A program made the translations under genes and the position numbers. Source: Chryseolinea soli (GTDB lineage Bacteria; Bacteroidota; Bacteroidia; Cytophagales; Cyclobacteriaceae). Taken from it: a stretch of DNA of 64,000 nt. Shown here one piece after another: positions 1 to 64,000 of this stretch. The stretch is from assembly GCF_003589925.1 (NCBI RefSeq), contig NZ_CP032382.1, positions 6,324,001 to 6,388,000 of the forward strand. The letters run 5' to 3'. The notes under the pieces were generated by a model. The model was not told the DNA's origin and made no database searches. It worked only from the letters and a program-made list of their open reading frames with translations. Numbering within the stretch: position 1 is the first letter of the stretch; every line of letters begins with the position of its first letter.

Positions 1-2
1 TC

Positions 3-1121
3 AACCTGCACCAGACCGTGCTCACCGAGAACAATCACTTCGAACTGCTCATCAACGGCGAACAAAAATTCCCCAGCGTGTATGCCGCGTTGGAAGAAGC
101 CGAACATCACATCCACATCGAGTATTACATTTTTACCTATGACGATGTGGGCCGCAAAGTGGTAGACATCCTCATGCGCAAAGCGAAGCAAGGGGTTGAA
201 GTTCGCCTGGTCATCGACGACATGGGTTCCAAAAACAACAAACGGATGGTGCGCCGCCTGAAGCGCGCCGGCATCGACGTGTACCGGTTCATGCCCGTCA
301 CGTTTCCCTTCGCGGCCCAGGCCAACTACCGGAACCACCGCAAGATCATTGTCGTGGATGGCAAGGTGGGTTTTGTCGGGGGCATCAACATGGACGACCG
401 CTACCTGAACAATGGGAAGCATGAACTCTTCTGGCGCGATACGCACCTTAAGGTAGAAGGCCCGATGGTGAACCTGTTGCAGTTCCAGTTTTTGCTGAGC
501 TGGCATTTCACAGCAAAGAAGAACTTCGACTTGAAGCCGCCCTATTTCGAAAACACCGGCCCCGCCAAAGGCCGCTCCCCTGCCACATTGGTAGCCAGCG
601 GCCCCGACTCGCCCCGGCCGTATTGCATGGAAGCGATATTGACCGCCATTAACCGGGCATCCAAGATCATACGCATCACTACTCCCTATTTCATCCCCTC
701 CGATCAACTCACGACCGCCTTGCTCATGGCCGTGGGCAACGGCGTGGAAGTGGAGTTGATGCTGCCTGGTAAAACGGACTCTTACATTGTGCAACACGCC
801 TCCTTCTCGTACCTGACGCCGCTGCTGCGTGCAGGTGTGAGGGTTTTTCTCTACGAAAGAGGATTTGTCCATGCTAAGAGCATCACCGTCGACAACCAAC
901 TGGCCATCGTGGGCACGGTGAACATGGACACTCGCAGCTTCTACATCAACTTCGAACTGGCCGCCCTGGCCTATGACGAAGCCCTGTGCAAGGCGCTGGA
1001 CGATGCCTTCGAAGACGACCTTCAATATTCGCGCGAGCTGAACTATCACATCTGGGGAAGCCGCCATATCGTCCGTCGCGTCACGGAGTCGGTTTGCCGG
1101 TTGCTGACGCCCTTGCTTTAG
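3..1121 (+). CDS. cls: Cardiolipin synthase / phospholipase D family protein (5' end outside window)
   Basis: Membrane-associated enzyme that joins phosphatidyl groups to make cardiolipin. Two HKD (PLD) motifs are visible: HRKIIVVD near nt 336, followed by a GGINMDDRY stretch, and HAKSITVD near nt 870, followed by GTVNMDTRSF. This is the two-domain arrangement of bacterial Cls. The frame is open to the left edge, and the N-terminal membrane segments expected for a protein of about 480 residues are not seen, so the gene starts outside the window. A GTG at nt 18 is unlikely to be the true start. The stop lies 113 bp before the transketolase gene on the same strand. Another PLD-family synthase is possible, but the motif spacing fits Cls well. 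Confidence 0.88.
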   Translation, partial: NLHQTVLTENNHFELLINGEQKFPSVYAALEEAEHHIHIEYYIFTYDDVGRKVVDILMRKAKQGVEVRLVIDDMGSKNNKRMVRRLKRAGIDVYRFMPVTFPFAAQANYRNHRKIIVVDGKVGFVGGINMDDRYLNNGKHELFWRDTHLKVEGPMVNLLQFQFLLSWHFTAKKNFDLKPPYFENTGPAKGRSPATLVASGPDSPRPYCMEAILTAINRASKIIRITTPYFIPSDQLTTALLMAVGNGVEVELMLPGKTDSYIVQHASFSYLTPLLRAGVRVFLYERGFVHAKSITVDNQLAIVGTVNMDTRSFYINFELAALAYDEALCKALDDAFEDDLQYSRELNYHIWGSRHIVRRVTESVCRLLTPLL

Positions 1122-1234
1122 GGTGATTATTTGTGAAAAACCCTGTGGGAAGAGTCCAAAACTTTTGCGACTTTCGCAACGCTCAACCGAGAGCTTTAAA
1201 CCCATTGATTTACTTTTAAACGCATTCCTACCGC

Positions 1235-2188
1235 ATGACCAAGTTCACCTTCACCGAAAAGAAAGATACCCGCTCCGGCTTTGGCGTGGGCCTGCATGAA
1301 TTGGGACAAAACAACAACAAAGTCGTTGCCCTCTGCGCCGACCTGACCGGCTCGCTGAAGATGGATGCGTTCAAGAAAGATTTCCCCGAAAGATTCTACC
1401 AAGTGGGCATCGCGGAAGCCAACATGATGGGCCTCGCCGCCGGCATGAGCATCAGCGGAAAGATCCCCTTCACCGGCACGTTTGCCAACTTTTCGACCGG
1501 CCGCGTATACGACCAAATCCGTCAATCAATCGCTTACTCAGGTAAAAATGTTAAGATTTGCGCCTCCCACGCGGGTTTGACCCTCGGTGAGGACGGTGCC
1601 ACGCACCAGATCCTGGAAGACATCGGCATGATGAAAATGCTGCCTGGCATGACCGTGATCGTACCCTGCGATTATGCTCAAACCAAGGCCGCCACGATCG
1701 CCCTGGGCAGCCACGTGGGCCCGACCTACCTCCGCTTTGGCCGCCCCAGCTGGCCCATCTTCACGGCGGACCGCCCCTTCACCATCGGCAAAGCCGACAA
1801 GATGATCGAAGGCAAGGACGTGACTATTTTTGCCTGCGGCCACCTGGTGTGGAACGCCATCGAAGCCGAAGCCGTACTGGCCGCCAAAGGCATCAGCGTG
1901 GAGCTCATCAACATCCACACGATCAAGCCACTCGACGTAGAAGCCGTACTGGCCTCTGTAGAGAAGACACGCTGCGTCGTGACCTGCGAAGAGCACCAAA
2001 TGAACGGCGGCCTCGGCGACAGCATCGCCCAAGTGCTTGCCCGCACCAATCCCACGCCGCTCGAAATGGTAGCCGTGAACGACTCCTTCGGCGAAAGCGG
2101 AACCCCTACTCAGCTTCTTAAGAAATACGGCCTCGGCCCCGAGAACATCGTCGCTGCCGTGGAGAAAGTTTTGAAGCGCAAGAAGTAA
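1235..2188 (+). CDS. Transketolase, C-terminal subunit
   Basis: This 317-residue protein carries the pyrimidine-binding domain (about 10-170) and C-terminal domain (about 185-310) of transketolase. The motif VGIAEANMMG contains the glutamate (E61) that activates thiamine diphosphate in this family. It lacks the N-terminal cofactor-binding domain, so a separate N-terminal subunit is needed for the pentose phosphate pathway reaction. In many bacteria with split transketolase the two subunits are adjacent; here the upstream neighbour is cls, so the partner must be elsewhere. A 1-deoxyxylulose-5-phosphate synthase half or the beta subunit of a 2-oxoacid dehydrogenase are alternatives, but the motifs read as transketolase. 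Confidence 0.88.
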   Translation: MTKFTFTEKKDTRSGFGVGLHELGQNNNKVVALCADLTGSLKMDAFKKDFPERFYQVGIAEANMMGLAAGMSISGKIPFTGTFANFSTGRVYDQIRQSIAYSGKNVKICASHAGLTLGEDGATHQILEDIGMMKMLPGMTVIVPCDYAQTKAATIALGSHVGPTYLRFGRPSWPIFTADRPFTIGKADKMIEGKDVTIFACGHLVWNAIEAEAVLAAKGISVELINIHTIKPLDVEAVLASVEKTRCVVTCEEHQMNGGLGDSIAQVLARTNPTPLEMVAVNDSFGESGTPTQLLKKYGLGPENIVAAVEKVLKRKK

Positions 2189-2468
2189 GCTTTACTCATT
2201 CTAGTTTGTTGATGTGCTGTTGTTGGTGTCCCACCAACACCTTCATTCAGCATCCCGTGTCGAAAAGGAAAACCAGCGCGCCTGTTTTCGCGATCGCTCG
2301 TATATTCCACCCGTGGCCTTTGTTGGTGTATTCAATCGTGCATGATGCGTCGACATTATCGATCGGAAATGCACTCCATCGACCACACCAAAAATTCCAC
2401 CCAACGTGGGGTCGCATGACGAAACCCTCGACCAGGTTCGCGAGTTTAAATCCTAGTTTTTTATCACT
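2189..2468. other. Intergenic region, no gene recognised
   Basis: About 280 bases without a convincing gene. A small hairpin (7-bp stem GTTGGTG/CACCAAC, nt 2223-2239) lies 35 bases after the transketolase stop but has no T-run, so it is only a weak terminator candidate. An open frame of 88 codons here has no recognisable motif. Confidence 0.4.
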
Positions 2469-3320
2469 ATGAACAGACGAACCTTTCTACAAAGTGCCTC
2501 TGCTCTTTCGGGGATCCTCGCAGTGCCGTCCCCAGCATGGGCCAAAAAATCTCCTATGAAAATTCATTTTCTCCGACACGCCACCTTCCTGCTGGAAGCC
2601 GAGGGTGTAACGCTCCTGATCGATCCGATGCTCAGTCCCAAAGATGCCATGGATCCTGTAGCGAATGCCTCTACCACCCATCGCATTCCCATGGTAGACC
2701 TCCCGATCGACGAAGCTTCCCTCAAAAAACAATTGGCCAAGATCGACGCCGTGATCGTTACCCACACCCATCGCGACCACTGGGACGCCCGCGCCAAAGA
2801 ACTCCTGGCCAAAGACATTCCCCTCATCAGCCAGCCGTCCGACAAAGACGCGCTGACCGCTGCAGGGTTCACAAACCTCCTGCCCGTAGAAGACACCATC
2901 GAATTCAAAGGACTCCGGATCCATCGCACGGGCGGCCAACATGGCACCGGCGAGATCGGCCAAAAGATGGGAAAAGTATCCGGCTTTGTGATCGAACAAA
3001 ACGGCCAACGCCTCTATGTCGCCGGCGATACGATTTGGTGCGACGAAGTAGCCGACGCCCTGAAAAAACACACACCCCATTTCGTCGTCGTCAACGCCGG
3101 CGCTGCACAATTTCTTCAAGGCGGTCCGATCACGATGAGTGGTGACGACGTCGTCACCGTATGTAGCGCGTTACCCTCTGCAAAAGTGATTGCCGTCCAC
3201 ATGGACACTGTCAACCACTGCCTCCTGAAACGCACCGACCTCCGAAAGATCCTCGAAGAAAAAAAACTCACCAAACGATGCACCATCCCCACCGACGGCG
3301 AAGTGCTCTCCCTGACCTGA
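2469..3320 (+). CDS. Tat-exported MBL-fold (UlaG-like) metal hydrolase
   Basis: A 283-residue protein. The N-terminus MNRRTFLQSASAL is a twin-arginine (Tat) signal with an AWA cleavage site near residue 25, so the folded enzyme should be exported to the periplasm. The metal-binding motif THTHRDHWD (H99, H101, D103, H104) and the later AGDT and AVHMD stretches are those of the metallo-beta-lactamase fold. The short, single-domain form resembles the UlaG-like or beta-lactamase superfamily 2 hydrolases. The substrate cannot be told. It is flanked by a convergent phosphodiesterase gene and appears to be transcribed alone. Confidence 0.82.
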   Translation: MNRRTFLQSASALSGILAVPSPAWAKKSPMKIHFLRHATFLLEAEGVTLLIDPMLSPKDAMDPVANASTTHRIPMVDLPIDEASLKKQLAKIDAVIVTHTHRDHWDARAKELLAKDIPLISQPSDKDALTAAGFTNLLPVEDTIEFKGLRIHRTGGQHGTGEIGQKMGKVSGFVIEQNGQRLYVAGDTIWCDEVADALKKHTPHFVVVNAGAAQFLQGGPITMSGDDVVTVCSALPSAKVIAVHMDTVNHCLLKRTDLRKILEEKKLTKRCTIPTDGEVLSLT

Positions 3321-3345
3321 CAAATCCGGAGGACGTGTGAAGAGT

Positions 3346-3387
3346 GACTACTGAGTACTGGTTACTGGCTACTGACTACTGGCTACT
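3346..3387 (+). repeat. Heptanucleotide tandem repeat (6 copies)
   Basis: Six exact-length 7-bp units in a row: GACTACT, GAGTACT, GGTTACT, GGCTACT, GACTACT, GGCTACT (consensus G[AG][CGT]TACT). The array lies between two convergent genes and runs up to the stop codon of the minus-strand phosphodiesterase. Its GGCTACT unit differs by one base from the GGCTCCT unit of the arrays near 16.1-16.3 kb. Confidence 0.8.
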
Positions 3388-4600
3388 ATTTCCGATAGAC
3401 CTCCTTCAACACTTCCCCCTTCCCATCAATAAGCGACGTCACTTTCAGCCCCAACAACTTTGCAATGAAGGGATACACATGAATGTTCTCAAACGGCGCG
3501 ATGGTCTTGCCCTTCTTTATGTGAGGTCCGCGGGCATAAAATATCCCTCGCATTTCTTTGACCACTGATGGATCGAAACCATGTACCCCGAAATAGGGAT
3601 TCCATTTCTGGCTAGGGTCGCGTGCCACGCGAATGTAGTGTCCGGGCTCTACCACCAACAGCAGATCGCCGGCGCGGGGATGATCATAGTGCCACGCCTT
3701 CGGCAGCATCTGGCGTTTATAGATCTTGTAGTTTTCCTCTTGTTTTTTCAACACATCATAGAGCGAGTCGGGCTTGGCCGTGTACAGGTGCGCCTGGGTG
3801 CCTCCATTGGCGATCACCACCGACTTGTCGCCGATGTTGAAGAGCTTGCCGAGGGTGACATAGGTTTGTTCCTCTTCTTTTAGCTCCAACATGCCATGGT
3901 CCGATACGATGACCATGTCCACGGGGAGCTTCAACTCATCGACGCCGTGCATGAGGGTGCCCAACAGGCTGTCGGCTTTTAGCGCCGTGCGCTTCAGAGC
4001 GTCGGAATTGGGACCGGTGTCGTGGCCTTCGGTGTCGACGAGGGAGAAATAGAGGGTGATGAAATGGGGTCGCTCCTGTTCGGGGAGCTTGAGCCATTCG
4101 AGGGTTTGCTGGACACGCTTGTCGTTGGAGAAGGCCTCGTCGTAGCTGAAATAATAGTCAGGTTTTACGCCCTGGATATCGGTCTCCGAGCCCACCCAAA
4201 AGCACGACGCCGATCGTACACCCTGTTGCTTGGCTAATACCCACAGCGGCGTGCCTCCATAGAAGGCCGGGTTTTGCACGACGGTCTTGTTGCTGATGGA
4301 ATACTTTATTTTCAACTGGGGATCATAGAACTGGTTGTCTACCAGGCCGTGATGCCCCGGGTAGAGCCCGGTGACGAGGGTATAGTGATTGGGAAAGGTC
4401 TTGCTGGGAAAGGACGGGATCATCCCTTCGGCGGCCGTGCCCTCGCGGATAAACTTTTCAAAATTCGGAAGGTGAAAACGGCTTACATAATCGTAGCGGA
4501 ACCCATCGAAAGAGACGAGCACGACGTACGGCGATGCCGTATGCTGAGCCTGTAAAACATGGGGGATGAAGAAGAGAAGAACAAAGAGAATCCGGTTCAT
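3386..4600 (-). CDS. Secreted nucleotide pyrophosphatase/phosphodiesterase (NPP/alkaline phosphatase superfamily)
   Basis: A 404-residue exported enzyme: signal peptide of about 18 residues (hydrophobic LFVLLFFIPHVLQA, cut before QH). The first metal site is VSFDGFRYDY (D32). The nucleophile is the threonine in PSFPSKTFPNHYTLVTG (T68), typical of ectonucleotide pyrophosphatase/phosphodiesterases. Later metal ligands appear in LVDTEGHDTGP and IVSDHGM. It probably hydrolyses phosphodiester or pyrophosphate bonds of nucleotides or lipid head groups in the periplasm. It is convergent with the MBL hydrolase, and its stop codon abuts a heptamer repeat array. Full length for the bacterial branch of the family. 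Confidence 0.9.
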   Translation of the reverse strand: MNRILFVLLFFIPHVLQAQHTASPYVVLVSFDGFRYDYVSRFHLPNFEKFIREGTAAEGMIPSFPSKTFPNHYTLVTGLYPGHHGLVDNQFYDPQLKIKYSISNKTVVQNPAFYGGTPLWVLAKQQGVRSASCFWVGSETDIQGVKPDYYFSYDEAFSNDKRVQQTLEWLKLPEQERPHFITLYFSLVDTEGHDTGPNSDALKRTALKADSLLGTLMHGVDELKLPVDMVIVSDHGMLELKEEEQTYVTLGKLFNIGDKSVVIANGGTQAHLYTAKPDSLYDVLKKQEENYKIYKRQMLPKAWHYDHPRAGDLLLVVEPGHYIRVARDPSQKWNPYFGVHGFDPSVVKEMRGIFYARGPHIKKGKTIAPFENIHVYPFIAKLLGLKVTSLIDGKGEVLKEVYRK

Positions 4601-4717
4601 TCAAGCGTCTGGAGTATCGCGGAAATGTAAGAAACAATTTGTCAGCCCCGGGTGACCCATGCGTAAAAAATATGGAGATTTTCGACAGGAGGACGATCCC
4701 CTATTCATATCGTAGCG

Positions 4718-4960
4718 CTACGGGTTTGCCGACAAAAAGTCGTCGAAGATCTTCATCACCAGCGGCGCCAGGTCGTTCTCCGAACCCAGCTCGTTGTTGA
4801 CATATTCATAGGGGTGATTGAGCACGCTCGTCTTGGTACGCTCCACGAACGAAAGCCAATCCTTCCGCTCCATCTTCCGCTTCTGATGCATCATCATGAC
4901 CTTCACCGGCTCCAGGGCATTGTTCAGCTTGCGTCTTACCGTTTTGAGTTCTTGATCCAT
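4718..4960 (-). CDS. Small conserved-looking hypothetical protein (80 aa)
   Basis: I do not recognise a family. The protein is charged and mostly helical (MDQELKTVRRKLNN at the start), with a central MMMHQKRKMERKDW segment, and has no signal peptide or membrane segment, so it is likely cytoplasmic. It starts with ATG, has codon use like its neighbours, and lies alone on the minus strand upstream of the phosphodiesterase, 117 bp away. Possibly a Bacteroidota-specific small protein. Confidence 0.5.
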   Translation of the reverse strand: MDQELKTVRRKLNNALEPVKVMMMHQKRKMERKDWLSFVERTKTSVLNHPYEYVNNELGSENDLAPLVMKIFDDFLSANP

Positions 4961-5397
4961 AGCGATTTACGGACGAAACAGGGTTTTCAAGGGCGCTCTG
5001 AGACGCCGCAGTTCGGGGGACCTGTTCCAACCATTCGCGAAAGTCCTTCGAATTTCAGACAACGAAAACAAAATCGTATTATCAAAATATTATGCTACAA
5101 CGAACAGACATAACATACAATTGATGATCTCTCAACATAAATCGGGTGGATATTTTTGGCCAAAACAGCAAAGTCGCTAGCGCCCGACGCCGAGTTTATT
5201 CCGTTTCCATGCTTCATCACCGGCCCCTAAGGCTACCGTTGTGACACGCTATCTTGGCGCCACTCCACCCCTCTTGGGAGCGCTCCGACCGTCTGGTCGA
5301 GGCTCTTTTTCGGGATGAAACCAGGGCTTATTACGCCGGGCGGGCGCTTGGGGATAAAACCCTTGAATGAACTTCCTTTAAAATTTTTCGTTGAAAT
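4961..5397. other. Intergenic region before tRNA-Asp
   Basis: About 440 bases with no convincing gene. A minus-strand open frame around 5233-5454 runs through the tRNA promoter and has no motif. The first 180 bases are AT-rich and may hold the promoter of the 80-residue minus-strand gene. Confidence 0.4.
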
Positions 5398-5428
5398 TTT
5401 GGAGAAAAGAAACCCAAAGCTATCTTTG
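5398..5428 (+). promoter_or_regulatory. Bacteroidota-type promoter of tRNA-Asp
   Basis: TTTG at 5398-5401 and TATCTTTG at 5421-5428 are separated by exactly 19 bases, matching the TTTG-N19-TAnnTTTG consensus of the Bacteroidota housekeeping sigma factor. Transcription should start near 5435, about 34 bases before the mature tRNA. Confidence 0.8.
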
Positions 5429-5468
5429 CACTCCCTTAAAGGACACACCCACACAAAAACATCAAAAT

Positions 5469-5542
5469 GGTCCGGTAGTTCAGCTGGTTAGAATGCCTGC
5501 CTGTCACGCAGGAGGTCGCGGGTTCGAGTCCCGTCCGGACCG
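5469..5542 (+). tRNA. tRNA-Asp (anticodon GTC)
   Basis: A 74-nt cloverleaf. Acceptor stem GGTCCGG (5469-5475) pairs with CCGGACC (5535-5541), with G as discriminator at 5542. The D arm contains AGCTGGTTAGA. The anticodon stem CCTGC/GCAGG encloses loop CTGTCAC, giving anticodon GTC (5503-5505). The T arm is GCGGGTTCGAGTCCCGT. The 3' CCA is not encoded. A terminator follows after about 18 bases, so it is a single-gene transcript. Confidence 0.97.
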
Positions 5543-5560
5543 CACATCTTACTGATTATC

Positions 5561-5590
5561 AAGGAGTTATGAAAATAACTCCTTTTTTAT
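5561..5590 (+). terminator. Intrinsic terminator of tRNA-Asp
   Basis: Perfect 10-bp stem AAGGAGTTAT / ATAACTCCTT with a GAAA tetraloop, followed by a T-run (5585-5588). It lies 18 bases after the tRNA. Confidence 0.88.
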
Positions 5591-5619
5591 TTTCAGCTAT
5601 TACCGGCACTAATTTTAAG

Positions 5620-5641
5620 GTAAACCGTTGTCTTGATTCGC
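5620..5641 (+). repeat. 22-nt motif, copy 1 (second copy at 28597-28618)
   Basis: Begins GTAAACCGTTGT and ends TGATTCGC. It is identical to 28597-28618 at 20 of 22 positions (CT versus TC in the middle). In both places GCCCAA follows within 9-14 nt and then a terminator hairpin. Function unknown. Confidence 0.6.
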
Positions 5642-5657
5642 GTATTTTTAGCCCAAC

Positions 5658-5688
5658 AAAAAAAGCAGGTCTAGTAGCCTGCTTTTTT
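5658..5688. terminator. Bidirectional terminator
   Basis: Stem AAAAAAGCAGG / CCTGCTTTTTT around loop TCTAGTAG, with A- and T-tracts on both sides. It can end transcripts from the minus-strand permease gene (stop at 5748) and anything arriving from the left on the plus strand. Confidence 0.82.
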
Positions 5689-5747
5689 CATGAAGTAGTG
5701 AATCTACCAAATCAAAGTAGTTGGCTGGATAGAAAGCTTCACGTATT

Positions 5748-8144
5748 CTACTCCGCCCTCAATATTTTCGCTGGATTCACCAACGCCGCCTTAATCGCCT
5801 GCGCACTTATGGTCAGCACCGAAATCAACAACGGTATCACCAGCGCAACCGCCAGCACGATCCATCCCACATCCGTATGATACGTAAACGTCTCCAACCA
5901 CTCCCTCATCAACATCCATCCCACTGGCCCGGCAATAAGCACCGACACCAGCACGAGCTTTGAAAAATCTTTTGTCAACAACACCACAATTCCTGCCACC
6001 GGTGCACCCAACACTTTACGAATGCTGATCTCTTGCAAGCGCTGGCGGATCATGAACGTGGAGAGTCCGAACAATCCGAGGCACGCAATGAAAAACGACA
6101 GCCCGGCAAAAACATAAAACACTGTCTGCATCTTGCGCTCAGTTGCATATTGCTGTTCAAGCGAGTCGTCCACAAATGCGTAGTGCAGCGGCACGTCCGC
6201 TACCATCTTGGCCCACACCGTTTCCAGGTGTTTGATAGCGTCCTGGATATGCGCCGTCTTCACACGGAGCGACATGCTGCCGCCGGTCTTGGCGTAGCCG
6301 ATCAGTAAGGGCTGCACGGACATGTGGAGGTCTTCGAAGTGAAAGTCCTGGACAACACCAACGACGTAGCGGATGTCGTCACCGCCGCCAAAGGGTTTGC
6401 CAAGGGCGTTGTCGGCCGTGCCCCAACCGAGGTTGCGGACGGTGGCTTCATTGACGATGACGGCCTTTGCCGAGTCGGCCGTGGCGCGCAAGAAGGCGCG
6501 GCCTGCTACGAAGTTCATTTTGTAGGTGTCGAAGTAATCGGGGTCCACGTTCATCCGGTAGATGCTCGTGGTCACTTCTTTGTCGTTGTTGTCGCGGGTG
6601 TTGATCCAGCCGTTGCCCAGGCCTCCTACCACATTAGAGTTGTGCAGACTGGTTTGCTCGATGTAGGGTACCGAAAGCAGTGCATCGCGCAAGGTTTGAT
6701 ATTTCTTCTTCACGGCATCGTCGCCGTTGAAATCGACGGTGATCACGCCATGGCCTTCATAGCCCAGGGGTTTGCTGGCGATGAATTGCATTTGGCGGTT
6801 CACGGTGAGAATGGAAATCAGCAACACCGTAGAGATGACGAACTGCACAATAACCAGGGCCTTGCGGAAGGTTTGTCCGCCCTCGCTGCTAAAAAACTTT
6901 CCGCGCAATGCCGCCATGGGTTGAAACGACGACAGCACAATGGCCGGATAGATGCCCGACAGCAACGTGACGATCAGTACAAAGGCAGCCAATGCTAATA
7001 GATTGGTGACATCAAACGGCAACTGGTACGGTTGGCCCATCCACCACGAAAAGTACGGCAACACCATCTGTGCCAACGCGACACCCAGCACTACCGCCAA
7101 CAGCGTAGTAACAAACGTTTCGAGAAAGAACTGACGCATCAGGTTCCCTTTGCTTGCCCCGGCCACCTTGCGCAGCGAGATCTCTTTCGCGCGGTTCACC
7201 GACGTGGCGGTGGTGAGGTTGATGTAGTTGAAACAGGCGAGCAGCAACACCAGGATGGCTACTGCAATGAATACGCGCACCGTCATCAGGTCGCCATTGT
7301 TGGCCGAGTCATAGCGATGATGGGAACGGAGGTGGATGTCTGTAATAGGCTGGAGAAAATATTGGTATGACATTTTGTTGTCGGCCCACTCTTTTTTTGA
7401 ATGTTCGGCCACCACTTCATTGACCTTGTTTTCTACCGCCTTCCACTTCGACGGATCATGGATCTCGATGTAGGTGTGAGGCCATCCTCCTACCCACTGG
7501 TTGTCGATATCGTCTTTCCAGTTCTTGAGGGCATAGGCATGCAAGGTCACGTAGGGAACCACGAAGTCGAATTGAATGTGTGAGTTTACCGGCGGATCTT
7601 CCACGACAGCCGCCACCGTGTAGGGTTCGTCGTCCATTAGCACGGTTTTATCCACGGCATTTTCAACACTTCCGAAATAGGCTATGGCCTTCGCGCGCGT
7701 GAACACCACCTGGTCGGGTGTACGAAGAAGTTGGTGCGTCGAGCCGGCGATGATGGGAAAGCCGAAGAACGAGAAGAAGGTGGAATCGGCAAAGATGCCT
7801 TCTTGCTCGAAGTTCACTTCCTTGTTGTAGCGGATTTTATAGTTCGCCCTGAACACGCGGCAAGCGCTGGCGATGTCGGCGATTTCTTTGGGCAACTGCG
7901 CCCCCAAGGCCACACCCGAAGGTGCCTGGGAGAACGTTTCGGCTTCGCTCTTAAACGTATTCCAGATGCGGAACTTTGCGTCGGCGTTGGGATGGAAATT
8001 ATCGAACGTCAATTCGCGTTCGGCCCAGATGGCGATGACAAGACAGGTGGCAAGTCCGATCGTGAGGCCGGTCACATTCAGGAATGCCGACACTTTGTTT
8101 TTGGCAAGGTGTCGCCAGGCGGTGGAGAGGATGGCTTTGAACAT
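5748..8144 (-). CDS. ABC transporter permease, MacB/FtsX type (798 aa)
   Basis: Inner-membrane protein of the double-FtsX permease family: N-terminal membrane segment (about 17-42, AFLNVTGLTIGLATCLVIAIW), a MacB-like periplasmic domain (about 45-270), four-helix FtsX block (about 285-420), a second periplasmic domain, and a C-terminal FtsX block (about 670-795). Conserved coupling-helix sequences RAKEISLRKVAGAS and LQEISIRKVLGAP precede the membrane blocks. In Bacteroidota such permeases are common and work with a separately encoded ATPase; none is present in this window. Substrate unknown; the family covers efflux, lipoprotein trafficking and mechanotransmission. It is one of three paralogues here (also 8300-10663 and 13671-16049). 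Confidence 0.88.
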   Translation of the reverse strand: MFKAILSTAWRHLAKNKVSAFLNVTGLTIGLATCLVIAIWAERELTFDNFHPNADAKFRIWNTFKSEAETFSQAPSGVALGAQLPKEIADIASACRVFRANYKIRYNKEVNFEQEGIFADSTFFSFFGFPIIAGSTHQLLRTPDQVVFTRAKAIAYFGSVENAVDKTVLMDDEPYTVAAVVEDPPVNSHIQFDFVVPYVTLHAYALKNWKDDIDNQWVGGWPHTYIEIHDPSKWKAVENKVNEVVAEHSKKEWADNKMSYQYFLQPITDIHLRSHHRYDSANNGDLMTVRVFIAVAILVLLLACFNYINLTTATSVNRAKEISLRKVAGASKGNLMRQFFLETFVTTLLAVVLGVALAQMVLPYFSWWMGQPYQLPFDVTNLLALAAFVLIVTLLSGIYPAIVLSSFQPMAALRGKFFSSEGGQTFRKALVIVQFVISTVLLISILTVNRQMQFIASKPLGYEGHGVITVDFNGDDAVKKKYQTLRDALLSVPYIEQTSLHNSNVVGGLGNGWINTRDNNDKEVTTSIYRMNVDPDYFDTYKMNFVAGRAFLRATADSAKAVIVNEATVRNLGWGTADNALGKPFGGGDDIRYVVGVVQDFHFEDLHMSVQPLLIGYAKTGGSMSLRVKTAHIQDAIKHLETVWAKMVADVPLHYAFVDDSLEQQYATERKMQTVFYVFAGLSFFIACLGLFGLSTFMIRQRLQEISIRKVLGAPVAGIVVLLTKDFSKLVLVSVLIAGPVGWMLMREWLETFTYHTDVGWIVLAVALVIPLLISVLTISAQAIKAALVNPAKILRAE

Positions 8145-8299
8145 AGGTTGGATTGGTCGCTATTCCCGGTCAACGCTTGAATATCGTGCCAACCTGCGAA
8201 ATGACAAAATCAACCCATTCAAGGTGTTGGCTTGTTCGATGCTGAGCCTTGCATGTTCGTTTCCGGGACGGAATGCTCACCTGCGACGCGTCACAAGTT

Positions 8300-10663
8300 T
8301 TACTCCGACTTCAACGAATTCACCGGATTCGTCACGGCCGCTTTCAAGGTTTGATAGCTGATGGTCGCCAACGTGATCAGCAACGCCGCGAGCCCGGCCT
8401 GCGCAAAAGTGACCCAGGAGATCGCGACCCGGTAGTCGTATTGGGCCAACCACTTGTTCATATAGTGAAAAGAAACGGGCACGGCCAACCCACAGGAGAT
8501 AATAACCAGCACGACAAAGTCCTTCGAGAGGAGTTGCCACAACTGGGGTACGGACGCGCCCATTATTTTTCTCACGGCGATTTCCTTTGTGCGTTGCTCC
8601 GCCACAAACGACGCCAGTCCAAAGAGGCCAAGACAGGAGATAAAGATGGCCAGGGAGGCGAAGATGCCGGCCAGGGATGCCATCCTTTCTTCGCTGGCAA
8701 ATTTTTTCGCGTAGGCTTCGTCGACAAATTCGAAATCGAAGGGTACGGAGGGATCATATTTCTGAAACACAGGCTCAACTTTCTTCAGCGATTCGCTCAT
8801 GCTTTGGTTGGCGGCTAGTTTTACGGTGATGAAGCCCATCGGAAATGGACTGGCATAGTAGATGGTGGGCTTTACCATTTCGAAGGGCGATTCCATGAGC
8901 ATGTCTTTCACCACGCCGATCACGGTCAGATTGTCTCCATACAACGTGATGCCCTGTCCTACCGGGTCTTTGAATCCCATCAGCTGAGCGGCGGTCTGGT
9001 TGATGATAATTGATTTTATATCGGCCACTTGCCGCATCATATCACGGCCAGCAATGATTTCGTAGCCCATCACTTTGCCAAACTCGGGGCCTATGCCGAT
9101 CGTGCCAAAAAGTGGATGGTATTCGGGATCCTTGCCTTGCCACGTGAGGGATGTCGTCAGGCCGCCGTAGCCGGTGACGGCGGTCGATGATTCGGCAACT
9201 TCCTCGATGGCACCGGTCTGCAGCAGGTCATGGCGCAGGGCATCGAAGTGGTCGTGCAAGGTGGTGGTGTTGGATTGAATGGTGATGAGTCTTTCACGGT
9301 TATATCCCGAAGGCCGTGTCTTGGAGTGTTGGATCTGGTTGTAGACGATCATGGTCGATACAATGAGAATGATCGATACGGAGAATTGCGTGACGACCAA
9401 CACTTTTCTGGGAATGACGGCAAACTTGCCGGCGCGGGATGTTCCGCGTAAGATTTTAGCCGGTCGAAAAGAGGACAAGTACAACGCCGGGTAACTGCCG
9501 GCAAAGAAACCAGTGATCAAACAGAACGACAATGCCGACAACCATAAAAGGGGATTCGACCAAAGTATCGTGATGTCTTTGTCGGCGATGGTGTTAAAAG
9601 TCGGAAGCGTCAATTGCACCAGGACCAATGACAGGCCAAAGGCAAGACCGACCACCAGGAAGGTCTCGCTGAAAAGCTGCGTGATGAGTTGAGTTCTGAA
9701 CGAACCGAGCGTCTTGCGAATGCCGATTTCCTTCGCGCGCTTTTCCGACCGCGCCGTGCTGAGGTTCATAAAGTTGATGCAGGCCAACACAACGATGAAC
9801 ACGCCGATCAGAGAAAAGACCTTCACGGATTCGATGCGGCCACCCACCAGCTTGCCGTCTTGCCAGGTGCTATGCAAATGCCATTGGCTCATCGGGTGCA
9901 GGAAGAACTCGGGTTTGTAGGGGATCTTGCTATCCTTCTTCATCCGGATGTCTTTGATCAATCCCGACACGACAGCGAAGTCGGCTCCTTCTTTTAGTTG
10001 TGCGTAGACCTGGTAATTATTGTTCTCCCAGTTTCCCACATTTGACTTTGCAGCAAAATCATTGGTGACAAACAGGCTCCAGGGGGCAATGAAATTTACG
10101 TTCCAGAAGTCGCTGTTGCGGGGAATGTCTTCGTAGACACCGGCGACGGTAACGGTGAGCTTGTTGTCGATGGTCAGGATCTTGTTGATGGCGCTTTCGT
10201 TGCCGAAGAGCATCTGCGCATAGGATGCCGAGAGCAAAATGGAATTCATGTCCTTCGAATCATTTCCCTCGACCACTTTCACACTCATCATGCCGGTGAA
10301 GTCCGGCTCGGCATAGATGCCTTGCTTGGCGAATTTATTGTCTTCGTAGGCCACGGTGGGCATGGAGAAATAGGCCATCGCGACTTTTTCAAAGTCGGGA
10401 TAATGCTCCCGGAGTTCGTCTGCCATGGGGCTGGGCATTACTGTATAAGGTGCTTTTTTGCCATCGAAGGTCACGAACTGGTAAACCTGTGCGACGCGCG
10501 GGTATTGACTATGGTAGTGATTGAAGGACAACTCATCGTACACCCACAACCCAATCAGCATCGCGACCGCCATACCTGCAGCAAGCCCTCCGATGTTGAT
10601 GACGGAATAAACTTTGCTTTTGAGGATGCTTCTCCAGCCGGCTTTGATATAACTTTTGAACAT
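8300..10663 (-). CDS. ABC transporter permease, MacB/FtsX type (787 aa)
   Basis: Second paralogue with the same architecture: membrane segment near 17-42, MacB-type periplasmic domain, FtsX block after the coupling sequence RAKEIGIRKTLGS, a second periplasmic domain, and a final FtsX block after TKEIAVRKIMGAS. The stop is about 155 bp upstream of the start of the 798-residue permease, so the two may be cotranscribed. It is closer in sequence to the third copy (13671-16049) than to the first: both share the TARSEKRAKE/KRSKE stretch and a similar C-terminus ending NSLKSE/KSLRTE. No ATPase partner is seen. Confidence 0.88.
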   Translation of the reverse strand: MFKSYIKAGWRSILKSKVYSVINIGGLAAGMAVAMLIGLWVYDELSFNHYHSQYPRVAQVYQFVTFDGKKAPYTVMPSPMADELREHYPDFEKVAMAYFSMPTVAYEDNKFAKQGIYAEPDFTGMMSVKVVEGNDSKDMNSILLSASYAQMLFGNESAINKILTIDNKLTVTVAGVYEDIPRNSDFWNVNFIAPWSLFVTNDFAAKSNVGNWENNNYQVYAQLKEGADFAVVSGLIKDIRMKKDSKIPYKPEFFLHPMSQWHLHSTWQDGKLVGGRIESVKVFSLIGVFIVVLACINFMNLSTARSEKRAKEIGIRKTLGSFRTQLITQLFSETFLVVGLAFGLSLVLVQLTLPTFNTIADKDITILWSNPLLWLSALSFCLITGFFAGSYPALYLSSFRPAKILRGTSRAGKFAVIPRKVLVVTQFSVSIILIVSTMIVYNQIQHSKTRPSGYNRERLITIQSNTTTLHDHFDALRHDLLQTGAIEEVAESSTAVTGYGGLTTSLTWQGKDPEYHPLFGTIGIGPEFGKVMGYEIIAGRDMMRQVADIKSIIINQTAAQLMGFKDPVGQGITLYGDNLTVIGVVKDMLMESPFEMVKPTIYYASPFPMGFITVKLAANQSMSESLKKVEPVFQKYDPSVPFDFEFVDEAYAKKFASEERMASLAGIFASLAIFISCLGLFGLASFVAEQRTKEIAVRKIMGASVPQLWQLLSKDFVVLVIISCGLAVPVSFHYMNKWLAQYDYRVAISWVTFAQAGLAALLITLATISYQTLKAAVTNPVNSLKSE

Positions 10664-10737
10664 GGCGTTGTCGTTTAGTTAGGGGATCGCTTTGAGATCA
10701 CAGACGGGTGCCTGCAGCATGCTGAGATAAGAATAGT

Positions 10738-10753
10738 GCCAGAATTTTCTGGC
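10738..10753. promoter_or_regulatory. Palindrome upstream of permease gene
   Basis: GCCAGAATTTTCTGGC, a perfect 7-bp inverted repeat with 2-base spacer, about 75 bp upstream of the start of the 8300-10663 permease. It could be an operator; there is no further support. Confidence 0.35.
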
Positions 10754-10913
10754 GTAAACGAGGCGAAAAACAAGGATCGCTAGAAAGTAGCTTGCCCGAT
10801 TCCGGGCGATCATGTTCGGAGGTGGTGGATGACGCTAAGGTTCTTTACAAGAATGAGATCCAAGGTGAGCCGGACGAAGAGCCGACACCCGCCGCGAAAA
10901 AAATTACTCCATC

Positions 10914-12188
10914 CTAATCCGACGCCCAAAGATCTTTTATGGTTTCCTCTTGCGAGTAGCCCACCGGGCAGGATTTACTTTTTAGATTTGCCCTATAGCT
11001 ACCAAAGGTCTCATTCGGACAAGAGATCATCCGGCAGCCGGGCATCTCCAGGTGGCCATTGGGATCATTTTGTTTTATCCATTGGTGAGCATAGACCAGC
11101 CATTGATTTCTATAGGCCTCGGGTTGTAGCGAAAACCAGGAGATCTCATCCCATCCCCAGATAAAATGCGAGGTGGTGTCGGCTACGTTGGTTTTGTCGC
11201 TTCTTCCAAAATTGTCGAACTCCACCAGGTACGGGAGGCTCTTGCTTTCCCATCCGCTTGGCGAAATACAGCCTTTGCTTTTGTGGTAGAGGGCATCCAG
11301 GTGGCCTGCTTCCAGTTTTCCTTCATACGGTTTTGCCGGGATAGCTTTTATCCGTAGTGGAAAGGAATTGAAATCGATGAGGCTGACACCATCCTTGATC
11401 ATATCACCTTTGGGCACATGGGCATCGAGCAGCACCCAATGGCGCCGGGCGTGTTTTGTTGCATAGCGTCGTATATCGGAAAGTAAGGTGGCCCACGCTT
11501 TCCGGTCCGGGTCGTTCATGCCCATCAGTTCAACCTGTCCCAGGTGAAAGGCCTCACAGCCAATGTTGATGTAGGACGCGGCCAGATAGTAGAACCACAG
11601 TTGGGTCTCCGGGCGGCTGATGTCTGGTACGCTGCTTCCTTTTCTCCAGTGATCAACTCCTTTGCCTCCGGTGTTGAGCATGGATCGATAGGAGAAGTTA
11701 CGATCGTCGACCGGCAGGTTGTGATCTTTAAAAACCCAGGCAGGTATTTTTACTTTATCGACATCTTCGGTTATGATTTCGAACAGGCATCCTTGGAAAA
11801 TGATCTCGGGGTCTGTCCGGTGCAAGGTGTCGATGATGGTCTTCGCCTTCTTCCAAAAATTCGGATCGTTCAAGAGGCTTTCTTCTCCCCACCGGTAAAT
11901 AGCCCGGCCAATAAATTTGGCTCCGATGTTCCGGATCATTCGCACGTCGTCTTCATGATACGGGTAGGTCCGTTTGCCCTCTGGCTTTTCGGGCACCAGG
12001 AAAAATGCCATGGTGATGGATTTGTCGAGATAATTTTCCAGGACTTCTCTGGAAATGCCTTTCTCATCAAAGTAATAGGATCTTCGCGGAGGGTTTGATC
12101 CTGCCGAGATAAAAACCAGGACAGACAAAGCCAGCACAACTACTTGTCGGCATCGACGTACTCCTTCCCTCCTAACGTTTGCTTTCAT
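10914..12188 (-). CDS. Secreted hypothetical protein, possible TIM-barrel glycosidase-like fold
   Basis: A 424-residue protein with an N-terminal hydrophobic segment (residues 17-31, VVLALSVLVFISAGS) preceded by arginines, acting as signal or anchor. The remainder is rich in aromatic residues and alternates helix-like and strand-like stretches. Segments such as KFIGRAIYRWGEES, HWVLLDAHVP and YLVEFDNFGRS recall TIM-barrel glycosidases, but no family signature can be named. It lies between two permease genes on the same strand, about 250 bp upstream of one. It may be a polysaccharide-acting enzyme or a surface protein; treat it as unknown. Confidence 0.6.
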   Translation of the reverse strand: MKANVRREGVRRCRQVVVLALSVLVFISAGSNPPRRSYYFDEKGISREVLENYLDKSITMAFFLVPEKPEGKRTYPYHEDDVRMIRNIGAKFIGRAIYRWGEESLLNDPNFWKKAKTIIDTLHRTDPEIIFQGCLFEIITEDVDKVKIPAWVFKDHNLPVDDRNFSYRSMLNTGGKGVDHWRKGSSVPDISRPETQLWFYYLAASYINIGCEAFHLGQVELMGMNDPDRKAWATLLSDIRRYATKHARRHWVLLDAHVPKGDMIKDGVSLIDFNSFPLRIKAIPAKPYEGKLEAGHLDALYHKSKGCISPSGWESKSLPYLVEFDNFGRSDKTNVADTTSHFIWGWDEISWFSLQPEAYRNQWLVYAHQWIKQNDPNGHLEMPGCRMISCPNETFGSYRANLKSKSCPVGYSQEETIKDLWASD

Positions 12189-12405
12189 TATTTTCCATTT
12201 AAGAATTCACTCAAGAAAATCACTTGACGATCTCAAAGGTATTGCGGTCCGATTAATAAGGAATTAATAAGTGATTAATCGAGACACTCGCGTCATTTCC
12301 AATGGAAGGTTTGCGACATTTCACTGACGAAATATGCCGCTCTTATAAAAAATCGAAACAGGGTTATTTCAACGACTTATCTGGATGATCACCGGAGCAA
12401 AGGTT

Positions 12406-12804
12406 TTAGGGCGTTTTAACATCACCCCCGGTACTCAAACCCCAGGTGCACATGGCTTCGATAACGGGTATGAAGGTTTTTCCTTTTTCCGTCAGGCTGT
12501 ATTCGACTTTTTTCTGGCGCTGGTCGTACACCGTGCGTTGTAAAATACCATCGGCCTCCATCTCCCTCAGCTGTGTGGTCAATACTTTTTTACTCAACCC
12601 CTCAACCAGGTGCGCGATTTCTCCAAACCGGTTCACATCATGGACAATGAGATTAAAGATCACCGGTTTCCACTTTCCCCCTATCACGTTATTGGTTAAT
12701 CTGACCGGGCAATTGCCGACCTGATGCACCATCGACAAAAAATGATCAAACCTCCGGGATTTCTTTTGCTCCTGTAAAGTCTGTAAATAGCTGATCCTGT
12801 CCAT
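12406..12804 (-). CDS. HxlR-family winged-helix transcriptional regulator
   Basis: A 132-residue cytoplasmic DNA-binding protein. The core reads CPVRLTNNVIGGKWKPVIF then FGEIAHLVEGLSKKVLTTQLREMEADGILQR and YSLTEKGK, the HxlR winged helix-turn-helix with its conserved N-terminal cysteine, which in some members senses electrophiles or oxidants. The N-terminal extension of about 25 residues is longer than usual. It follows the SDR gene by 60 bp on the same strand, so it probably controls that gene and itself. Confidence 0.9.
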   Translation of the reverse strand: MDRISYLQTLQEQKKSRRFDHFLSMVHQVGNCPVRLTNNVIGGKWKPVIFNLIVHDVNRFGEIAHLVEGLSKKVLTTQLREMEADGILQRTVYDQRQKKVEYSLTEKGKTFIPVIEAMCTWGLSTGGDVKTP

Positions 12805-12864
12805 GCTGCAAGTTACCCAAAAACCAAGCGCTATGGCAGAAGCGCAAAGAGGATCGATTTATTT

Positions 12865-13542
12865 TTACAGGATTCCTGTACCTCCATCCACGTCTATTAC
12901 CTGCCCGGTCATGTAGGGATTGGTCATGAGAAAAATGACGGCGTGACCCACATCGCGATTCGTGCCCATAAACCCCGTAAGACTTTTGGTTGTCGCCGTA
13001 TGATCGCCCTCTTTGTCGATCCAGGTTGGACGAATAGCATTGACTCTTATTGGTGCCAGGCTGACGGCCAACGCCCTGGCAAGCCCCTCCGTGGCGGCGA
13101 AGGCCACGGTGACCAACGTATAGTCTGGGTGCGGCCTGACGGCGTATCCACCGGACATCAGCGTAATCGAACCGCCCGGGTTGATATACTGGGTGGCTTG
13201 CTGCAAAAATTTAAACGTGTGCCAGAACTTGCCATACAGATAGGAACTCTCTATGGTGGGGTATTCTGATTTGAAGCTGGTTTCTCCTCCGGGTGAAGCG
13301 GATATGAACAGGTGATCGAACTTGCCGATCTCTTCCAGCCACGTGGGATACGTATCCGGCAAGGTCAGGTCACCAACGACCGCGCGTGTTTTTGGCCCCA
13401 AGGTTTCTTTTACCGACAGCAGTTGTTCTTTGCTGCGGCCGACAAGGATAACCTCAGCACCTGCCGCCGATGCAATTTTGGCTGTGCCAAGTCCCATGCC
13501 ATGGCTCCCACCGATAAGTACTACTTTTTTCTCCAGTTCCAT
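12865..13542 (-). CDS. SDR-family oxidoreductase (atypical active site)
   Basis: A 225-residue Rossmann-fold protein. The glycine-rich motif GGSHGMGLG (residues 12-20) binds NAD(P), and VNAIRPTWID and a C-terminal GQVIDVDGGTGIL are typical short-chain dehydrogenase/reductase endings. Where the catalytic YxxxK is expected the sequence reads PDYTLVTVAFAATEG, so the lysine is replaced by threonine; catalysis may be changed or lost. It probably forms an operon with the HxlR regulator 60 bp downstream, a common pairing in which the regulator induces a reductase that removes reactive compounds. Confidence 0.85.
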   Translation of the reverse strand: MELEKKVVLIGGSHGMGLGTAKIASAAGAEVILVGRSKEQLLSVKETLGPKTRAVVGDLTLPDTYPTWLEEIGKFDHLFISASPGGETSFKSEYPTIESSYLYGKFWHTFKFLQQATQYINPGGSITLMSGGYAVRPHPDYTLVTVAFAATEGLARALAVSLAPIRVNAIRPTWIDKEGDHTATTKSLTGFMGTNRDVGHAVIFLMTNPYMTGQVIDVDGGTGIL

Positions 13543-13670
13543 TCCCGTGATTTAATTTGACGTATGCCGACGATACCGGCTCAATGTACTGGGATCAATT
13601 TTGAAGATCAAGTAGTTACCTGAAAGTAACCAGAGATCAACGGGTACCTTAGCAGGAATCTGTTCCCACC

Positions 13671-16049
13671 TTATTCCGTTCTTAAACTTTTTGTAGGATT
13701 CATCCACGCGGCCTTGAGCGCCTGATGGCTAACGGTGAGCAACGTAATGGCCAGGACAAGCAATCCTGTGGCAACGAAAGTCACCCATGATATTTCGACG
13801 CGATATTCATATTGTTCCAGCCATTGGGTGGCCAAATAATAGGCCAAGGGCGCACCCAATAAAATGGCTGCCAGGACCAGACGCACAAAATCGCTGGAAA
13901 GCATTTTCCATAAATTAAATACCGAGGCTCCCAGCACTTTGCGGATGCCAATTTCTTTCGTGCGCTGGCTGGCGGCAAATGCGGCCAAGCCAAAAATCCC
14001 CATGCAACTGATAAAAATTGTCAGGATGGAAAATATGGTAGCCAACTTACCAATGCGTTCCTCGCCACTAAACTGCCGCGCGTAATCATCGTCCAGAAAT
14101 TTGTATTCAAACGGGGCTCCAGCGTCGAACTTCTTTATGACAGACTCGATCTTTTCCAAGGCATCGTGCGGCCTTGCCTGTGGATTCAAACGGATCGTTA
14201 AATAGCCCACGCTCGTATAACTGACATAGTACAGGTGTGGTGACTGCTTTGCAAACGGGGTCCAACGGACCTGATCTTTTATCACGCCGATGATCTCCCG
14301 CTCCTTTCCGAAGAAGCTCAGCTTTTTGCCTATGATATTTTTCTCAGAGATCAGTTTCGCGGCCAGTTCGTTTATGATCACCGCGGCAGAATCCGAGCTG
14401 AACTCCCGCGAAAAATCACGCCCCTCAACAAATTGAAAACCATTTGTTTTTGGAAAGTCATGGCTGCAACTGTTCATGGCCACCAAAGGCCGCAGCGCCG
14501 GATCTTTCCCCTCCCAGGTCAGGGATGCGTCGGCGCTCATCGCGCCCGTGATGGGGAAGTCGGATATCGCCATATTTTCAACAGCCCCCGACGACAGAAG
14601 TTCGTGACGCAAGGAGTTGTAATTCGCTTTTGCCAAATCTTCCGTTCGGATGGCGATGTGGAGAATGCCCTCCCGGTCAAAGCCCACCGGTCTGTCTTTT
14701 GCGTGTTGAATTTGACGGAAGACGATCATGGTACTAATGATGAGCACAATAGAAGTCGTGAATTGAAAGATGACCATGATCTTTCGCGGCAAGGCTGCAA
14801 AACGGCTTGCTTTGAATGCACCTTTCAAAACCCTGACCGGATTGAAAGACGATAAATACAATGCCGGGTAGCTGCCAGCCAGAAAACCCGTGACGACGAT
14901 GAATGTCAGGGATACCAAAACAAACTTCAGATCCGTCCATGGCATGGTCATCTTTTTATCGGCCAAGACATTGAACCAGGGTAAAGAAACAGCTGCCATG
15001 ACCAGCGCCAATAAAAAACCAATCGTCACCATCAGCAGCGACTCGCTCAGGAACTGGGCCACTAATTGGTTGCGCGCAGACCCCATTACTTTTCGAACGC
15101 CTACTTCCTTTGAGCGTTTCTCGCTGCGGGCGGTGCTGAGGTTTGTAAAATTTATACACGCCAAAAGCAGGACAAAAACTCCAATAATGCCAAACATCCA
15201 CACAAACTTGATTTGCCCACCCTTGTTAATGCCATCTTTAAATTCACTATAGAGATGCCATTTCTTCATGAGAAATATAATGCCTTCGGGTTTGACGGCT
15301 TTCCCATCGTTCGAGGCTTTATCATAGAGGACATGTTTTATTTTGGGTTCAACCTGATCGAACAGCCCTTCATTTTTCAAGAGCACGAAACACTGAAACG
15401 TATAGCTTTCCCAGCTATTCTGGGTCTTTCGGTTGGCTTCGCTGGCGCTGAAGTAATACGCCATCGGCAACAACATCTTGATGTCTGCAAAGGATGAGTT
15501 CGCTGGAAAATCTTCAAATACACCGGTAACCGTGAGCAGGTCCCGGTTATCGAATTTTATCATTTTACCAACCGGCGAATCACCAAACAACGAACCAGCC
15601 AGTGTTTTGGAGACCATGACGGAGTGAACGTCGTTCAACGCCGACGTGCCCTGCGCTATCTGAATAGAAAACATGCTGACAAACTGAGGCTCCACAAAAA
15701 GGCCGCTCTTCGACAATTTCGTTTCATTATAAGCAACAATATGTTCCCGGGGCCAGGAGGCCATGGCCACTTCTTCAAATTCGGCAAAATTGCTTTTTAA
15801 GGCCTCACCGATCGGCGCGGGAACATCATTGAGCGTCAGGGTCTCCTCGCCGAACGTCATATGATGATAAACCTGCCCGAGGCGATCATAGTTTTTAAAC
15901 GACCTGTCATAATTCAATTCATCAAAAACCCACAGCCCAATCAGGAGGGCAACGGCCATGCCAATGGCCAGACCACAGATGTTGATAAAAGAATATCCTT
16001 TGGTTCTGATGATGCTGCGCCAGCCGATGGTAAAGTAGTTCTTGAGCAT
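13671..16049 (-). CDS. ABC transporter permease, MacB/FtsX type (792 aa)
   Basis: Third paralogue: N-terminal membrane segment (about 18-42, SFINICGLAIGMAVALLIGLWVF), MacB-like periplasmic domain, FtsX block after KRSKEVGVRKVMGSA, second periplasmic domain, and last FtsX block after TKEIGIRKVLGAS. The SDR-HxlR pair and the secreted hypothetical gene lie between it and the other two copies. The polysaccharide genes are upstream on the same strand, separated by heptamer repeats that could fold into a long hairpin. No ATPase gene is nearby, so its partner must be encoded elsewhere. Confidence 0.88.
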   Translation of the reverse strand: MLKNYFTIGWRSIIRTKGYSFINICGLAIGMAVALLIGLWVFDELNYDRSFKNYDRLGQVYHHMTFGEETLTLNDVPAPIGEALKSNFAEFEEVAMASWPREHIVAYNETKLSKSGLFVEPQFVSMFSIQIAQGTSALNDVHSVMVSKTLAGSLFGDSPVGKMIKFDNRDLLTVTGVFEDFPANSSFADIKMLLPMAYYFSASEANRKTQNSWESYTFQCFVLLKNEGLFDQVEPKIKHVLYDKASNDGKAVKPEGIIFLMKKWHLYSEFKDGINKGGQIKFVWMFGIIGVFVLLLACINFTNLSTARSEKRSKEVGVRKVMGSARNQLVAQFLSESLLMVTIGFLLALVMAAVSLPWFNVLADKKMTMPWTDLKFVLVSLTFIVVTGFLAGSYPALYLSSFNPVRVLKGAFKASRFAALPRKIMVIFQFTTSIVLIISTMIVFRQIQHAKDRPVGFDREGILHIAIRTEDLAKANYNSLRHELLSSGAVENMAISDFPITGAMSADASLTWEGKDPALRPLVAMNSCSHDFPKTNGFQFVEGRDFSREFSSDSAAVIINELAAKLISEKNIIGKKLSFFGKEREIIGVIKDQVRWTPFAKQSPHLYYVSYTSVGYLTIRLNPQARPHDALEKIESVIKKFDAGAPFEYKFLDDDYARQFSGEERIGKLATIFSILTIFISCMGIFGLAAFAASQRTKEIGIRKVLGASVFNLWKMLSSDFVRLVLAAILLGAPLAYYLATQWLEQYEYRVEISWVTFVATGLLVLAITLLTVSHQALKAAWMNPTKSLRTE

Positions 16050-16113
16050 AGGGAGGGTGGTTAAAGTTGAAGCTTCGAGGCTTAGGATGACGCGGACGGC
16101 GAAAAAGTTTCAA

Positions 16114-16169
16114 GGGAGCCAGAAGCCGGGAGTCAGGAGCCAGAATCCAGGAGCCAGGAGCCAAGAGCC
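16114..16169 (+). repeat. Heptanucleotide tandem repeat (8 copies), left arm of inverted repeat
   Basis: Eight 7-bp units, consensus [AG]GGAGCC (for example GGGAGCC, AGAAGCC, AGGAGCC, AGAATCC, AAGAGCC). Bases 16133-16163 are the exact reverse complement of 16295-16325, giving a perfect 31-bp inverted repeat with a 131-bp spacer. It lies just upstream of the 792-residue permease gene. Confidence 0.85.
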
Positions 16170-16278
16170 ATGGGTTAGATCTAGAGTTGGTGTCAAATTG
16201 GAAGTAAGCACTCGCCTGACCGCGTGGCGAAATAGCCAATTGCAATCATGCGTTATCATGCCTCCTAAGTTCCTGAAT

Positions 16279-19200
16279 TCAAAATTTCGAATTCTGGCTC
16301 CTGGCTCCTGGATTCTGGCTCCTGATTTCGAACCACGGTGTATTCAAAGTGCCGATCGCTGTATACACTTCTCCGTCCTTCTCCCCGATCAGGTAGAGAC
16401 GGTATGTAAGGGGATCCTCTGGAATCTCGAGTGTAATCTGGGGTCCGGTGCCTAGTTTCTCGAGATAAACACCGTTGCCAAATGCATCCAATTTGAGAAG
16501 GTACCATTCAAAGTTGAGTGCCGGGGTTGTGGCGTCGGGAGTTTTCCAAATTGTTCCGGCTTTGATGATCGCGTGATACGTAAGTTGTTGGGTTGGGATC
16601 GTCGCGATCGCGGGGCGGAGAATTTTAATTTGTAACGTGTCCGCCTCGGGTCTGGCTCCGGTCGGCGCCCAAAGCTGGCGTAGCTGAAAGTATTCCGGTT
16701 TCGGTCGCCCCCAATGATCGACCAGGCCGTCGAGTGTGACGATGTTTCTCTCTTGCAAATCCTGCCACTCGGCGATGTACCCGCCATTGAACCTGCTTTC
16801 GAGTTGGCGCAAGGCCGACACGGGCGCTGCACTCAGGAACAATGGCCCATCAATATTTTTCAATATGTCGATCCCGGTATCCTCTTCGCGAATGACCACG
16901 CCGAAAGCGTCTACGCCGTGAACATTTGCCTGAAGCAATGTGAGATCATGTTTGATCGTTTCGGAAAAAGGCAGATCGAGTGTCACGGGGCGGTAGGGAT
17001 CGATTTTCTTGATGGAATGAACTAAGTTATTCAGCCAATGCATGTAGGCCGATTGATGAAAGAAAAGTTCAGGTTTGGGGTAGCGTTCTTTCTGGCGTTT
17101 CCACAAAAGATTGTCGAGATTCCAGGCAATGATGTTTGGGTCATTTTTATAGCGCTCAACGGCGGCAAGAATTTCGGTTTGGCAATTATTCAACTGCTTG
17201 CTGTTGGTCAATACATACAACTGGTCATCAATCCAGAAGTTATAGTGGATCTTCATTCCCGCCTCAGCGGCGACGCTCAGTATATTTTTGTCATAGACAC
17301 CGGGTCCGTAACGCTTGATCGTCGTGACCCCGAGTGCCTTCATCTCCCCGATGTCGTGACGCAATTCCTTTCTGGTGAGGGCGTGGAAATTCTTAAACCA
17401 GTTTTTTCCTTTTGAAAAATTCATTCCGTGTAGGGAACGCAGCCATGCCGTGTCCGTTGGATGCGTTTGCTTTGCTTCCCACAACATTTGTGGAGGCATG
17501 TCCATGACACGGGGATGCCTGGCACGGATTAGGTTTGCCACAGGGTGAGGAATGCTCCAGTCGAGCTTGTGTAGCCCTGCCGTTACGCCGGGAACCACGT
17601 TGTCGTCGAATGCCGAATTGAATAGAATGCAGCCTTCGATCTCGTTAAAAACGGTGTCGATAGAACTGCGTGCATCTCTGAACCATTTTTCCTGCTCCTG
17701 GCGATTCAGCGTTCCCATCTCCGCCACCATCACCGGAACGCCGGAGCGAAATAGTTCGAGGGCATGGAAGGGAGCATAGATCGAATCGAAGGGGATGGCG
17801 GAATTTCCGGGTAATGAATAATCCAGGCCGGTGATCGAAAGCCAATCGACATACGCCGTGCCCGGAAAGAATGCCGTGGCGTTTTCGGCTTTCCATGGAC
17901 TCCACACCCAGATGACGTTGGTGGCGCCTGCCCATTGAAAGAGATTGAATACGTGAATCCAGGCCTGCCTAAATTCGGCCGGCGTATTCTGTCCGGTTCC
18001 CGACCAGGGATAGGCCGGGTTATCAAACTCATGCGCAAACCGGAGGAACACCGGCTCATGAAACGATTTCAACTGCAACGCGAATTTCAGAATATAGTCA
18101 TCAAACAGACCTTTGCTGATGTTCGCCAGGGCCTTGTGCTCCCTGCTCAAATCACGGTGATCTTCTGCTTGGGGAAAATGACTTACCCACGGCTCCCAGG
18201 TGATGAAGGGTATCGACCCGCGATCGTACACAGCCTGCATAGCCGCGGCATCGGGAAAAGAATTGGTATCGACACCCCACGGAATATAAAAGGAAAGCAG
18301 GTCAAAATGAGTGCCCGCCGATTTTTCAAAAGCGGCAACATCATTGAGCGAAGTCAGCCCGTCATCTTTTACCGGTTGGAAAATTCCGTTGTAAAAAATT
18401 TTCTCCGGTGGAAAATAGACAAAAGGCACATCCGGTATCTGCTGCCCGCGATGCACGACATATCCGGTGAACGCCATCGCCGCCAGAACAGCCGGGAGTG
18501 CAAGCCCGCGCATGGCGAAGTAAAGCTGATGCCGGAACAGCCAGAACAGCCGCTTGCCGTAATGTAAATATCCCGCCATTTTCCTGACCGCCTCCGAAGG
18601 ATGGTACCGGAGTGCCACGGGCTGTCGCGAGGCCATCACCATAAACGTCATGAACAATACGTTGAGGCTGGTGACACCCGCCATAAAAATAGAGTATGGG
18701 TTCCAGTCGATGTAAAGTCCATAGACGATCGCGAGCAGCGACAACACCCCCACGATAATATTGGGAATGGATATCGACCAACTGTCGCGTTCGGTGGTTT
18801 CCTTGGGGGTAGGAATATAGGGAACTTTTTTCCGCACGATCGTATAGACCAGCCCCACCATATAGATCCACCACGTGCCGATCAACAGAATACCGCCCAC
18901 CACATGAAAGCCTCGCTCCTCTTCCTCCATGACCCAGCGCTGCACATATTGCCGGATCATCAGGACCGAGACCACAAAAGGAAACCCGACGATGGCAAAG
19001 GTGACCAGGTCCACCTTCAGCGGAATAATGCCCAGCGTGAGCGACACCACCGGCACGATAAAGTTGATCAGAAAGATTACTCCCGAAAAATAGTGAAAGG
19101 GCAATATCCCGTAGTGCAGGCGTTGGCGCCAGGTGAATTTTGTGAACAACCTTGGATAAGTGGTGAACAGCAATTCAAACGTTCCGCGCGCCCACTTCAG

Positions 19201-20091
19201 TTGCTGTTTGTAGTAGGCCGACAAGGTCGAGGGAACCAAGCCTCGGGTCAGTACTTCCGGAACATAGACCGATCGCCATCCCCTGGCGTGCAACTGCATC
19301 GCGGTGTGCATGTCTTCGGCCAGCCCCGCGGCGTGACCGCCAATGGAGTCCAGCGCACTTCTCCGGAAGGTGCAGTTGGCCCCGATGGCCATCACGGTTC
19401 CATATTGGTTCATGGTCATCATCATGGGACCATAGAACTGAAAGGTCTGCTGCGCTGCACCTTTCGCCACGAGAGACTCATCAAGATTGCTGTAGGCCTG
19501 CACCACCTGGACATAGCCAATCTGCGGGTCGATAAAATACGGGACCACGCTATCCAGAAATTCCGGCACCGGCACATGATCCGGATCGAGCACCACGCAG
19601 AGCTCGCCCGTTGCCTGCTTCAGGATATTATTGATATTCCCAGCTTTCGCATCTTCCCGTGTGTTCCGGGTGACGTGCACTACGCCGAGTGCGTCACATA
19701 ATTCTTTGATATAGGGGTCATTGCCCTCATCGCCCAAATAGGTCGTGTGGGGATAACGGATCGCCTGGATGGCGCGCAGGGTTTCTTCGATCATCTCGTA
19801 GGGCTCGCCCGGGCAGAATGTGGTCAGGATATCGACCGTGAACCGTTGTTGTGTGTCGGGCCTGTCCGGCACACGGATATGAAAGTAATGGTACCACTCG
19901 TGCAAAACTTTCAGACAGTTGAAGGCGATGGCAAGGATCAGCAGCCAGTAAAAAACACGGTGCCCGATGTATTCCGGCTGCAAGAGATTGTAGACAAAGT
20001 ACAACATGCTCAGCAAACCAAAGATGATCATCACCTGCAACATCAGTCGTTCCAACCGCGAAGGGGCTTTTACAGGCGTATGCTTCTTCAT
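16279..20091 (-). CDS. Trimodular glycosyltransferase 2 - GH26-like - GH2-like fusion (1270 aa)
   Basis: Residues 1-65: two membrane segments. Residues 80-310: a processive family 2 glycosyltransferase with GDEGND (D121), LDPDH (D169/D171), LAEDMH (D260) and QQLKW (296-300), the cellulose-synthase-type D,D,D,Q(Q/R)xxW set. Residues 325-547: about six membrane helices. Residues 553-855: a GH26-like hydrolase with FLRFAHEFDN (acid/base E688) and PVMVAEMGTL (nucleophile E791). Residues 885-1140: a GH2-type TIM barrel that reads AWNLDNL where an acid/base glutamate (WxLGNE) is normal, so it may be inactive; E1108 in YIAEWQD could be the old nucleophile. Residues 1150-1255 look like a beta-sandwich. 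Inferred: a beta-glycan is made and trimmed or bound by one protein. The start overlaps the upstream stop by ATGA. The polymer is unknown. Confidence 0.85.
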   Translation of the reverse strand: MKKHTPVKAPSRLERLMLQVMIIFGLLSMLYFVYNLLQPEYIGHRVFYWLLILAIAFNCLKVLHEWYHYFHIRVPDRPDTQQRFTVDILTTFCPGEPYEMIEETLRAIQAIRYPHTTYLGDEGNDPYIKELCDALGVVHVTRNTREDAKAGNINNILKQATGELCVVLDPDHVPVPEFLDSVVPYFIDPQIGYVQVVQAYSNLDESLVAKGAAQQTFQFYGPMMMTMNQYGTVMAIGANCTFRRSALDSIGGHAAGLAEDMHTAMQLHARGWRSVYVPEVLTRGLVPSTLSAYYKQQLKWARGTFELLFTTYPRLFTKFTWRQRLHYGILPFHYFSGVIFLINFIVPVVSLTLGIIPLKVDLVTFAIVGFPFVVSVLMIRQYVQRWVMEEEERGFHVVGGILLIGTWWIYMVGLVYTIVRKKVPYIPTPKETTERDSWSISIPNIIVGVLSLLAIVYGLYIDWNPYSIFMAGVTSLNVLFMTFMVMASRQPVALRYHPSEAVRKMAGYLHYGKRLFWLFRHQLYFAMRGLALPAVLAAMAFTGYVVHRGQQIPDVPFVYFPPEKIFYNGIFQPVKDDGLTSLNDVAAFEKSAGTHFDLLSFYIPWGVDTNSFPDAAAMQAVYDRGSIPFITWEPWVSHFPQAEDHRDLSREHKALANISKGLFDDYILKFALQLKSFHEPVFLRFAHEFDNPAYPWSGTGQNTPAEFRQAWIHVFNLFQWAGATNVIWVWSPWKAENATAFFPGTAYVDWLSITGLDYSLPGNSAIPFDSIYAPFHALELFRSGVPVMVAEMGTLNRQEQEKWFRDARSSIDTVFNEIEGCILFNSAFDDNVVPGVTAGLHKLDWSIPHPVANLIRARHPRVMDMPPQMLWEAKQTHPTDTAWLRSLHGMNFSKGKNWFKNFHALTRKELRHDIGEMKALGVTTIKRYGPGVYDKNILSVAAEAGMKIHYNFWIDDQLYVLTNSKQLNNCQTEILAAVERYKNDPNIIAWNLDNLLWKRQKERYPKPELFFHQSAYMHWLNNLVHSIKKIDPYRPVTLDLPFSETIKHDLTLLQANVHGVDAFGVVIREEDTGIDILKNIDGPLFLSAAPVSALRQLESRFNGGYIAEWQDLQERNIVTLDGLVDHWGRPKPEYFQLRQLWAPTGARPEADTLQIKILRPAIATIPTQQLTYHAIIKAGTIWKTPDATTPALNFEWYLLKLDAFGNGVYLEKLGTGPQITLEIPEDPLTYRLYLIGEKDGEVYTAIGTLNTPWFEIRSQNPGARSQNSKF
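16289..16325 (-). repeat. Heptanucleotide tandem repeat (5 copies), right arm, inside coding sequence
   Basis: Read on the plus strand the units are GAATTCT, GGCTCCT, GGCTCCT, GGATTCT, GGCTCCT. The array forms the last codons of the GT2-GH26 gene, whose C-terminus therefore reads RSQNPGARSQNSKF with a 7-residue periodicity. It looks like a repeat that spread into the gene end. Confidence 0.85.
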
Positions 20092-21398
20092 TTCACAACA
20101 TAAAAAGGTGTGTTGGCCGACGCAAAATTTCCATAGGCGTCATAGATCCAGCAATAGATACGATAGGGGCCTTCGGTTTTCGGTACGCGAAAGGTCGCGT
20201 TGAGCCCATCTACCTGGGATAACAACGAATCCAATGCGGGGGGAGGTATCTTGTTCTTGTTTGAGTCGTCAAATTGTTCCTTATACCAGTCTTCCGGACG
20301 CACTTCCCATCGCAGCCGCAGGCCTTCCGCCGGTTGTGTCAATAGGATCTCTGCTTGGTGAACCGTATTCGGCTGGAAAATGAGATTGTCGTGCGCGCCT
20401 TTTTGATCGACGAGCATGTAATTCAACGGTGGCCCTGGATGAAGCACCGTCGGGCCGTTCCATAGGGTGGTCAGCGAGCCAATAGATGCCGACTTCGCTC
20501 CGTCGTCCGAAAACATGCTGAACCACGTCGGTGTTTTCTCGTGCTGAAATCCCCAGTAGAATACCAGCGATCCCAGGTAACGCGGATTGTCATAAGGCAT
20601 AAGCGTCGTATAGATCGATTTATAACGCTCGGCTTTTTTGGTGCTGGTATCTTCAATCGGTGCACCCCAGGCTGTGCTGTCGCTTTCCCAATAGCCATTG
20701 ATCCCCCATTCGCCTACCACGAAGGGACCATCCCAAAACCAGCTGAAATGATCGAGATCTTCTTTTAAGGACGAAATTCTGCCATAGGTGTTTATTGAAA
20801 TGATGTCCAAATCAGGAACTTTAGTGCGAACGTGGTAGATATTTTTTCTTCCGAAGCCCAGAAGCGCCGTGGTTACCGGATGGTCGGGGTCCTTTCGGTG
20901 GATCATTTTCAGGAGGTTGTTGTAGGCCGTAAAGAAATCATCCTGGGGCTCGTAGAAATAGTGCAGTTCATTTCCCAGGCACCACATGAGCAAGGCCGGA
21001 TGATTTTTGTAACGGTTGACAATCGCCTCCATTTTTTGGTGGAGCTTGTTCACGGCCTGGCTGTCGCTGTAATATTCCTTTACGTGATTTGAGTTGTACA
21101 AAGGGAGGCCCGCCACCACCGCGATGTGATAATGCTGTGCGCTGTCGAGGATGTTTTGAAGGTTCGTGGTGTCCCAGGTCCGGATGGTGTTGCCGCCGGC
21201 ATCCCGGAGCTCTTTCAGATGGGTGAATCCAGCAACGCCCTTGATGACAAAAGGCACCTGATCGCGGATCAATGTATAGTGCTCGCCTTCACGCATGACG
21301 TGAACTTTACCGGTGGCGGTATATTCCTTTCGGTCTGAACAGGTCAGTACACTCAGACCGATGAAAACGAAAAAGAGCAGGGTCTTTAAAGATCGCAT
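20088..21398 (-). CDS. GH2-like TIM-barrel glycosidase, putative lipoprotein
   Basis: A 436-residue exported protein. The N-terminal hydrophobic stretch ends VLTCSD, so C20 may be lipidated, although the -1 threonine is not an ideal lipobox. Residues 45-300 form a glycosidase TIM barrel like the catalytic domain of GH2: NHPALLMWCLGNEL holds the acid/base E144, and PFVVGEWGINGY the nucleophile E230. Residues 325-436 look like a beta-sandwich. It lacks the N-terminal domains of classical beta-galactosidases. The stop overlaps the start of the GT2-GH26 fusion (ATGA), so the two are probably translated together and act on the same glycan. It resembles the third module of that fusion but keeps both catalytic glutamates. 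Confidence 0.8.
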   Translation of the reverse strand: MRSLKTLLFFVFIGLSVLTCSDRKEYTATGKVHVMREGEHYTLIRDQVPFVIKGVAGFTHLKELRDAGGNTIRTWDTTNLQNILDSAQHYHIAVVAGLPLYNSNHVKEYYSDSQAVNKLHQKMEAIVNRYKNHPALLMWCLGNELHYFYEPQDDFFTAYNNLLKMIHRKDPDHPVTTALLGFGRKNIYHVRTKVPDLDIISINTYGRISSLKEDLDHFSWFWDGPFVVGEWGINGYWESDSTAWGAPIEDTSTKKAERYKSIYTTLMPYDNPRYLGSLVFYWGFQHEKTPTWFSMFSDDGAKSASIGSLTTLWNGPTVLHPGPPLNYMLVDQKGAHDNLIFQPNTVHQAEILLTQPAEGLRLRWEVRPEDWYKEQFDDSNKNKIPPPALDSLLSQVDGLNATFRVPKTEGPYRIYCWIYDAYGNFASANTPFYVVK

Positions 21399-21748
21399 AG
21401 ATCATCTACAAGTTACATGAATTTCCGGGGTAACGCGTTGGCATCCAATCAAAAATCATCAAACTAATGAAGCCTTGCGGCCTTGCAGAAACCATGCTGA
21501 TGATCGCCGGCATTTGGTGGGCTCAACCCTTGCCTGCGAATCCACCCGGCACCGCCAGATACACCCATCCCAAAATTAACAATTACACAACCCAATGGTT
21601 ATAATGTACTTTTACATGAGTGGCTTACACCGATAGCTCTTCGGCATGAATATGCCAACCGATCATCAATGAAGATGATAAAGTGCTCCGCGCATTTTTT
21701 CGAAGCATAGGATAGTCGTTATCTTTCGCCTGGATTTTGACCTATCCC
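21399..21748. other. Divergent intergenic region
   Basis: About 350 bases between diverging genes. No gene is seen. TATCTTTC (21720-21727) is one base off the Bacteroidota -7 box and sits 21 bases before the ATG at 21749, so it may be the promoter of the next gene. Confidence 0.4.
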
Positions 21749-22135
21749 ATGCCGCACATTTACACCCTTCACCAGGATGCCGATGAGATCTTCGTTGTTG
21801 ACTATACGGGAAGTAAAGAGGCCCAGATGATGCAGCTCGCTACGAAATTCAGGGAATTGATCCAGACCCGTTCCAAACCCGTACTGGTGATGGCGGTCTT
21901 CAACGACAGCACCTACGTTACCCCAACATTCATGCGTCATGCCGAAAAGGAATCCGGGGCGGTTATGCCGTTGCTCGAGAAGGTTGCGTTTGTCGGGCTG
22001 TCGACGACCAAGAAGATCATCCTTCAAGGGTACAATATCTTGTTCGGAAGAAGCTTTCAGGCGTTCGATACACAGGAAGAGGCTATCCGTTTCCTGGTGG
22101 ACCGCAGCGCATCGGATAAAAGGAGTCCATTCTAG
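21749..22135 (+). CDS. STAS/SpoIIAA-like small protein (128 aa)
   Basis: A cytoplasmic protein with alternating strands and helices: EIFVVDYTGSK, a helix with MMQLATKFRELI, then PVLVMAVFNDS, a serine/threonine-rich turn, KVAFVGLSTTKKII and FQAFDTQEEAIRFLVD near the end. This order matches SpoIIAA-like or STAS-like folds, and the last segment is typical of that group. I chose ATG 21749; a TTG at 21737 would add four residues. No partner gene is apparent. Function unknown; a signalling or binding role is a guess. Confidence 0.6.
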   Translation: MPHIYTLHQDADEIFVVDYTGSKEAQMMQLATKFRELIQTRSKPVLVMAVFNDSTYVTPTFMRHAEKESGAVMPLLEKVAFVGLSTTKKIILQGYNILFGRSFQAFDTQEEAIRFLVDRSASDKRSPF

Positions 22136-22334
22136 CTGCACCGGAGAAACACACGCACACGCAGCTGGCTTTTTTCATTTTCAGCCTTCCCATCATTGTC
22201 GCTCAGATAATCCTTCGCTGATTTTGTATCGTAAATTATTACATTCGCCAGCAGCGGTTCCACCCCGCTTCATAAACGGTCCGTGAACAAATTCCAACTG
22301 CGGCGACATTCATAGCGACCGATAAAAAAGACAA

Positions 22335-23891
22335 ATGACCATGAGAAAAATTTTATCCGCCTTCCTCCTCTTTGCCTGCCTCTCCCATGGGTCGGCTCAA
22401 CCCACCAAAGCCAAAGATTTTATTGTAAAAGGTTTCCACCTGGACCTGCGCATCCAGGTAATGTCGCCCGAGGCATTGAAAGATCTAGCCTTGCGGCTGA
22501 GTCGCAGCGGCATCAATACGCTGGTCATGGAATGGGAAGGAACGTACCCTTTTGAAAAGCATCCGCTGATCGCCAACCGGTATGCCTATAGCAAAGAAGA
22601 AGTGACGGACTTTATACGCTATTGCAAGGGGTTGGGAATAGATGTGATCCCGCTGCAGCAAAGCTTTGGGCATGTAGAATATATCCTGCGGCACCCGCGC
22701 TACAAAGATCTTCGCGAAGATCAGAAAGACTATTCGCAGGTCTGTCCGCTGAAGGAAGAATTGAACCGCGCGCTGTTCAACGATCTGTTTACCGAACTGG
22801 CCTCCACCCATCCCTCCAAGTATTTTCATATCGGGGGCGACGAAACCTATTTGCTGGGCCACTGCGATCAATGCCGTTTGAAAGCCGAGAAGGAAGGAAA
22901 ATCCAAGCTCTATATCGATCATATCAAAATGCTGGCCGAGCTGGTGATCCGGCTGGGCAAACGCCCGGTGCTCTGGGCCGACATCGCCTTGAAATATCCT
23001 GAGGCCTTAAAGTCGCTTCCCCCGGAAACACTGTTCATCGATTGGAACTACGGATGGGAAATGAACCGCTTCGGCGACCACCAAAAACTCATGGAGAGTG
23101 GTTTTGAGATCTGGGGTGCCCCCTCCCTGCGCAGCCATCCCGACAACTACTTCCTGACACAGTGGGAAAAACATTTCAAAAACATCCGCGATTTTGTTCC
23201 GGCCTCCCGCAAGCTGGGCTACACCGGCATTGTGATGACCTCCTGGTCGACGTCCGGGATCTATTCGTCGGTCTTTGAGTCCAGCAACGACATCATCGAC
23301 CTGTATGCCATCCGCCATGTCTACCCGCTAACCGGTTTCCCGATGTTGCTGGCAGCCTATACCGAAAGCCTGAAATCAACGGCACCGCTGGACATTCCGG
23401 CTTTCATTCAGAAATATGGAAGTGAGACCTATGGTTTTACGAAGGAGCAGTCGCTTCAATTCTGGAAAGCACTGCGAACGGCTCCCTATGAAATCCAACA
23501 AGGAGAAGTGGCGGCACCGATGACCTTATCGATTCAAAATGTGTTGGACAGCGCCACGATGGCAGCCCAGTGGCTTCGCGAACTTCAGCCTTCAAAAAAC
23601 AAAGATGAGTTTGAGCATTACCGATTGATGGCCGACATACGGGTGCTGTACCTGGACTACCAGCGCATCGAAAAGCAAGCGAACGCCGTGTCGTTCAGTC
23701 AAAAAGATCTTCCGGAGGTTTTGAAAAAACTGAAAGGCCTGATCGATCAGTCCGGCGATCTGAACCGACGGTTTATTGCTTTGAATAAAGGAACGCTTCA
23801 TCCCGCAGAAATGGAACAGGAAAATGCTTTGCGCATCGACAAGGCAAAACTGCTCTATGCGCGGTTATCCAAACAGCGAACCGCTCCATAG
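22335..23891 (+). CDS. Secreted GH20 beta-N-acetylhexosaminidase-like glycosidase
   Basis: A 518-residue enzyme with a signal peptide (MRKILSAFLLFACLSHGSAQ). The TIM barrel of family 20 begins at GFHLDLR (about residue 33). The catalytic pair is in KYFHIGGDETYLLG (Asp-Glu), and WADIAL and FIDWNYGW contribute conserved tryptophans. It lacks the N-terminal GH20b domain of many hexosaminidases, which fits the short Bacteroidota branch. It should cleave terminal GlcNAc or GalNAc, or a related sugar, in the periplasm. Start choice: ATG 22335 and 22341 both give a good signal peptide. The next gene follows after 2 bp, so they form an operon. Confidence 0.85.
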   Translation: MTMRKILSAFLLFACLSHGSAQPTKAKDFIVKGFHLDLRIQVMSPEALKDLALRLSRSGINTLVMEWEGTYPFEKHPLIANRYAYSKEEVTDFIRYCKGLGIDVIPLQQSFGHVEYILRHPRYKDLREDQKDYSQVCPLKEELNRALFNDLFTELASTHPSKYFHIGGDETYLLGHCDQCRLKAEKEGKSKLYIDHIKMLAELVIRLGKRPVLWADIALKYPEALKSLPPETLFIDWNYGWEMNRFGDHQKLMESGFEIWGAPSLRSHPDNYFLTQWEKHFKNIRDFVPASRKLGYTGIVMTSWSTSGIYSSVFESSNDIIDLYAIRHVYPLTGFPMLLAAYTESLKSTAPLDIPAFIQKYGSETYGFTKEQSLQFWKALRTAPYEIQQGEVAAPMTLSIQNVLDSATMAAQWLRELQPSKNKDEFEHYRLMADIRVLYLDYQRIEKQANAVSFSQKDLPEVLKKLKGLIDQSGDLNRRFIALNKGTLHPAEMEQENALRIDKAKLLYARLSKQRTAP

Positions 23892-23893
23892 CC

Positions 23894-24799
23894 ATGTTAA
23901 AAATAGGAATAGTCGGTCTGGGCGACATTGCGCTAAAGGCCTATCTCCCGGTGATCAGCACCCGGGATGTCGAAGTTCATCTCTGCACCCGGAACGAAGC
24001 GCAGCTAAAAAAAATTGGTGCGCAATACCGGTTCAATCATTTGCATCGCACGGTGGAGTCGCTTATTCAAAGTGGCGTTACAGGTGTGTTCGTGCATACG
24101 GCAACAGCATCGCACGAGGCGATTGTGGAGCAGCTCCTGTTTAACAACATTCATGTTTATGTGGACAAGCCCCTTACCTACCATTACGCTTCCGCGGAAA
24201 AACTGACGGGGCTGGCCACAAAAAACAATCTCCAGCTTCACGTCGGGTTCAACCGGAGGTTTGCGCCCGCGTATCAATATGCGGGCGCACTCCCGTCTGC
24301 AAATCTCATGGTCCTGCAAAAAAACCGGAGCTATTTACCCGGCGAGGTCCGGACGTTTATTTTTGATGATTTTATTCACGTCGTCGACACACTGCTCTAC
24401 TTGTTCCCCCACCCGATCGAAAAAATGATCGTCAATGGCAAAAAGAAAGACGGGCTTCTGAATCACGTCGTCGTCCAGTTCATTGCTGCCGACGGCACGA
24501 CGGCGATCGGTATTATGAATCGCGACAGTGGCACCGTGGAAGAACGTTTGGAGGTCGCTAGTCCGGACGAGAAGCGGGTTGTCGTTAACTTGACGGATGT
24601 CACCGTATATCGCGACAGGAACGAGACGCACATTGTGCGCGACGATTGGGAACCTACGTTGCGGAAGCGGGGCTTTGATCAGGTTGTTGATCATTTTTTG
24701 CAGGCTTTGAAATCAGGCTCATCGCATCCAATTTCTACACCCGATTTCTTGTTCACGCATAAAATCTGCGAGCAGATCGTGGAGCAGTTGAAGGATTGA
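23894..24799 (+). CDS. Gfo/Idh/MocA-family oxidoreductase
   Basis: A 301-residue protein. The N-terminal Rossmann fold (IGIVGLGDIALKAYLP, residues 3-18) binds NAD(P); VYVDKPLTYHY carries the EKP-like lysine motif (here DKP) of this family, and LHVGFNRRFAPAY is the conserved GFNRRF stretch that starts the substrate domain. It is shorter than the usual 340-380 residues. It starts 2 bp after the GH20 gene, which suggests that it oxidises or reduces a sugar set free by the hexosaminidase, but the substrate cannot be assigned. Cytoplasmic. Confidence 0.88.
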   Translation: MLKIGIVGLGDIALKAYLPVISTRDVEVHLCTRNEAQLKKIGAQYRFNHLHRTVESLIQSGVTGVFVHTATASHEAIVEQLLFNNIHVYVDKPLTYHYASAEKLTGLATKNNLQLHVGFNRRFAPAYQYAGALPSANLMVLQKNRSYLPGEVRTFIFDDFIHVVDTLLYLFPHPIEKMIVNGKKKDGLLNHVVVQFIAADGTTAIGIMNRDSGTVEERLEVASPDEKRVVVNLTDVTVYRDRNETHIVRDDWEPTLRKRGFDQVVDHFLQALKSGSSHPISTPDFLFTHKICEQIVEQLKD

Positions 24800-24889
24800 G
24801 GTTTGAGTCAGCCAACATTGCTTTATTGGTCTCGCGTCTCCATTTGGAGTGGGGCGATACTGAAAGCCGTTCAAGTTTCAAATGCGTAT

Positions 24890-25573
24890 TCATGCTGGTT
24901 GTCCGGAGTGCTTCTCGAAGAACAGCGATTTTTCAAAAAAGTGGGTCCCCATCAGTTTCGAAAGTTCACGATACGCTTCCGATCTGCCGTGCTCATGATG
25001 TCTCCATACAAAGTTCGCCAACCAATCGGCCAGCCAGATCCCTTGATTTTTGTCGCTCGAATCATACGAGCACCGAATATCGACATCCAAATTCAGGTCG
25101 CCCCAACATTTGGTTTTGATGTAATCGTTGAAGCTGTTTCCACTGTTCACCTTGATGGTCCTCCTGTCGAGGATCAGCTCGATGGTTTTATAATGCTTCA
25201 AGGTATCCGGCAGCAGCACGCCAAGCATATAGTTGTAGAAAATGTTTCTGTCTTTTCGAAGAGGGAGATAGACTTTCTCCTTTCTGGCGGTGATAGCGAT
25301 AATCTTGAATGACCTGGCCTTGTTATAAATGGCGTTCAGGTTTCGAATGATGTAGGTAGCATCTTCTTCAGAGAAATTGGCGCCTTTCTTTTCCTGCTTG
25401 GGTGTCAGACTGTATTTAGCATACAGATGAGCGATCTGGCGCTTGATGTATTTTATTTCTGCCTCGTCGATCACGATGCCTGCAATGGTGATGAATCTGC
25501 TGGAACCTCCTGAGTTGTTCGGCCTATCGAAAGTCCACCCAAGGTCGCCGCTCTCGTCTAAAAAAATTTGCAT
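24890..25573 (-). CDS. DUF3800 domain protein
   Basis: A 227-residue protein that begins MQIFLDESGDLGW, the DESGD motif that marks DUF3800 (an RNase H-like fold of unknown role). A second acidic motif appears in IELILDRRTIK and a third in NQGIWLADWLANFVW, together suggesting a metal site. Such genes are often strain-variable and found near mobile or defence genes; here the neighbours are ordinary metabolic genes. Its 3' end converges with the Gfo/Idh/MocA gene. A strong minus-strand terminator sits directly upstream of its ATG, so either its promoter is very close to the start or expression depends on read-through. Confidence 0.82.
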   Translation of the reverse strand: MQIFLDESGDLGWTFDRPNNSGGSSRFITIAGIVIDEAEIKYIKRQIAHLYAKYSLTPKQEKKGANFSEEDATYIIRNLNAIYNKARSFKIIAITARKEKVYLPLRKDRNIFYNYMLGVLLPDTLKHYKTIELILDRRTIKVNSGNSFNDYIKTKCWGDLNLDVDIRCSYDSSDKNQGIWLADWLANFVWRHHEHGRSEAYRELSKLMGTHFFEKSLFFEKHSGQPA

Positions 25574-25604
25574 AAAAAAAGGGCTGAATTTTTTGATTCA
25601 GCCC
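25574..25604 (-). terminator. Minus-strand intrinsic terminator directly upstream of DUF3800 gene
   Basis: Stem GGGCTGAAT (25581-25589) / ATTCAGCCC (25596-25604), a perfect 9 bp, followed on the minus strand by seven T (25574-25580). It ends a transcript that comes from the right, where no minus-strand gene was found. Confidence 0.8.
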
Positions 25605-25934
25605 TACGTATAAATGTCTTTAGAAAAGATAGCCCCAAGGAGCGATGCAGGTTACACTACATTTATGGCAGATGTTTCACTCCCACACTTGACTTGGCAT
25701 TACCTATCACACGTAAAAGTAGATTTAATTTTCTCAATTTTCCACTTGCAGCCATCAGAAGACGATTAACTGACTGACTATCAGTAGATTTTTTTCCAAG
25801 AAAAATTCCTTTTTACGATTCCAGTCACGAATGGCGGCTTTCCTAGTGCCCCGAAGCACAACTTCCTGGAGTCAGGAAAAAAAATATACTAAAATATTTC
25901 AACACCCCGGAACCAAATAAAGCCCTACCTTGTA
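25605..25934 (-). other. AT-rich gap; possible small RNA or gene remnant before the terminator
   Basis: About 330 bases with no gene on the plus strand. On the minus strand a 48-codon open stretch (roughly 25665-25810) could encode a peptide with GKLRKLNLLLRVIGNAKSS if translated from an internal ATG. Since a good terminator follows, this could be a small RNA, a leader with attenuation for DUF3800, or a decayed gene. I recognise no known RNA family. Confidence 0.35.
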
Positions 25935-25955
25935 CTGTAATAAATAACATTACAG
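25935..25955. promoter_or_regulatory. Rrf2 operator 1 (autoregulatory)
   Basis: CTGTAAT-N7-ATTACAG, whose core TGTAATAAATAACATTACA is 19 bp. It ends one base before the ATG of the Rrf2 gene. The same TGTAA-N9-TTACA layout occurs at 26385-26403 before the reductase gene. Confidence 0.7.
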
Positions 25956-25956
25956 A

Positions 25957-26367
25957 ATGAACAACGGCCGCTTTTCGATATCCCTCCACATCCTGACCCT
26001 GCTGGAGATGCTTTCGAACGAGCTTTTGACGTCGGATTATATCGCCGGAAGCATCAACATCAACCCGGTGTTGGTGCGCAAGGAGATCAGCAACCTGAAA
26101 CAGCATGGGTTGGTGGAAAGCAAGGAAGGAAAAGCCGGTGGCTATGCCTTGGCCAAGCCCGCCCGCCAGATCCGGCTTTCGGATGTGTACCAGGCCGTAC
26201 GACAGGCCCCTTTACTGGGGACCGCCAAGAACTTGCCCAATCCATCCTGTCTGGTGGGCAAACAGATCAACAAACACCTCGATGCGCTTTATGCCGACGC
26301 AGAAGACGCGGTCATAAAAAAATTGGGCAAGACTACCCTGGCCGATTTCACCAAGCAGTTTGCTTGA
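25957..26367 (+). CDS. Rrf2-family transcriptional regulator
   Basis: A 136-residue protein with the Rrf2 winged helix: FSISLHILTLLEML, then SDYIAGSININPVLVRKEISNLKQHGLVESKEGKAGGYALAKP (residues about 27-69). A single cysteine occurs at PSCLVGKQ, in the region where iron-sulfur Rrf2 proteins have three, so it is not of the cluster type; the YwnA-like branch that senses reactive compounds fits better. The start ATG abuts an inverted-repeat operator, and the next gene has a matching site, which suggests that it represses itself and the NmrA-like reductase. Confidence 0.88.
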   Translation: MNNGRFSISLHILTLLEMLSNELLTSDYIAGSININPVLVRKEISNLKQHGLVESKEGKAGGYALAKPARQIRLSDVYQAVRQAPLLGTAKNLPNPSCLVGKQINKHLDALYADAEDAVIKKLGKTTLADFTKQFA

Positions 26368-26384
26368 TTTTTTTTAAACAAAAC

Positions 26385-26403
26385 TGTAACAATAATTATT
26401 ACA
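26385..26403. promoter_or_regulatory. Rrf2 operator 2 before NmrA-like reductase gene
   Basis: TGTAACAATAATTATTACA, a 19-bp inverted repeat with the same TGTAA-N9-TTACA arms and spacing as the site at the Rrf2 start. It lies 33 bp before the ATG of the reductase. Confidence 0.68.
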
Positions 26404-26436
26404 ATAAACAAATTTCCACAATTAAAACTCAACTTT

Positions 26437-27090
26437 ATGAAAATTGCATTGATCGGCGCTTCCGGATTTGTTGGTTCACACGTGCTGGCAGAAGCCTTGC
26501 AGCGCGGACACTCGGTGACGGCCATTGTTCGTCATCCCGAAAAGATCACTACCGTGCATCCCCGTCTCACCGTAAAAAAGGGTGATATTCTCCAAGACGA
26601 CGAGGTGGCAGCCCTCGTAAAAGGTCACGATGCCGTAGTGGGTGCCTACAATCCGGGATGGGGCAATCCGAACATTTACAACGAATTCCTGGAGGGCTCG
26701 CAAGCCATTCAGCGCGGCGTGAAAAAATCGGGTGTGAAACGGTTGTTGACCATTGGCGGAGCGGGTAGCCTGGAAGTGGCGCCAGGACTGCAATTGGTAG
26801 ATACCCCGGAGTTCCCTGCCGAATACAAAGCCGGTGCCCAGGCCGCCCGGGATTACCTGAACATCATCCGGAAAGAAGATCAGCTCGACTGGACCTTCCT
26901 CAGCCCCGCCATCCTCATGCACCCCGGCATCAAAGACGGCCGCACGGGAAAATACCGGACCAACACCAACCAACCTGTCTTCGATGCCAAAGGCGAGAGC
27001 CGTCTTTCGGTGGAAGACCTCAGTGTAGTGATCCTCGACGAATTGGAGAACAACCGGTTCGTTCGTCAGCGGTTCACTGCGGCATACTAA
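26437..27090 (+). CDS. NAD(P)-dependent NmrA/YwnB-like oxidoreductase
   Basis: A 217-residue atypical short-chain reductase. MKIALIGASGFVGSHVLAEAL is the NAD(P)-binding start (GxSGxxG, residues 7-13). TIGGAGSLEV and DWTFLSPAILMHPG are typical of the NADH-flavin reductase/NmrA-like group. It lacks an evident YxxxK pair, as usual in this group. It lies 69 bp after the Rrf2 gene on the same strand with its own copy of the operator, so it is the likely target of that regulator. It probably reduces quinones, flavins or reactive small molecules in the cytoplasm. Confidence 0.85.
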   Translation: MKIALIGASGFVGSHVLAEALQRGHSVTAIVRHPEKITTVHPRLTVKKGDILQDDEVAALVKGHDAVVGAYNPGWGNPNIYNEFLEGSQAIQRGVKKSGVKRLLTIGGAGSLEVAPGLQLVDTPEFPAEYKAGAQAARDYLNIIRKEDQLDWTFLSPAILMHPGIKDGRTGKYRTNTNQPVFDAKGESRLSVEDLSVVILDELENNRFVRQRFTAAY

Positions 27091-27112
27091 GACTATCTGT
27101 TTCTGTTCAACA

Positions 27113-27141
27113 CCAAAGCGCTTTGGAAAGCCAAAGCGCTT
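27113..27141. repeat. Palindrome plus half-copy in intergenic region
   Basis: CCAAAGCGCTTTGG (27113-27126) is a perfect 14-bp palindrome; four bases later CCAAAGCGCTT (27131-27141) repeats most of it. It lies between the reductase stop and the start of the alpha/beta hydrolase, so it may be an operator. Confidence 0.5.
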
Positions 27142-27158
27142 CCTATCCCCCTTTAAAT

Positions 27159-28019
27159 ATGTCAACCCTTCGTTATAAAACCATTGTCATTGACGGGATC
27201 TCTATTTTTTACCGCGAAGCCGGAGATCCCAACCACCCTACCCTATTGTTATTGCACGGCTTTCCTTCGTCCTCACACATGTATCGTGACCTGATCCGCG
27301 ACCTGGGCGACCGCTATCATATCATCGCCCCCGACTATCCCGGCTTTGGAAACAGCGACATGCCAGCCCGTGAACGCTTTGCCTACACGTTCGACAACCT
27401 GTCGGCGGTCATGGAAAAATTCATCGATGCCTTGAAGCTTACCCGCTTTGCGTTGTACATGCAAGACTATGGAGCACCCGTGGGCTATCGCATCGCCGTA
27501 CGGCGGCCGGAACTGGTCCGGGCCCTGATCCTTCAAAACGGAAATGCCTATGAAGAAGGCCTGGGGCCGGCGATCGACGACGGCAAACGCTTCTGGGCCA
27601 ACCGGAATGCGGAAACCGAAAATGCGATGCGTGGTGCCCTTACGTTGGAGGGCACAAAATTTCAATACCTGCACGGGGTGGAAGATCCTTCGAAGATCAG
27701 CCCGGATGCCTATCATCACGATCAGTATTTCCTGGACCGGCCGGGGAATGCGGCGATCCAGTTGGATTTGTTATACGACTACCGGAACAATATCAAACAA
27801 TATCCGGCCTGGCATCAATATTTGCGGGAACGCCAACCGCCGGCGCTGATTACCTGGGGAAAAAATGATCCATTCTTTACAGACAAAGGCGCGCTGGCCT
27901 ATTTGCGCGATCTACCGGAGGCAGAAGTCCATTTTTTGAACACGGGGCATTTCGCCCTGGAGGAGTTTCATGAACAGATCGCGGAATACATCGATGTCTT
28001 TCTGAAGAAAATCCCGTAA
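27159..28019 (+). CDS. Alpha/beta hydrolase, haloalkane dehalogenase/epoxide hydrolase-like
   Basis: A 286-residue enzyme. LLLLHGFPSSSHMYRDLI forms the oxyanion-hole region (HGFP), and ALYMQDYGAPVGYRIA is the nucleophile elbow with aspartate instead of serine, as in haloalkane dehalogenases and epoxide hydrolases. Later acid and histidine are in WGKNDPFF and LNTGHFALEEF. The cap domain holds WANRNAETENAMRG. Start at ATG 27159; a TTG at 27123 would place the palindrome inside the gene. It follows the reductase by 68 bp and may join the same stress-response unit, but the palindrome between them suggests separate control. Substrate not known. Confidence 0.85.
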   Translation: MSTLRYKTIVIDGISIFYREAGDPNHPTLLLLHGFPSSSHMYRDLIRDLGDRYHIIAPDYPGFGNSDMPARERFAYTFDNLSAVMEKFIDALKLTRFALYMQDYGAPVGYRIAVRRPELVRALILQNGNAYEEGLGPAIDDGKRFWANRNAETENAMRGALTLEGTKFQYLHGVEDPSKISPDAYHHDQYFLDRPGNAAIQLDLLYDYRNNIKQYPAWHQYLRERQPPALITWGKNDPFFTDKGALAYLRDLPEAEVHFLNTGHFALEEFHEQIAEYIDVFLKKIP

Positions 28020-28022
28020 TCC

Positions 28023-28433
28023 CTAGTTGCCAATGATGGCATTGAGGATCTCCGGATTTAACGCGATGGTGCTCTTATCGACACCGTAAAAGAGAACATA
28101 CGCTCCAAACAAGGCCTCCAGCATTTTACGACGAAGCTCAAGCTTTTTTTGTTGCAGCAACGAGGTTTGCTTCTGGTCGTCTTTTGTGTTGTTTTGTTTG
28201 AAGATGAGTTCCCGGTATTCATTGACCATCTGCATCATCGAGTAGTTTGCCCGGGAGGCAGCCAACGAGAAAAGATAATCGTCGTCGAGAACTTTGAGCG
28301 TATGACGCCCCTTGAGGTTGCCGATCGTTTGCTTCAGATTATTTTTATACACCGTGGTTTGGGAACGTTTCAGCCGGGTGTATTCCTCGAGTGAGAATTT
28401 TTTGTTGAGATCCAATACTAGGTCTTCCATCAT
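28023..28433 (-). CDS. Hypothetical protein (136 aa)
   Basis: I do not recognise a family. The protein is rich in lysine, glutamine and leucine and appears all-helical, with a coiled-coil-like middle (NNTKDDQKQTSLLQQKKLELRRKMLEALFGAYV) and no signal peptide or membrane segment. Its stop is 3 bp from the stop of the convergent hydrolase gene. The long minus-strand frame starts with ATG and has neighbour-like composition, so it is probably real. A regulatory or binding role is only a guess. Confidence 0.55.
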   Translation of the reverse strand: MMEDLVLDLNKKFSLEEYTRLKRSQTTVYKNNLKQTIGNLKGRHTLKVLDDDYLFSLAASRANYSMMQMVNEYRELIFKQNNTKDDQKQTSLLQQKKLELRRKMLEALFGAYVLFYGVDKSTIALNPEILNAIIGN

Positions 28434-28596
28434 GATTTGAATTCGAAATTGTTTTGATGCACCGCTAAAACGGTTTGTTTTCCGCTACCACAAGTTTTGG
28501 GAAACTTTGCTAAAAAAATATAACCTTTTTCAACCGATGCGGTTAGATGTACAGAAAAATAAAACGCCTTTGTAACTCTCAATAAAACGTATTAAA
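28434..28596. other. AT-rich intergenic region
   Basis: About 160 bases with no gene recognised. It probably holds the promoter of the 136-residue minus-strand gene and, if the 22-nt motif belongs to a small RNA, that RNA's 5' end. Confidence 0.35.
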
Positions 28597-28618
28597 GTAA
28601 ACCGTTGTTCTGATTCGC
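28597..28618 (+). repeat. 22-nt motif, copy 2 (first copy at 5620-5641)
   Basis: 20 of 22 bases agree with 5620-5641, starting GTAAACCGTTGT. As in the first copy, GCCCAA (28633-28638) and a terminator hairpin follow. Confidence 0.6.
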
Positions 28619-28638
28619 TCTGAATTATTAAAGCCCAA

Positions 28639-28679
28639 GGAAAACGGTAGTCGTAAGGCTGCCGTTTTTCGTTTTTTTT
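28639..28679. terminator. Bidirectional terminator
   Basis: Stem AAAACGGTAG (28641-28650) / CTGCCGTTTT (28659-28668), one G-T pair, with T-runs after it on the plus strand and TTTT on the minus strand. It ends the minus-strand gene at 28678-28995 and any plus-strand RNA carrying the 22-nt motif. Confidence 0.8.
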
Positions 28680-28995
28680 AGCCTTGATAGGTGCTCCGGT
28701 CGATCTGCAGCTTCTTTATCATATCGGTGCTAATGGATTCGGCATAGGCACCATAGGCATCCACCAGCAGGCCTTTGGTTCCGGAAGTAGACGAGACGGC
28801 ATACAGCACAGCGCTGTCGTCAGGGTTGGTCATGCCTTCAAAGCGATGTACTTCGTCCACATGAAACTCTTCGGGCCGGAACTTGACATTCAGGGGTGCG
28901 CATTCGATCCATTCCGGGTGAAGGTTGAAATCATTGGTATACCCCGCCCCTTTCAAGGCGTTGATGGCCTGGGAGAGTGTTTCAAATGTTTTCAT
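28678..28995 (-). CDS. Small conserved Bacteroidota protein (105 aa), often misnamed PRPP synthetase
   Basis: A cytoplasmic protein with the pattern YTNDFNLHPEWIEC, EEFHVDEVHRFEGMTNPDDSAVLYAVSS and GLLVDAYGAYAESIS. From memory, very similar proteins of about 100 residues occur widely in Bacteroidota and are labelled phosphoribosylpyrophosphate synthetase in databases. It lacks the PRPP-binding and catalytic motifs and is one third of that enzyme's length, so the name is not supported. Function unknown. The start is at ATG 28995, and a terminator follows directly. Confidence 0.7.
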   Translation of the reverse strand: MKTFETLSQAINALKGAGYTNDFNLHPEWIECAPLNVKFRPEEFHVDEVHRFEGMTNPDDSAVLYAVSSTSGTKGLLVDAYGAYAESISTDMIKKLQIDRSTYQG

Positions 28996-29112
28996 ATGCG
29001 TTGAAGCTATTTATGTGCCGAGGGGTTCAGGTACCCGGATCGCCATCTTCCGGTAGGATTACGGTAAAGGTAAGACCATTTTTTGTGGCTTTGCAAAAAA
29101 TCCATGAGCGGC

Positions 29113-30624
29113 TTATCGCGTCTCGGGGAATTTAAAATAGAATTCACCGATAATGTTGGAGCTATCCCACGTGTTTTGCTTGTTGGCCGAAAGCCGGAGC
29201 ACACTTTGGCGCACCTCCTTGAAAACCTGCTCGATGGTTAGCCCGGGCTTGCGCATGGCTTTAAGGAGTTCCTGGGTATACAGCCCATTGCGCCCCGGCC
29301 CGTCTGACGCAATAGAGCCCGGAGCGGTGGCATAGGCGATGAACGACCCGCGGGCGCGGCGCATCTCCATGAGGCCCTGCTCGCCCAGGGACCGGCTCAG
29401 GGCGGGGAACGGGTTGTTGCGGCAGGCGTCCAGGATCACGATGTTCATGCGGGAATTGGAGCGCTCCATGTTGGCCAGCACCATGCGCTGCACGGGAAAG
29501 CAATAGCGCGCAATGTCGTCCTCGAACTCGATCATGGCATCGATGGGCACCAGGTAGTTCTCGTCATCGCGCTGCAAACCGTGTCCGGCGTAGTAGAACA
29601 GCGACACGGTCTTGTCGCGTTCGCCGGCGTCCACCTTCTCTTTGAAACGGAGCATGGCGGCACGCATTTGTCCATAGGTGGCATTGGTGAGCAGTTGCAC
29701 CTCGAAGTTGGAGTTCTGCAATTCCTTGGCGAAATCGGTTGCATCGTTCACGGGATTCTTCAAAACACCGATGCTCTTGGGGTAGTTGCTGTTGCCGATC
29801 ACGAGGGCATAGCGTTTTTCATCCTTATAAAAATCAGCAACAGAAGGCGTTGCCACCACGGGTACCGCCGCCGCTACCACCTTGTCTTGGGTCACCGGGG
29901 TTGTGGTTGACGGCACAGCGTCCTGCTTTGCCGTCGTGTGGGCCGGCTCGTCCTTTTTGGCCACGACGGGATCTTTTTTAACGGACTCGTCCTTTTTTAC
30001 CCCGGTGTCTTTCTTCGTCTCGGGGGTATTAGCCGGTTGATTGACGGGGGGCCCTGCGACCGCTGTATTCCGGCCGGCCACGTTTTGCTTGTCCAGTTTT
30101 TCGAGGTCGCGCCGGATGTCGGCGTTGTTGGGTTGCAGGGTGGCACCGCTCTTGAGATCGGCAACCGCCAACGCGATCTGCCCGAGCTTGGTGTACAGCT
30201 GGCTCCGTTCGTAGAGAAGCTTCGCTTTTGCTTCGGCATTAGCATCCAACTCCCGGAGCGCACTGGTGTAGGCCCCTACCGCTTCTTTGGTGTCGCCGGT
30301 TTTGTCATAGCTTTTGGCCACAAACCAATAGATGTTGCCTTTGTTGGGATGGTCGAGCAGAACGGCTTCTTCAAAATCGGCGACGGCGTTTTTGAAATCG
30401 TTGGTCTTGTAATAGGAAAGCGCCCGCAGGTAAAACACCTCGCCGTCCATCGACTTGTCGCGGGTGGCTTTGCCGAGGTATTCTGAAAAGTTTTTGATGG
30501 CCTCCGCATATTGGCCCGACGTGTAGCTGTCGTGGCCTTTCTCATAGAGCTTGAATTGCGCCGCGGCAGATTGCCATAGCCCCAGCGTTAGAAACAAAAT
30601 AGTGGTAAGCTTCCCGGTTTTCAT
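29113..30624 (-). CDS. TPR - caspase (peptidase C14) protein, copy 1 (503 aa)
   Basis: Signal peptide of about 22 residues (ends AAAQ). Residues 25-180 form four or so tetratricopeptide-like repeats (YTSGQYAEAIKNFSEYL, YYKTNDFKNAVADFEEAV). Residues 181-260 are a low-complexity linker rich in K, T, P and V. The caspase domain (about 268-500) has RYALVIGNSNY, histidine H348 in YYAGHG and cysteine C401 in LDACRNNPF, the complete His-Cys dyad. It should act in the periplasm or at the cell surface. It is the last gene of a three-gene minus-strand unit (spacing 70 and 29 bp) with an outer-membrane barrel and a second caspase. Partners and substrates unknown. Confidence 0.9.
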   Translation of the reverse strand: MKTGKLTTILFLTLGLWQSAAAQFKLYEKGHDSYTSGQYAEAIKNFSEYLGKATRDKSMDGEVFYLRALSYYKTNDFKNAVADFEEAVLLDHPNKGNIYWFVAKSYDKTGDTKEAVGAYTSALRELDANAEAKAKLLYERSQLYTKLGQIALAVADLKSGATLQPNNADIRRDLEKLDKQNVAGRNTAVAGPPVNQPANTPETKKDTGVKKDESVKKDPVVAKKDEPAHTTAKQDAVPSTTTPVTQDKVVAAAVPVVATPSVADFYKDEKRYALVIGNSNYPKSIGVLKNPVNDATDFAKELQNSNFEVQLLTNATYGQMRAAMLRFKEKVDAGERDKTVSLFYYAGHGLQRDDENYLVPIDAMIEFEDDIARYCFPVQRMVLANMERSNSRMNIVILDACRNNPFPALSRSLGEQGLMEMRRARGSFIAYATAPGSIASDGPGRNGLYTQELLKAMRKPGLTIEQVFKEVRQSVLRLSANKQNTWDSSNIIGEFYFKFPETR

Positions 30625-30653
30625 CTCACGTCACGTGTCAAATTGTTCTCTGC

Positions 30654-31577
30654 TTAGAAATTATAAGAGGCTCCTACTTGTATGTTCAGCGATGGAAATC
30701 CCTTTTTAACAATCGGAAACTCGTCTTTTGCGTAGTCCGTCACCGTTTTGTTATACGCTTGCGTGCTGACATACGACACTGGGAATGTATAGCCAATCGC
30801 GGCCTGTAGAAAGAACGAAAAGGATTTCGTGGGCATCACTTCAACGCCTGGGCCAAGAAAGACTCCGCCGGTCACTTTCGTTTCCGATTTTAAAGCATCA
30901 TATTTTTCCGGGCCCCATTTGCTGGTATAGCCATCGGCATAATAAGTATTATCGCCCTGATTATAGTATAAGATATCGTCCGCCGTGGTCGCGGTGTTGT
31001 TGTCGTCTTCAAAGGTTTCATAGGTGTATCGCGCGTCGGAACCGTGCACGGCTTTCCGCGAGGATATGCTGACAAAGGGTTTCACAAAACCGTAGACGGA
31101 GATCTTTGTATTGTCTTTTACCGGAATGAAATTCACTTTTACATTCACCGCCAAGGAGGTAAGGCTCAGGTCTCCGCCTTCCAGATTGAGCAGATAACCA
31201 TAGCCGTAAGTCAGGGACGGGAACGCATACTTGGTACGCCAATCGTTCGGGTCTCCGGATCCTTTATACAGGGCATCGCCCGTGATATCTTTTGGATTCG
31301 TGACCGTAGGGTCATATTGAAAACTTTGGTACGACACGGAGGGACCGATGGAGAGCACTCGATTTAGTCGCTTCAAAAATCCCAGTTCGATATTATAGCC
31401 AACGCTGTAATCACCGATGTTTTTTCCGAAGGTGAAGGAAGGCCCAATCCCTAAAAACAGGCCCTTGCTTTTATCGATCCGTTCACGTTTAACGATGGCA
31501 CCTTCATCCTGGGCCGAAAGAGTAAGAACACACGCGGTCAACAGGCATGTGCACACCAAGCTTAGAGTATTCTTCAT
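30654..31577 (-). CDS. Outer-membrane beta-barrel protein (307 aa)
   Basis: Signal peptide (MKNTLSLVCTCLLTACVLTLSAQ). The rest alternates hydrophobic and polar residues in strands (FLGIGPSFTFG, VGYNIELGFL, ISVYGFVKPFVSIS, FFLQAAIGYTFPV), and the C-terminal residue is phenylalanine (GASYNF), as in many outer-membrane barrels. A long loop (about 195-225) is rich in D, N and Y and may reach outside the cell. It lies between two caspase genes on the same strand and is likely cotranscribed with them, so it may be their membrane partner or substrate. It is not one of the named porins that I know. Confidence 0.75.
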   Translation of the reverse strand: MKNTLSLVCTCLLTACVLTLSAQDEGAIVKRERIDKSKGLFLGIGPSFTFGKNIGDYSVGYNIELGFLKRLNRVLSIGPSVSYQSFQYDPTVTNPKDITGDALYKGSGDPNDWRTKYAFPSLTYGYGYLLNLEGGDLSLTSLAVNVKVNFIPVKDNTKISVYGFVKPFVSISSRKAVHGSDARYTYETFEDDNNTATTADDILYYNQGDNTYYADGYTSKWGPEKYDALKSETKVTGGVFLGPGVEVMPTKSFSFFLQAAIGYTFPVSYVSTQAYNKTVTDYAKDEFPIVKKGFPSLNIQVGASYNF

Positions 31578-31647
31578 ACAGAGGGGTTTTGATTAAAGCA
31601 ACTATACCAACTCGCCGCAATACACCGTCAGGCTCCAAGTCGCCGGC

Positions 31648-33078
31648 CTATTGCAGCTTGAAATAAAATTCTCCAATGATGTTCGAACTGTCCCAGGTGT
31701 ACTGCTTGTCGCCCGACAGGCGGAGTACATTCATGCGCACGTCTTTAAACACTTGTTCGATGGTGAGGCTCGGTTTCTTCAGGGCTTTCAGCAGCTCCTG
31801 CGTGTAGAGACCGTTGCGGCCGTTGCCATCGGAGGCTACGGAGCCCGGTGCCGTGGCATAGGCAATGAATGATCCACGGGCCCGTTTCATTTCGCCCAAG
31901 CCCGACCCGATAGACCGCGAAGTAGCGGGGAACGGATTGTTGCGGCAGGCGTCCAGGATCACGATGTTCATGCGCGAATTGGAACGCTCCATGTTGGCCA
32001 GCACCATGCGTTGCACGGGAAAGCACATGCGCGCGATGTCGTCTTCAAATTTCACATCGGCGTCGATCGGCACCAGGTAGTTTTCGTCCTGGTATTGCAC
32101 GCCGTGGCCGGCATAGTAGAACAGGCCCACCGTTTGATCGCGCGGCCCGTTAGTGAGCTTTTCGTGAAACTTGCGCATCGCTTCACGCAATTGCACATAG
32201 GTGGCGTTGGTCAACAATTGCACTTCAAAATTTGATCGTCTCAATTCCGTTGCCACGTCGGTGGCATCGTTCACAGGATTTTTGAGGATGCCGATATCTT
32301 TATTGTAGTTGCTGTTGCCGATCACCAGCGCGTAGCGTTTTTCATCTCTATAGGTTGCCGCGATGGCCGACACCACTTCCGCGTTGGCCGCGGGCTGAGA
32401 AGCCGGCTGCGACACGGGTTGTGTAGTCTGCTGTTGATCTTTTACCGCGGGCGTCTCCGTCTTTTTGTTTTGTGGATTACTCTTCATGATCACCTGCGTT
32501 TTGCGCTCCTCGCCGGCGGCACGGTTCGTGGCCGGGGTGGAGGCCGAGGCGCTGGCAAGGGTAGTGCCGGCTACTTCGGGATTGGAAGGATCCAGCTGCT
32601 TGGCCTGGGCCAGGTCGTGGTCGGCACCGGCCTTGTCGCCATTGCGGGCCAGGAATTGGGCGCGGTCGGCCAGGATGCGGGCGGTGGTCTTTTTGTTGTT
32701 TTGGGCTGCGTCGAGGGCCTCTTTGTAGAGCGATGTGGCCTCGGTTGTTTTGCCGAGTTTGTCGGAGCAGCGGGCTTTATACCAATAAATTACGCCTTTA
32801 TTATAGGGATTGAGCGTGAGGCAATGGTCCAGGTCACTCAGCGATTCGCTGTATTTGTTGACGTGGAAATAAGATTGGCCGCGATAGAAATAGAGGTCCT
32901 CGTCAAAGCGTTTATCATGGGACGGCTTTGCGAGCAGGGCGGAAAATTTGTCGATCACCTCCTGGTACTCCTTGTTGCGGAATTGGGCCACGCCGGCATC
33001 AAATTCTTTGGAGTCCTGGGCCTGCACAAGGGTGATGGCCCATATGAAAACACACAGACTAGACAAGATCTGCTTCAT
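31648..33078 (-). CDS. TPR - caspase (peptidase C14) protein, copy 2 (476 aa)
   Basis: Same layout as the copy at 29113-30624: signal peptide (ends LVQA), tetratricopeptide-like repeats (about 25-170), a Q/S/P/A-rich linker, and a caspase domain (about 245-475) with RYALVIGNSNY, YYAGHG (H325) and LDACRNNPF (C378). The caspase domains are nearly identical over long stretches (VQRMVLANMERSNSRMNIV is shared), while the TPR part and linkers have diverged: a recent or gene-converted duplication. It is first in the three-gene unit; CAAAGGTA at 33101-33108 gives TACCTTTG on the minus strand, a possible -7 box. Confidence 0.9.
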   Translation of the reverse strand: MKQILSSLCVFIWAITLVQAQDSKEFDAGVAQFRNKEYQEVIDKFSALLAKPSHDKRFDEDLYFYRGQSYFHVNKYSESLSDLDHCLTLNPYNKGVIYWYKARCSDKLGKTTEATSLYKEALDAAQNNKKTTARILADRAQFLARNGDKAGADHDLAQAKQLDPSNPEVAGTTLASASASTPATNRAAGEERKTQVIMKSNPQNKKTETPAVKDQQQTTQPVSQPASQPAANAEVVSAIAATYRDEKRYALVIGNSNYNKDIGILKNPVNDATDVATELRRSNFEVQLLTNATYVQLREAMRKFHEKLTNGPRDQTVGLFYYAGHGVQYQDENYLVPIDADVKFEDDIARMCFPVQRMVLANMERSNSRMNIVILDACRNNPFPATSRSIGSGLGEMKRARGSFIAYATAPGSVASDGNGRNGLYTQELLKALKKPSLTIEQVFKDVRMNVLRLSGDKQYTWDSSNIIGEFYFKLQ

Positions 33079-33100
33079 ATAGTTGAGTAGTAGGTTATAT

Positions 33101-33108
33101 CAAAGGTA
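33101..33108 (-). promoter_or_regulatory. Possible -7 box (TACCTTTG) of caspase operon
   Basis: TACCTTTG on the minus strand matches TAnnTTTG and lies 22 bp upstream of the ATG at 33078. No good -33 TTTG was found at 19 bases, so it is a moderate candidate. Confidence 0.45.
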
Positions 33109-33197
33109 GTTATACGGCAAAAATTAATGAACCGTTTCTCAAAAGAGTTATCGCACCCGTAATGCAAAAAGTGGTATTTTTAGGCGATTTGGAATCC

Positions 33198-33371
33198 ATG
33201 AGAAGACTATTCCTATTTTTTTTCGTCACGCTCACCCTTTGTATGTCCGCCTGCAGCCCCAAGTCCAATTCAACCGTTTCGGTGGTAAAGCCCAAATATC
33301 ACCACCGTTGGTACGACCGCAAAAAGGACCGCCATACCAAGCGCACGAAGACCATAAAAATGAAAAGTTAG
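33198..33371 (+). CDS. Small basic lipoprotein (57 aa)
   Basis: MRRLFLFFFVTLTLCMSACSPK is a lipoprotein signal with lipobox MSAC. The mature part is only about 38 residues and strongly basic (HHRWYDRKKDRHTKRTKT). Start chosen at ATG 33198, since the longer frame from 33162 would put 12 residues before the signal. Divergent from the caspase operon. Such tiny lipoproteins are common in Bacteroidota; function unknown, perhaps binding to acidic polymers. Confidence 0.6.
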   Translation: MRRLFLFFFVTLTLCMSACSPKSNSTVSVVKPKYHHRWYDRKKDRHTKRTKTIKMKS

Positions 33372-33375
33372 CCCT

Positions 33376-33524
33376 CCTTCGCTAAAGCTTCGGCGGGCAA
33401 GCCCTCGCCTTCGCTAAAGCTTCGACGGGCAAGCCTCGCCTTCCTTAAAGCTTCGGCGGGCAAGCCTCGCCTTCCTTAAAGCTTCGGCGGGTAAGCCTCG
33501 GCTTCCTTAAAGCGGCGAGCAAGG
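33376..33524 (+). repeat. Tandem 31-32 bp repeat (about 4.7 copies)
   Basis: Units start at 33376, 33408, 33439, 33470 and 33501 and share CCTTCGCTAAAGCTTCGGCG or CCTTCCTTAAAGCTTCGGCG followed by GGCAAGCCTCG. The last unit is shortened. It fills the gap between the 3' ends of two convergent genes. A single copy lies at 50057-50081 after serA, so the unit is a dispersed element. Confidence 0.85.
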
Positions 33525-33533
33525 AGTTAAAAA

Positions 33534-34163
33534 TCACGCAATTCCCTTCATCAGAAGGTCCACATTCTTTCTAAAAAAGAGCTTTAGCGGACTCTGTTGC
33601 CCCAGGTGCCCCATGACGATACCGCCGATGAATACGGACATGATGAGGTTGGTGATCTCGCGGGTGTGAATAAATTTGGTGATCTCCTTCCGGAAAATCG
33701 CCTCCAGCGTAAATTTTTCGAACATCTGGTCGGTCGACATGATCTCGACGGAGGTGATATTGGTGATCTCCGGGAAAAGCAGCTTCTTTTCTTCCGGCTT
33801 CACGGGAAAGGGTTTGGGTGGGCGTTTGAAATCCGACAGGTATCCCATCAGGCTGAGCCAAAGACCGGGGTGTTCTTCGCAGCCTTCGCTTAATTTATCG
33901 AAGAGGTAATAGATCCCCACCAATCCTTCTTTGGGTTTCTGGGCCAGCTCCACCGAACGGGTGAGGCACCATACGCGGAAGTAATATAAGAGAATGTCTT
34001 CCTTTTGGGGAAAGTATTTGAACAAGGTAACTTTTGAGATCTTCACCTTCGCGCAAATATCCTCCACATACAAATCGTCAAATGATTTTCTGCCTATTAA
34101 TCTCAAGGTGTGGTCAAGCACGTGCACCTTCAATCGAGCGGCCTTTTCTTTTCGCAGGCTCAT
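33534..34163 (-). CDS. TetR/AcrR-family transcriptional regulator
   Basis: A 209-residue protein. The N-terminal helix-turn-helix (about residues 8-55) reads HVLDHTLRLIGRKSFDDLYVEDICAKVKISKVTLFKYFPQKEDILLYYF, the standard TetR DNA-binding domain. The C-terminal ligand domain is all-helical and not assignable. It starts 75 bp from the start of the divergent gamma-glutamyltransferase gene, which it may control; the short gap is AT-rich but shows no clear palindrome. Confidence 0.9.
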   Translation of the reverse strand: MSLRKEKAARLKVHVLDHTLRLIGRKSFDDLYVEDICAKVKISKVTLFKYFPQKEDILLYYFRVWCLTRSVELAQKPKEGLVGIYYLFDKLSEGCEEHPGLWLSLMGYLSDFKRPPKPFPVKPEEKKLLFPEITNITSVEIMSTDQMFEKFTLEAIFRKEITKFIHTREITNLIMSVFIGGIVMGHLGQQSPLKLFFRKNVDLLMKGIA

Positions 34164-34238
34164 GTACTATGCTTAATAAGTTTTTTATAAAGTTTCTCTG
34201 GAATTAATACTTTTATAACGACTAAACCAATAGCCCCA

Positions 34239-35930
34239 ATGATGAATCGCGTATTTCCGCTTTTACTTGCCATAACACTAGTTGCCTGTAAACCGGCAAT
34301 GCGAAAGGAAAGCATCAACGGACGCATCACCGACTCGGCTATGGTGGTCTGTGCCCATCCCTTGGCGGCCCAAATCGGCGCTGCTATTTTGCGCAAGGGG
34401 GGCCATGCCGTTGACGCGGCCATCGCCACCCAACTCGCGCTGGCCGTGGTCTATCCGTCGGCGGGCAACCTCGGCGGTGGCGGCTTCCTGTTGTTGCGCG
34501 AACACGACGGCACACTGGCCGCACTCGACTACCGCGAAATGGCGCCGGCCTCGGCGGCCACCACCATGTACTTGGACGAGAGCGGCAACATCATCGATGG
34601 CCTCAGCTCGAAGGGCCACCGCTCGCACGGTGTGCCCGGAACGGTTGCCGGACTCATCGCCGCGCATGCCAAATACGGCAAGCTGCCGTGGAAAGAACTC
34701 GTTGAACCCGCTATCGCCCTTGCCCTGAACGGCTTCGCCCTGACGGAAAAAGAAGCCGACGGCCTCCATGGTATTCAACAGGATCTTAAAGAAAACAATG
34801 TCGTGCCGCCATTGTTTTTTCTGAAGGACAACTGGCAGGCTGGCGACAGCCTTTTCCTGACCGACCTCGGCCATACCCTGGAGCGCATCCGCGACCTCGG
34901 TGCAGCCGGCTTCTACGAAGGCCCAACCGCCGACAGCATCGTGGCTGAAATGAAACGCGGTGGCGGCCTCATCACGCACGACGATCTGAAGGGCTACAAA
35001 GCCATCTGGCGAACACCCCTTACCGGCACCTATAAGGACTACAAGATCATCTCCATGCCACCGCCGTCCAGCGGTGGGGTGGCATTGTTGCAACTCCTCA
35101 AATCGGTAGAGCCCTACCCGATCAACGACTGGGGACACAACACCGCCAAGACGATCCACCTGATGACCGAAGCGGAACGACGCGCCTATGCCGATCGCTC
35201 GGTATACTTGGGTGACCCGGATTTCTACAACGTGCCCGTGGCCCGGCTCACCGACAAACTCTACATCGACCAGCGGATGCGCGACTATGACCCCGAACAT
35301 GCCACGCCCAGCGGCAACATCAAGGAAGGCATGATCTCCACCATAGAATCCGAGCAGACCACCCACCTCTCCATCGTCGATGCCCAGGGCAACGCCGTTT
35401 CCGTGACGACCACGCTCAACGACAGCTATGGGTCCAAAGTGGTGGTGAGCGGTGCAGGCTTCCTGCTGAACGATGAAATGGATGACTTCAGCATCAAACC
35501 CGGCGTTCCCAACATGTATGGCGCGATCGGCGGTGAAGCCAACAAGATCGAGCCCGGCAAACGCATGCTCAGTTCCATGACACCGACGATCGTCGAAAAA
35601 GATGGAAAACTCTTCATGGTCGTCGGCACACCCGGAGGTACCACCATCATCACCTCCGTTTTTCAAATCATTGTCGACGTGCTCGACCATCGCATGACCA
35701 TGCAGGAGGCCGTGGACGCCAAGCGCTTCCACAGCCAGTGGCTCCCCGACACCATCGCCATGGAACACAATGCCATGCTTTCGGATGACAGTCTTACCCT
35801 GGTAAAGATGGGCCATGCCTTCCGGCGACGCGGTGGAATTGGCCGCGTGGATGCCATCCTGGTGCTCCCCAACGGCAAACTGGAAGGCGGCGCCGACCAC
35901 CGCGGCGATGACACCGCCGATGGGTTCTGA
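34239..35930 (+). CDS. ggt: Gamma-glutamyltransferase (lipoprotein)
   Basis: A 563-residue periplasmic enzyme that moves or hydrolyses the gamma-glutamyl group of glutathione and related peptides. Signal with lipobox LVAC at C17. The core starts with [22 protein letters not shown] and [10 protein letters not shown]. The precursor is cut before the nucleophilic threonine T374 in [12 protein letters not shown]. Later SSMTPTIV and GTPGGTTI line the active site, as in E. coli Ggt. Start ATG 34239 or 34242. Divergent from the TetR regulator, and 145 bp before the histidine kinase gene. Confidence 0.93.
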
Positions 35931-36075
35931 GTCATTCGGGGGGTGATGAGCGAAGTTGGTCCGGGAGAGGCCGTCCTTCGGGTATTGTCGAAGTACATCC
36001 CCTTTGTTTACCGTATTTTTACCGTCACGATCCCGCGTCCCAAGGACAGGGGATCTATACTTTAAAGCACACGCC

Positions 36076-37116
36076 TTGCTAAAACGGAGACTCGATTGGC
36101 TGCTGCAGAACCGCATTTTACAACACCTTTTATTCTGGGTTTGTCATGTGGTTTTCTATGCTGTGTTGTACGGAAGCTTTGCCGACACGTACAAACAGAA
36201 TTTCATTGAGGAACTGGAGTATCTGCCCGTAAAGATCATCTTCACTTATTTCACGTTGTATTTTCTGTTGCCTCGCTACTTGTTGCCCGGGAAATATGGT
36301 CTGTTCTTCATGTGGCTTGTCCCCTCCTCTTTCCTCGCGGGGATCGTGCAGCGGTACGTCGCATTCAATTTTGACTATCCCTATTATTATCCCGAGGCTC
36401 TCAACGATCCATTCTTCTATTTTGCCAAGATCGTGAAGATGGTGGCGTCGATCTATCCGGTCACTTTTTTTGCTGTGGCCATCAAGCTGCTGAAATATTG
36501 GTATGCCAACCAGCAGGCACAACAGGTACTGACCAAAGAGAAGCTGGAAGCAGAACTAAAATTTTTGAAGACCCAGATCCATCCGCATTTTTTGTTCAAC
36601 ACCCTCAACAATCTCTATGCGCTCACGCTGAAGAAATCAGACAAGGCACCCGACACGGTGCTGAAGCTTTCGGAGTTGATCAACTATATGCTCTACGAAT
36701 GCACCAGCGAGCATGTGTTGCTCACGAAGGAGCTCAAGTTCATTCACAATTACATTCACATCGAAAAGATGCGGCATGGCGACAAACTGGATATCGATGT
36801 GCGGGTCAACGGCGAGGTGAACGACCGCAAGATCGCGCCGCTCATTTTGTTGCCGTTTGTGGAGAACAGCTTTAAACACGGGGCGAATGAGGAATTGCAA
36901 CACGCCTGGGTGAAGATCAGCGTCGACATTCAACCGACGGTCACGGTCATTAAAGTGGAGAACAACAAAGCGGCCCTCAACGGCGTGGCGCGCAAGCCCG
37001 GCATCGGCATCCAGAATGTGCGACGGAGGCTCGACCTGCTGTACCCGGGGCTTCATGAACTGAAAATTATAAACGGCGAGGAAACTTTCCTGGTCATTCT
37101 CACGATTCAGCAATAA
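36076..37116 (+). CDS. LytS/YehU-type sensor histidine kinase
   Basis: Membrane sensor with about four N-terminal membrane helices (from LQHLLFWVCHVVFYAVLYG to IYPVTFFAVAIKLLKYW), a short coiled coil, then the His_kinase domain with the phosphohistidine in KTQIHPHFLFNTLNNLYAL and an ATP-binding region ILLPFVENSFKHG and GIGIQNVRRRLDLLYP. The start is uncertain: no ATG precedes the first helix, and TTG 36076 gives a sensible N-terminus, whereas TTG 35956 adds 40 residues without membrane or domain character. The stop is 11 bp from the response regulator gene, so they form an operon. Confidence 0.85.
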   Translation: MLKRRLDWLLQNRILQHLLFWVCHVVFYAVLYGSFADTYKQNFIEELEYLPVKIIFTYFTLYFLLPRYLLPGKYGLFFMWLVPSSFLAGIVQRYVAFNFDYPYYYPEALNDPFFYFAKIVKMVASIYPVTFFAVAIKLLKYWYANQQAQQVLTKEKLEAELKFLKTQIHPHFLFNTLNNLYALTLKKSDKAPDTVLKLSELINYMLYECTSEHVLLTKELKFIHNYIHIEKMRHGDKLDIDVRVNGEVNDRKIAPLILLPFVENSFKHGANEELQHAWVKISVDIQPTVTVIKVENNKAALNGVARKPGIGIQNVRRRLDLLYPGLHELKIINGEETFLVILTIQQ

Positions 37117-37127
37117 ACCCGAATACT

Positions 37128-37838
37128 ATGTCCGCGAAGTGCATAATAGTAGACGACGAGCCCCTGGCGATAGAGATCATCGAATCGTACGTAGCCAAAG
37201 TGGAGCAACTGGAACTGGCCGGCACCTTTCGCAATGCCATTGCCGCCTTCACGTTCCTGCAACAAAACACGGTGGACCTCATCTTCCTGGACATTCAGAT
37301 GCCAAAACTTTCCGGCATCGAGTTCCTGAGAACCTTGAAAGATCCTCCCCGGGTGATCTTCACCACCGCCTATCGCGACTATGCCATCGAAGGTTTTGAA
37401 TTGGAAGTCGTGGATTATCTGCTGAAGCCCATCCCCTTCGATCGCTTTCTGAAAGCGGTAGCGAAATTCATGCACCAACCCACCGCGCTGCCCCTTATCC
37501 CCAAAACAGACGCCCTCACCGACGATCACGTCTATTTTAAAGTAGACAAGAAAATGATCAAGACACGCATGGCCGACGTGCTCTATATCGAAAGCATCAA
37601 AGACTACGTCAAAGTGAAAACGGCCGATAAGGAGATCATCACGCAACAAAAGATCGGCTACCTTGAAGAGAGTCTGCCCCGTCATCAGTTCCTGCGCATC
37701 CACCGCTCGTTCATCATCAACATCGACAAGATCGACGCCTATTCGGCGGTTGGCGTGGAGATTGGCAAACACACCATCCCCATCGGCCGGAATTATAAGA
37801 ACGATGTGATGAAAGTGTTAACCAAAAATGTATTCTGA
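37128..37838 (+). CDS. LytTR-family response regulator
   Basis: A 236-residue regulator: receiver domain (residues 4-118) with IVDDEP, phospho-accepting D55 in FLDIQMPK and the lysine in LLKPIPF; LytTR DNA-binding domain (about 135-232) with IKTRMADVLYIESIKDYVKVKT and FLRIHRSFIINIDKIDAY. It is the partner of the kinase 11 bp upstream. LytTR regulators of Bacteroidota often control nearby transport or surface genes; the targets are not visible here. Confidence 0.94.
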   Translation: MSAKCIIVDDEPLAIEIIESYVAKVEQLELAGTFRNAIAAFTFLQQNTVDLIFLDIQMPKLSGIEFLRTLKDPPRVIFTTAYRDYAIEGFELEVVDYLLKPIPFDRFLKAVAKFMHQPTALPLIPKTDALTDDHVYFKVDKKMIKTRMADVLYIESIKDYVKVKTADKEIITQQKIGYLEESLPRHQFLRIHRSFIINIDKIDAYSAVGVEIGKHTIPIGRNYKNDVMKVLTKNVF

Positions 37839-37868
37839 AAGAGGACCCCGGTCTGAACGTTCGCGGGT

Positions 37869-38612
37869 TTAGCGGCTCACGCGCGGCCTGCGCACGTTGT
37901 CGCACACCACGGCTGTGGCAATCCCCGCATTCAATGACTCCGCCAGCCCAAAGCGGGGAATGGTGATCTTGTCGGTGATGTATCGCTCCAACGGTGGGGC
38001 AATGCCTTTTGACTCGTTGCCGATCACGATGAGACCACCCGCTCCGAAGTCGACCGTGTGCACGTCCTTTCCATCGAGGTAGGTACCAAAGACGCGGTGC
38101 GCAGTATCTTTTAAATAGGTAGCGAGATCGGTGTAGAAGACCGACACCCGGGTGAAGGAACCCATGGTGGCGCTGATCACTTTGGGTGCGTAAACATCGG
38201 CCGTTTCTTCGGAAGCGATGATCTTGGCGATGCCATACCAATCGGCCGTGCGGATGATGGTGCCCAGGTTGCCCGGGTCGCGCAGATCGTCCAGAACCAG
38301 GGCAAATTCGTTGGCAGCCAGGGGAAAGGGCTGGTTGGGCTTTTGCCGGGCCACGGCCAGCGCGGCATCATTCGTTTGAAATTCGCCCAGGCCTTCCAAC
38401 TCCGAAGGCTTCACCTCGATCACCTCCATTCGCCCGGTGGGCCGATGGCTGGAGAGAAATTCTTCCGTGCCCAACAGCAGTGTCACCTCGAAATCGGAGG
38501 CCAACAATTCGCGAACACTCTTTGCTCCTTCCACCAGAAAACATTGTTCCTGTTTGCGGTATTTCTTTATTTGCAAAGATTTAACAAACTTGATTTTAGC
38601 TTTTGATAGCAT
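37869..38612 (-). CDS. TrmH/SpoU-family RNA 2'-O-methyltransferase
   Basis: A 247-residue protein starting MLSKAKIKFVKSLQIKKYR. The N-terminal part (about 1-95) is the SpoU substrate-binding domain (FLVEGAKSVRELL). The SPOUT knot region shows ALVLDDLRDPGNLGTIIRTADW (motif 1), LIVIGNESKGIAP (motif 2) and IPRFGLAESLNAGIATAVV (motif 3), all needed for SAM binding. It methylates a ribose in rRNA or tRNA; which one cannot be told. The frame continues 77 codons upstream of this ATG, but that part is the antisense of the tamL start. The start codons of the two divergent genes are 10 bp apart. Confidence 0.9.
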   Translation of the reverse strand: MLSKAKIKFVKSLQIKKYRKQEQCFLVEGAKSVRELLASDFEVTLLLGTEEFLSSHRPTGRMEVIEVKPSELEGLGEFQTNDAALAVARQKPNQPFPLAANEFALVLDDLRDPGNLGTIIRTADWYGIAKIIASEETADVYAPKVISATMGSFTRVSVFYTDLATYLKDTAHRVFGTYLDGKDVHTVDFGAGGLIVIGNESKGIAPPLERYITDKITIPRFGLAESLNAGIATAVVCDNVRRPRVSR

Positions 38613-38622
38613 TTTCCACCCC

Positions 38623-41115
38623 TTGACGACATCGAAGTTCAAATATATAGTCTTGGCGCTTTGGCTTTCCGCATCCCTTTCAGGATGCTTGGGCATAAAG
38701 CACCTGAAAGAAAACGAAAAACTGTTGTTCCGCCAAACGATCCAGGCGCCGGGCACCATCAACCAGGAAGACCTCCGGAATTTATACATCCAACGCCCCA
38801 ACCGTAAGATCCTCGGGACCCCCGTCACCCCCCTGGTGAGCATCTACTATTTTGGTGAACGCCGCTACCACCAGGAGAAGTACATCCGCCGGAAAGAGGC
38901 CGTTGAAAAGAAATACGACGATAAGATCGCTTCCACCACGTCGCAGCGCAAGATCAACAACTATCAATTCAAAAAGCTGAAGAAGGTCGACAAGCTCAAC
39001 GGCTTTATCGAGAACGGCAACGTCTGGATGCAGTGGGGCGAGCCCATCTCGGTGTTCGACAGTGCCAAGGCGGCGATGACCCGCGAACGCTTCCAGGAGT
39101 ATCTTTTTGGCAAAGGGTATTTTAAAAACAAAGTAACCGAACACGTAGGCAACACCGGCAAGCTCGTGACGGTGAACTACAAAATCGATCCCGGGCAACC
39201 TTACTTTGTTGACTCCATCTTCTATGACGTGGCCGACACCGCCGTGCTGCACATCGTGAACGACAATGTCCGTAACAGCTTTATCGTCAAGAACACACGC
39301 TACGACCAAGACAACTTTACCAAGGAGCGCGAGCGGTTGGACCTGCTCATGAAGGATTACGGCTACTATGACTTCAACCGCCAGTACATCGACTTCGACA
39401 TCGACACCACTTTCCGCACACCGGAGCGGAAGATCGCCGTGGTCATCTCCATTAAAGATCCGGCCAAGCGCGGCTATCATAAAAAATTCAACATCGACCA
39501 GGTGACCTTTACCACCGACGTGGGAGTGAACGCCCCAGACCAGCAACGCCAGACCCGTTCCTACCGCGACATTCAATACAAATACTACAAGAACCAATAC
39601 AACCTGAAGATCCTCAGCCAGCGCGTGTTCCTGCAACCTGGCGAAGACTACAGCCGCACCAAGACCCTAAGGACGCAGCAACAACTGGGCAACGTGGAAG
39701 CGTTCAAGTTTGTGAACATCAACTACGACACGGCCGGCGGAAAATTTATCGCCAACATCTTCGCCAGCCCGCTCTCGCGCTACGAGTGGACCAACGAGGC
39801 CGGGGTGAGTGTGACGCAAGGTTTCCCCGGGCCGTTTTATAATATCTCCTTTAAAAAGCGCAACGTTTTTCACGGCATGGAAACCTTCGACCTGAACGGG
39901 CGCTTCGGTTTTGAAGGTGTGGCGTCGGCGACCAGCAGCGAGAACGTGTACAAAAGCACAGAGGCCGGCCTCAATGCCTCGCTCACCTTTCCCCAATTTA
40001 TCTGGCCTTTTAAGGAACGCCAGCGCTATAAGTTTGCGCAATACAACCCCAAGACCAAATTCACAGCCGGTTATGCCTATACCGACCGCCCGGAATACCG
40101 GCGTACAGTGATCTCCGTCAACGGTACCTATACCTGGCAAAGTGCGAACCGGAAGCGATTATATTCACTGATCCCGCTCAACCTTGGCGTGATCGATACG
40201 GCCAACCTGTCGCAGAGCTTCCGGGAGCTTTTGCTGAAGCAGCACGATTTGGGGAACAACGCTCTGACCAACTCTTTCCGGCCGTCGTTTGTAAACAGTA
40301 TCATCTTCGGCATTACCTGGAACCTCAACAATTACGGCAATAAGGAACGCGATTCGTGGTACATCCGTACACAATTGGAAAGCGGTGGGACCATCTGGAA
40401 TTTTATCAACCCAAAATTTATCACCGATCTCAAGCTGGAATATTTCAAATACATCCGGATGAGCATCGATGTCCGCAAGACTGATCCGCTAAACAAAAAC
40501 ACCGTTCTCGCCTATCGCCTCAATTCCGGGTTTGCCTACTCTTATTCCGACAACGAAAGCTTGCCCTATGAAAAATTCTTCTTTGCCGGAGGTAGCAACA
40601 GCCTCCGGGCCTGGCGTCCGCGAAGACTCGGTCCCGGTTCGGCCAAGCCTCCCGAGAGCAAAAATCCAAAGGGCGATGGACTTTATGACTACAGTATCGA
40701 GAAGCCTTCGGAGATCCTGATGGAGGCCAGTATCGAGCTGCGTCAAAAATTATTCGGGTTTGTGAATGGCGCCATCTTTATCGATGCCGGCAATGTTTGG
40801 AACTTCCGGCCCTCGAACGTGGTGGACGCCGAGGGGAATATCACGCAAGACCGCAGCTCGCAGTTCAGCATCGACCGGTTTTATAAAGAGATCGGCGTGG
40901 GCACCGGCTTTGGTTTGCGTTTTGACTTTACCTTCCTCATTCTCCGTTTCGACGTGGGGATGAAGGTGTATGATCCCGCCCGCGACCAGGGCGACCGTTT
41001 TGTGTTGGACAAAATCCGCTTCTGGAAACCCTACGCGAAGGAGGCCGCCGATGGGACGTTCTATGGCTATCGCGAGCCCGTTATTTACAACGTGGGGATT
41101 GGCTTTCCCTTCTAA
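38623..41115 (+). CDS. tamL: BamA/TamA-family outer-membrane lipoprotein (TamL-like)
   Basis: About 830 residues. Start assigned to TTG 38623, giving FKYIVLALWLSASLSGCLG, a lipoprotein signal with lipobox LSGC. POTRA-like domains follow (about 25-300; RERFQEYLFGKGYFKNKVTEHV, YDQDNFTKERERLDLLMKDYGYYDF), then a long beta-barrel ending GFPF, with FAGGSNSLRAWRPRRLGPGS, the conserved BamA/TamA RxxRR-type turn. Lipid-anchored TamA homologues (TamL) are typical of Bacteroidota and work with TamB in outer-membrane protein insertion. Whether TamB is adjacent elsewhere is not visible. The upstream extension to 38437 is antisense to trmH. Confidence 0.85.
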   Translation: MTTSKFKYIVLALWLSASLSGCLGIKHLKENEKLLFRQTIQAPGTINQEDLRNLYIQRPNRKILGTPVTPLVSIYYFGERRYHQEKYIRRKEAVEKKYDDKIASTTSQRKINNYQFKKLKKVDKLNGFIENGNVWMQWGEPISVFDSAKAAMTRERFQEYLFGKGYFKNKVTEHVGNTGKLVTVNYKIDPGQPYFVDSIFYDVADTAVLHIVNDNVRNSFIVKNTRYDQDNFTKERERLDLLMKDYGYYDFNRQYIDFDIDTTFRTPERKIAVVISIKDPAKRGYHKKFNIDQVTFTTDVGVNAPDQQRQTRSYRDIQYKYYKNQYNLKILSQRVFLQPGEDYSRTKTLRTQQQLGNVEAFKFVNINYDTAGGKFIANIFASPLSRYEWTNEAGVSVTQGFPGPFYNISFKKRNVFHGMETFDLNGRFGFEGVASATSSENVYKSTEAGLNASLTFPQFIWPFKERQRYKFAQYNPKTKFTAGYAYTDRPEYRRTVISVNGTYTWQSANRKRLYSLIPLNLGVIDTANLSQSFRELLLKQHDLGNNALTNSFRPSFVNSIIFGITWNLNNYGNKERDSWYIRTQLESGGTIWNFINPKFITDLKLEYFKYIRMSIDVRKTDPLNKNTVLAYRLNSGFAYSYSDNESLPYEKFFFAGGSNSLRAWRPRRLGPGSAKPPESKNPKGDGLYDYSIEKPSEILMEASIELRQKLFGFVNGAIFIDAGNVWNFRPSNVVDAEGNITQDRSSQFSIDRFYKEIGVGTGFGLRFDFTFLILRFDVGMKVYDPARDQGDRFVLDKIRFWKPYAKEAADGTFYGYREPVIYNVGIGFPF

Positions 41116-41149
41116 TGACGAGCCTGGGTTGAAGCAAATACGGGACTCG

Positions 41150-42349
41150 TCACCGGCTCTCTGTGAAGACGATCCGGTTTAACAAAACCTCATCACCGGT
41201 TTTGGTCTTCAGAAAATATACACCCGGTTTGATGTTCCGTATGTTGAATGTTCCGAGCGACGTATGCATCGTGAGATGTGTGATCGTTCTGCCAAAGGCA
41301 TCCACAAGGGTGTGGGTAGTTTCTTCTCCAGGATTGAAATTGAGACGTATGGTCACCGCATCGCCGGCCGACGGATTGGGATATACATCGATCGCCTTCG
41401 AAGACAAGTAGCGCACGGCGACGACATCCGAAAATTCTTCCTTGCCGTCGAAGTCCACAGAATGCAGGCGGTAGTACACATTTCCAATCAGCGGGTTTGG
41501 GTCGGTCAGTGAGTAATTTCTCAGCACAGTGCTGTTGCCAAAGGCTTTGACGGCGCCGATGTCGTTGAACACCTGCCCTTCGACCGAGCGTTGAACGGTA
41601 AAATAGTCGACGTTGATCTCGGTGGCCGTGGTCCATTTCACCTGCACGGCATCACCGGCAACCGTCGCCTTGAATTGAAACAACTGGACGGGCAGCACCA
41701 CGTTGCCGCAAAACGCGACAGGCCCGGTACACGTCCGCGATTTCATAGCACCCGGCTGCGCGTTGCTGGTTGAACCTGTACTCACCACGATGTCGCCGGT
41801 AACGATCATGGTGGCCGTAGCAGCCATGTTGGCGATCGTATTCTTCCCGGCGGTCAGGTTTCCTTCAATCACAATGGTGGCGTTGTTGCCAATGGTGAAA
41901 CTGGCATTATCACCTAAATTGACATCCCCTTTAATAACAATTTTCTTATTCGACACAAAGGCGAAGTTGCCGGTAGCGTTAACGCTTCCCCACACGGTGA
42001 TGACACCCAAGGAAGAGTTCAGGCTTCCCCCCACTGCCGTGACATTTTTTGGCGTGCCCGCCTGGCCAATGTTCAAAACGTCTTGTGCAACAATGGTATT
42101 CGACTGCAGATTAACATTCCCAATAGTGTAGGGAAAGAATAGCGACGTGGTGGCGGTTATTCCGGAAGCCGCGTTGAAGGTCACGTCCTCCGTAATGAGG
42201 TCGGCAACATTGCCGCCCTGCCAAGTACCTGGGATATGCCACCAGCCCGTGGAAAGAATTTTGGTCTGTGTCTGCCCCGAAGCGTAAGAAACGCAGGAAC
42301 AGAAGCCGATGCATAACAGGATGCGCGTGAATGTGAAACGGAGAATCAT
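41150..42349 (-). CDS. T9SS cargo protein with C-terminal sorting domain, copy 1
   Basis: About 399 residues. Signal peptide MILRFTFTRILLCIGFCSCVSYASGQ from ATG 42349. The middle (about 30-215) is a repetitive, glycine/asparagine-rich beta region resembling a beta-helix, with WHIPGTWQGGNVADLITEDV at its start. A fibronectin-III-like domain (about 225-320) contains VQVKWTTATEINVDYFTVQRS. The C-terminal type A sorting domain (about 330-399; DVYPNPSAGDAV, NIKPGVYFLKTKTGDEVLLNRIVF) directs export by the type IX secretion system. Likely a surface-attached adhesin or structural protein; a second copy follows upstream. Confidence 0.87.
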   Translation of the reverse strand: MILRFTFTRILLCIGFCSCVSYASGQTQTKILSTGWWHIPGTWQGGNVADLITEDVTFNAASGITATTSLFFPYTIGNVNLQSNTIVAQDVLNIGQAGTPKNVTAVGGSLNSSLGVITVWGSVNATGNFAFVSNKKIVIKGDVNLGDNASFTIGNNATIVIEGNLTAGKNTIANMAATATMIVTGDIVVSTGSTSNAQPGAMKSRTCTGPVAFCGNVVLPVQLFQFKATVAGDAVQVKWTTATEINVDYFTVQRSVEGQVFNDIGAVKAFGNSTVLRNYSLTDPNPLIGNVYYRLHSVDFDGKEEFSDVVAVRYLSSKAIDVYPNPSAGDAVTIRLNFNPGEETTHTLVDAFGRTITHLTMHTSLGTFNIRNIKPGVYFLKTKTGDEVLLNRIVFTESR

Positions 42350-42652
42350 AATGTGTTTTATTAAGTTCCCTGCAAAGAAATTCCACCCCACTGCAATGTA
42401 TTTGCAGTGCCATGTTCATGTAAGGAAATATGCTAGGACGGTGCGATGGCGAAATGAAATGGCTGTTTGTATGTCGCCTGATTTCACTACAGCAAGTGAT
42501 TTTGTTTGCGCGACAAAAAAAGGCTGCCACAAAGCAGCATCTTACATACAACGTTTTTTTTGTGCAAACGAAAAAATAGCAACAGAATCACTTCGATGTT
42601 CGATCGCAGTGAATGTCATTGAAACCTGTTTGTGGATGCGTCGCGAAAAGAC
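42350..42652. other. Gap between the two T9SS genes
   Basis: About 300 bases, no gene seen. It should hold the promoter of the 41150 gene and the 3' end of the 42653 gene's transcript. Confidence 0.4.
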
Positions 42653-43855
42653 TCATGGTCTTTCCGTGAAAACGATGCGGTTTAAGAAGATATCCTTTCC
42701 GCTTTTGGTTTTCAAAAAATATACACCGGGTTTGATGTCGGGCACCTGCAGTGTCTCGCGTGGCATGCGCGTGATGAATTGCGCGATGGTTCTGCCGTAG
42801 AGATCGGTGAGGGTGTGCGTGGTCTGTTCTGCCGGAATAAAGTTGAGTTGAATGTTCAACTGTTTGCTCGCCGGATTGGGAAATATTTGCACAGCGCTGG
42901 ATGAAAGATATCGCACAGCAATGACGCGTGAAAATTCCTCCTTGCCATCGAAGTCCACCGAGTGAAGCCGGTAGTAGAGATTTCCGATCACAGGCTGATC
43001 GTCCGTCAGCGAATAGTTTTTGATGGTGTTGCTGTTGCCAAACGCCTTGACCTTCCCGATGTCGGCGAACGTATGGCCATCCACAGAGCGTTGAACGGCG
43101 ATGTAGTCGACGTTGATCTCGGTTGCTGTGGACCAGTTTATCCGCACTTCGTCGCCCGCAACGTCAGCATTGAACTCCAACAAACGAATGGGAAGTATTA
43201 CACCGCCACAAAAATCCGTCGGGCCGGAGCACGACCTCCCTTTGATGACTGCCGTGCTAGAGAGTCTGGAGGAACCTGCACCCACGGTAATATCGCCGAG
43301 AACTTCCAACGTCGAGCCGTTGGCAATATTGGCAAAGGTGCCGTCACCGGTGATCAGGTTCCCTTCTATTCTAATACTCTTGCCCGTAAAGATGGTGATC
43401 GCGCTGTTGTCTGCCAGATTAACATCTCCTTTTATGATGATCTGTGACACGGAAGAAAGCTGGAAAGACGAGCCAGCGGTTACATCTCCCCAGATCGTCA
43501 ACATGCTGAGTGTGGAGGTTGTGGTGCTCAAAGATGCGGAGTTTCCGGCCGTGACGTTCTTGGGGTTTCCCGATTCGCCGACATCGAGTGTGCCCTGGAC
43601 CACGATCATGTTCCATTGCATGTCTACATTGCCCACGGTATAGGATGTACCCAAAGGCACGGTCGCGGTTGTACCGGAACTCGCCAGGAATGAGACGTCC
43701 TCTCCTACGTTATCGCCAATGTTGGAACCCAACCATGTGTTTATGTCATTCCAATCGCCACTGGTGATGATCGTGGTCTGCGCTGACACAGGCAGCATGC
43801 CCATGCACAGACACAGGCACAACAGCACACGCCGGGTGACAAGATCGAGGGTCAT
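42653..43855 (-). CDS. T9SS cargo protein with C-terminal sorting domain, copy 2
   Basis: About 400 residues, paralogue of the gene at 41150. Signal peptide MTLDLVTRRVLLCLCLCMGMLPVSAQ (ATG 43855; an upstream ATG at 43882 would add 9 residues). Beta-helix-like middle with GDWNDINTWLGSNIGDNVGED, FN3-like domain with VRINWSTATEINVDYIAVQRS and type A sorting domain (IFPNPASKQLNIQL, DIKPGVYFLKTKSGKD). The two copies are most similar in the FN3 and sorting parts; the middle has diverged. Same strand, 300 bp apart, so they probably arose by tandem duplication. Confidence 0.87.
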   Translation of the reverse strand: MTLDLVTRRVLLCLCLCMGMLPVSAQTTIITSGDWNDINTWLGSNIGDNVGEDVSFLASSGTTATVPLGTSYTVGNVDMQWNMIVVQGTLDVGESGNPKNVTAGNSASLSTTTSTLSMLTIWGDVTAGSSFQLSSVSQIIIKGDVNLADNSAITIFTGKSIRIEGNLITGDGTFANIANGSTLEVLGDITVGAGSSRLSSTAVIKGRSCSGPTDFCGGVILPIRLLEFNADVAGDEVRINWSTATEINVDYIAVQRSVDGHTFADIGKVKAFGNSNTIKNYSLTDDQPVIGNLYYRLHSVDFDGKEEFSRVIAVRYLSSSAVQIFPNPASKQLNIQLNFIPAEQTTHTLTDLYGRTIAQFITRMPRETLQVPDIKPGVYFLKTKSGKDIFLNRIVFTERP

Positions 43856-44091
43856 AAGTGGGTACTTTACAAAGTCCCGCAAGGAATCTCTTCCCGCTCA
43901 CTTTTCATAGTATTTTGTGTGCGTTCCTTGAGAAATATGCGAGTCCATAGGTCACCGGATAAAATCATGGCTTCCTTCCAGATGAACCGAAATTAGCCAA
44001 TCGAAAACATCCCCGCTGTGGCTCCTTACCCGCCGGGATGTGTCTTTAGATGGATCGTTCGCCCATCAAGACAGTATATCAAGCCTCACGT

Positions 44092-44283
44092 TCAAGTGTG
44101 AAGAAGGATATAGAATTCTATGATGGAGTAGATCACCAATGCTGCACCTGTTCCCATGAAAATGAGAATCGCCTTGAGATAAGATCTATGACCTTTATTT
44201 TGCAAGCCCTGCACCAGGTACCAGAATGTTGCCGCCCAACCCAACACAACGATAAGATATTTTATAAAGGTGGCAATAACCAT
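44092..44283 (-). CDS. Small two-helix membrane protein (63 aa)
   Basis: Two predicted membrane segments (residues about 4-26, ATFIKYLIVVLGWAATFWYLV, and 37-60, AILIFMGTGAALVIYSIIEFYI) joined by a basic loop QGLQNKGHRS. No known family. Upstream by 55 bp on the same strand lies the ABM monooxygenase-like gene, so the two may be cotranscribed. Confidence 0.5.
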   Translation of the reverse strand: MVIATFIKYLIVVLGWAATFWYLVQGLQNKGHRSYLKAILIFMGTGAALVIYSIIEFYILLHT

Positions 44284-44338
44284 GGTAAAATCAGCTGTTC
44301 AAGTTATAAGAAATTATTAATCTTTCCCAACGAAAACG

Positions 44339-44659
44339 TTACTTCAAGCCGGCGCCACCGAACACTTTGAGGCTCATGCCCTGTGGTTTGCCCTCCAGCA
44401 ACGGCATGGCTTGTGCGATCAGGCCTTTGCTGTCTTCCATTTTTAAGGAATTGTCATGATCCTCGCGACTGTCCCAGGTCTCGAACACGTGGATGTTGTC
44501 CGGGTCTTTTTCGTCTTGTGAAATGATGTACAGGTGGCATCCTTTTGCTGTCCGAACACTTTCGGCGGCCTGGAGCAGGATGGCGATCATGTCAGCTCCT
44601 TTGCCGGGTTTGGTCTTGAAACTTCCGGTGAAACCATAGCGTGTTTTTGATTCGGTCAT
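44339..44659 (-). CDS. ABM-domain protein (putative quinol monooxygenase)
   Basis: A 106-residue single-domain protein of the antibiotic biosynthesis monooxygenase fold: YGFTGSFKTKPGKGADMIAILLQAAE, GCHLYIISQDEKDPDNIHVFETWDSREDH and MPLLEGKPQG. The FETWDSREDH segment is the typical ABM motif. Members include YgiN-like quinol monooxygenases and heme-degrading enzymes; the exact role here is unknown. Cytoplasmic. Confidence 0.82.
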   Translation of the reverse strand: MTESKTRYGFTGSFKTKPGKGADMIAILLQAAESVRTAKGCHLYIISQDEKDPDNIHVFETWDSREDHDNSLKMEDSKGLIAQAMPLLEGKPQGMSLKVFGGAGLK

Positions 44660-44961
44660 CGTATTAGGGGGTTTGTGCCTGGATCGGCGTGAGTGATAAA
44701 TTGAAAATGATCAGGAGGGCCCGCGGCAAGCCCCGTGCGAGCCGTCGATGTTCCCGGTGTTGCATTCGATTCCATTGTCCTTTGCGTTCAGAAAATCAAA
44801 ACTATACGTCTCTGTGACAATCCTATGTCAGCAGCCATCTTTACAAAGCATTCTTTTCAAGAAATGTTTTTACGGCAGGTGCTCATCCCGACCATTTATA
44901 TAAAACCCTGGGTTCGCAAAACCGCTTTCAGTATATTTCTCGTCTGAAAAACCATTAACCT
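44660..44961. other. Divergent intergenic region
   Basis: About 300 bases between the ABM gene and the M28 peptidase gene. No gene or clear motif seen; promoters of both genes should be here. Confidence 0.4.
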
Positions 44962-47196
44962 ATGAGAAAAATCCTGCTGCTATTTTTCACGTTCTCCATT
45001 ACGGCCGCTTTCGCGCAACAGAAAACACTATCGGGCTATACGAAAACCTCCTCCGACCAGGAATGGGAAGCCGAGAAGAAATTCGATAGTTATCTGCAAC
45101 CTGCAAACCTGGATGTGTGGATGAAACGCCTGGCCGGCCGGCCGCACCACCTGGGATCGGCCTATGGAAAACAAAACGCCGAATTCATGCGCGACCTCTT
45201 CAAAAGCTGGGGCTACGACGCACAGATCGAAACTTACAAAGTACTTTTCCCTACACCCAAAGTGCGGCAGTTGGAATTGGTCGGTCCAACTAAGTTCACC
45301 GCCCGCCTGGCCGAACCGGCGCTGAAAGAGGATGCCACCAGCGGCCAAACCAAAGAACAACTCCCCACCTATAATGCCTGGTCAGCCGACGGCGACGTGA
45401 CCGCCGAACTGGTCTTTGTGAACTACGGCGTGCCCGACGACTATGACCAATTGGAACGCATGGGCATCGACGTGAGGGGTAAGATCGTGATCGCCAAGTA
45501 TGGCGGGTCTTGGAGGGGCATTAAGCCGAAGGTGGCGCAGGAACACGGCGCCATCGGTTGCCTCATCTATTCCGACCCGGAAGGCGATGGCTATCACCAA
45601 GGGGATGTCTATCCCAAAGGCCCTTTCCGGCCACAACACGGCGTGCAACGCGGGTCCGTGTCGGATATGCCCATCTATCCCGGCGACCCGTTGACACCCG
45701 GCATTGGGGCCACGGAAGATGCCAAGCGCCTCGATCGCAAAGACGCTGGCAACCTCCTGAAGATCCCCGTCCAACCCATTTCATATGCCGACGCTCAACC
45801 TTTGTTAGCCGCACTCGGCGGACCTGTGGCCCCGGAGAAATGGCGTGGCGCGTTGCCCTTCACCTATCATGTGGGACCCGGCGCGGCGAAAGTGCACCTG
45901 AAACTTGAATTTGATTGGAAGCTCGTGGATTGCCACAACGTGATTGCCAAACTGAAGGGCAGCGAGCTGCCCGATGAATGGGTTGTCCGGGGCAATCACC
46001 ACGATGCGTGGGTGAATGGCGCCAACGATCCCATCAGCGGCATGGTGGCGCTGATGGAAGAAGCCCGCGCGGTGAGCGAATTGGTGAAGACCGGCTTTAG
46101 ACCGAAACGCACGCTGGTATACTGCGCCTGGGATGGTGAAGAGCCTTCGCTGATCGGCTCAACGGAATGGGTAGAGCACCACGCCACCGAGCTGCAACAA
46201 AAAGTAGTCGCCTACATCAACTCCGACGGCAACGGAAGAGGGTTCCTGGATGCGGGCGGATCGCATACACTGGAGACGCTGATGGATGAAGTGTCGCGCG
46301 ACGTGACCGACCCCCAAACCGGCATTCCTGTCCGCGACCGGGCGCGCGCTTACAAAGCCACGACGGCCGTGGGTGCAAAAGCCAGAAAAGATATCCTCGA
46401 CAAAAAAGTGTTGACATTGAGCGCACTGGGTTCGGGCTCCGACTACAGTCCCTTCTTTCAACACCTGGGCATCCCTTCGCTAAACCTGGGCTATGGCGGT
46501 GAAGACGACGGTGGCGAATACCACTCCATCTACGACTCCTACGACATGTATGTGCGCTTCAAGGATCCCAAGTTTGCCTATGGCATAGCCCTCGCCAAAA
46601 CGGCCGGCCGTGCAACCCTTCGGTTGGCCAACGCGGACGTGCTGCCGTTTGATTTCAAAGCATTTTCCAAAACCGTGAACGGCTATCTCACCGAGGTGAT
46701 GACCCTCTTGGACAACCTGCGCGAGTCCACCGAGGTAGAGAACCAAATGATCAAGGACAACGTGTTTGTGCAGGCGGCTGATCCGCTGATCAAATACGTC
46801 CCTCCTACTCCTAAGGACGCCGTGCCTTTCCTGAATTTTTCAAGCCTTCAAAATGCTTTGACCAGCTTGGAGAAGGCGTCCACACTCTATGCCGACCTTC
46901 GTGCCAATAATACTGTGCCGAACACCAACCTCACTACGCTGAACGAAACGTTGTATCGTGCCGAACAGAAATTGATGGCCGATGCAGGGTTGCCCAGAAG
47001 AGCATGGTATCGCCATACGATCTATGCACCCGGTTTTTATACCGGCTATGGCGTGAAGACGTTGCCCGGTATTCGCGAAGGCATTGAGCAACGTGCTTGG
47101 GCAGAAGCGCAGGAACAGATCGAAGCTACGGCGAAAGCCATCGAGCGCTACACCAAAGAAGTGGAAGCGGCTTCACGCATTTTGATGATGCGATAA
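44962..47196 (+). CDS. Secreted M28 metallopeptidase, glutamate carboxypeptidase II-like
   Basis: A 744-residue protein with a signal peptide (MRKILLLFFTFSITAAFAQ). A PA domain (about 140-290) is inserted before the catalytic region. Zinc ligands are in VRGNHHDAWVNGANDPISG, CAWDGEEPSLIGSTEWVEHH, INSDGN and EYHSIYDSYDMYVRF, the co-catalytic two-zinc site of M28B. A transferrin-receptor-like dimerisation domain forms the last 130 residues (from about 610). It cleaves C-terminal or N-terminal residues from peptides in the periplasm or outside. Appears to be a single gene. Confidence 0.93.
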   Translation: MRKILLLFFTFSITAAFAQQKTLSGYTKTSSDQEWEAEKKFDSYLQPANLDVWMKRLAGRPHHLGSAYGKQNAEFMRDLFKSWGYDAQIETYKVLFPTPKVRQLELVGPTKFTARLAEPALKEDATSGQTKEQLPTYNAWSADGDVTAELVFVNYGVPDDYDQLERMGIDVRGKIVIAKYGGSWRGIKPKVAQEHGAIGCLIYSDPEGDGYHQGDVYPKGPFRPQHGVQRGSVSDMPIYPGDPLTPGIGATEDAKRLDRKDAGNLLKIPVQPISYADAQPLLAALGGPVAPEKWRGALPFTYHVGPGAAKVHLKLEFDWKLVDCHNVIAKLKGSELPDEWVVRGNHHDAWVNGANDPISGMVALMEEARAVSELVKTGFRPKRTLVYCAWDGEEPSLIGSTEWVEHHATELQQKVVAYINSDGNGRGFLDAGGSHTLETLMDEVSRDVTDPQTGIPVRDRARAYKATTAVGAKARKDILDKKVLTLSALGSGSDYSPFFQHLGIPSLNLGYGGEDDGGEYHSIYDSYDMYVRFKDPKFAYGIALAKTAGRATLRLANADVLPFDFKAFSKTVNGYLTEVMTLLDNLRESTEVENQMIKDNVFVQAADPLIKYVPPTPKDAVPFLNFSSLQNALTSLEKASTLYADLRANNTVPNTNLTTLNETLYRAEQKLMADAGLPRRAWYRHTIYAPGFYTGYGVKTLPGIREGIEQRAWAEAQEQIEATAKAIERYTKEVEAASRILMMR

Positions 47197-47348
47197 AACC
47201 TTTTGGCCCGCACAACGGTTTTTCAAAATGAAAGCTATTGTGTGGGCCATTCTTCTTTGTTGCATCGCCCGCCATTTTTCAAAAAAAATTCAGTCAAGAA
47301 TTTTAATGCCCGGGAAAAATGCGTGGAGAATTCTTTTACCTTTAGTCT

Positions 47349-47786
47349 ATGGAACCGAACCTGAAGATCATCAACGATGCAGAAAGCTTTGATGTTTTCC
47401 GCAACCTGCTGCGCTCCTCCAGCCTGCCTGCCGACGACCTGGATTTCAAGCGCGACATGCTCGTGGGCTACGTGGAGGATGATGCCATGGTAGGCACCGG
47501 TGGTTTGGAAGTGTATGGTGACTATGCCCTGCTGCGCTCCCTCTCGGTGAAGCTCGGCATCCGCGGCAAAGCGTTGGGTACCACCATTACAGAACATCTC
47601 ATTGAGCAGGCACGCAAAAGAAATCTGAAGGGAATTTTCTTGTTGACAGAAAACGCGCATGGATTTTTTCAGCGAAAAGGATTTGTTGTGATCCCGCGCG
47701 ACGCCGTTCCCAAAGAACTGAATGCCTCCTCGGAATTTTCACACGTGTGCCCTACCTCGGCCGTGGTGATGCATCTTGCTTTGTAA
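47349..47786 (+). CDS. GNAT acetyltransferase, ArsN2-like
   Basis: A 145-residue cytoplasmic acetyltransferase. The pattern LRSSSLPADDLD, MVGTGGLEVYGDYALLRSLSV, RGKALGTTITEHLIEQARKR, IFLLTENAHGFFQRKGF and SHVCPTSAVVMHLAL agrees with ArsN2, the arsenic-resistance N-acetyltransferase. There are no arsenic genes (arsC, arsR, acr3) in this window, so the substrate may differ. Its stop is 363 bp before serA, on the same strand. Confidence 0.8.
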   Translation: MEPNLKIINDAESFDVFRNLLRSSSLPADDLDFKRDMLVGYVEDDAMVGTGGLEVYGDYALLRSLSVKLGIRGKALGTTITEHLIEQARKRNLKGIFLLTENAHGFFQRKGFVVIPRDAVPKELNASSEFSHVCPTSAVVMHLAL

Positions 47787-48124
47787 AAGGCATAGTGCTT
47801 ATAAGGCTGCATATAAAACCGCCCCTCTCCCTCTATTCGCTTATCTTCTCTTTGCGCATGTAATGCCATCCGAACGCATTCGACTCAGCAACCATCCCTG
47901 CCCAGCGATGTGATTCACAGCCCGATTTTAACGCATGTCATCGCGCTTCGCGGGGTTGATATGGTCTTTTACCGTGGGATGGAACGGTTTAATGTTCTGT
48001 ATACTTGACTTTTGACGGGCATGCAAAAACTGCCCTCAAAGTAGCTGAAAAGCAAGAATTTGCACTAGCATTCGTTAGGCAACAAATAATTGGGCCGGGT
48101 AAATCGTAAGTCACAAATCCAAAT
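47787..48124. other. Intergenic region before serA
   Basis: About 340 bases; no gene seen. The serA promoter element lies at its right edge. Confidence 0.4.
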
Positions 48125-48132
48125 TACATTTG
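48125..48132 (+). promoter_or_regulatory. -7 box (TACATTTG) of the SerB-SerA fusion gene
   Basis: TACATTTG matches TAnnTTTG and lies 17 bp upstream of ATG 48150. It is inside the longer open frame from 48090, which supports 48150 as the true start. The -33 element is not clear. Confidence 0.5.
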
Positions 48133-48149
48133 CGGTTTACAACCAACCC

Positions 48150-50042
48150 ATGAAACTGAACAAGTACTTTGTAATCGATTTCGACAGCACCTTTACCAAA
48201 GTAGAAGCCTTCGATGTTCTGGCGGACATTTCACTGAAAGACCATCCCGACAAAGAACAGCGCAAGGACCAGATCGTTTCCATCACCAACCAGGGCATGA
48301 ACGGCTCCATCTCCTTCCGCGAATCGCTGGAGAAACGCCTGAACCTGCTGGCCCCTTCACAACACCACCTCGGCCCCCTCATCGCCTTGTTGAAAGACAA
48401 AGTCTCCGAATCGTTCAAGCGTAACCGCGAATTTTTTGTGAATTACGCCGACAACATTTATATCATTTCAAACGGTTTCCGCGAGTTCATCGAACCCATT
48501 GTGACCGAGTTTGGCATCAAGCCGGAGAATATCCTGGCCAACGAATTCCGCTTCGACACCGAAGGCCGGGTGATCGGCTTTGATACAGACAACCCGTTGT
48601 CGGCCAACAACGGCAAAGTGGAACAATTAAAAAGATTGAACCTGCCCGGCGATGTATACGTTATTGGTGACGGATACACCGATTATGAAATTAAACACTC
48701 CGGGCTGGCCAATAAGTTTTACGCCTTCACGGAAAACGTAGAAAGGGAAAACGTATTGAAACAGGCAGACCACATCACCCCCAGCCTCGATGAGTTCTTG
48801 TACCTCAACAAGCTCAACACGGCCATTTCTTATCCCAAGAACCGTATCAACGTGCTCTTGCTGGAGAATGTACACCCCGTAGCGATCGAACTGCTGAAAT
48901 CGGAAGGCTTCAACGTAGAGACCTATCACGCTGCGCTGACCGAAGACGAACTGATCGAAAAGATCAGGAACGTTTCTGTGTTGGGCATCCGCTCGAAGAC
49001 CCAGGTAACGGCCCGCGTATTGGAGCACGCCAACCGCCTGATGGTGATCGGCGCCTTCTGTATCGGCACCAACCAGATCGACCTGAAGACGGCCACCAAA
49101 AAAGGCATCGCTGTTTTCAACGCCCCGTTCAGCAACACCCGCTCCGTGGTGGAACTGGCCGTGGCCGAGATGATCATGCTCATGCGCAACATCGTGGACA
49201 AGTCCACAAAAATGCACAAGGGCGCGTGGGACAAATCGGCGAAGGGAAGCTTTGAAGTGCGCGGCAAGAAATTGGGCCTCATCGGCTATGGCAACATCGG
49301 CACGCAGCTTTCGGTCATTGCCGAATCGCTGGGGATGAAGGTGTTGTATTATGATACAGAAGAAAGACTCTCGCTGGGCAATGCTATCAAGTGCAAGTCG
49401 ATGAAAGAGGTGTTGGAGCAAGCGGATGTCCTGTCATTGCACGTCGATGGCCGCGAGTCAAACCTCAACCTGATCGGCGCGAAAGAATTTGCACTCATGA
49501 AGAAGGGTGTCATCTTCATCAACCTCAGCCGCGGACACATTGTCGACATCCAGGCGTTGCGTGAGAACGTGTTGAGTGGTAAAGTGGCGGGCTGCGCGAT
49601 CGACGTGTTCCCCTATGAGCCCGTGAGCAACGATGAAGAGTTTCAATCGGAATTGCGCGGACTCCCCAATACGATCCTGACGCCGCACATCGGCGGCAGT
49701 ACATCGGAAGCGCAGGAGAACATCGGCAATTTCGTGCCCGGTAAGATCATGGATTATATCAACACGGGCAGCACGTCAAACAGCGTGACCTTCCCGAACC
49801 TGACGTTGCCTTTGTTGGAGAATGCACACCGGTTGATCCACATCCACGAAAACGTACCTGGAATTTTAGCAAAGATCAACCACATTCTGGCCAACCACGG
49901 CATCAACATCGTGGGACAATATTTGAAGACGAACGAGACGATCGGGTATGTGATCACCGATATCAATAAGCAATACGACAAGGACGTGATCAAAGAGTTG
50001 AGAGAAATTGATCACACGATTAAGTTCCGTGTGCTGTATTAA
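48150..50042 (+). CDS. serA: SerB-SerA fusion: HAD phosphatase + D-3-phosphoglycerate dehydrogenase
   Basis: A 630-residue cytoplasmic protein. Residues 1-215: HAD phosphatase of the phosphoserine phosphatase type with VIDFDSTFT (D10, D12), ISNGF and GDGYTDYE (173-180). Residues 232-545: 3-phosphoglycerate dehydrogenase with GIRSKT, the NAD motif GLIGYGNIGTQLS (376-388), NLSRGHIVD, IDVFPYEP and the catalytic histidine H513 in TPHIGGST. Residues 555-630: an ACT domain (VPGILAKINHILANHGIN) for serine feedback. The chain thus holds the first and last steps of serine synthesis; serC for the middle step lies 456 bp downstream on the same strand. The phosphatase domain has its key acidic residues but needs testing. 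A strong terminator follows. Confidence 0.92.
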   Translation: MKLNKYFVIDFDSTFTKVEAFDVLADISLKDHPDKEQRKDQIVSITNQGMNGSISFRESLEKRLNLLAPSQHHLGPLIALLKDKVSESFKRNREFFVNYADNIYIISNGFREFIEPIVTEFGIKPENILANEFRFDTEGRVIGFDTDNPLSANNGKVEQLKRLNLPGDVYVIGDGYTDYEIKHSGLANKFYAFTENVERENVLKQADHITPSLDEFLYLNKLNTAISYPKNRINVLLLENVHPVAIELLKSEGFNVETYHAALTEDELIEKIRNVSVLGIRSKTQVTARVLEHANRLMVIGAFCIGTNQIDLKTATKKGIAVFNAPFSNTRSVVELAVAEMIMLMRNIVDKSTKMHKGAWDKSAKGSFEVRGKKLGLIGYGNIGTQLSVIAESLGMKVLYYDTEERLSLGNAIKCKSMKEVLEQADVLSLHVDGRESNLNLIGAKEFALMKKGVIFINLSRGHIVDIQALRENVLSGKVAGCAIDVFPYEPVSNDEEFQSELRGLPNTILTPHIGGSTSEAQENIGNFVPGKIMDYINTGSTSNSVTFPNLTLPLLENAHRLIHIHENVPGILAKINHILANHGINIVGQYLKTNETIGYVITDINKQYDKDVIKELREIDHTIKFRVLY

Positions 50043-50056
50043 TTTTTAATGCCACG

Positions 50057-50081
50057 CCTTCGTTAAAGCTTCGGCGGGCAA
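50057..50081 (+). repeat. Single copy of the dispersed CTTCG..AAAGCTTCGGCGGGC element
   Basis: Differs from the first unit of the 33376-33524 array by one base over 25. It lies 14 bp after the serA stop, just before the terminator hairpin. Confidence 0.75.
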
Positions 50082-50087
50082 ATAAAG

Positions 50088-50136
50088 AACGCTCAATGGA
50101 AAGTCATCAGGCTTTTCGTTGGGCGTTTTGCCTTTT
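50088..50136 (+). terminator. Intrinsic terminator of serA
   Basis: A 16-bp stem with G-T pairs: AACGCTCAATGGAAAG (50088-50103) pairs with CTTTTCGTTGGGCGTT (50112-50127), loop TCATCAGG, then TTTTG and CCTTTTGG. Confidence 0.78.
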
Positions 50137-50480
50137 GGAGGGGAAATAAAAAGCCCACTGGGTTTGGGGAGGTGTTTCTGAACCCCCTAAAGACAAGTTT
50201 TGAGCTGCCGGCATCCGCAACCTTCTTCTGTTAACCTGCTTTTTGGGCGAGGTCCGCCAATTGGCGGATGAAGCCTGATTTTGGACGAAAGCTTCACTCG
50301 GTATTGTTTATAATGTTAGGTTCAGCAAACGTGTCCCAAACCCGAGTGGGATTTGGTGCAACTTAGAAAAAACATGCTTTTGCGCCAACCTTGATCCGGA
50401 AGAATTTTTGTGTATGCTTTTCCTGCCGGTGGTGGTCATCGATTGCACCCCGCAGATGCAGACGGTATCAATATCTTTTT
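50137..50480. other. Intergenic region between serA and serC
   Basis: About 345 bases without a gene. It contains the 16-bp palindrome at 50253-50268. A -7-like TAGTTTTG follows at 50481-50488, 10 bp before the serC ATG. Confidence 0.45.
50253..50268. repeat. 16-bp perfect palindrome TCCGCCAATTGGCGGA
   Basis: Perfectly symmetric, between serA and serC. It may be a repeat element or an operator; no other copy was noticed in the window. Confidence 0.5.
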
Positions 50481-50488
50481 TAGTTTTG
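50481..50488 (+). promoter_or_regulatory. Possible -7 box (TAGTTTTG) of serC
   Basis: Fits TAnnTTTG and ends 10 bp before the ATG at 50499; it would give a very short leader. No clear -33 element. Confidence 0.35.
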
Positions 50489-50498
50489 TTGCCGCATT

Positions 50499-51581
50499 AT
50501 GAACCCGACTATAAATTTCACCCCCGGCCCATCCCAACTCTACTTCACGGTAGAAGACCACATGCGCACCGCCTTCCGCGAAGGCATTCCGTCGCTCTCG
50601 CACCGCACGAAGAAATTTGAGAGCATTTATCAGTCCACGGTAGAAGGCTTGCGCGCGTTGTTGGGCATACCCGCGGGCTATCATTTGTATTTCACGGGTT
50701 CCGCCACGGAGATCTGGGAACGGATCATCCAAAACCTGGTGGAAGAAAAGTCTTTTCACCTGGTGAACGGCGCGTTCTCAAAACGCTTCTTCGAAGTGTC
50801 GCAGCAATTGAACCGAAAGCCCGTCAAGCTGGAGGCCGCACAAGGCCAAGGCTTCGATGCTCATTTCAAGGCGCCAGCGGGCACGGAGTTGATCGCGCTT
50901 ACACACAACGAGACCAGCACGGGCGTGATGCTGCCCCTGGATTTTTTCCGCACCGTGAGAACCAACCATCCGAACGCGTTGCTCGCCGTGGATGCTGTAT
51001 CGTCATTGCCTTTCCCTGAATTCGATTTTTCGCTGCTGGATTCTGTTTTCTTTTCGGTTCAAAAAGGATTTGGTCTTCCCGCAGGACTGGGTGTCTGGCT
51101 GGTCAACGACGCGTGTGTGGCCAAGGCCGAGCAGTTGCTCTCCAAGGGCCTATCCATCGGTTCGTATCACACCATCCCAAGCCTGCATACACACGCCTTG
51201 AAATATCAAACGCCCGAGACACCGAATGTGCTGGGCATCTACCTGCTCGGAAAAGTGGTGGAAGACATGAACCGCAAAGGCATCCATGCCATCCGCCATG
51301 AGACCGAATACAAAGCCGCTGTGTTATACCAGGCCTTGTCTGAAAATGCAGCCATCAGCCCTTTGGTGAAAGATAAAGCGTTTCGATCGAAAACGGTGAT
51401 CGTGGCCGACACCGGCGAACACACCGAGCGCATCACCAAGATGCTCCTGGAAAAAGGCATGCAACCCGGCGACGGCTATGGCGCCGCCAAGAAAACACAA
51501 CTCCGGTTTGCCAACTTCCCCACCCACGCCAAGGAAACGTTCGAATGCCTGGCCGACATGCTGGTGGCCTACAAGCCTTAG
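50499..51581 (+). CDS. serC: Phosphoserine aminotransferase-like class V aminotransferase
   Basis: A 360-residue PLP enzyme. MNPTINFTPGPSQLYF and SLSHRTKKFESIYQ are typical of phosphoserine/alanine-glyoxylate aminotransferases; FTGSATEIWERI forms the phosphate-binding turn; LLAVDAVSSLPFPEFD carries the PLP-contacting aspartate; and the Schiff-base lysine is in FSVQKGFGLPAG. With the SerB-SerA fusion upstream it completes 3-phosphoglycerate to serine. Some class V members use other amino donors, but the neighbours support SerC. Cytoplasmic. Confidence 0.88.
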   Translation: MNPTINFTPGPSQLYFTVEDHMRTAFREGIPSLSHRTKKFESIYQSTVEGLRALLGIPAGYHLYFTGSATEIWERIIQNLVEEKSFHLVNGAFSKRFFEVSQQLNRKPVKLEAAQGQGFDAHFKAPAGTELIALTHNETSTGVMLPLDFFRTVRTNHPNALLAVDAVSSLPFPEFDFSLLDSVFFSVQKGFGLPAGLGVWLVNDACVAKAEQLLSKGLSIGSYHTIPSLHTHALKYQTPETPNVLGIYLLGKVVEDMNRKGIHAIRHETEYKAAVLYQALSENAAISPLVKDKAFRSKTVIVADTGEHTERITKMLLEKGMQPGDGYGAAKKTQLRFANFPTHAKETFECLADMLVAYKP

Positions 51582-51723
51582 ACCCTCCGCACGCTCAAAA
51601 GCTTTATTACGCGCTCTGTGGGAAAGAAATTCAATCCCCGAAACGGGTTTGAAAAGAATTAACGCGTATTTTTAAACCTTACAACCGCGCCTGAGTCTAA
51701 GCTCCAATTGATGCCTTTCTTCC

Positions 51724-52260
51724 TTGGAAGACAAAGAACTGTTACTCAAACTGCGAAATTCGGAAACCCGTAATTATGGGTTCAACTTGCTCGTGCGCGA
51801 ATATCAGAGGCGGGTGTACTGGCATGTCCGCAAAATGGTGATCGACCACGACGATGCCGACGACATCACCCAGGAAGTCTTCATCAAGATCCACAAACAC
51901 ATCGACAGCTTTCGCGAGGATGCCCAGCTCTACACCTGGATCTATCGCATTGCCACCAACGAGTGCCTCACCTTTCTCCAACGCAAAAAACGCCGCTTCT
52001 TTTTACCCATCGGCGATGTGGAAGGCGAGCTGACGGCCAAGCTGGACAGCAACCCCACCCTCACCGGGGACGAGATCCAGTTGAAATTGCAAAAAGCCCT
52101 CTTGAAACTGCCGGACAAACAACGGCTGGTGTTCAACATGAAATACTTCGACGACATGTCCTACGAACAGATCAGCGAGATCACCGACACCACGGTGGGC
52201 GCGCTGAAGGCGAGCTATCACCACGCGGTGAAGAAAATTGAAGATTATTTATCAGAATGA
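51724..52260 (+). CDS. RNA polymerase sigma factor, sigma-70 (ECF) family
   Basis: A 178-residue sigma factor with region 2 (about 18-85: LVREYQRRVYWHVRKMVIDHDDADDITQEVFIKIH and WIYRIATNECLTFL) and region 4 (about 125-175: LPDKQRLVFNMKYFDDMSYEQISEITDTTVGALKASYHHAVKKI). The start is a TTG, since no in-frame ATG precedes region 2, so the exact N-terminus is uncertain. Next on the strand are a small membrane protein and a Spy-like protein, which fits an envelope-stress regulon whose membrane protein acts as anti-sigma factor. Confidence 0.9.
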   Translation: MEDKELLLKLRNSETRNYGFNLLVREYQRRVYWHVRKMVIDHDDADDITQEVFIKIHKHIDSFREDAQLYTWIYRIATNECLTFLQRKKRRFFLPIGDVEGELTAKLDSNPTLTGDEIQLKLQKALLKLPDKQRLVFNMKYFDDMSYEQISEITDTTVGALKASYHHAVKKIEDYLSE

Positions 52261-52298
52261 TTAAACTTTTAAGAGATTAAGATGTCAAACCCCCGATC

Positions 52299-52703
52299 AT
52301 GAAAAAGCTTGAAGATATTCCGAAAAAAGAGGTTTTCGACGTCCCCGAGGGATACTTCGAGAAGCTGCCGGGCATGATCCAGTCGCGGGTGGGCAGATCC
52401 GCCGCCATCGGCCGCCCGGTTTGGGTCTATGGCCTGCGCTACGCCCTGCCCGCCGTGATCCTCCTGGCCGTGGCTATTTTTTGGTACGAGCGATCCTCTG
52501 CCGACCATTCCCCTGAAGGCCTGCTGGCCTCCGTCCAAACCGAAGAACTGGTGGCGTACCTGAACGACACCGACCTGACCACCGACGAGCTGCTGGAGCA
52601 GGTGCACCTCGATGGCGTGGACGCCAGCGAAATTGAAAGCGACGTCTACGGCCTGAACATCAGCGCCGACGACCTCGACACCATTTTAGACGATATCGAT
52701 TAA
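52299..52703 (+). CDS. Single-pass membrane protein, possible anti-sigma factor
   Basis: A 134-residue protein: cytoplasmic N-terminus (KKLEDIPKKEVFDVPEGYFEKLPGMI, residues 1-30), one membrane helix (about 47-63, YALPAVILLAVAIFWYE), then a strongly acidic periplasmic part rich in D, E, L and T with repeating elements (VEAYLNDTDLTTDELLEQ-like; ISADDLDTILDDID at the end). It lies 38 bp after the sigma gene. The topology and position suggest a sigma-binding regulator, but the N-terminus has no ZAS (HxxxCxxC) motif, so this is inference. Confidence 0.65.
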   Translation: MKKLEDIPKKEVFDVPEGYFEKLPGMIQSRVGRSAAIGRPVWVYGLRYALPAVILLAVAIFWYERSSADHSPEGLLASVQTEELVAYLNDTDLTTDELLEQVHLDGVDASEIESDVYGLNISADDLDTILDDID

Positions 52704-52714
52704 AGTTATACGAG

Positions 52715-53227
52715 ATGAAGGCGATTCTAGGAATCTTATTGACGATCATCCTGCTGCCCGCCTGGGCGCAAGAGGACGAACTTCCCCCCGCAACCGACAC
52801 CAAGGCCCGCAACAAAATACAGGCCGCACGGGTGGCCTACATTACCGATCAGCTCCAGCTCACGCCGCAGGAAGCCGAGAAGTTCTGGCCCATCTACCGC
52901 GAGTTTGCCGAACGCCGCAAGGCCCTGCGCCAGCAACTGAGGGAAGCCAAGCAAAACCCCACCCCCGACCAAAACCAGGAACAAAACGGCCAAGCCGCCC
53001 TGGATGCCCAGTTCAAGATAAAGCAACAGGAGCTGGACCTGGAAAAAGATTACTCCGGCCGCTTGCTCAAAGTGATCTCGGCCCAAAAACTGCGCACCTT
53101 GCCCGACGCCGAGCGAAGGTTCCGGCAAATGATCCTCGACCAGATCCAGCGACGGCAAATGCAACAGGAAAGACGACAAAACCTGCGCGATCAGCAACAA
53201 CAACGCCTTCAGCAACGAAACAACTAA
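52715..53227 (+). CDS. Spy/CpxP-like periplasmic protein
   Basis: A 170-residue protein with a signal peptide (MKAILGILLTIILLPAWAQ) and a mature part of long amphipathic helices rich in Q, R and L. The segment ITDQLQLTPQEAEKFWPIYREFAERRKALRQQL is the LTxxQ-like motif of the Spy/CpxP/heavy-metal-sensor family, which act as periplasmic chaperones or stress sensors. The C-terminus is very glutamine/arginine-rich. It starts 11 bp after the anti-sigma candidate, so the three genes form one operon. Confidence 0.82.
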   Translation: MKAILGILLTIILLPAWAQEDELPPATDTKARNKIQAARVAYITDQLQLTPQEAEKFWPIYREFAERRKALRQQLREAKQNPTPDQNQEQNGQAALDAQFKIKQQELDLEKDYSGRLLKVISAQKLRTLPDAERRFRQMILDQIQRRQMQQERRQNLRDQQQQRLQQRNN

Positions 53228-53247
53228 TCTGATCTAACACGCAGGAC

Positions 53248-54207
53248 ATGCATTGGTGTAGAAGATGGCTCTTCACTATCCTAATGTCTGCTTCCGGGGG
53301 CACCTTGTTTGCCCAGGAGGCAGATTCGCTTTTACTATCCCGTGTAGACGATGCGTTGACCTTTGAAGATTCGTTGACCATCTTCAACCTCATCGACAGC
53401 CTGCTCACCTATGGCGAACCGATCCGCTCGCAATTTGCCGTGCGCATGGGATACAACAGCAACGTGCTTTCAGCAGGCCGCACGTTGGGGATCGAGAATT
53501 TCGGGTTGGCGCCCGGCGTCTCGTATTATCACAAGTCGGGATTGTTTGCGGACGTGTCGGGATTTTGGAGCAAGGATTTTGTGCCTTCCTACTACCTCAC
53601 CATCGCATCGGCCGGCTACATGCACAGCTTCTCGAAGGCGTTCTCCGTCATGGGCGAATACGACCGGTATTTCTACAACACCCCCAGCGACAACGCCTAC
53701 ATTCCGTACAAGAACACGCTCTCCGTCACGCCGATGCTCGAGTTCAAGCCCGTGCTGCTCAGCTTGAATTACTCCTATTATTTTGGCGATGCCCATGTGC
53801 ACCGCATCATGCCGGGGGTGAGCGTTATCCTGGAAAAGAAAAATTTCAAAGGGATCGACCGCATCGCCATCTCCCCTTCGTTCTTTGCTTTGCTGGGGAA
53901 CGAAACCCTCACTTCGATTGACTATGTGGCGCCCAAGTCGCTGCGGGAGGCCATTCAGAATTTCAGGCAATACGGCACCACCTACAGCCTGGTGCAGACC
54001 ACCACCAATGTGTTTGGGGTGATGAACTATGCGATCAGCGTTCCGCTCTCGGTAGGTTTTAAAAACTGGGGATTTGCGTTCATGTATACCTACAATATCC
54101 CGAAGGCATTGCCGGGCGAACCGCTCACCCTTTCGGAAAGCTCGTTCCTTTCCGGCAGCCTCACCTATTTCTTTAAGGGGTTCAGGAAGAATAAATTCCC
54201 TTTGTAA
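53248..54207 (+). CDS. Outer-membrane or secreted beta-barrel-like protein (319 aa)
   Basis: Signal peptide of about 25 residues (WLFTILMSASGGTLFAQ). After a helical stretch (about 30-70), the protein alternates strands of 9-11 residues (FAVRMGYNSNVLSA, GVSYYHKSGLFADVSGFWS, LSLNYSYYFGD, VGFKNWGFAFMYTYNIPKAL), as in outer-membrane barrels. It lies 20 bp after the Spy-like gene on the same strand and may be in its operon. Function not known. Confidence 0.65.
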   Translation: MHWCRRWLFTILMSASGGTLFAQEADSLLLSRVDDALTFEDSLTIFNLIDSLLTYGEPIRSQFAVRMGYNSNVLSAGRTLGIENFGLAPGVSYYHKSGLFADVSGFWSKDFVPSYYLTIASAGYMHSFSKAFSVMGEYDRYFYNTPSDNAYIPYKNTLSVTPMLEFKPVLLSLNYSYYFGDAHVHRIMPGVSVILEKKNFKGIDRIAISPSFFALLGNETLTSIDYVAPKSLREAIQNFRQYGTTYSLVQTTTNVFGVMNYAISVPLSVGFKNWGFAFMYTYNIPKALPGEPLTLSESSFLSGSLTYFFKGFRKNKFPL

Positions 54208-54255
54208 CCTACCGGGTTTTCAATATTTTGCGCACGTTATTCAAACGTGTGCGGA

Positions 54256-56130
54256 ATGTTAAAATTTGCGAGTGCCTTTCTTATTTTCTTCTTTTTCACC
54301 ATCATCCACCCCATTTCAGCACAGGATTACCGCTGGCAGCAGCGCGTGGAATACACCATGGACGTGCAACTGGATGTGAAGACGCACAAGGTCACCGGCA
54401 CGCAAAAGCTCGTGTATTACAACAACTCCAAAGACACGCTCAACAAAGTCTACTACCACCTCTACTTCAACGCGTTCCAGCCGGGCAGCATGATGGACGT
54501 TCGCTCGCGTAACTATCCGGATCCCGACCCCCGCGTGAAGGACCGCATCTTTTATCTGAAAGAAAACGAGATCGGCTACCAGCACATCCAAAGCCTGAAA
54601 CAAGACGGCAAGGACGTGGGCTATCTCGTGGACGGCACCATCCTGGAAGTGACGCTTGCCAAACCGATCCTTCCCAACACCAAGACCGTGTTCGACATGA
54701 AGTTCGACTCGCAAGTGCCCATCCAAATCCGGCGCTCCGGCCACGACAACAAGGAAGGCATTGCCTATTCCATGACCCAATGGTATCCCAAAATGGCCGA
54801 GTACGACTACCGCGGCTGGCACGCCTACCCCTATGTGGCCCGCGAATTTCACGGCGTCTGGGGCGATTTCGATGTGAAGATCACCCTCGACCCCACGTTT
54901 GTGGTGGCCGGCACCGGCAAACTGATGAATGCCGACAAGATCGGCTATGGCTATGAGAAAGCGGGCACCACCGTGAAGCGCCCCGAGGGAAACCTCACCT
55001 GGAATTTCGTGGCCAAGAACGTGATCGATTTTGCCTTTGCCGCCGACCCCGACTACACCCACGACAAAGCCCAGGTGCCCAACGGCCCCGAAGTGCATTT
55101 CTTTTATCAAAAAGGCGAAAAAACGACCGAGAACTGGGCCAAGATGGAACCCTATGCCGTGCAGCATTTCGAGTTCATGAACAAGACCTTTGGCAAATAC
55201 CCCTACGACACCTATTCCATCATCCAAGGTGGCGACGGCGGCATGGAATATCCCATGTGCACGTTGATCATGGGCGAAGGAACCTTTGCTGCCCTGGAAG
55301 GTGTCATGTCGCACGAAGTATCGCACAGTTGGTTCCAGGGCGTGCTGGCCTCGAACGAATCGCTCTATCCCTGGATGGATGAAGGCTATACCGATTTTGC
55401 CAGTCACGAATCCAAAGCCGCGTTGTTCAACACGCCGGTGGCGGAGGCACACCAGGGAAGTTATACCGGATATTTTACGCTCATCAAACGCGGCCTGCAG
55501 GAACCCATCAGCCAGCATGCCGACCACTACAACACCAACACCGGCTACAGCACGGCAGCCTATTCCATGGGTACCATCTTCCTTCACCAATTGAAGTATG
55601 TCATCGGCGAAGAGAATTTCTACAAAGGCATGCGTCAATACTACAACACCTGGAAGTTCAGGCATCCCGAACCAAACGATTTCATCCGCGTGATGGAAAA
55701 AGTTTCGGGATTGCAATTGGGTTGGTATTTGCGCTATTGGGTGTTCACCACGAAGAAGATCGATTACGGCATCCAAAGCGTTGTGGACCAGGATGGCAGC
55801 ACCTATGTGACGCTGGAGCGGATCGGCGAGTTCCCCATGCCGGTGGACCTGCTGGTGACTTACAAGGACGGCTCCAAAGAAATGTTCTACGTTCCCCTCA
55901 ATGAAACACTGGGCAACAAACCCGTAGAAGACAAAACCATTCCACGCACCGATCTGGAAGCGTGGCCCTGGGTGAATCCCACCTACACCGTGAAGGTGGC
56001 GCACAAAGCAGACGACATTGCGTTTGTGCAGATCGATCCCTCACAACGCATGGCCGATGTGGAGATGAAGAACAACACCATCGACATCCAGGAAGGCTTG
56101 AAAGCCTACGAAGATCCCACACAAAAGTAA
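54256..56130 (+). CDS. M1-family metallopeptidase (secreted)
   Basis: A 624-residue aminopeptidase-like protein with a signal peptide (MLKFASAFLIFFFFTIIHPISAQ from ATG 54256; a GTG at 54247 would add three residues). It has an N-terminal beta-saddle domain (about 24-215), the GGMEYP peptide-binding motif (328-333), the zinc motif HEVSH (353-357) and the third ligand E376 in MDEGYTDF. It lacks the long C-terminal helical domain of full M1 aminopeptidases. It releases N-terminal residues from peptides in the periplasm or outside. Plausibly independent of the outer-membrane gene before it, with a gap of 48 bp. Confidence 0.92.
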   Translation: MLKFASAFLIFFFFTIIHPISAQDYRWQQRVEYTMDVQLDVKTHKVTGTQKLVYYNNSKDTLNKVYYHLYFNAFQPGSMMDVRSRNYPDPDPRVKDRIFYLKENEIGYQHIQSLKQDGKDVGYLVDGTILEVTLAKPILPNTKTVFDMKFDSQVPIQIRRSGHDNKEGIAYSMTQWYPKMAEYDYRGWHAYPYVAREFHGVWGDFDVKITLDPTFVVAGTGKLMNADKIGYGYEKAGTTVKRPEGNLTWNFVAKNVIDFAFAADPDYTHDKAQVPNGPEVHFFYQKGEKTTENWAKMEPYAVQHFEFMNKTFGKYPYDTYSIIQGGDGGMEYPMCTLIMGEGTFAALEGVMSHEVSHSWFQGVLASNESLYPWMDEGYTDFASHESKAALFNTPVAEAHQGSYTGYFTLIKRGLQEPISQHADHYNTNTGYSTAAYSMGTIFLHQLKYVIGEENFYKGMRQYYNTWKFRHPEPNDFIRVMEKVSGLQLGWYLRYWVFTTKKIDYGIQSVVDQDGSTYVTLERIGEFPMPVDLLVTYKDGSKEMFYVPLNETLGNKPVEDKTIPRTDLEAWPWVNPTYTVKVAHKADDIAFVQIDPSQRMADVEMKNNTIDIQEGLKAYEDPTQK

Positions 56131-56190
56131 TTGCCGGATCGCGCGCGTTGATGACGCCCGCATGGGACATTAAACACTAAATTTTTCTAG

Positions 56191-58230
<2,040 letters not shown>

Positions 58231-58270
58231 ATAACCTCTAGGACTCTTGATAAAGCTGAATTTTCTAAAA

Positions 58271-58756
58271 ATGAGGACGGACCGGTTGCTGAAAAAAAAT
58301 AAGGCAGTCCGGAGTACCGTATCGTATAAAAAAGCGGAGAAGATCGGCATTATTTTCAGCGTAGAGGATAAACCCAAGCACGACACGGTAAAAGAACTGG
58401 TCCGTAAATTCGAACAGGATGGCAAGCAGGTAGAGGTGCTGGAGTTTCTACCCAACAACAAGGACAACTACGAATTCAAATTCAACTTCTTCTCCGAAAA
58501 GGACCTCTCCCTATTGGGCCACATCACCTCGCCGGACGCCATCAACTTTGCGGAGGTCCCGTTCGACTTTTTATACTATCTCGACACCACGCCCAATCCG
58601 CTGGTGCTCAACATCCTGGCGCGCAGCCAGGCCAAGTGCCGCGTAGGATGCGCCTGGGAAGACGGCCTCCCGTATTTTGAATTCATGATCGATTCCCTGA
58701 ATGGCCTCCGGGAAATGATCGACAGCATGTACAAGTACACAACCCAATTAAAATAA
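58271..58756 (+). CDS. DUF6913-like protein (161 aa)
   Basis: Cytoplasmic protein of unknown function. It has KAEKIGIIFSVEDKP, LVRKFEQDGKQVEVLEFLPN, DLSLLGHITSPDAINFAEVPFDFLYYLDTTPNPLVLNILARSQAKCRVG and EFMIDSLNGLREMIDSMYKYT. I recall this family from Bacteroidota as DUF6913; it is found between ligA and dapA there. Start chosen as ATG 58271; TTG 58247 would add eight residues. Eight bases separate its stop from the dapA ATG, so the two are probably cotranscribed. Confidence 0.7.
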   Translation: MRTDRLLKKNKAVRSTVSYKKAEKIGIIFSVEDKPKHDTVKELVRKFEQDGKQVEVLEFLPNNKDNYEFKFNFFSEKDLSLLGHITSPDAINFAEVPFDFLYYLDTTPNPLVLNILARSQAKCRVGCAWEDGLPYFEFMIDSLNGLREMIDSMYKYTTQLK

Positions 58757-58764
58757 GCGAAAAA

Positions 58765-59640
58765 ATGAAAAAACTTTACGGAACAGGCGTGGCACTGGTC
58801 ACGCCGTTTACGGAGACCTTAGCGGTAGACTACAAGGCCTTAAAAAAACTTCTTCAGCACACCGCCAAGGGTGCCGACTACTATGTGGTGATGGGCACCA
58901 CAGGCGAGTCTGTTACCTGTTCGGATGAAGAAAAGGCCAAGGTGCTCCAGTTCGTAAAGGATAACAATCCCAAAGGCCTTCCCATCGTCTATGGCATCGG
59001 GGGCAACAATACGGCTCACGTCGTCGACGAGATCAAAGCCGCGGACCTCCGGGGCGTGACGGCCATCCTGTCGGTGAGCCCCTATTACAGCAAGCCCTCG
59101 CAGGAAGGCATTTACAGGCATTATAAGGCCGTGGCCGATGCCAGCCCCATTCCGGTGCTGCTCTACAACGTTCCGGGCCGTACGGGCTCTAATGTGACCG
59201 CAGAGACCACTTTGCGGCTGGCCGGGCACAAGAACGTCATCGGCGTAAAAGATGCCTGCGGCAGCATGGAACAGTTCCTGAAGATCGCGAAAGAAATGCC
59301 GAAGGATTTCCTGCTTATTTCGGGTGATGATATGTGGGCGCTCCCGGTATATGCCCTGGGCGGAAAAGGCATCATCTCCGTTTTGGCCAACGCCTATCCA
59401 CAGATCTTCAAGAAGATCAAGGAGCACGCCTTTGCCGGGAGTTTCCCGAAAGGCGCCCTGGAGCAAGCAAAATTGCTGGAAATCAATGGCCCGATGTACG
59501 AGGAAGCCAATCCCGTGGGCATCAAATATGTATTGTCGAAGATGGGCATCATCGCCCCCCACGTGCGCCTTCCGCTGGCGGGTCCTTCCGAAGGGCTGAA
59601 AACAAAGATCGACCTGTTGATGGCCGACATCAAGAAATAA
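58765..59640 (+). CDS. dapA: 4-hydroxy-tetrahydrodipicolinate synthase
   Basis: A 291-residue TIM-barrel aldolase. TGVALVTPFTE, VMGTTGESVTCSDEEK (the GTTGE motif), YYSKPSQEGIYRHYKAVAD, LYNVPGRTG (with the catalytic tyrosine) and IGVKDACG (Schiff-base lysine) are all standard. It condenses pyruvate with aspartate semialdehyde in the lysine and diaminopimelate pathway. A very strong terminator follows 27 bp after the stop. Confidence 0.96.
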   Translation: MKKLYGTGVALVTPFTETLAVDYKALKKLLQHTAKGADYYVVMGTTGESVTCSDEEKAKVLQFVKDNNPKGLPIVYGIGGNNTAHVVDEIKAADLRGVTAILSVSPYYSKPSQEGIYRHYKAVADASPIPVLLYNVPGRTGSNVTAETTLRLAGHKNVIGVKDACGSMEQFLKIAKEMPKDFLLISGDDMWALPVYALGGKGIISVLANAYPQIFKKIKEHAFAGSFPKGALEQAKLLEINGPMYEEANPVGIKYVLSKMGIIAPHVRLPLAGPSEGLKTKIDLLMADIKK

Positions 59641-59666
59641 GATCTATTCAAAAACGCCCAAAAAAT

Positions 59667-59700
59667 AAGGGATAACTTTCTTCAAGTTATCCCTTTATAT
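59667..59700 (+). terminator. Intrinsic terminator after dapA
   Basis: Perfect 12-bp stem AAGGGATAACTT / AAGTTATCCCTT with loop TCTTC (59667-59695), then TATATTTTTG. As the stem is symmetric and A-rich at its left side, it can also stop minus-strand transcription from the histone H1-like gene. Confidence 0.88.
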
Positions 59701-59735
59701 TTTTGTTTCCGGCGAGCTGGATAAGCTGGGGTGGC

Positions 59736-59912
59736 TTAGGCTTTATTCTTTATATCCTGAACCTCAGAACGAATAGCTTGAGCAAGGTTTTTCAGATCTT
59801 GCATACCCTTTCTTACACGGGTGCCAGCGGCGCTGTTGCCTTTATTATAGAATTTGTCAGCATCTCCTTCAAGCGAAGCAATGAGATTCTTGAGCTCTTC
59901 AAACTTTTGCAT
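59736..59912 (-). CDS. Histone H1-like DNA-binding protein (58 aa)
   Basis: A very short gene: MQKFEELKNLIASLEGDADK at the start, then FYNKGNSAAGTRVRKGMQDLKNLAQ and EVQDIKNKA at the end. It matches the short histone H1 (Hc1-like) proteins of Bacteroidota, which have two helices and the AGTRVRKGMQ core. It is probably an abundant nucleoid protein. ATG at 59912, TAA at 59736-59738. It sits between dapA and the alpha-oxoamine synthase gene, on the minus strand, and shares the dapA terminator. Confidence 0.85.
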   Translation of the reverse strand: MQKFEELKNLIASLEGDADKFYNKGNSAAGTRVRKGMQDLKNLAQAIRSEVQDIKNKA

Positions 59913-59998
59913 TTTATTAGAGTTTTAGGATTAAAAATTAGTTTCTTACTGCCAATTTAGAAAAAAACCTTTTAAACCCACTCAAAAAGCGGTTTTTT

Positions 59999-61255
59999 TT
60001 ACATTCCCTTGGTCACCGACACCAACACTTCTTCCTTGTAGAACCCGTTGTCGAGCTTCTCTTTCAGCTTGGAGAAGGCGCTCAAGGTCATCTCTACGTC
60101 GGCCAGGGTGTGGACGGCGGTCGGGATGATCCGGAACATGATAACATCCTTAGGAACAACAGGATAGATCACCACCGAACAGAAAATATTGAAGTTTTCG
60201 CGCAAGTCCATCGACATGTTGGCAGCTTCGCCCACACCGCCTTTGAAAAGCACGGGCGTAACGGGCGATGTCGTGGTGCCGATATTGAAGCCACGGGCCT
60301 TTAAACCGTCCTGCATGGCGTTTACGATCTTCCAGAGGTTATCCTTCAATTCGGGGTTCTTCTTCAACAATTCCAGGCGCTTCATGGCACCGATCACCAG
60401 TGGCATGGGAAGGCTCTTCGCATAGATCTGCGAACGTACGCTATAGCGGAGATACTTGAGGATCCTCTTGTCGCCGGCCACAAATGCGCCAATGCTGGCC
60501 ATGGATTTTGCGAAGGTGGAGAAGTACAGATCCACTTCATCCTGTACGCCTTGCTCTTCGGCTGTGCCGGCACCTGTCTTGCCCATCGTGCCAAAGCCGT
60601 GTGCATCGTCGACGAACAATCTAAAATTGTATTTCTTCTTCAGGGCCACTACGCCCTTGAGGTCGCCTTGTTTACCTGACATACCGAAAACGCCTTCGGT
60701 GATGACCAGAATGCCGCCGCCGGTTTCGTCGGCCAGCTTGGTGGCGCGCTGGAGTTGTTTCTCCAGGCTGTCCATGTCGTTGTGGGAATAGACAAAGCGC
60801 TTGCCCATGTGCAGGCGAACACCGTCGATGATACAGGCATGTGACTCTGCGTCGTATACGATCACGTCTTTGCGGTCAACCAGCGCGTCGATGATGGACA
60901 CCACGCCCTGATAGCCGAAGTTGAGCAACATCACGTCCTCCTTCTTCACAAACTCCGCCAGCTGGCGCTCGAGCTCCAGGTGGTGCACCGAGTTGCCCGA
61001 CATCATGCGCGCACCCATGGGAAGACCCATGCCGTATTGCGCCGCCGAATCCGCGTCGGCTTTTCTCACTTCGGGGTGGTTGGCCAACCCGAGGTAGTTA
61101 TTCAAACTCCAATTCAATACTTCTCTGCCGTTGAACATCATGCGGGGACCGATCTCGCCTTCCAACTTGGGGAAGAAGAAATAGTCGTCCGGAAGGTGTG
61201 AATACTTGGCCAGGGGTCCGGCCTCCATTCTGAGCTTTTCAAATAAATCTACCAT
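59999..61255 (-). CDS. Alpha-oxoamine synthase (serine palmitoyltransferase or related PLP enzyme)
   Basis: A 418-residue PLP enzyme that joins an acyl-CoA to an amino acid with loss of CO2. It has SLNNYLGLANHPEVRKA, GARMMSGNSVHHLELERQLAEF, DAESHACIIDGVRLHMGKRFVYSHND, LVITEGVFGMSGKQGDL, LFVDDAHGFGTMG and the Schiff-base lysine in FSTFAKSMASIGAFVAG. The family covers 8-amino-7-oxononanoate synthase, 2-amino-3-ketobutyrate CoA ligase and serine palmitoyltransferase. In Bacteroidota this type is usually tied to sphingolipid or sulfonolipid (cysteate acyltransferase) synthesis. No biotin or threonine degradation genes are nearby. Possible -7 box TATTTTTG at 61290-61283 (minus strand). Confidence 0.85.
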   Translation of the reverse strand: MVDLFEKLRMEAGPLAKYSHLPDDYFFFPKLEGEIGPRMMFNGREVLNWSLNNYLGLANHPEVRKADADSAAQYGMGLPMGARMMSGNSVHHLELERQLAEFVKKEDVMLLNFGYQGVVSIIDALVDRKDVIVYDAESHACIIDGVRLHMGKRFVYSHNDMDSLEKQLQRATKLADETGGGILVITEGVFGMSGKQGDLKGVVALKKKYNFRLFVDDAHGFGTMGKTGAGTAEEQGVQDEVDLYFSTFAKSMASIGAFVAGDKRILKYLRYSVRSQIYAKSLPMPLVIGAMKRLELLKKNPELKDNLWKIVNAMQDGLKARGFNIGTTTSPVTPVLFKGGVGEAANMSMDLRENFNIFCSVVIYPVVPKDVIMFRIIPTAVHTLADVEMTLSAFSKLKEKLDNGFYKEEVLVSVTKGM

Positions 61256-61282
61256 TGCGTCTTGATTGAATTAAAATTGTGC

Positions 61283-61290
61283 CAAAAATA
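61283..61290 (-). promoter_or_regulatory. Possible -7 box (TATTTTTG) of oxoamine synthase gene
   Basis: Minus-strand TATTTTTG fits TAnnTTTG and lies 27 bp before the ATG at 61255. A matching -33 at 19 bases is not clear. Confidence 0.4.
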
Positions 61291-61470
61291 AGGAAAAAAC
61301 CCAAATAACGGGCTTATACTTAGTGTCCTACGGCTAAAAAACGTCATTAAACTTACATTTACAGTGACCCATCGATCGAAATAAAAAAATCAACCCGGGT
61401 TAAGTGTGGAAATAAGGAAACAGTCACGGAATTTTAGCAAGCTTCGTGCCGTGTGATTTCGTGTATTTAA

Positions 61471-61478
61471 TACATTTG
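61471..61478 (+). promoter_or_regulatory. Possible -7 box (TACATTTG) of accC
   Basis: TACATTTG fits TAnnTTTG, 28 bp before ATG 61507. -33 element weak. Confidence 0.42.
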
Positions 61479-61506
61479 GGATGGACTTCATTTTGCTTTT
61501 TTGATC

Positions 61507-63006
61507 ATGCCGAAAATTAAAAAGATCCTCATCGCCAACCGTGGCGAGATCGCTTTGCGCGTGATGCGCAGTGCCCGTGAGCTGGGTATTAAAACCGTCG
61601 CCGTCTACAGCGAAGCCGATCGCTCGGCGCTGCACGTGCGCTATGCCGACGAATCGGTTTTCATCGGGCCTCCCCCCTCTTCGGAATCCTATTTGCGCAT
61701 GGACAAGATCATCGCGGCCGCAAAACAAACCGGCGCCGACGCCATCCACCCCGGCTACGGATTTCTTTCGGAGAACGAAGACTTTGCCCAACTGGCCGAG
61801 GACGCAGGCATCATCTTTATCGGCCCTTCGGCGAAAGCCATCGAACTGATGGGCAGCAAACTCGCCGCGAAGGCCGCCGTCGCCAAATTCAACGTACCGC
61901 TTGTGCCCGGAACCGCAGAGCCCATCTCCGATATCAACAAAGCAAAAAAGATCGCCGCCGAAGTAGGCTATCCCATTCTCATCAAGGCCAGCGCCGGTGG
62001 TGGTGGCAAAGGCATGCGCGTGGTTGAAAAAGAAAGCGAGTTCGATGAGCAAATGGAGCGCGCCACCAGCGAAGCCAAATCCGCCTTTGGCGACGGCTCG
62101 GTGTTTATCGAAAAATATATCACCAAACCCCGTCACATCGAATTCCAGGTGTTTGGCGACCAGCAAGGAAACGTCGTGCACCTCTTCGAACGCGAGTGCT
62201 CCATCCAGCGCCGCCACCAGAAAGTGGTGGAAGAAGCGCCGTCCTCCGTGCTCACACCCGAAAAGCGAAAGCTCATGGGGGAAGCTGCCATCAATGTGGC
62301 GAAGGCCGCCAACTACTATGGCGCCGGCACGGTGGAGTTCATTCTCGACGATCACCTCAATTTCTATTTCCTCGAGATGAATACGCGCCTGCAAGTGGAA
62401 CACCCGGTCACCGAAATGGTCACGGGTCTCGACCTGGTGAAGCTGCAGATCAAAGTGGCCGAGGGCGAAAGCCTCCCCTTCAAGCAAGAAGACCTGACCC
62501 TGAACGGCCACGCCGTAGAAATACGCGTCTACGCCGAAGACCCCGCCAACAATTTCCTTCCCGACATCGGCCGCCTGCAGACCTATAATCGTCCCCAGGG
62601 CATCGGCATCCGCGTAGACGATGGTTTTGAACAAGGCATGGACATTCCCTTCTACTACGACCCCATGATCGCCAAGCTGATCTGTTATGCGGACACGCGC
62701 GAAAATGCGATCGAGAAAATGATCCGCGCCATCCGTGAATACGATATCACCGGCCTGGAAACAACACTGGGCTTTTGCCTCTTCGTAATGCAACACGAAG
62801 CCTTTCGCAGTGGAAACTTCGATACACGCTTTGTCGAGAACTATTTCAAACCGGCCGTGCTGCAGCAAAGCGCCGTCGCCGAGGAAGAGCAGCTAGCGGC
62901 CGCGTTGGCGGTGATGATACAACAACAGGAAAAAGTCGCCGCACCCGGGGGTGTTTTAGCGGACGGCCAGCAAAGCAAATGGAAAAAGAACCGGCTGGCA
63001 AACTGA
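61507..63006 (+). CDS. accC: Biotin carboxylase (acetyl-/acyl-CoA carboxylase subunit)
   Basis: A 499-residue ATP-grasp enzyme that carboxylates biotin for malonyl-CoA (or propionyl-CoA) synthesis. It has KKILIANRGEIALRVMRSA, HPGYGFLSENEDFA, the glycine-rich ATP loop KASAGGGGKGMRVV, and FLEMNTRLQVEHPVTEMVTG. It is longer than AccC of E. coli (about 450); the extra C-terminal 45 residues are rich in A, E and Q and end with KKNRLAN, with no biotinyl lysine motif (AMKM), so it is a stand-alone carboxylase. ATG 61507 was chosen over TTG 61501. The accB partner is not next to it; a propionyl-CoA carboxylase or pyruvate carboxylase subunit is possible. Confidence 0.9.
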   Translation: MPKIKKILIANRGEIALRVMRSARELGIKTVAVYSEADRSALHVRYADESVFIGPPPSSESYLRMDKIIAAAKQTGADAIHPGYGFLSENEDFAQLAEDAGIIFIGPSAKAIELMGSKLAAKAAVAKFNVPLVPGTAEPISDINKAKKIAAEVGYPILIKASAGGGGKGMRVVEKESEFDEQMERATSEAKSAFGDGSVFIEKYITKPRHIEFQVFGDQQGNVVHLFERECSIQRRHQKVVEEAPSSVLTPEKRKLMGEAAINVAKAANYYGAGTVEFILDDHLNFYFLEMNTRLQVEHPVTEMVTGLDLVKLQIKVAEGESLPFKQEDLTLNGHAVEIRVYAEDPANNFLPDIGRLQTYNRPQGIGIRVDDGFEQGMDIPFYYDPMIAKLICYADTRENAIEKMIRAIREYDITGLETTLGFCLFVMQHEAFRSGNFDTRFVENYFKPAVLQQSAVAEEEQLAAALAVMIQQQEKVAAPGGVLADGQQSKWKKNRLAN

Positions 63007-63042
63007 TGCCGGTCATTCCATTCTGCAAAGAGCAACCCTGCG

Positions 63043-64000
63043 CTATGGGTTCTTCATGAGCAGGTTGAGTTCCAACGGTGCGGGGCTGAAACAAAGCACA
63101 AAGATGATCAGGGCGATCCAGCCCAACACCACGCGTTTCTCGTCGAGCGGCTCTTCGATCTCGGATGGAGGATGTTGTATACCTACAAATCTGCCCAGCA
63201 AAAGCGCGAACAGTAAAAATCCTGAGTATCCTTGCAGCGAGGGCATCAACCGCGCGAGGGTGAACAACACAGCAAACATCAGCAAAGCATACATGAGCGT
63301 ATCGCGCTTTGACAGCCGGAGTCCCAGGAATGCGGAATACAGTATGAAGATCGCTATGGGCACCGCCGTAATCAGCTTTTCATTTGGATAGTCGGTGGGA
63401 TTGAGCACGCCCAGGCCCGAATAGAAAGTAAAGGCAATAAAAAATACGGTGGCAATGATCTTGTGCCGTTGGTAGCCAAACAACCCATAGACTACGTGCC
63501 CGCCGTCGAGTTGGCCGATGGGAAGCAAGTTCACGAAAGTGAAAATCAATGCCAGAAACCCGGAAAACAACAGCGGGTAGTGCATCAGCTCGTGGGGGTT
63601 GGGCACGCGCGCCGGATCGGCCACGTAGGTCTCGAAGAACCAGAAGATCAGGTTTTTGCCGATCACGACATCAATGACCGGCGTGTCGGTGGGCTGATAT
63701 ACCTTTTCGGCGTAGTTCAATCCATAGGCCTTGTATTCGGGGTGGACCTGGAAAATATATTCCGGCTCGGGCAAGTGGGTGAATCCATAAAACAAAACGA
63801 TCATCGCCATGACAAACCCCGCCAACGGGCCGGCTACACCAATGTCGAAGTTTTGTTTTTTGGAGGAGATCCGCTCCTGGATCCGGATCACCGCGCCAAA
63901 CGTGCCGATGGTGAACGGCATGAACGGCAACGAGGGCAGCGGGATATAAAAGGGCAGCGTAACTTTTACCCGGTGATACATCGCCGTGAAATAATGACCG
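63043..64000 (-). CDS. Site-2 protease family (M50) membrane metalloprotease, 5' end outside window
   Basis: The frame runs to the right edge; the last codons seen read GHYFTAMYHRV, which is the second half of an HExGHYFTA zinc motif. The second motif of the family, LLPIGQLDGGHVVYG, carries the third zinc-binding aspartate. Six or more membrane helices are visible (VAGPLAGFVMAMIVLFYG, FSGFLALIFTFVNLLP, ATVFFIAFTFYSGLGV, AVPIAIFILYSAFLGL, YALLMFAVLFTLA, VVLGWIALIIFVLCF). Such proteases cut membrane-bound proteins such as anti-sigma factors. The gene is convergent with accC; both stops are 36 bp apart. Confidence 0.88.
   Translation of the reverse strand, partial: GHYFTAMYHRVKVTLPFYIPLPSLPFMPFTIGTFGAVIRIQERISSKKQNFDIGVAGPLAGFVMAMIVLFYGFTHLPEPEYIFQVHPEYKAYGLNYAEKVYQPTDTPVIDVVIGKNLIFWFFETYVADPARVPNPHELMHYPLLFSGFLALIFTFVNLLPIGQLDGGHVVYGLFGYQRHKIIATVFFIAFTFYSGLGVLNPTDYPNEKLITAVPIAIFILYSAFLGLRLSKRDTLMYALLMFAVLFTLARLMPSLQGYSGFLLFALLLGRFVGIQHPPSEIEEPLDEKRVVLGWIALIIFVLCFSPAPLELNLLMKNP

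Follow-up and report, generated by a model that had tools for sequence, protein, structure and literature searches.

Mixed-linkage glucan is best known from grasses. Few bacteria have been reported to make it, among them Sinorhizobium meliloti and Romboutsia ilealis (PMC10374906, in its available passages). Two described kinds of synthase carry their own processing domains. In pseudomonads, a BcsA-like GT2 carries a periplasmic GH17, and the accessible portion of PMC10237404 presents the proposal that the GH17 cleaves and cyclises the chain; pseudomonad GT2-GH17 proteins also appear in the available part of PMC11005184. Cyclic beta-1,2-glucan synthase combines a GT2 with a GH189 transglycosylase and a GH94 domain, to which the accessible text of PMC11842490 assigns "adjustment". 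Excerpts of two further papers describe a GH26 in an actinomycete polysaccharide cluster predicted to be of the Wzx/Wzy kind (PMC13390465) and GH113 genes that lie near GT2 genes and are not fusions (PMC9032380). No published GT2-GH26 fusion was found in the openly licensed PMC literature, a silence that carries little weight.

The locus described here lies in a 64,000-nucleotide stretch of Chryseolinea soli DNA, the whole of which is referred to as the window, and consists of two overlapping genes. Both genes, and all features placed within them below, are on the minus strand.

A three-module chain in a single reading frame

The synthase gene (16279..20091) is open for 1270 aa and encodes, in this order, a GT2, a GH26 module, and an apparently dead GH158 relative. 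The GT2 catalytic core occupies residues 80-310 (19162..19854) and the membrane part residues 320-550 (18442..19134); the GH26 module spans residues 564-865 (17497..18402) and the third module residues 881-1255 (16327..17451). The earlier note had proposed such a three-module chain, a proposal that would fall if domain searches failed to find GT2 and GH26 together or if an assembly error or frameshift had fused two genes. Pfam detects GT2 and GH26 above its cut-off in the one ORF, with a GH2 barrel slightly under it, and an artefactual fusion is vanishingly improbable, because the identical fusion recurs in homologues (the best 120 of 1107) as well as in the 79 kept loci (see below) and because the whole chain is under purifying selection. 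The GT2-GH26 junction is continuous. The three-module chain is real, and an assembly artefact is excluded.

Relative to the Chryseolinea serpens orthologue, which is 80% identical to the window synthase and differs at its C-terminal end, dN/dS was 0.05 for the GH26, 0.10 for the GT2 and membrane part, 0.11 for the Ig-like domain, 0.13 for the third barrel, 0.15 for the GT2-GH26 junction, and 0.40 for the GH26-barrel linker, all of these being rough values because dS was 0.8-2.1. The 15-residue C-terminal tail (16279..16326) is supplied by a dispersed genomic repeat of heptad type (GGCTCCT). One 15-base form of this repeat occurs 54 times in the genome and 0 times in the control, and an inverted copy lies immediately downstream of the synthase gene, at about 16100-16170.

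Distribution and natural variants

A search that scored the 7994 candidates with the most words in common gave 1107 homologues with E values of 1e-3 or less. The best 120 of these align over 94-100% of the query and are 46-100% identical to it, and the names among them include Chitinophaga, Pedobacter, and Chryseolinea. A scan of one genome per species across 84,980 species found 410 stretches encoding relatives, the best 80 of which were kept as 79 loci; these, together with the window, are the 80 loci to which the counts below refer. Genera such as Chitinophaga, Pedobacter, Larkinella, Dyadobacter, Robertkochia, Gelidibacter, and Neolewinella appear in their record titles, and we take the genera named to be all Bacteroidota. 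The same module order, for which the earlier note had suggested searching this phylum, is accordingly found in other Bacteroidota, both among the best 120 of the 1107 homologues and in the kept loci, although the counts lean to this architecture because the loci are closest relatives only. The synthase is 1220-1324 residues long throughout the 80 loci, except in L044 and L093, which run into contig ends, and L084 (1112 aa). Its spread is patchy: 16 of 395 genomes of the phylum have a match with E of 1e-60 or lower, in some cases a partial one, and among six genomes of the window's genus the whole protein occurs only in the window's and one other. No plasmid record matched the whole protein at E 1e-60.

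Among wider relatives, the modules are found in other combinations. GT2-barrel proteins without GH26 (L122, L123) stand beside a GH26-like gene, with a GH158 upstream; the GH26-like gene of L122 is not recognised by Pfam, and in L114/L115 both glutamates align. L128 is a GT2-GH26 protein without the barrel, with GH158 beside it. A degenerate GH26-like end, again with GH158 beside it, is present in L108, L109/L124, L110/L131, L012/L125, and L113, none of which keeps both glutamates. In the distant split relatives L117, L119, and L129, a TPR gene, the GT2, and the GH26 are three neighbours, and GH158 was not found in the stretches examined, nor in those of L118 and L121, which have a GT2-only relative. 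The fused and unfused variants together indicate that this GT2 tends to be accompanied by GH26 and GH158, with exceptions. The split loci (L117:6684-11198, L119:6038-10475, L129:566-4804) resemble an exporting polysaccharide operon, and the TPR protein of L119 has, judged by eye, a barrel-like C terminus. In a further relative (L120:5956-11489), the synthase and the GH158 are each broken into several frames.

GT2 and predicted membrane topology

The GT2 is of the processive BcsA type, with the D, D, (E)D, QxxRW set and a membrane channel with a gating loop. D121, D171, E259-D260, and QQLKW (296-300) are all present, leaving intact the catalytic set that the earlier note had read; in one wider relative (L011), Cys replaces D121. 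The motif YIPTPK lies at residues 425-430, and its T428 and K430 are kept in 80/80 loci. The NCBIfam cellulose synthase (CelA) model scores 170 bits, its cut-off being 699, so the synthase is not BcsA proper, and a Pfam scan matched no PilZ domain in it. It is 30% identical over 288 GT2 residues to an S. meliloti protein that we take to be BgsA because of its HlyD-type neighbour. Reading the linkage from a GT2 tree failed, as the clade of the synthase falls outside the BcsA and BgsA-like references and the tree has long branches that meet.

The first two membrane helices lie at residues 12-36 and 45-70, and further ones at 336-353, 362-386, 438-461, 465-495, and 531-550, as judged from an AlphaFold model, hydropathy, and charges. 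Helices 396-419 and 500-529 are taken as interface helices, the former by analogy with BcsA. This arrangement predicts periplasmic GH modules, and the periplasmic placement proposed by the earlier note is upheld as a prediction, which is ambiguous by hydropathy: a plain scan flags 397-415 and does not flag 362-386, and if both were counted as membrane helices, the GH modules would be cytoplasmic. The full-length AlphaFold model leaves out residues 1201-1270, and its domain arrangement carries no score.

GH26 and GH158-derived modules

The GH26 module is recognised by Pfam above the cut-off, is predicted to have the barrel fold, and carries both catalytic glutamates (E688 and E791) noted previously. 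It is nearest, in sequence and in predicted fold, to the lichenase CtLic26A (147 bits; the next GH26 scores 48 bits), which we take, by its PDB titles, to be a hydrolase of mixed-linkage glucan. Both glutamates are kept in 120/120 of the best homologues (of 1107). One or both are lost in 12 of the 80 loci, both in five of these; among five more distant relatives, none (0/5) has both glutamates and two keep the first, and L010 has Asp at the first position.

The third module had been read as a GH2-type hydrolase, an assignment that does not stand. The PDB entry closest to it by sequence only is a GH2 beta-mannosidase (E 2e-4, with BuGH158 at only 0.67). In the AlphaFold model (pLDDT 91.7), the module is predicted to form a GH158-type barrel followed by an Ig-like domain, and its best fold match is GH158, with Foldseek TM-scores of 0.53-0.61 and rmsd of 3.7-5.3 on superposition. 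In place of the two glutamates in the Asn-Glu/Glu set of GH158, the synthase has L995 at the acid/base and A1088 at the nucleophile position. The acid/base Glu is present in 0/120 best homologues and 0/80 loci, and the nucleophile Glu in 12/120 and 12/80, respectively. The acid/base position is Asp in 25/80 loci, so that weak activity of the module is possible there. We therefore regard the third module as an apparently dead GH158 relative; an active GH2 module was rejected, the GH2 model falling under cut-off, the nearest fold being GH158, and the glutamates being absent. N994, also considered as the acid/base, is the conserved Asn, residue 995 being assigned as acid/base from alignments to the partner protein and the beta-mannosidase and from the BuGH158 paper.

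An overlapping GH158 gene

The partner gene (20088..21398) overlaps the start of the synthase by 4 bases and encodes a 436-aa GH158 protein with a lipobox-like N terminus. It matches PDB GH158 structures along nearly its whole length (E 4.3e-62, residues 35-433, and E 3.4e-51) and retains N143, E144, and E230, from which we predict a live enzyme, activity being known for relatives such as BuGH158. It is the sole match to its own sequence in the window's genome at E up to 1e-3. This gene gives the best hint of the substrate and was missed by the earlier reader. In 80/80 loci, a GH158 gene or a fragment of one lies next to the synthase on its upstream side, 78 by the distance rule and two (L051, L064) that overlap further owing to the start chosen; four are fragments, three at contig ends (L044, L050, L093) and one in two frames (L082). 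With the fragments dropped, the catalytic residues are intact in 76/76 aligned copies, of which 56 have a lipobox-like start by a loose pattern and several others look membrane-anchored. The adjacent GH158 of wider relatives keeps Asn-Glu and Glu in 15/15 (two spurious ORFs dropped). No other neighbour family occurs in more than 14 of the 80 loci within the flanks examined, and hence there is no conserved exporter.

Elsewhere in the window are a divergent pair encoding a GH20-like protein and a Gfo/Idh/MocA oxidoreductase (22335-24799, plus strand), a TPR protein with a caspase-like (Peptidase_C14) domain (29113-30624, minus strand), and three MacB/FtsX permeases (5748-8144, 8300-10663, and 13671-16049, minus strand); the two permeases scanned with NCBIfam match the ADOP duplicated-permease model under its cut-off.

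Proposed function and alternatives

The pairing of a GH26 nearest to a mixed-linkage glucanase with a member of a beta-1,3-glucanase family, around one synthase, suggests beta-(1,3;1,4)-glucan as the product, both substrate and product being read from the sequence relationships. Against this reading, BuGH158 acts on mixed-linkage glucan with an efficiency about 100-fold lower than on Laminaria digitata laminarin. We propose, with the scales evenly balanced, that the two genes encode a beta-glucan machine in the inner membrane of Bacteroidota, perhaps for mixed-linkage glucan, with fused and separate cutters. The GT2 would extend a beta-glucan with a sugar, probably glucose donated by UDP-glucose, and drive the product across the membrane by a channel of its own. 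Once in the periplasm, this chain would pass the fused lichenase-type GH26, which may cut or transfer it, the dead GH158 module may hold or steer it, and it would then pass the separate, membrane-anchored, live GH158. Holding, release, and length control are roles that we infer for the modules; the cutters may set chain length or release the chain, as proposed for the pseudomonad GH17 and as GH94 does in cyclic glucan synthase. More tentatively, and with the balance tilting against it, a mixed-linkage synthase may edit its own product through a fused GH26 and a partner GH158 of complementary linkage preference, with the dead GH158 as a grip or ruler setting the cut site; on the same joint and doubtful claim, the system would do for 1,3;1,4-glucan, at the inner membrane and in the periplasm, what cyclic glucan synthase does for its own product.

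Instead of cutting, the GH26 and/or GH158 might act as transglycosylases, closing the chain into a ring or linking its pieces together again, so that the periplasmic glucan would be cyclic or branched. The closest fused analogue has been proposed to act in this way (PMC10237404, accessible portion), BuGH158 is described as retaining, and a conserved exporter is missing beside the pair; we nevertheless consider this unlikely, since CtLic26A (by its PDB titles) and BuGH158, the closest relatives that have been characterised, are hydrolases. BcsZ is thought to clear stalled or stray cellulose chains, and the hydrolases could likewise remove such chains from the periplasm with no measuring of length. 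The loss of GH26 catalytic residues in 12/80 loci fits such a clearing role, as do the split relatives with a TPR gene, which look like an exporting cellulose-type operon, but the fusion and the adjoining GH158 in 80/80 loci suggest action on most chains rather than an occasional clean-up, and we hold clearance to be quite unlikely. Very unlikely, in our view, is a pure beta-1,3-glucan product on which the live GH158 works and the GH26 is mainly a grip. It would suit the preference of GH158 for beta-1,3-glucan and the contrast between GH158 residues kept in 76/76 aligned copies and GH26 losses in 12/80 loci; the nearest relative of the GH26 is a lichenase, however, and its glutamates are kept in all 120 best homologues at a dN/dS of about 0.05.

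If the two-gene beta-glucan machine is real and its product is mixed-linkage glucan, this polymer would be made by a compact unit across many soil and marine Bacteroidota, and the protein family, with its naturally occurring live and dead hydrolase modules, would be a ready test bed for how the product of a synthase is cut, held, and released.

Comparison with known systems

The pseudomonad "Orphan"/NdvB proteins are likewise BcsA-like GT2s fused to a periplasmic, glucan-acting GH and are proposed to make and then process the chain in one polypeptide. Theirs is a GH17 on the N-terminal side (PMC11005184, available part), whereas the GH26 is C-terminal here; GH17 is absent from the Pfam matches of the window synthase, and the accessible portion of PMC10237404 describes no GH158-derived module. 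Cyclic beta-1,2-glucan synthase also makes, processes, and adjusts the length of a glucan in one chain, but does so with transglycosylase and phosphorylase domains, yields a beta-1,2 product, and is larger (2765 residues in the 8rfe chain, compared with 1270 aa here). The two modules after the GT2 are here barrels of GH26 and GH158 type, and neither Pfam nor NCBIfam matched a GH94 domain in the synthase. In comparison with BcsA and its separate BcsZ, the hydrolase is fused, the GH families are others, and PilZ is unmatched. The bacterial mixed-linkage glucan synthases BgsA and RiGT2 share the BcsA-like GT2 and possibly the product, RiGT2 differing in its C-terminal PilZ domain. BuGH158 shares catalytic residues and whole-length similarity with the partner, and its fold with the third module; it belongs to a glucan-utilisation locus, whereas here one copy is dead and fused and the other stands beside the synthase. 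Given the GT2-GH17 and GT2-GH189-GH94 precedents, the "new design" that the earlier note saw in a fused synthase and hydrolase was overstated. As far as our searches reach, what is new lies in the combination of families, in the dead GH158 module, and in the constancy of a GH158 neighbour.
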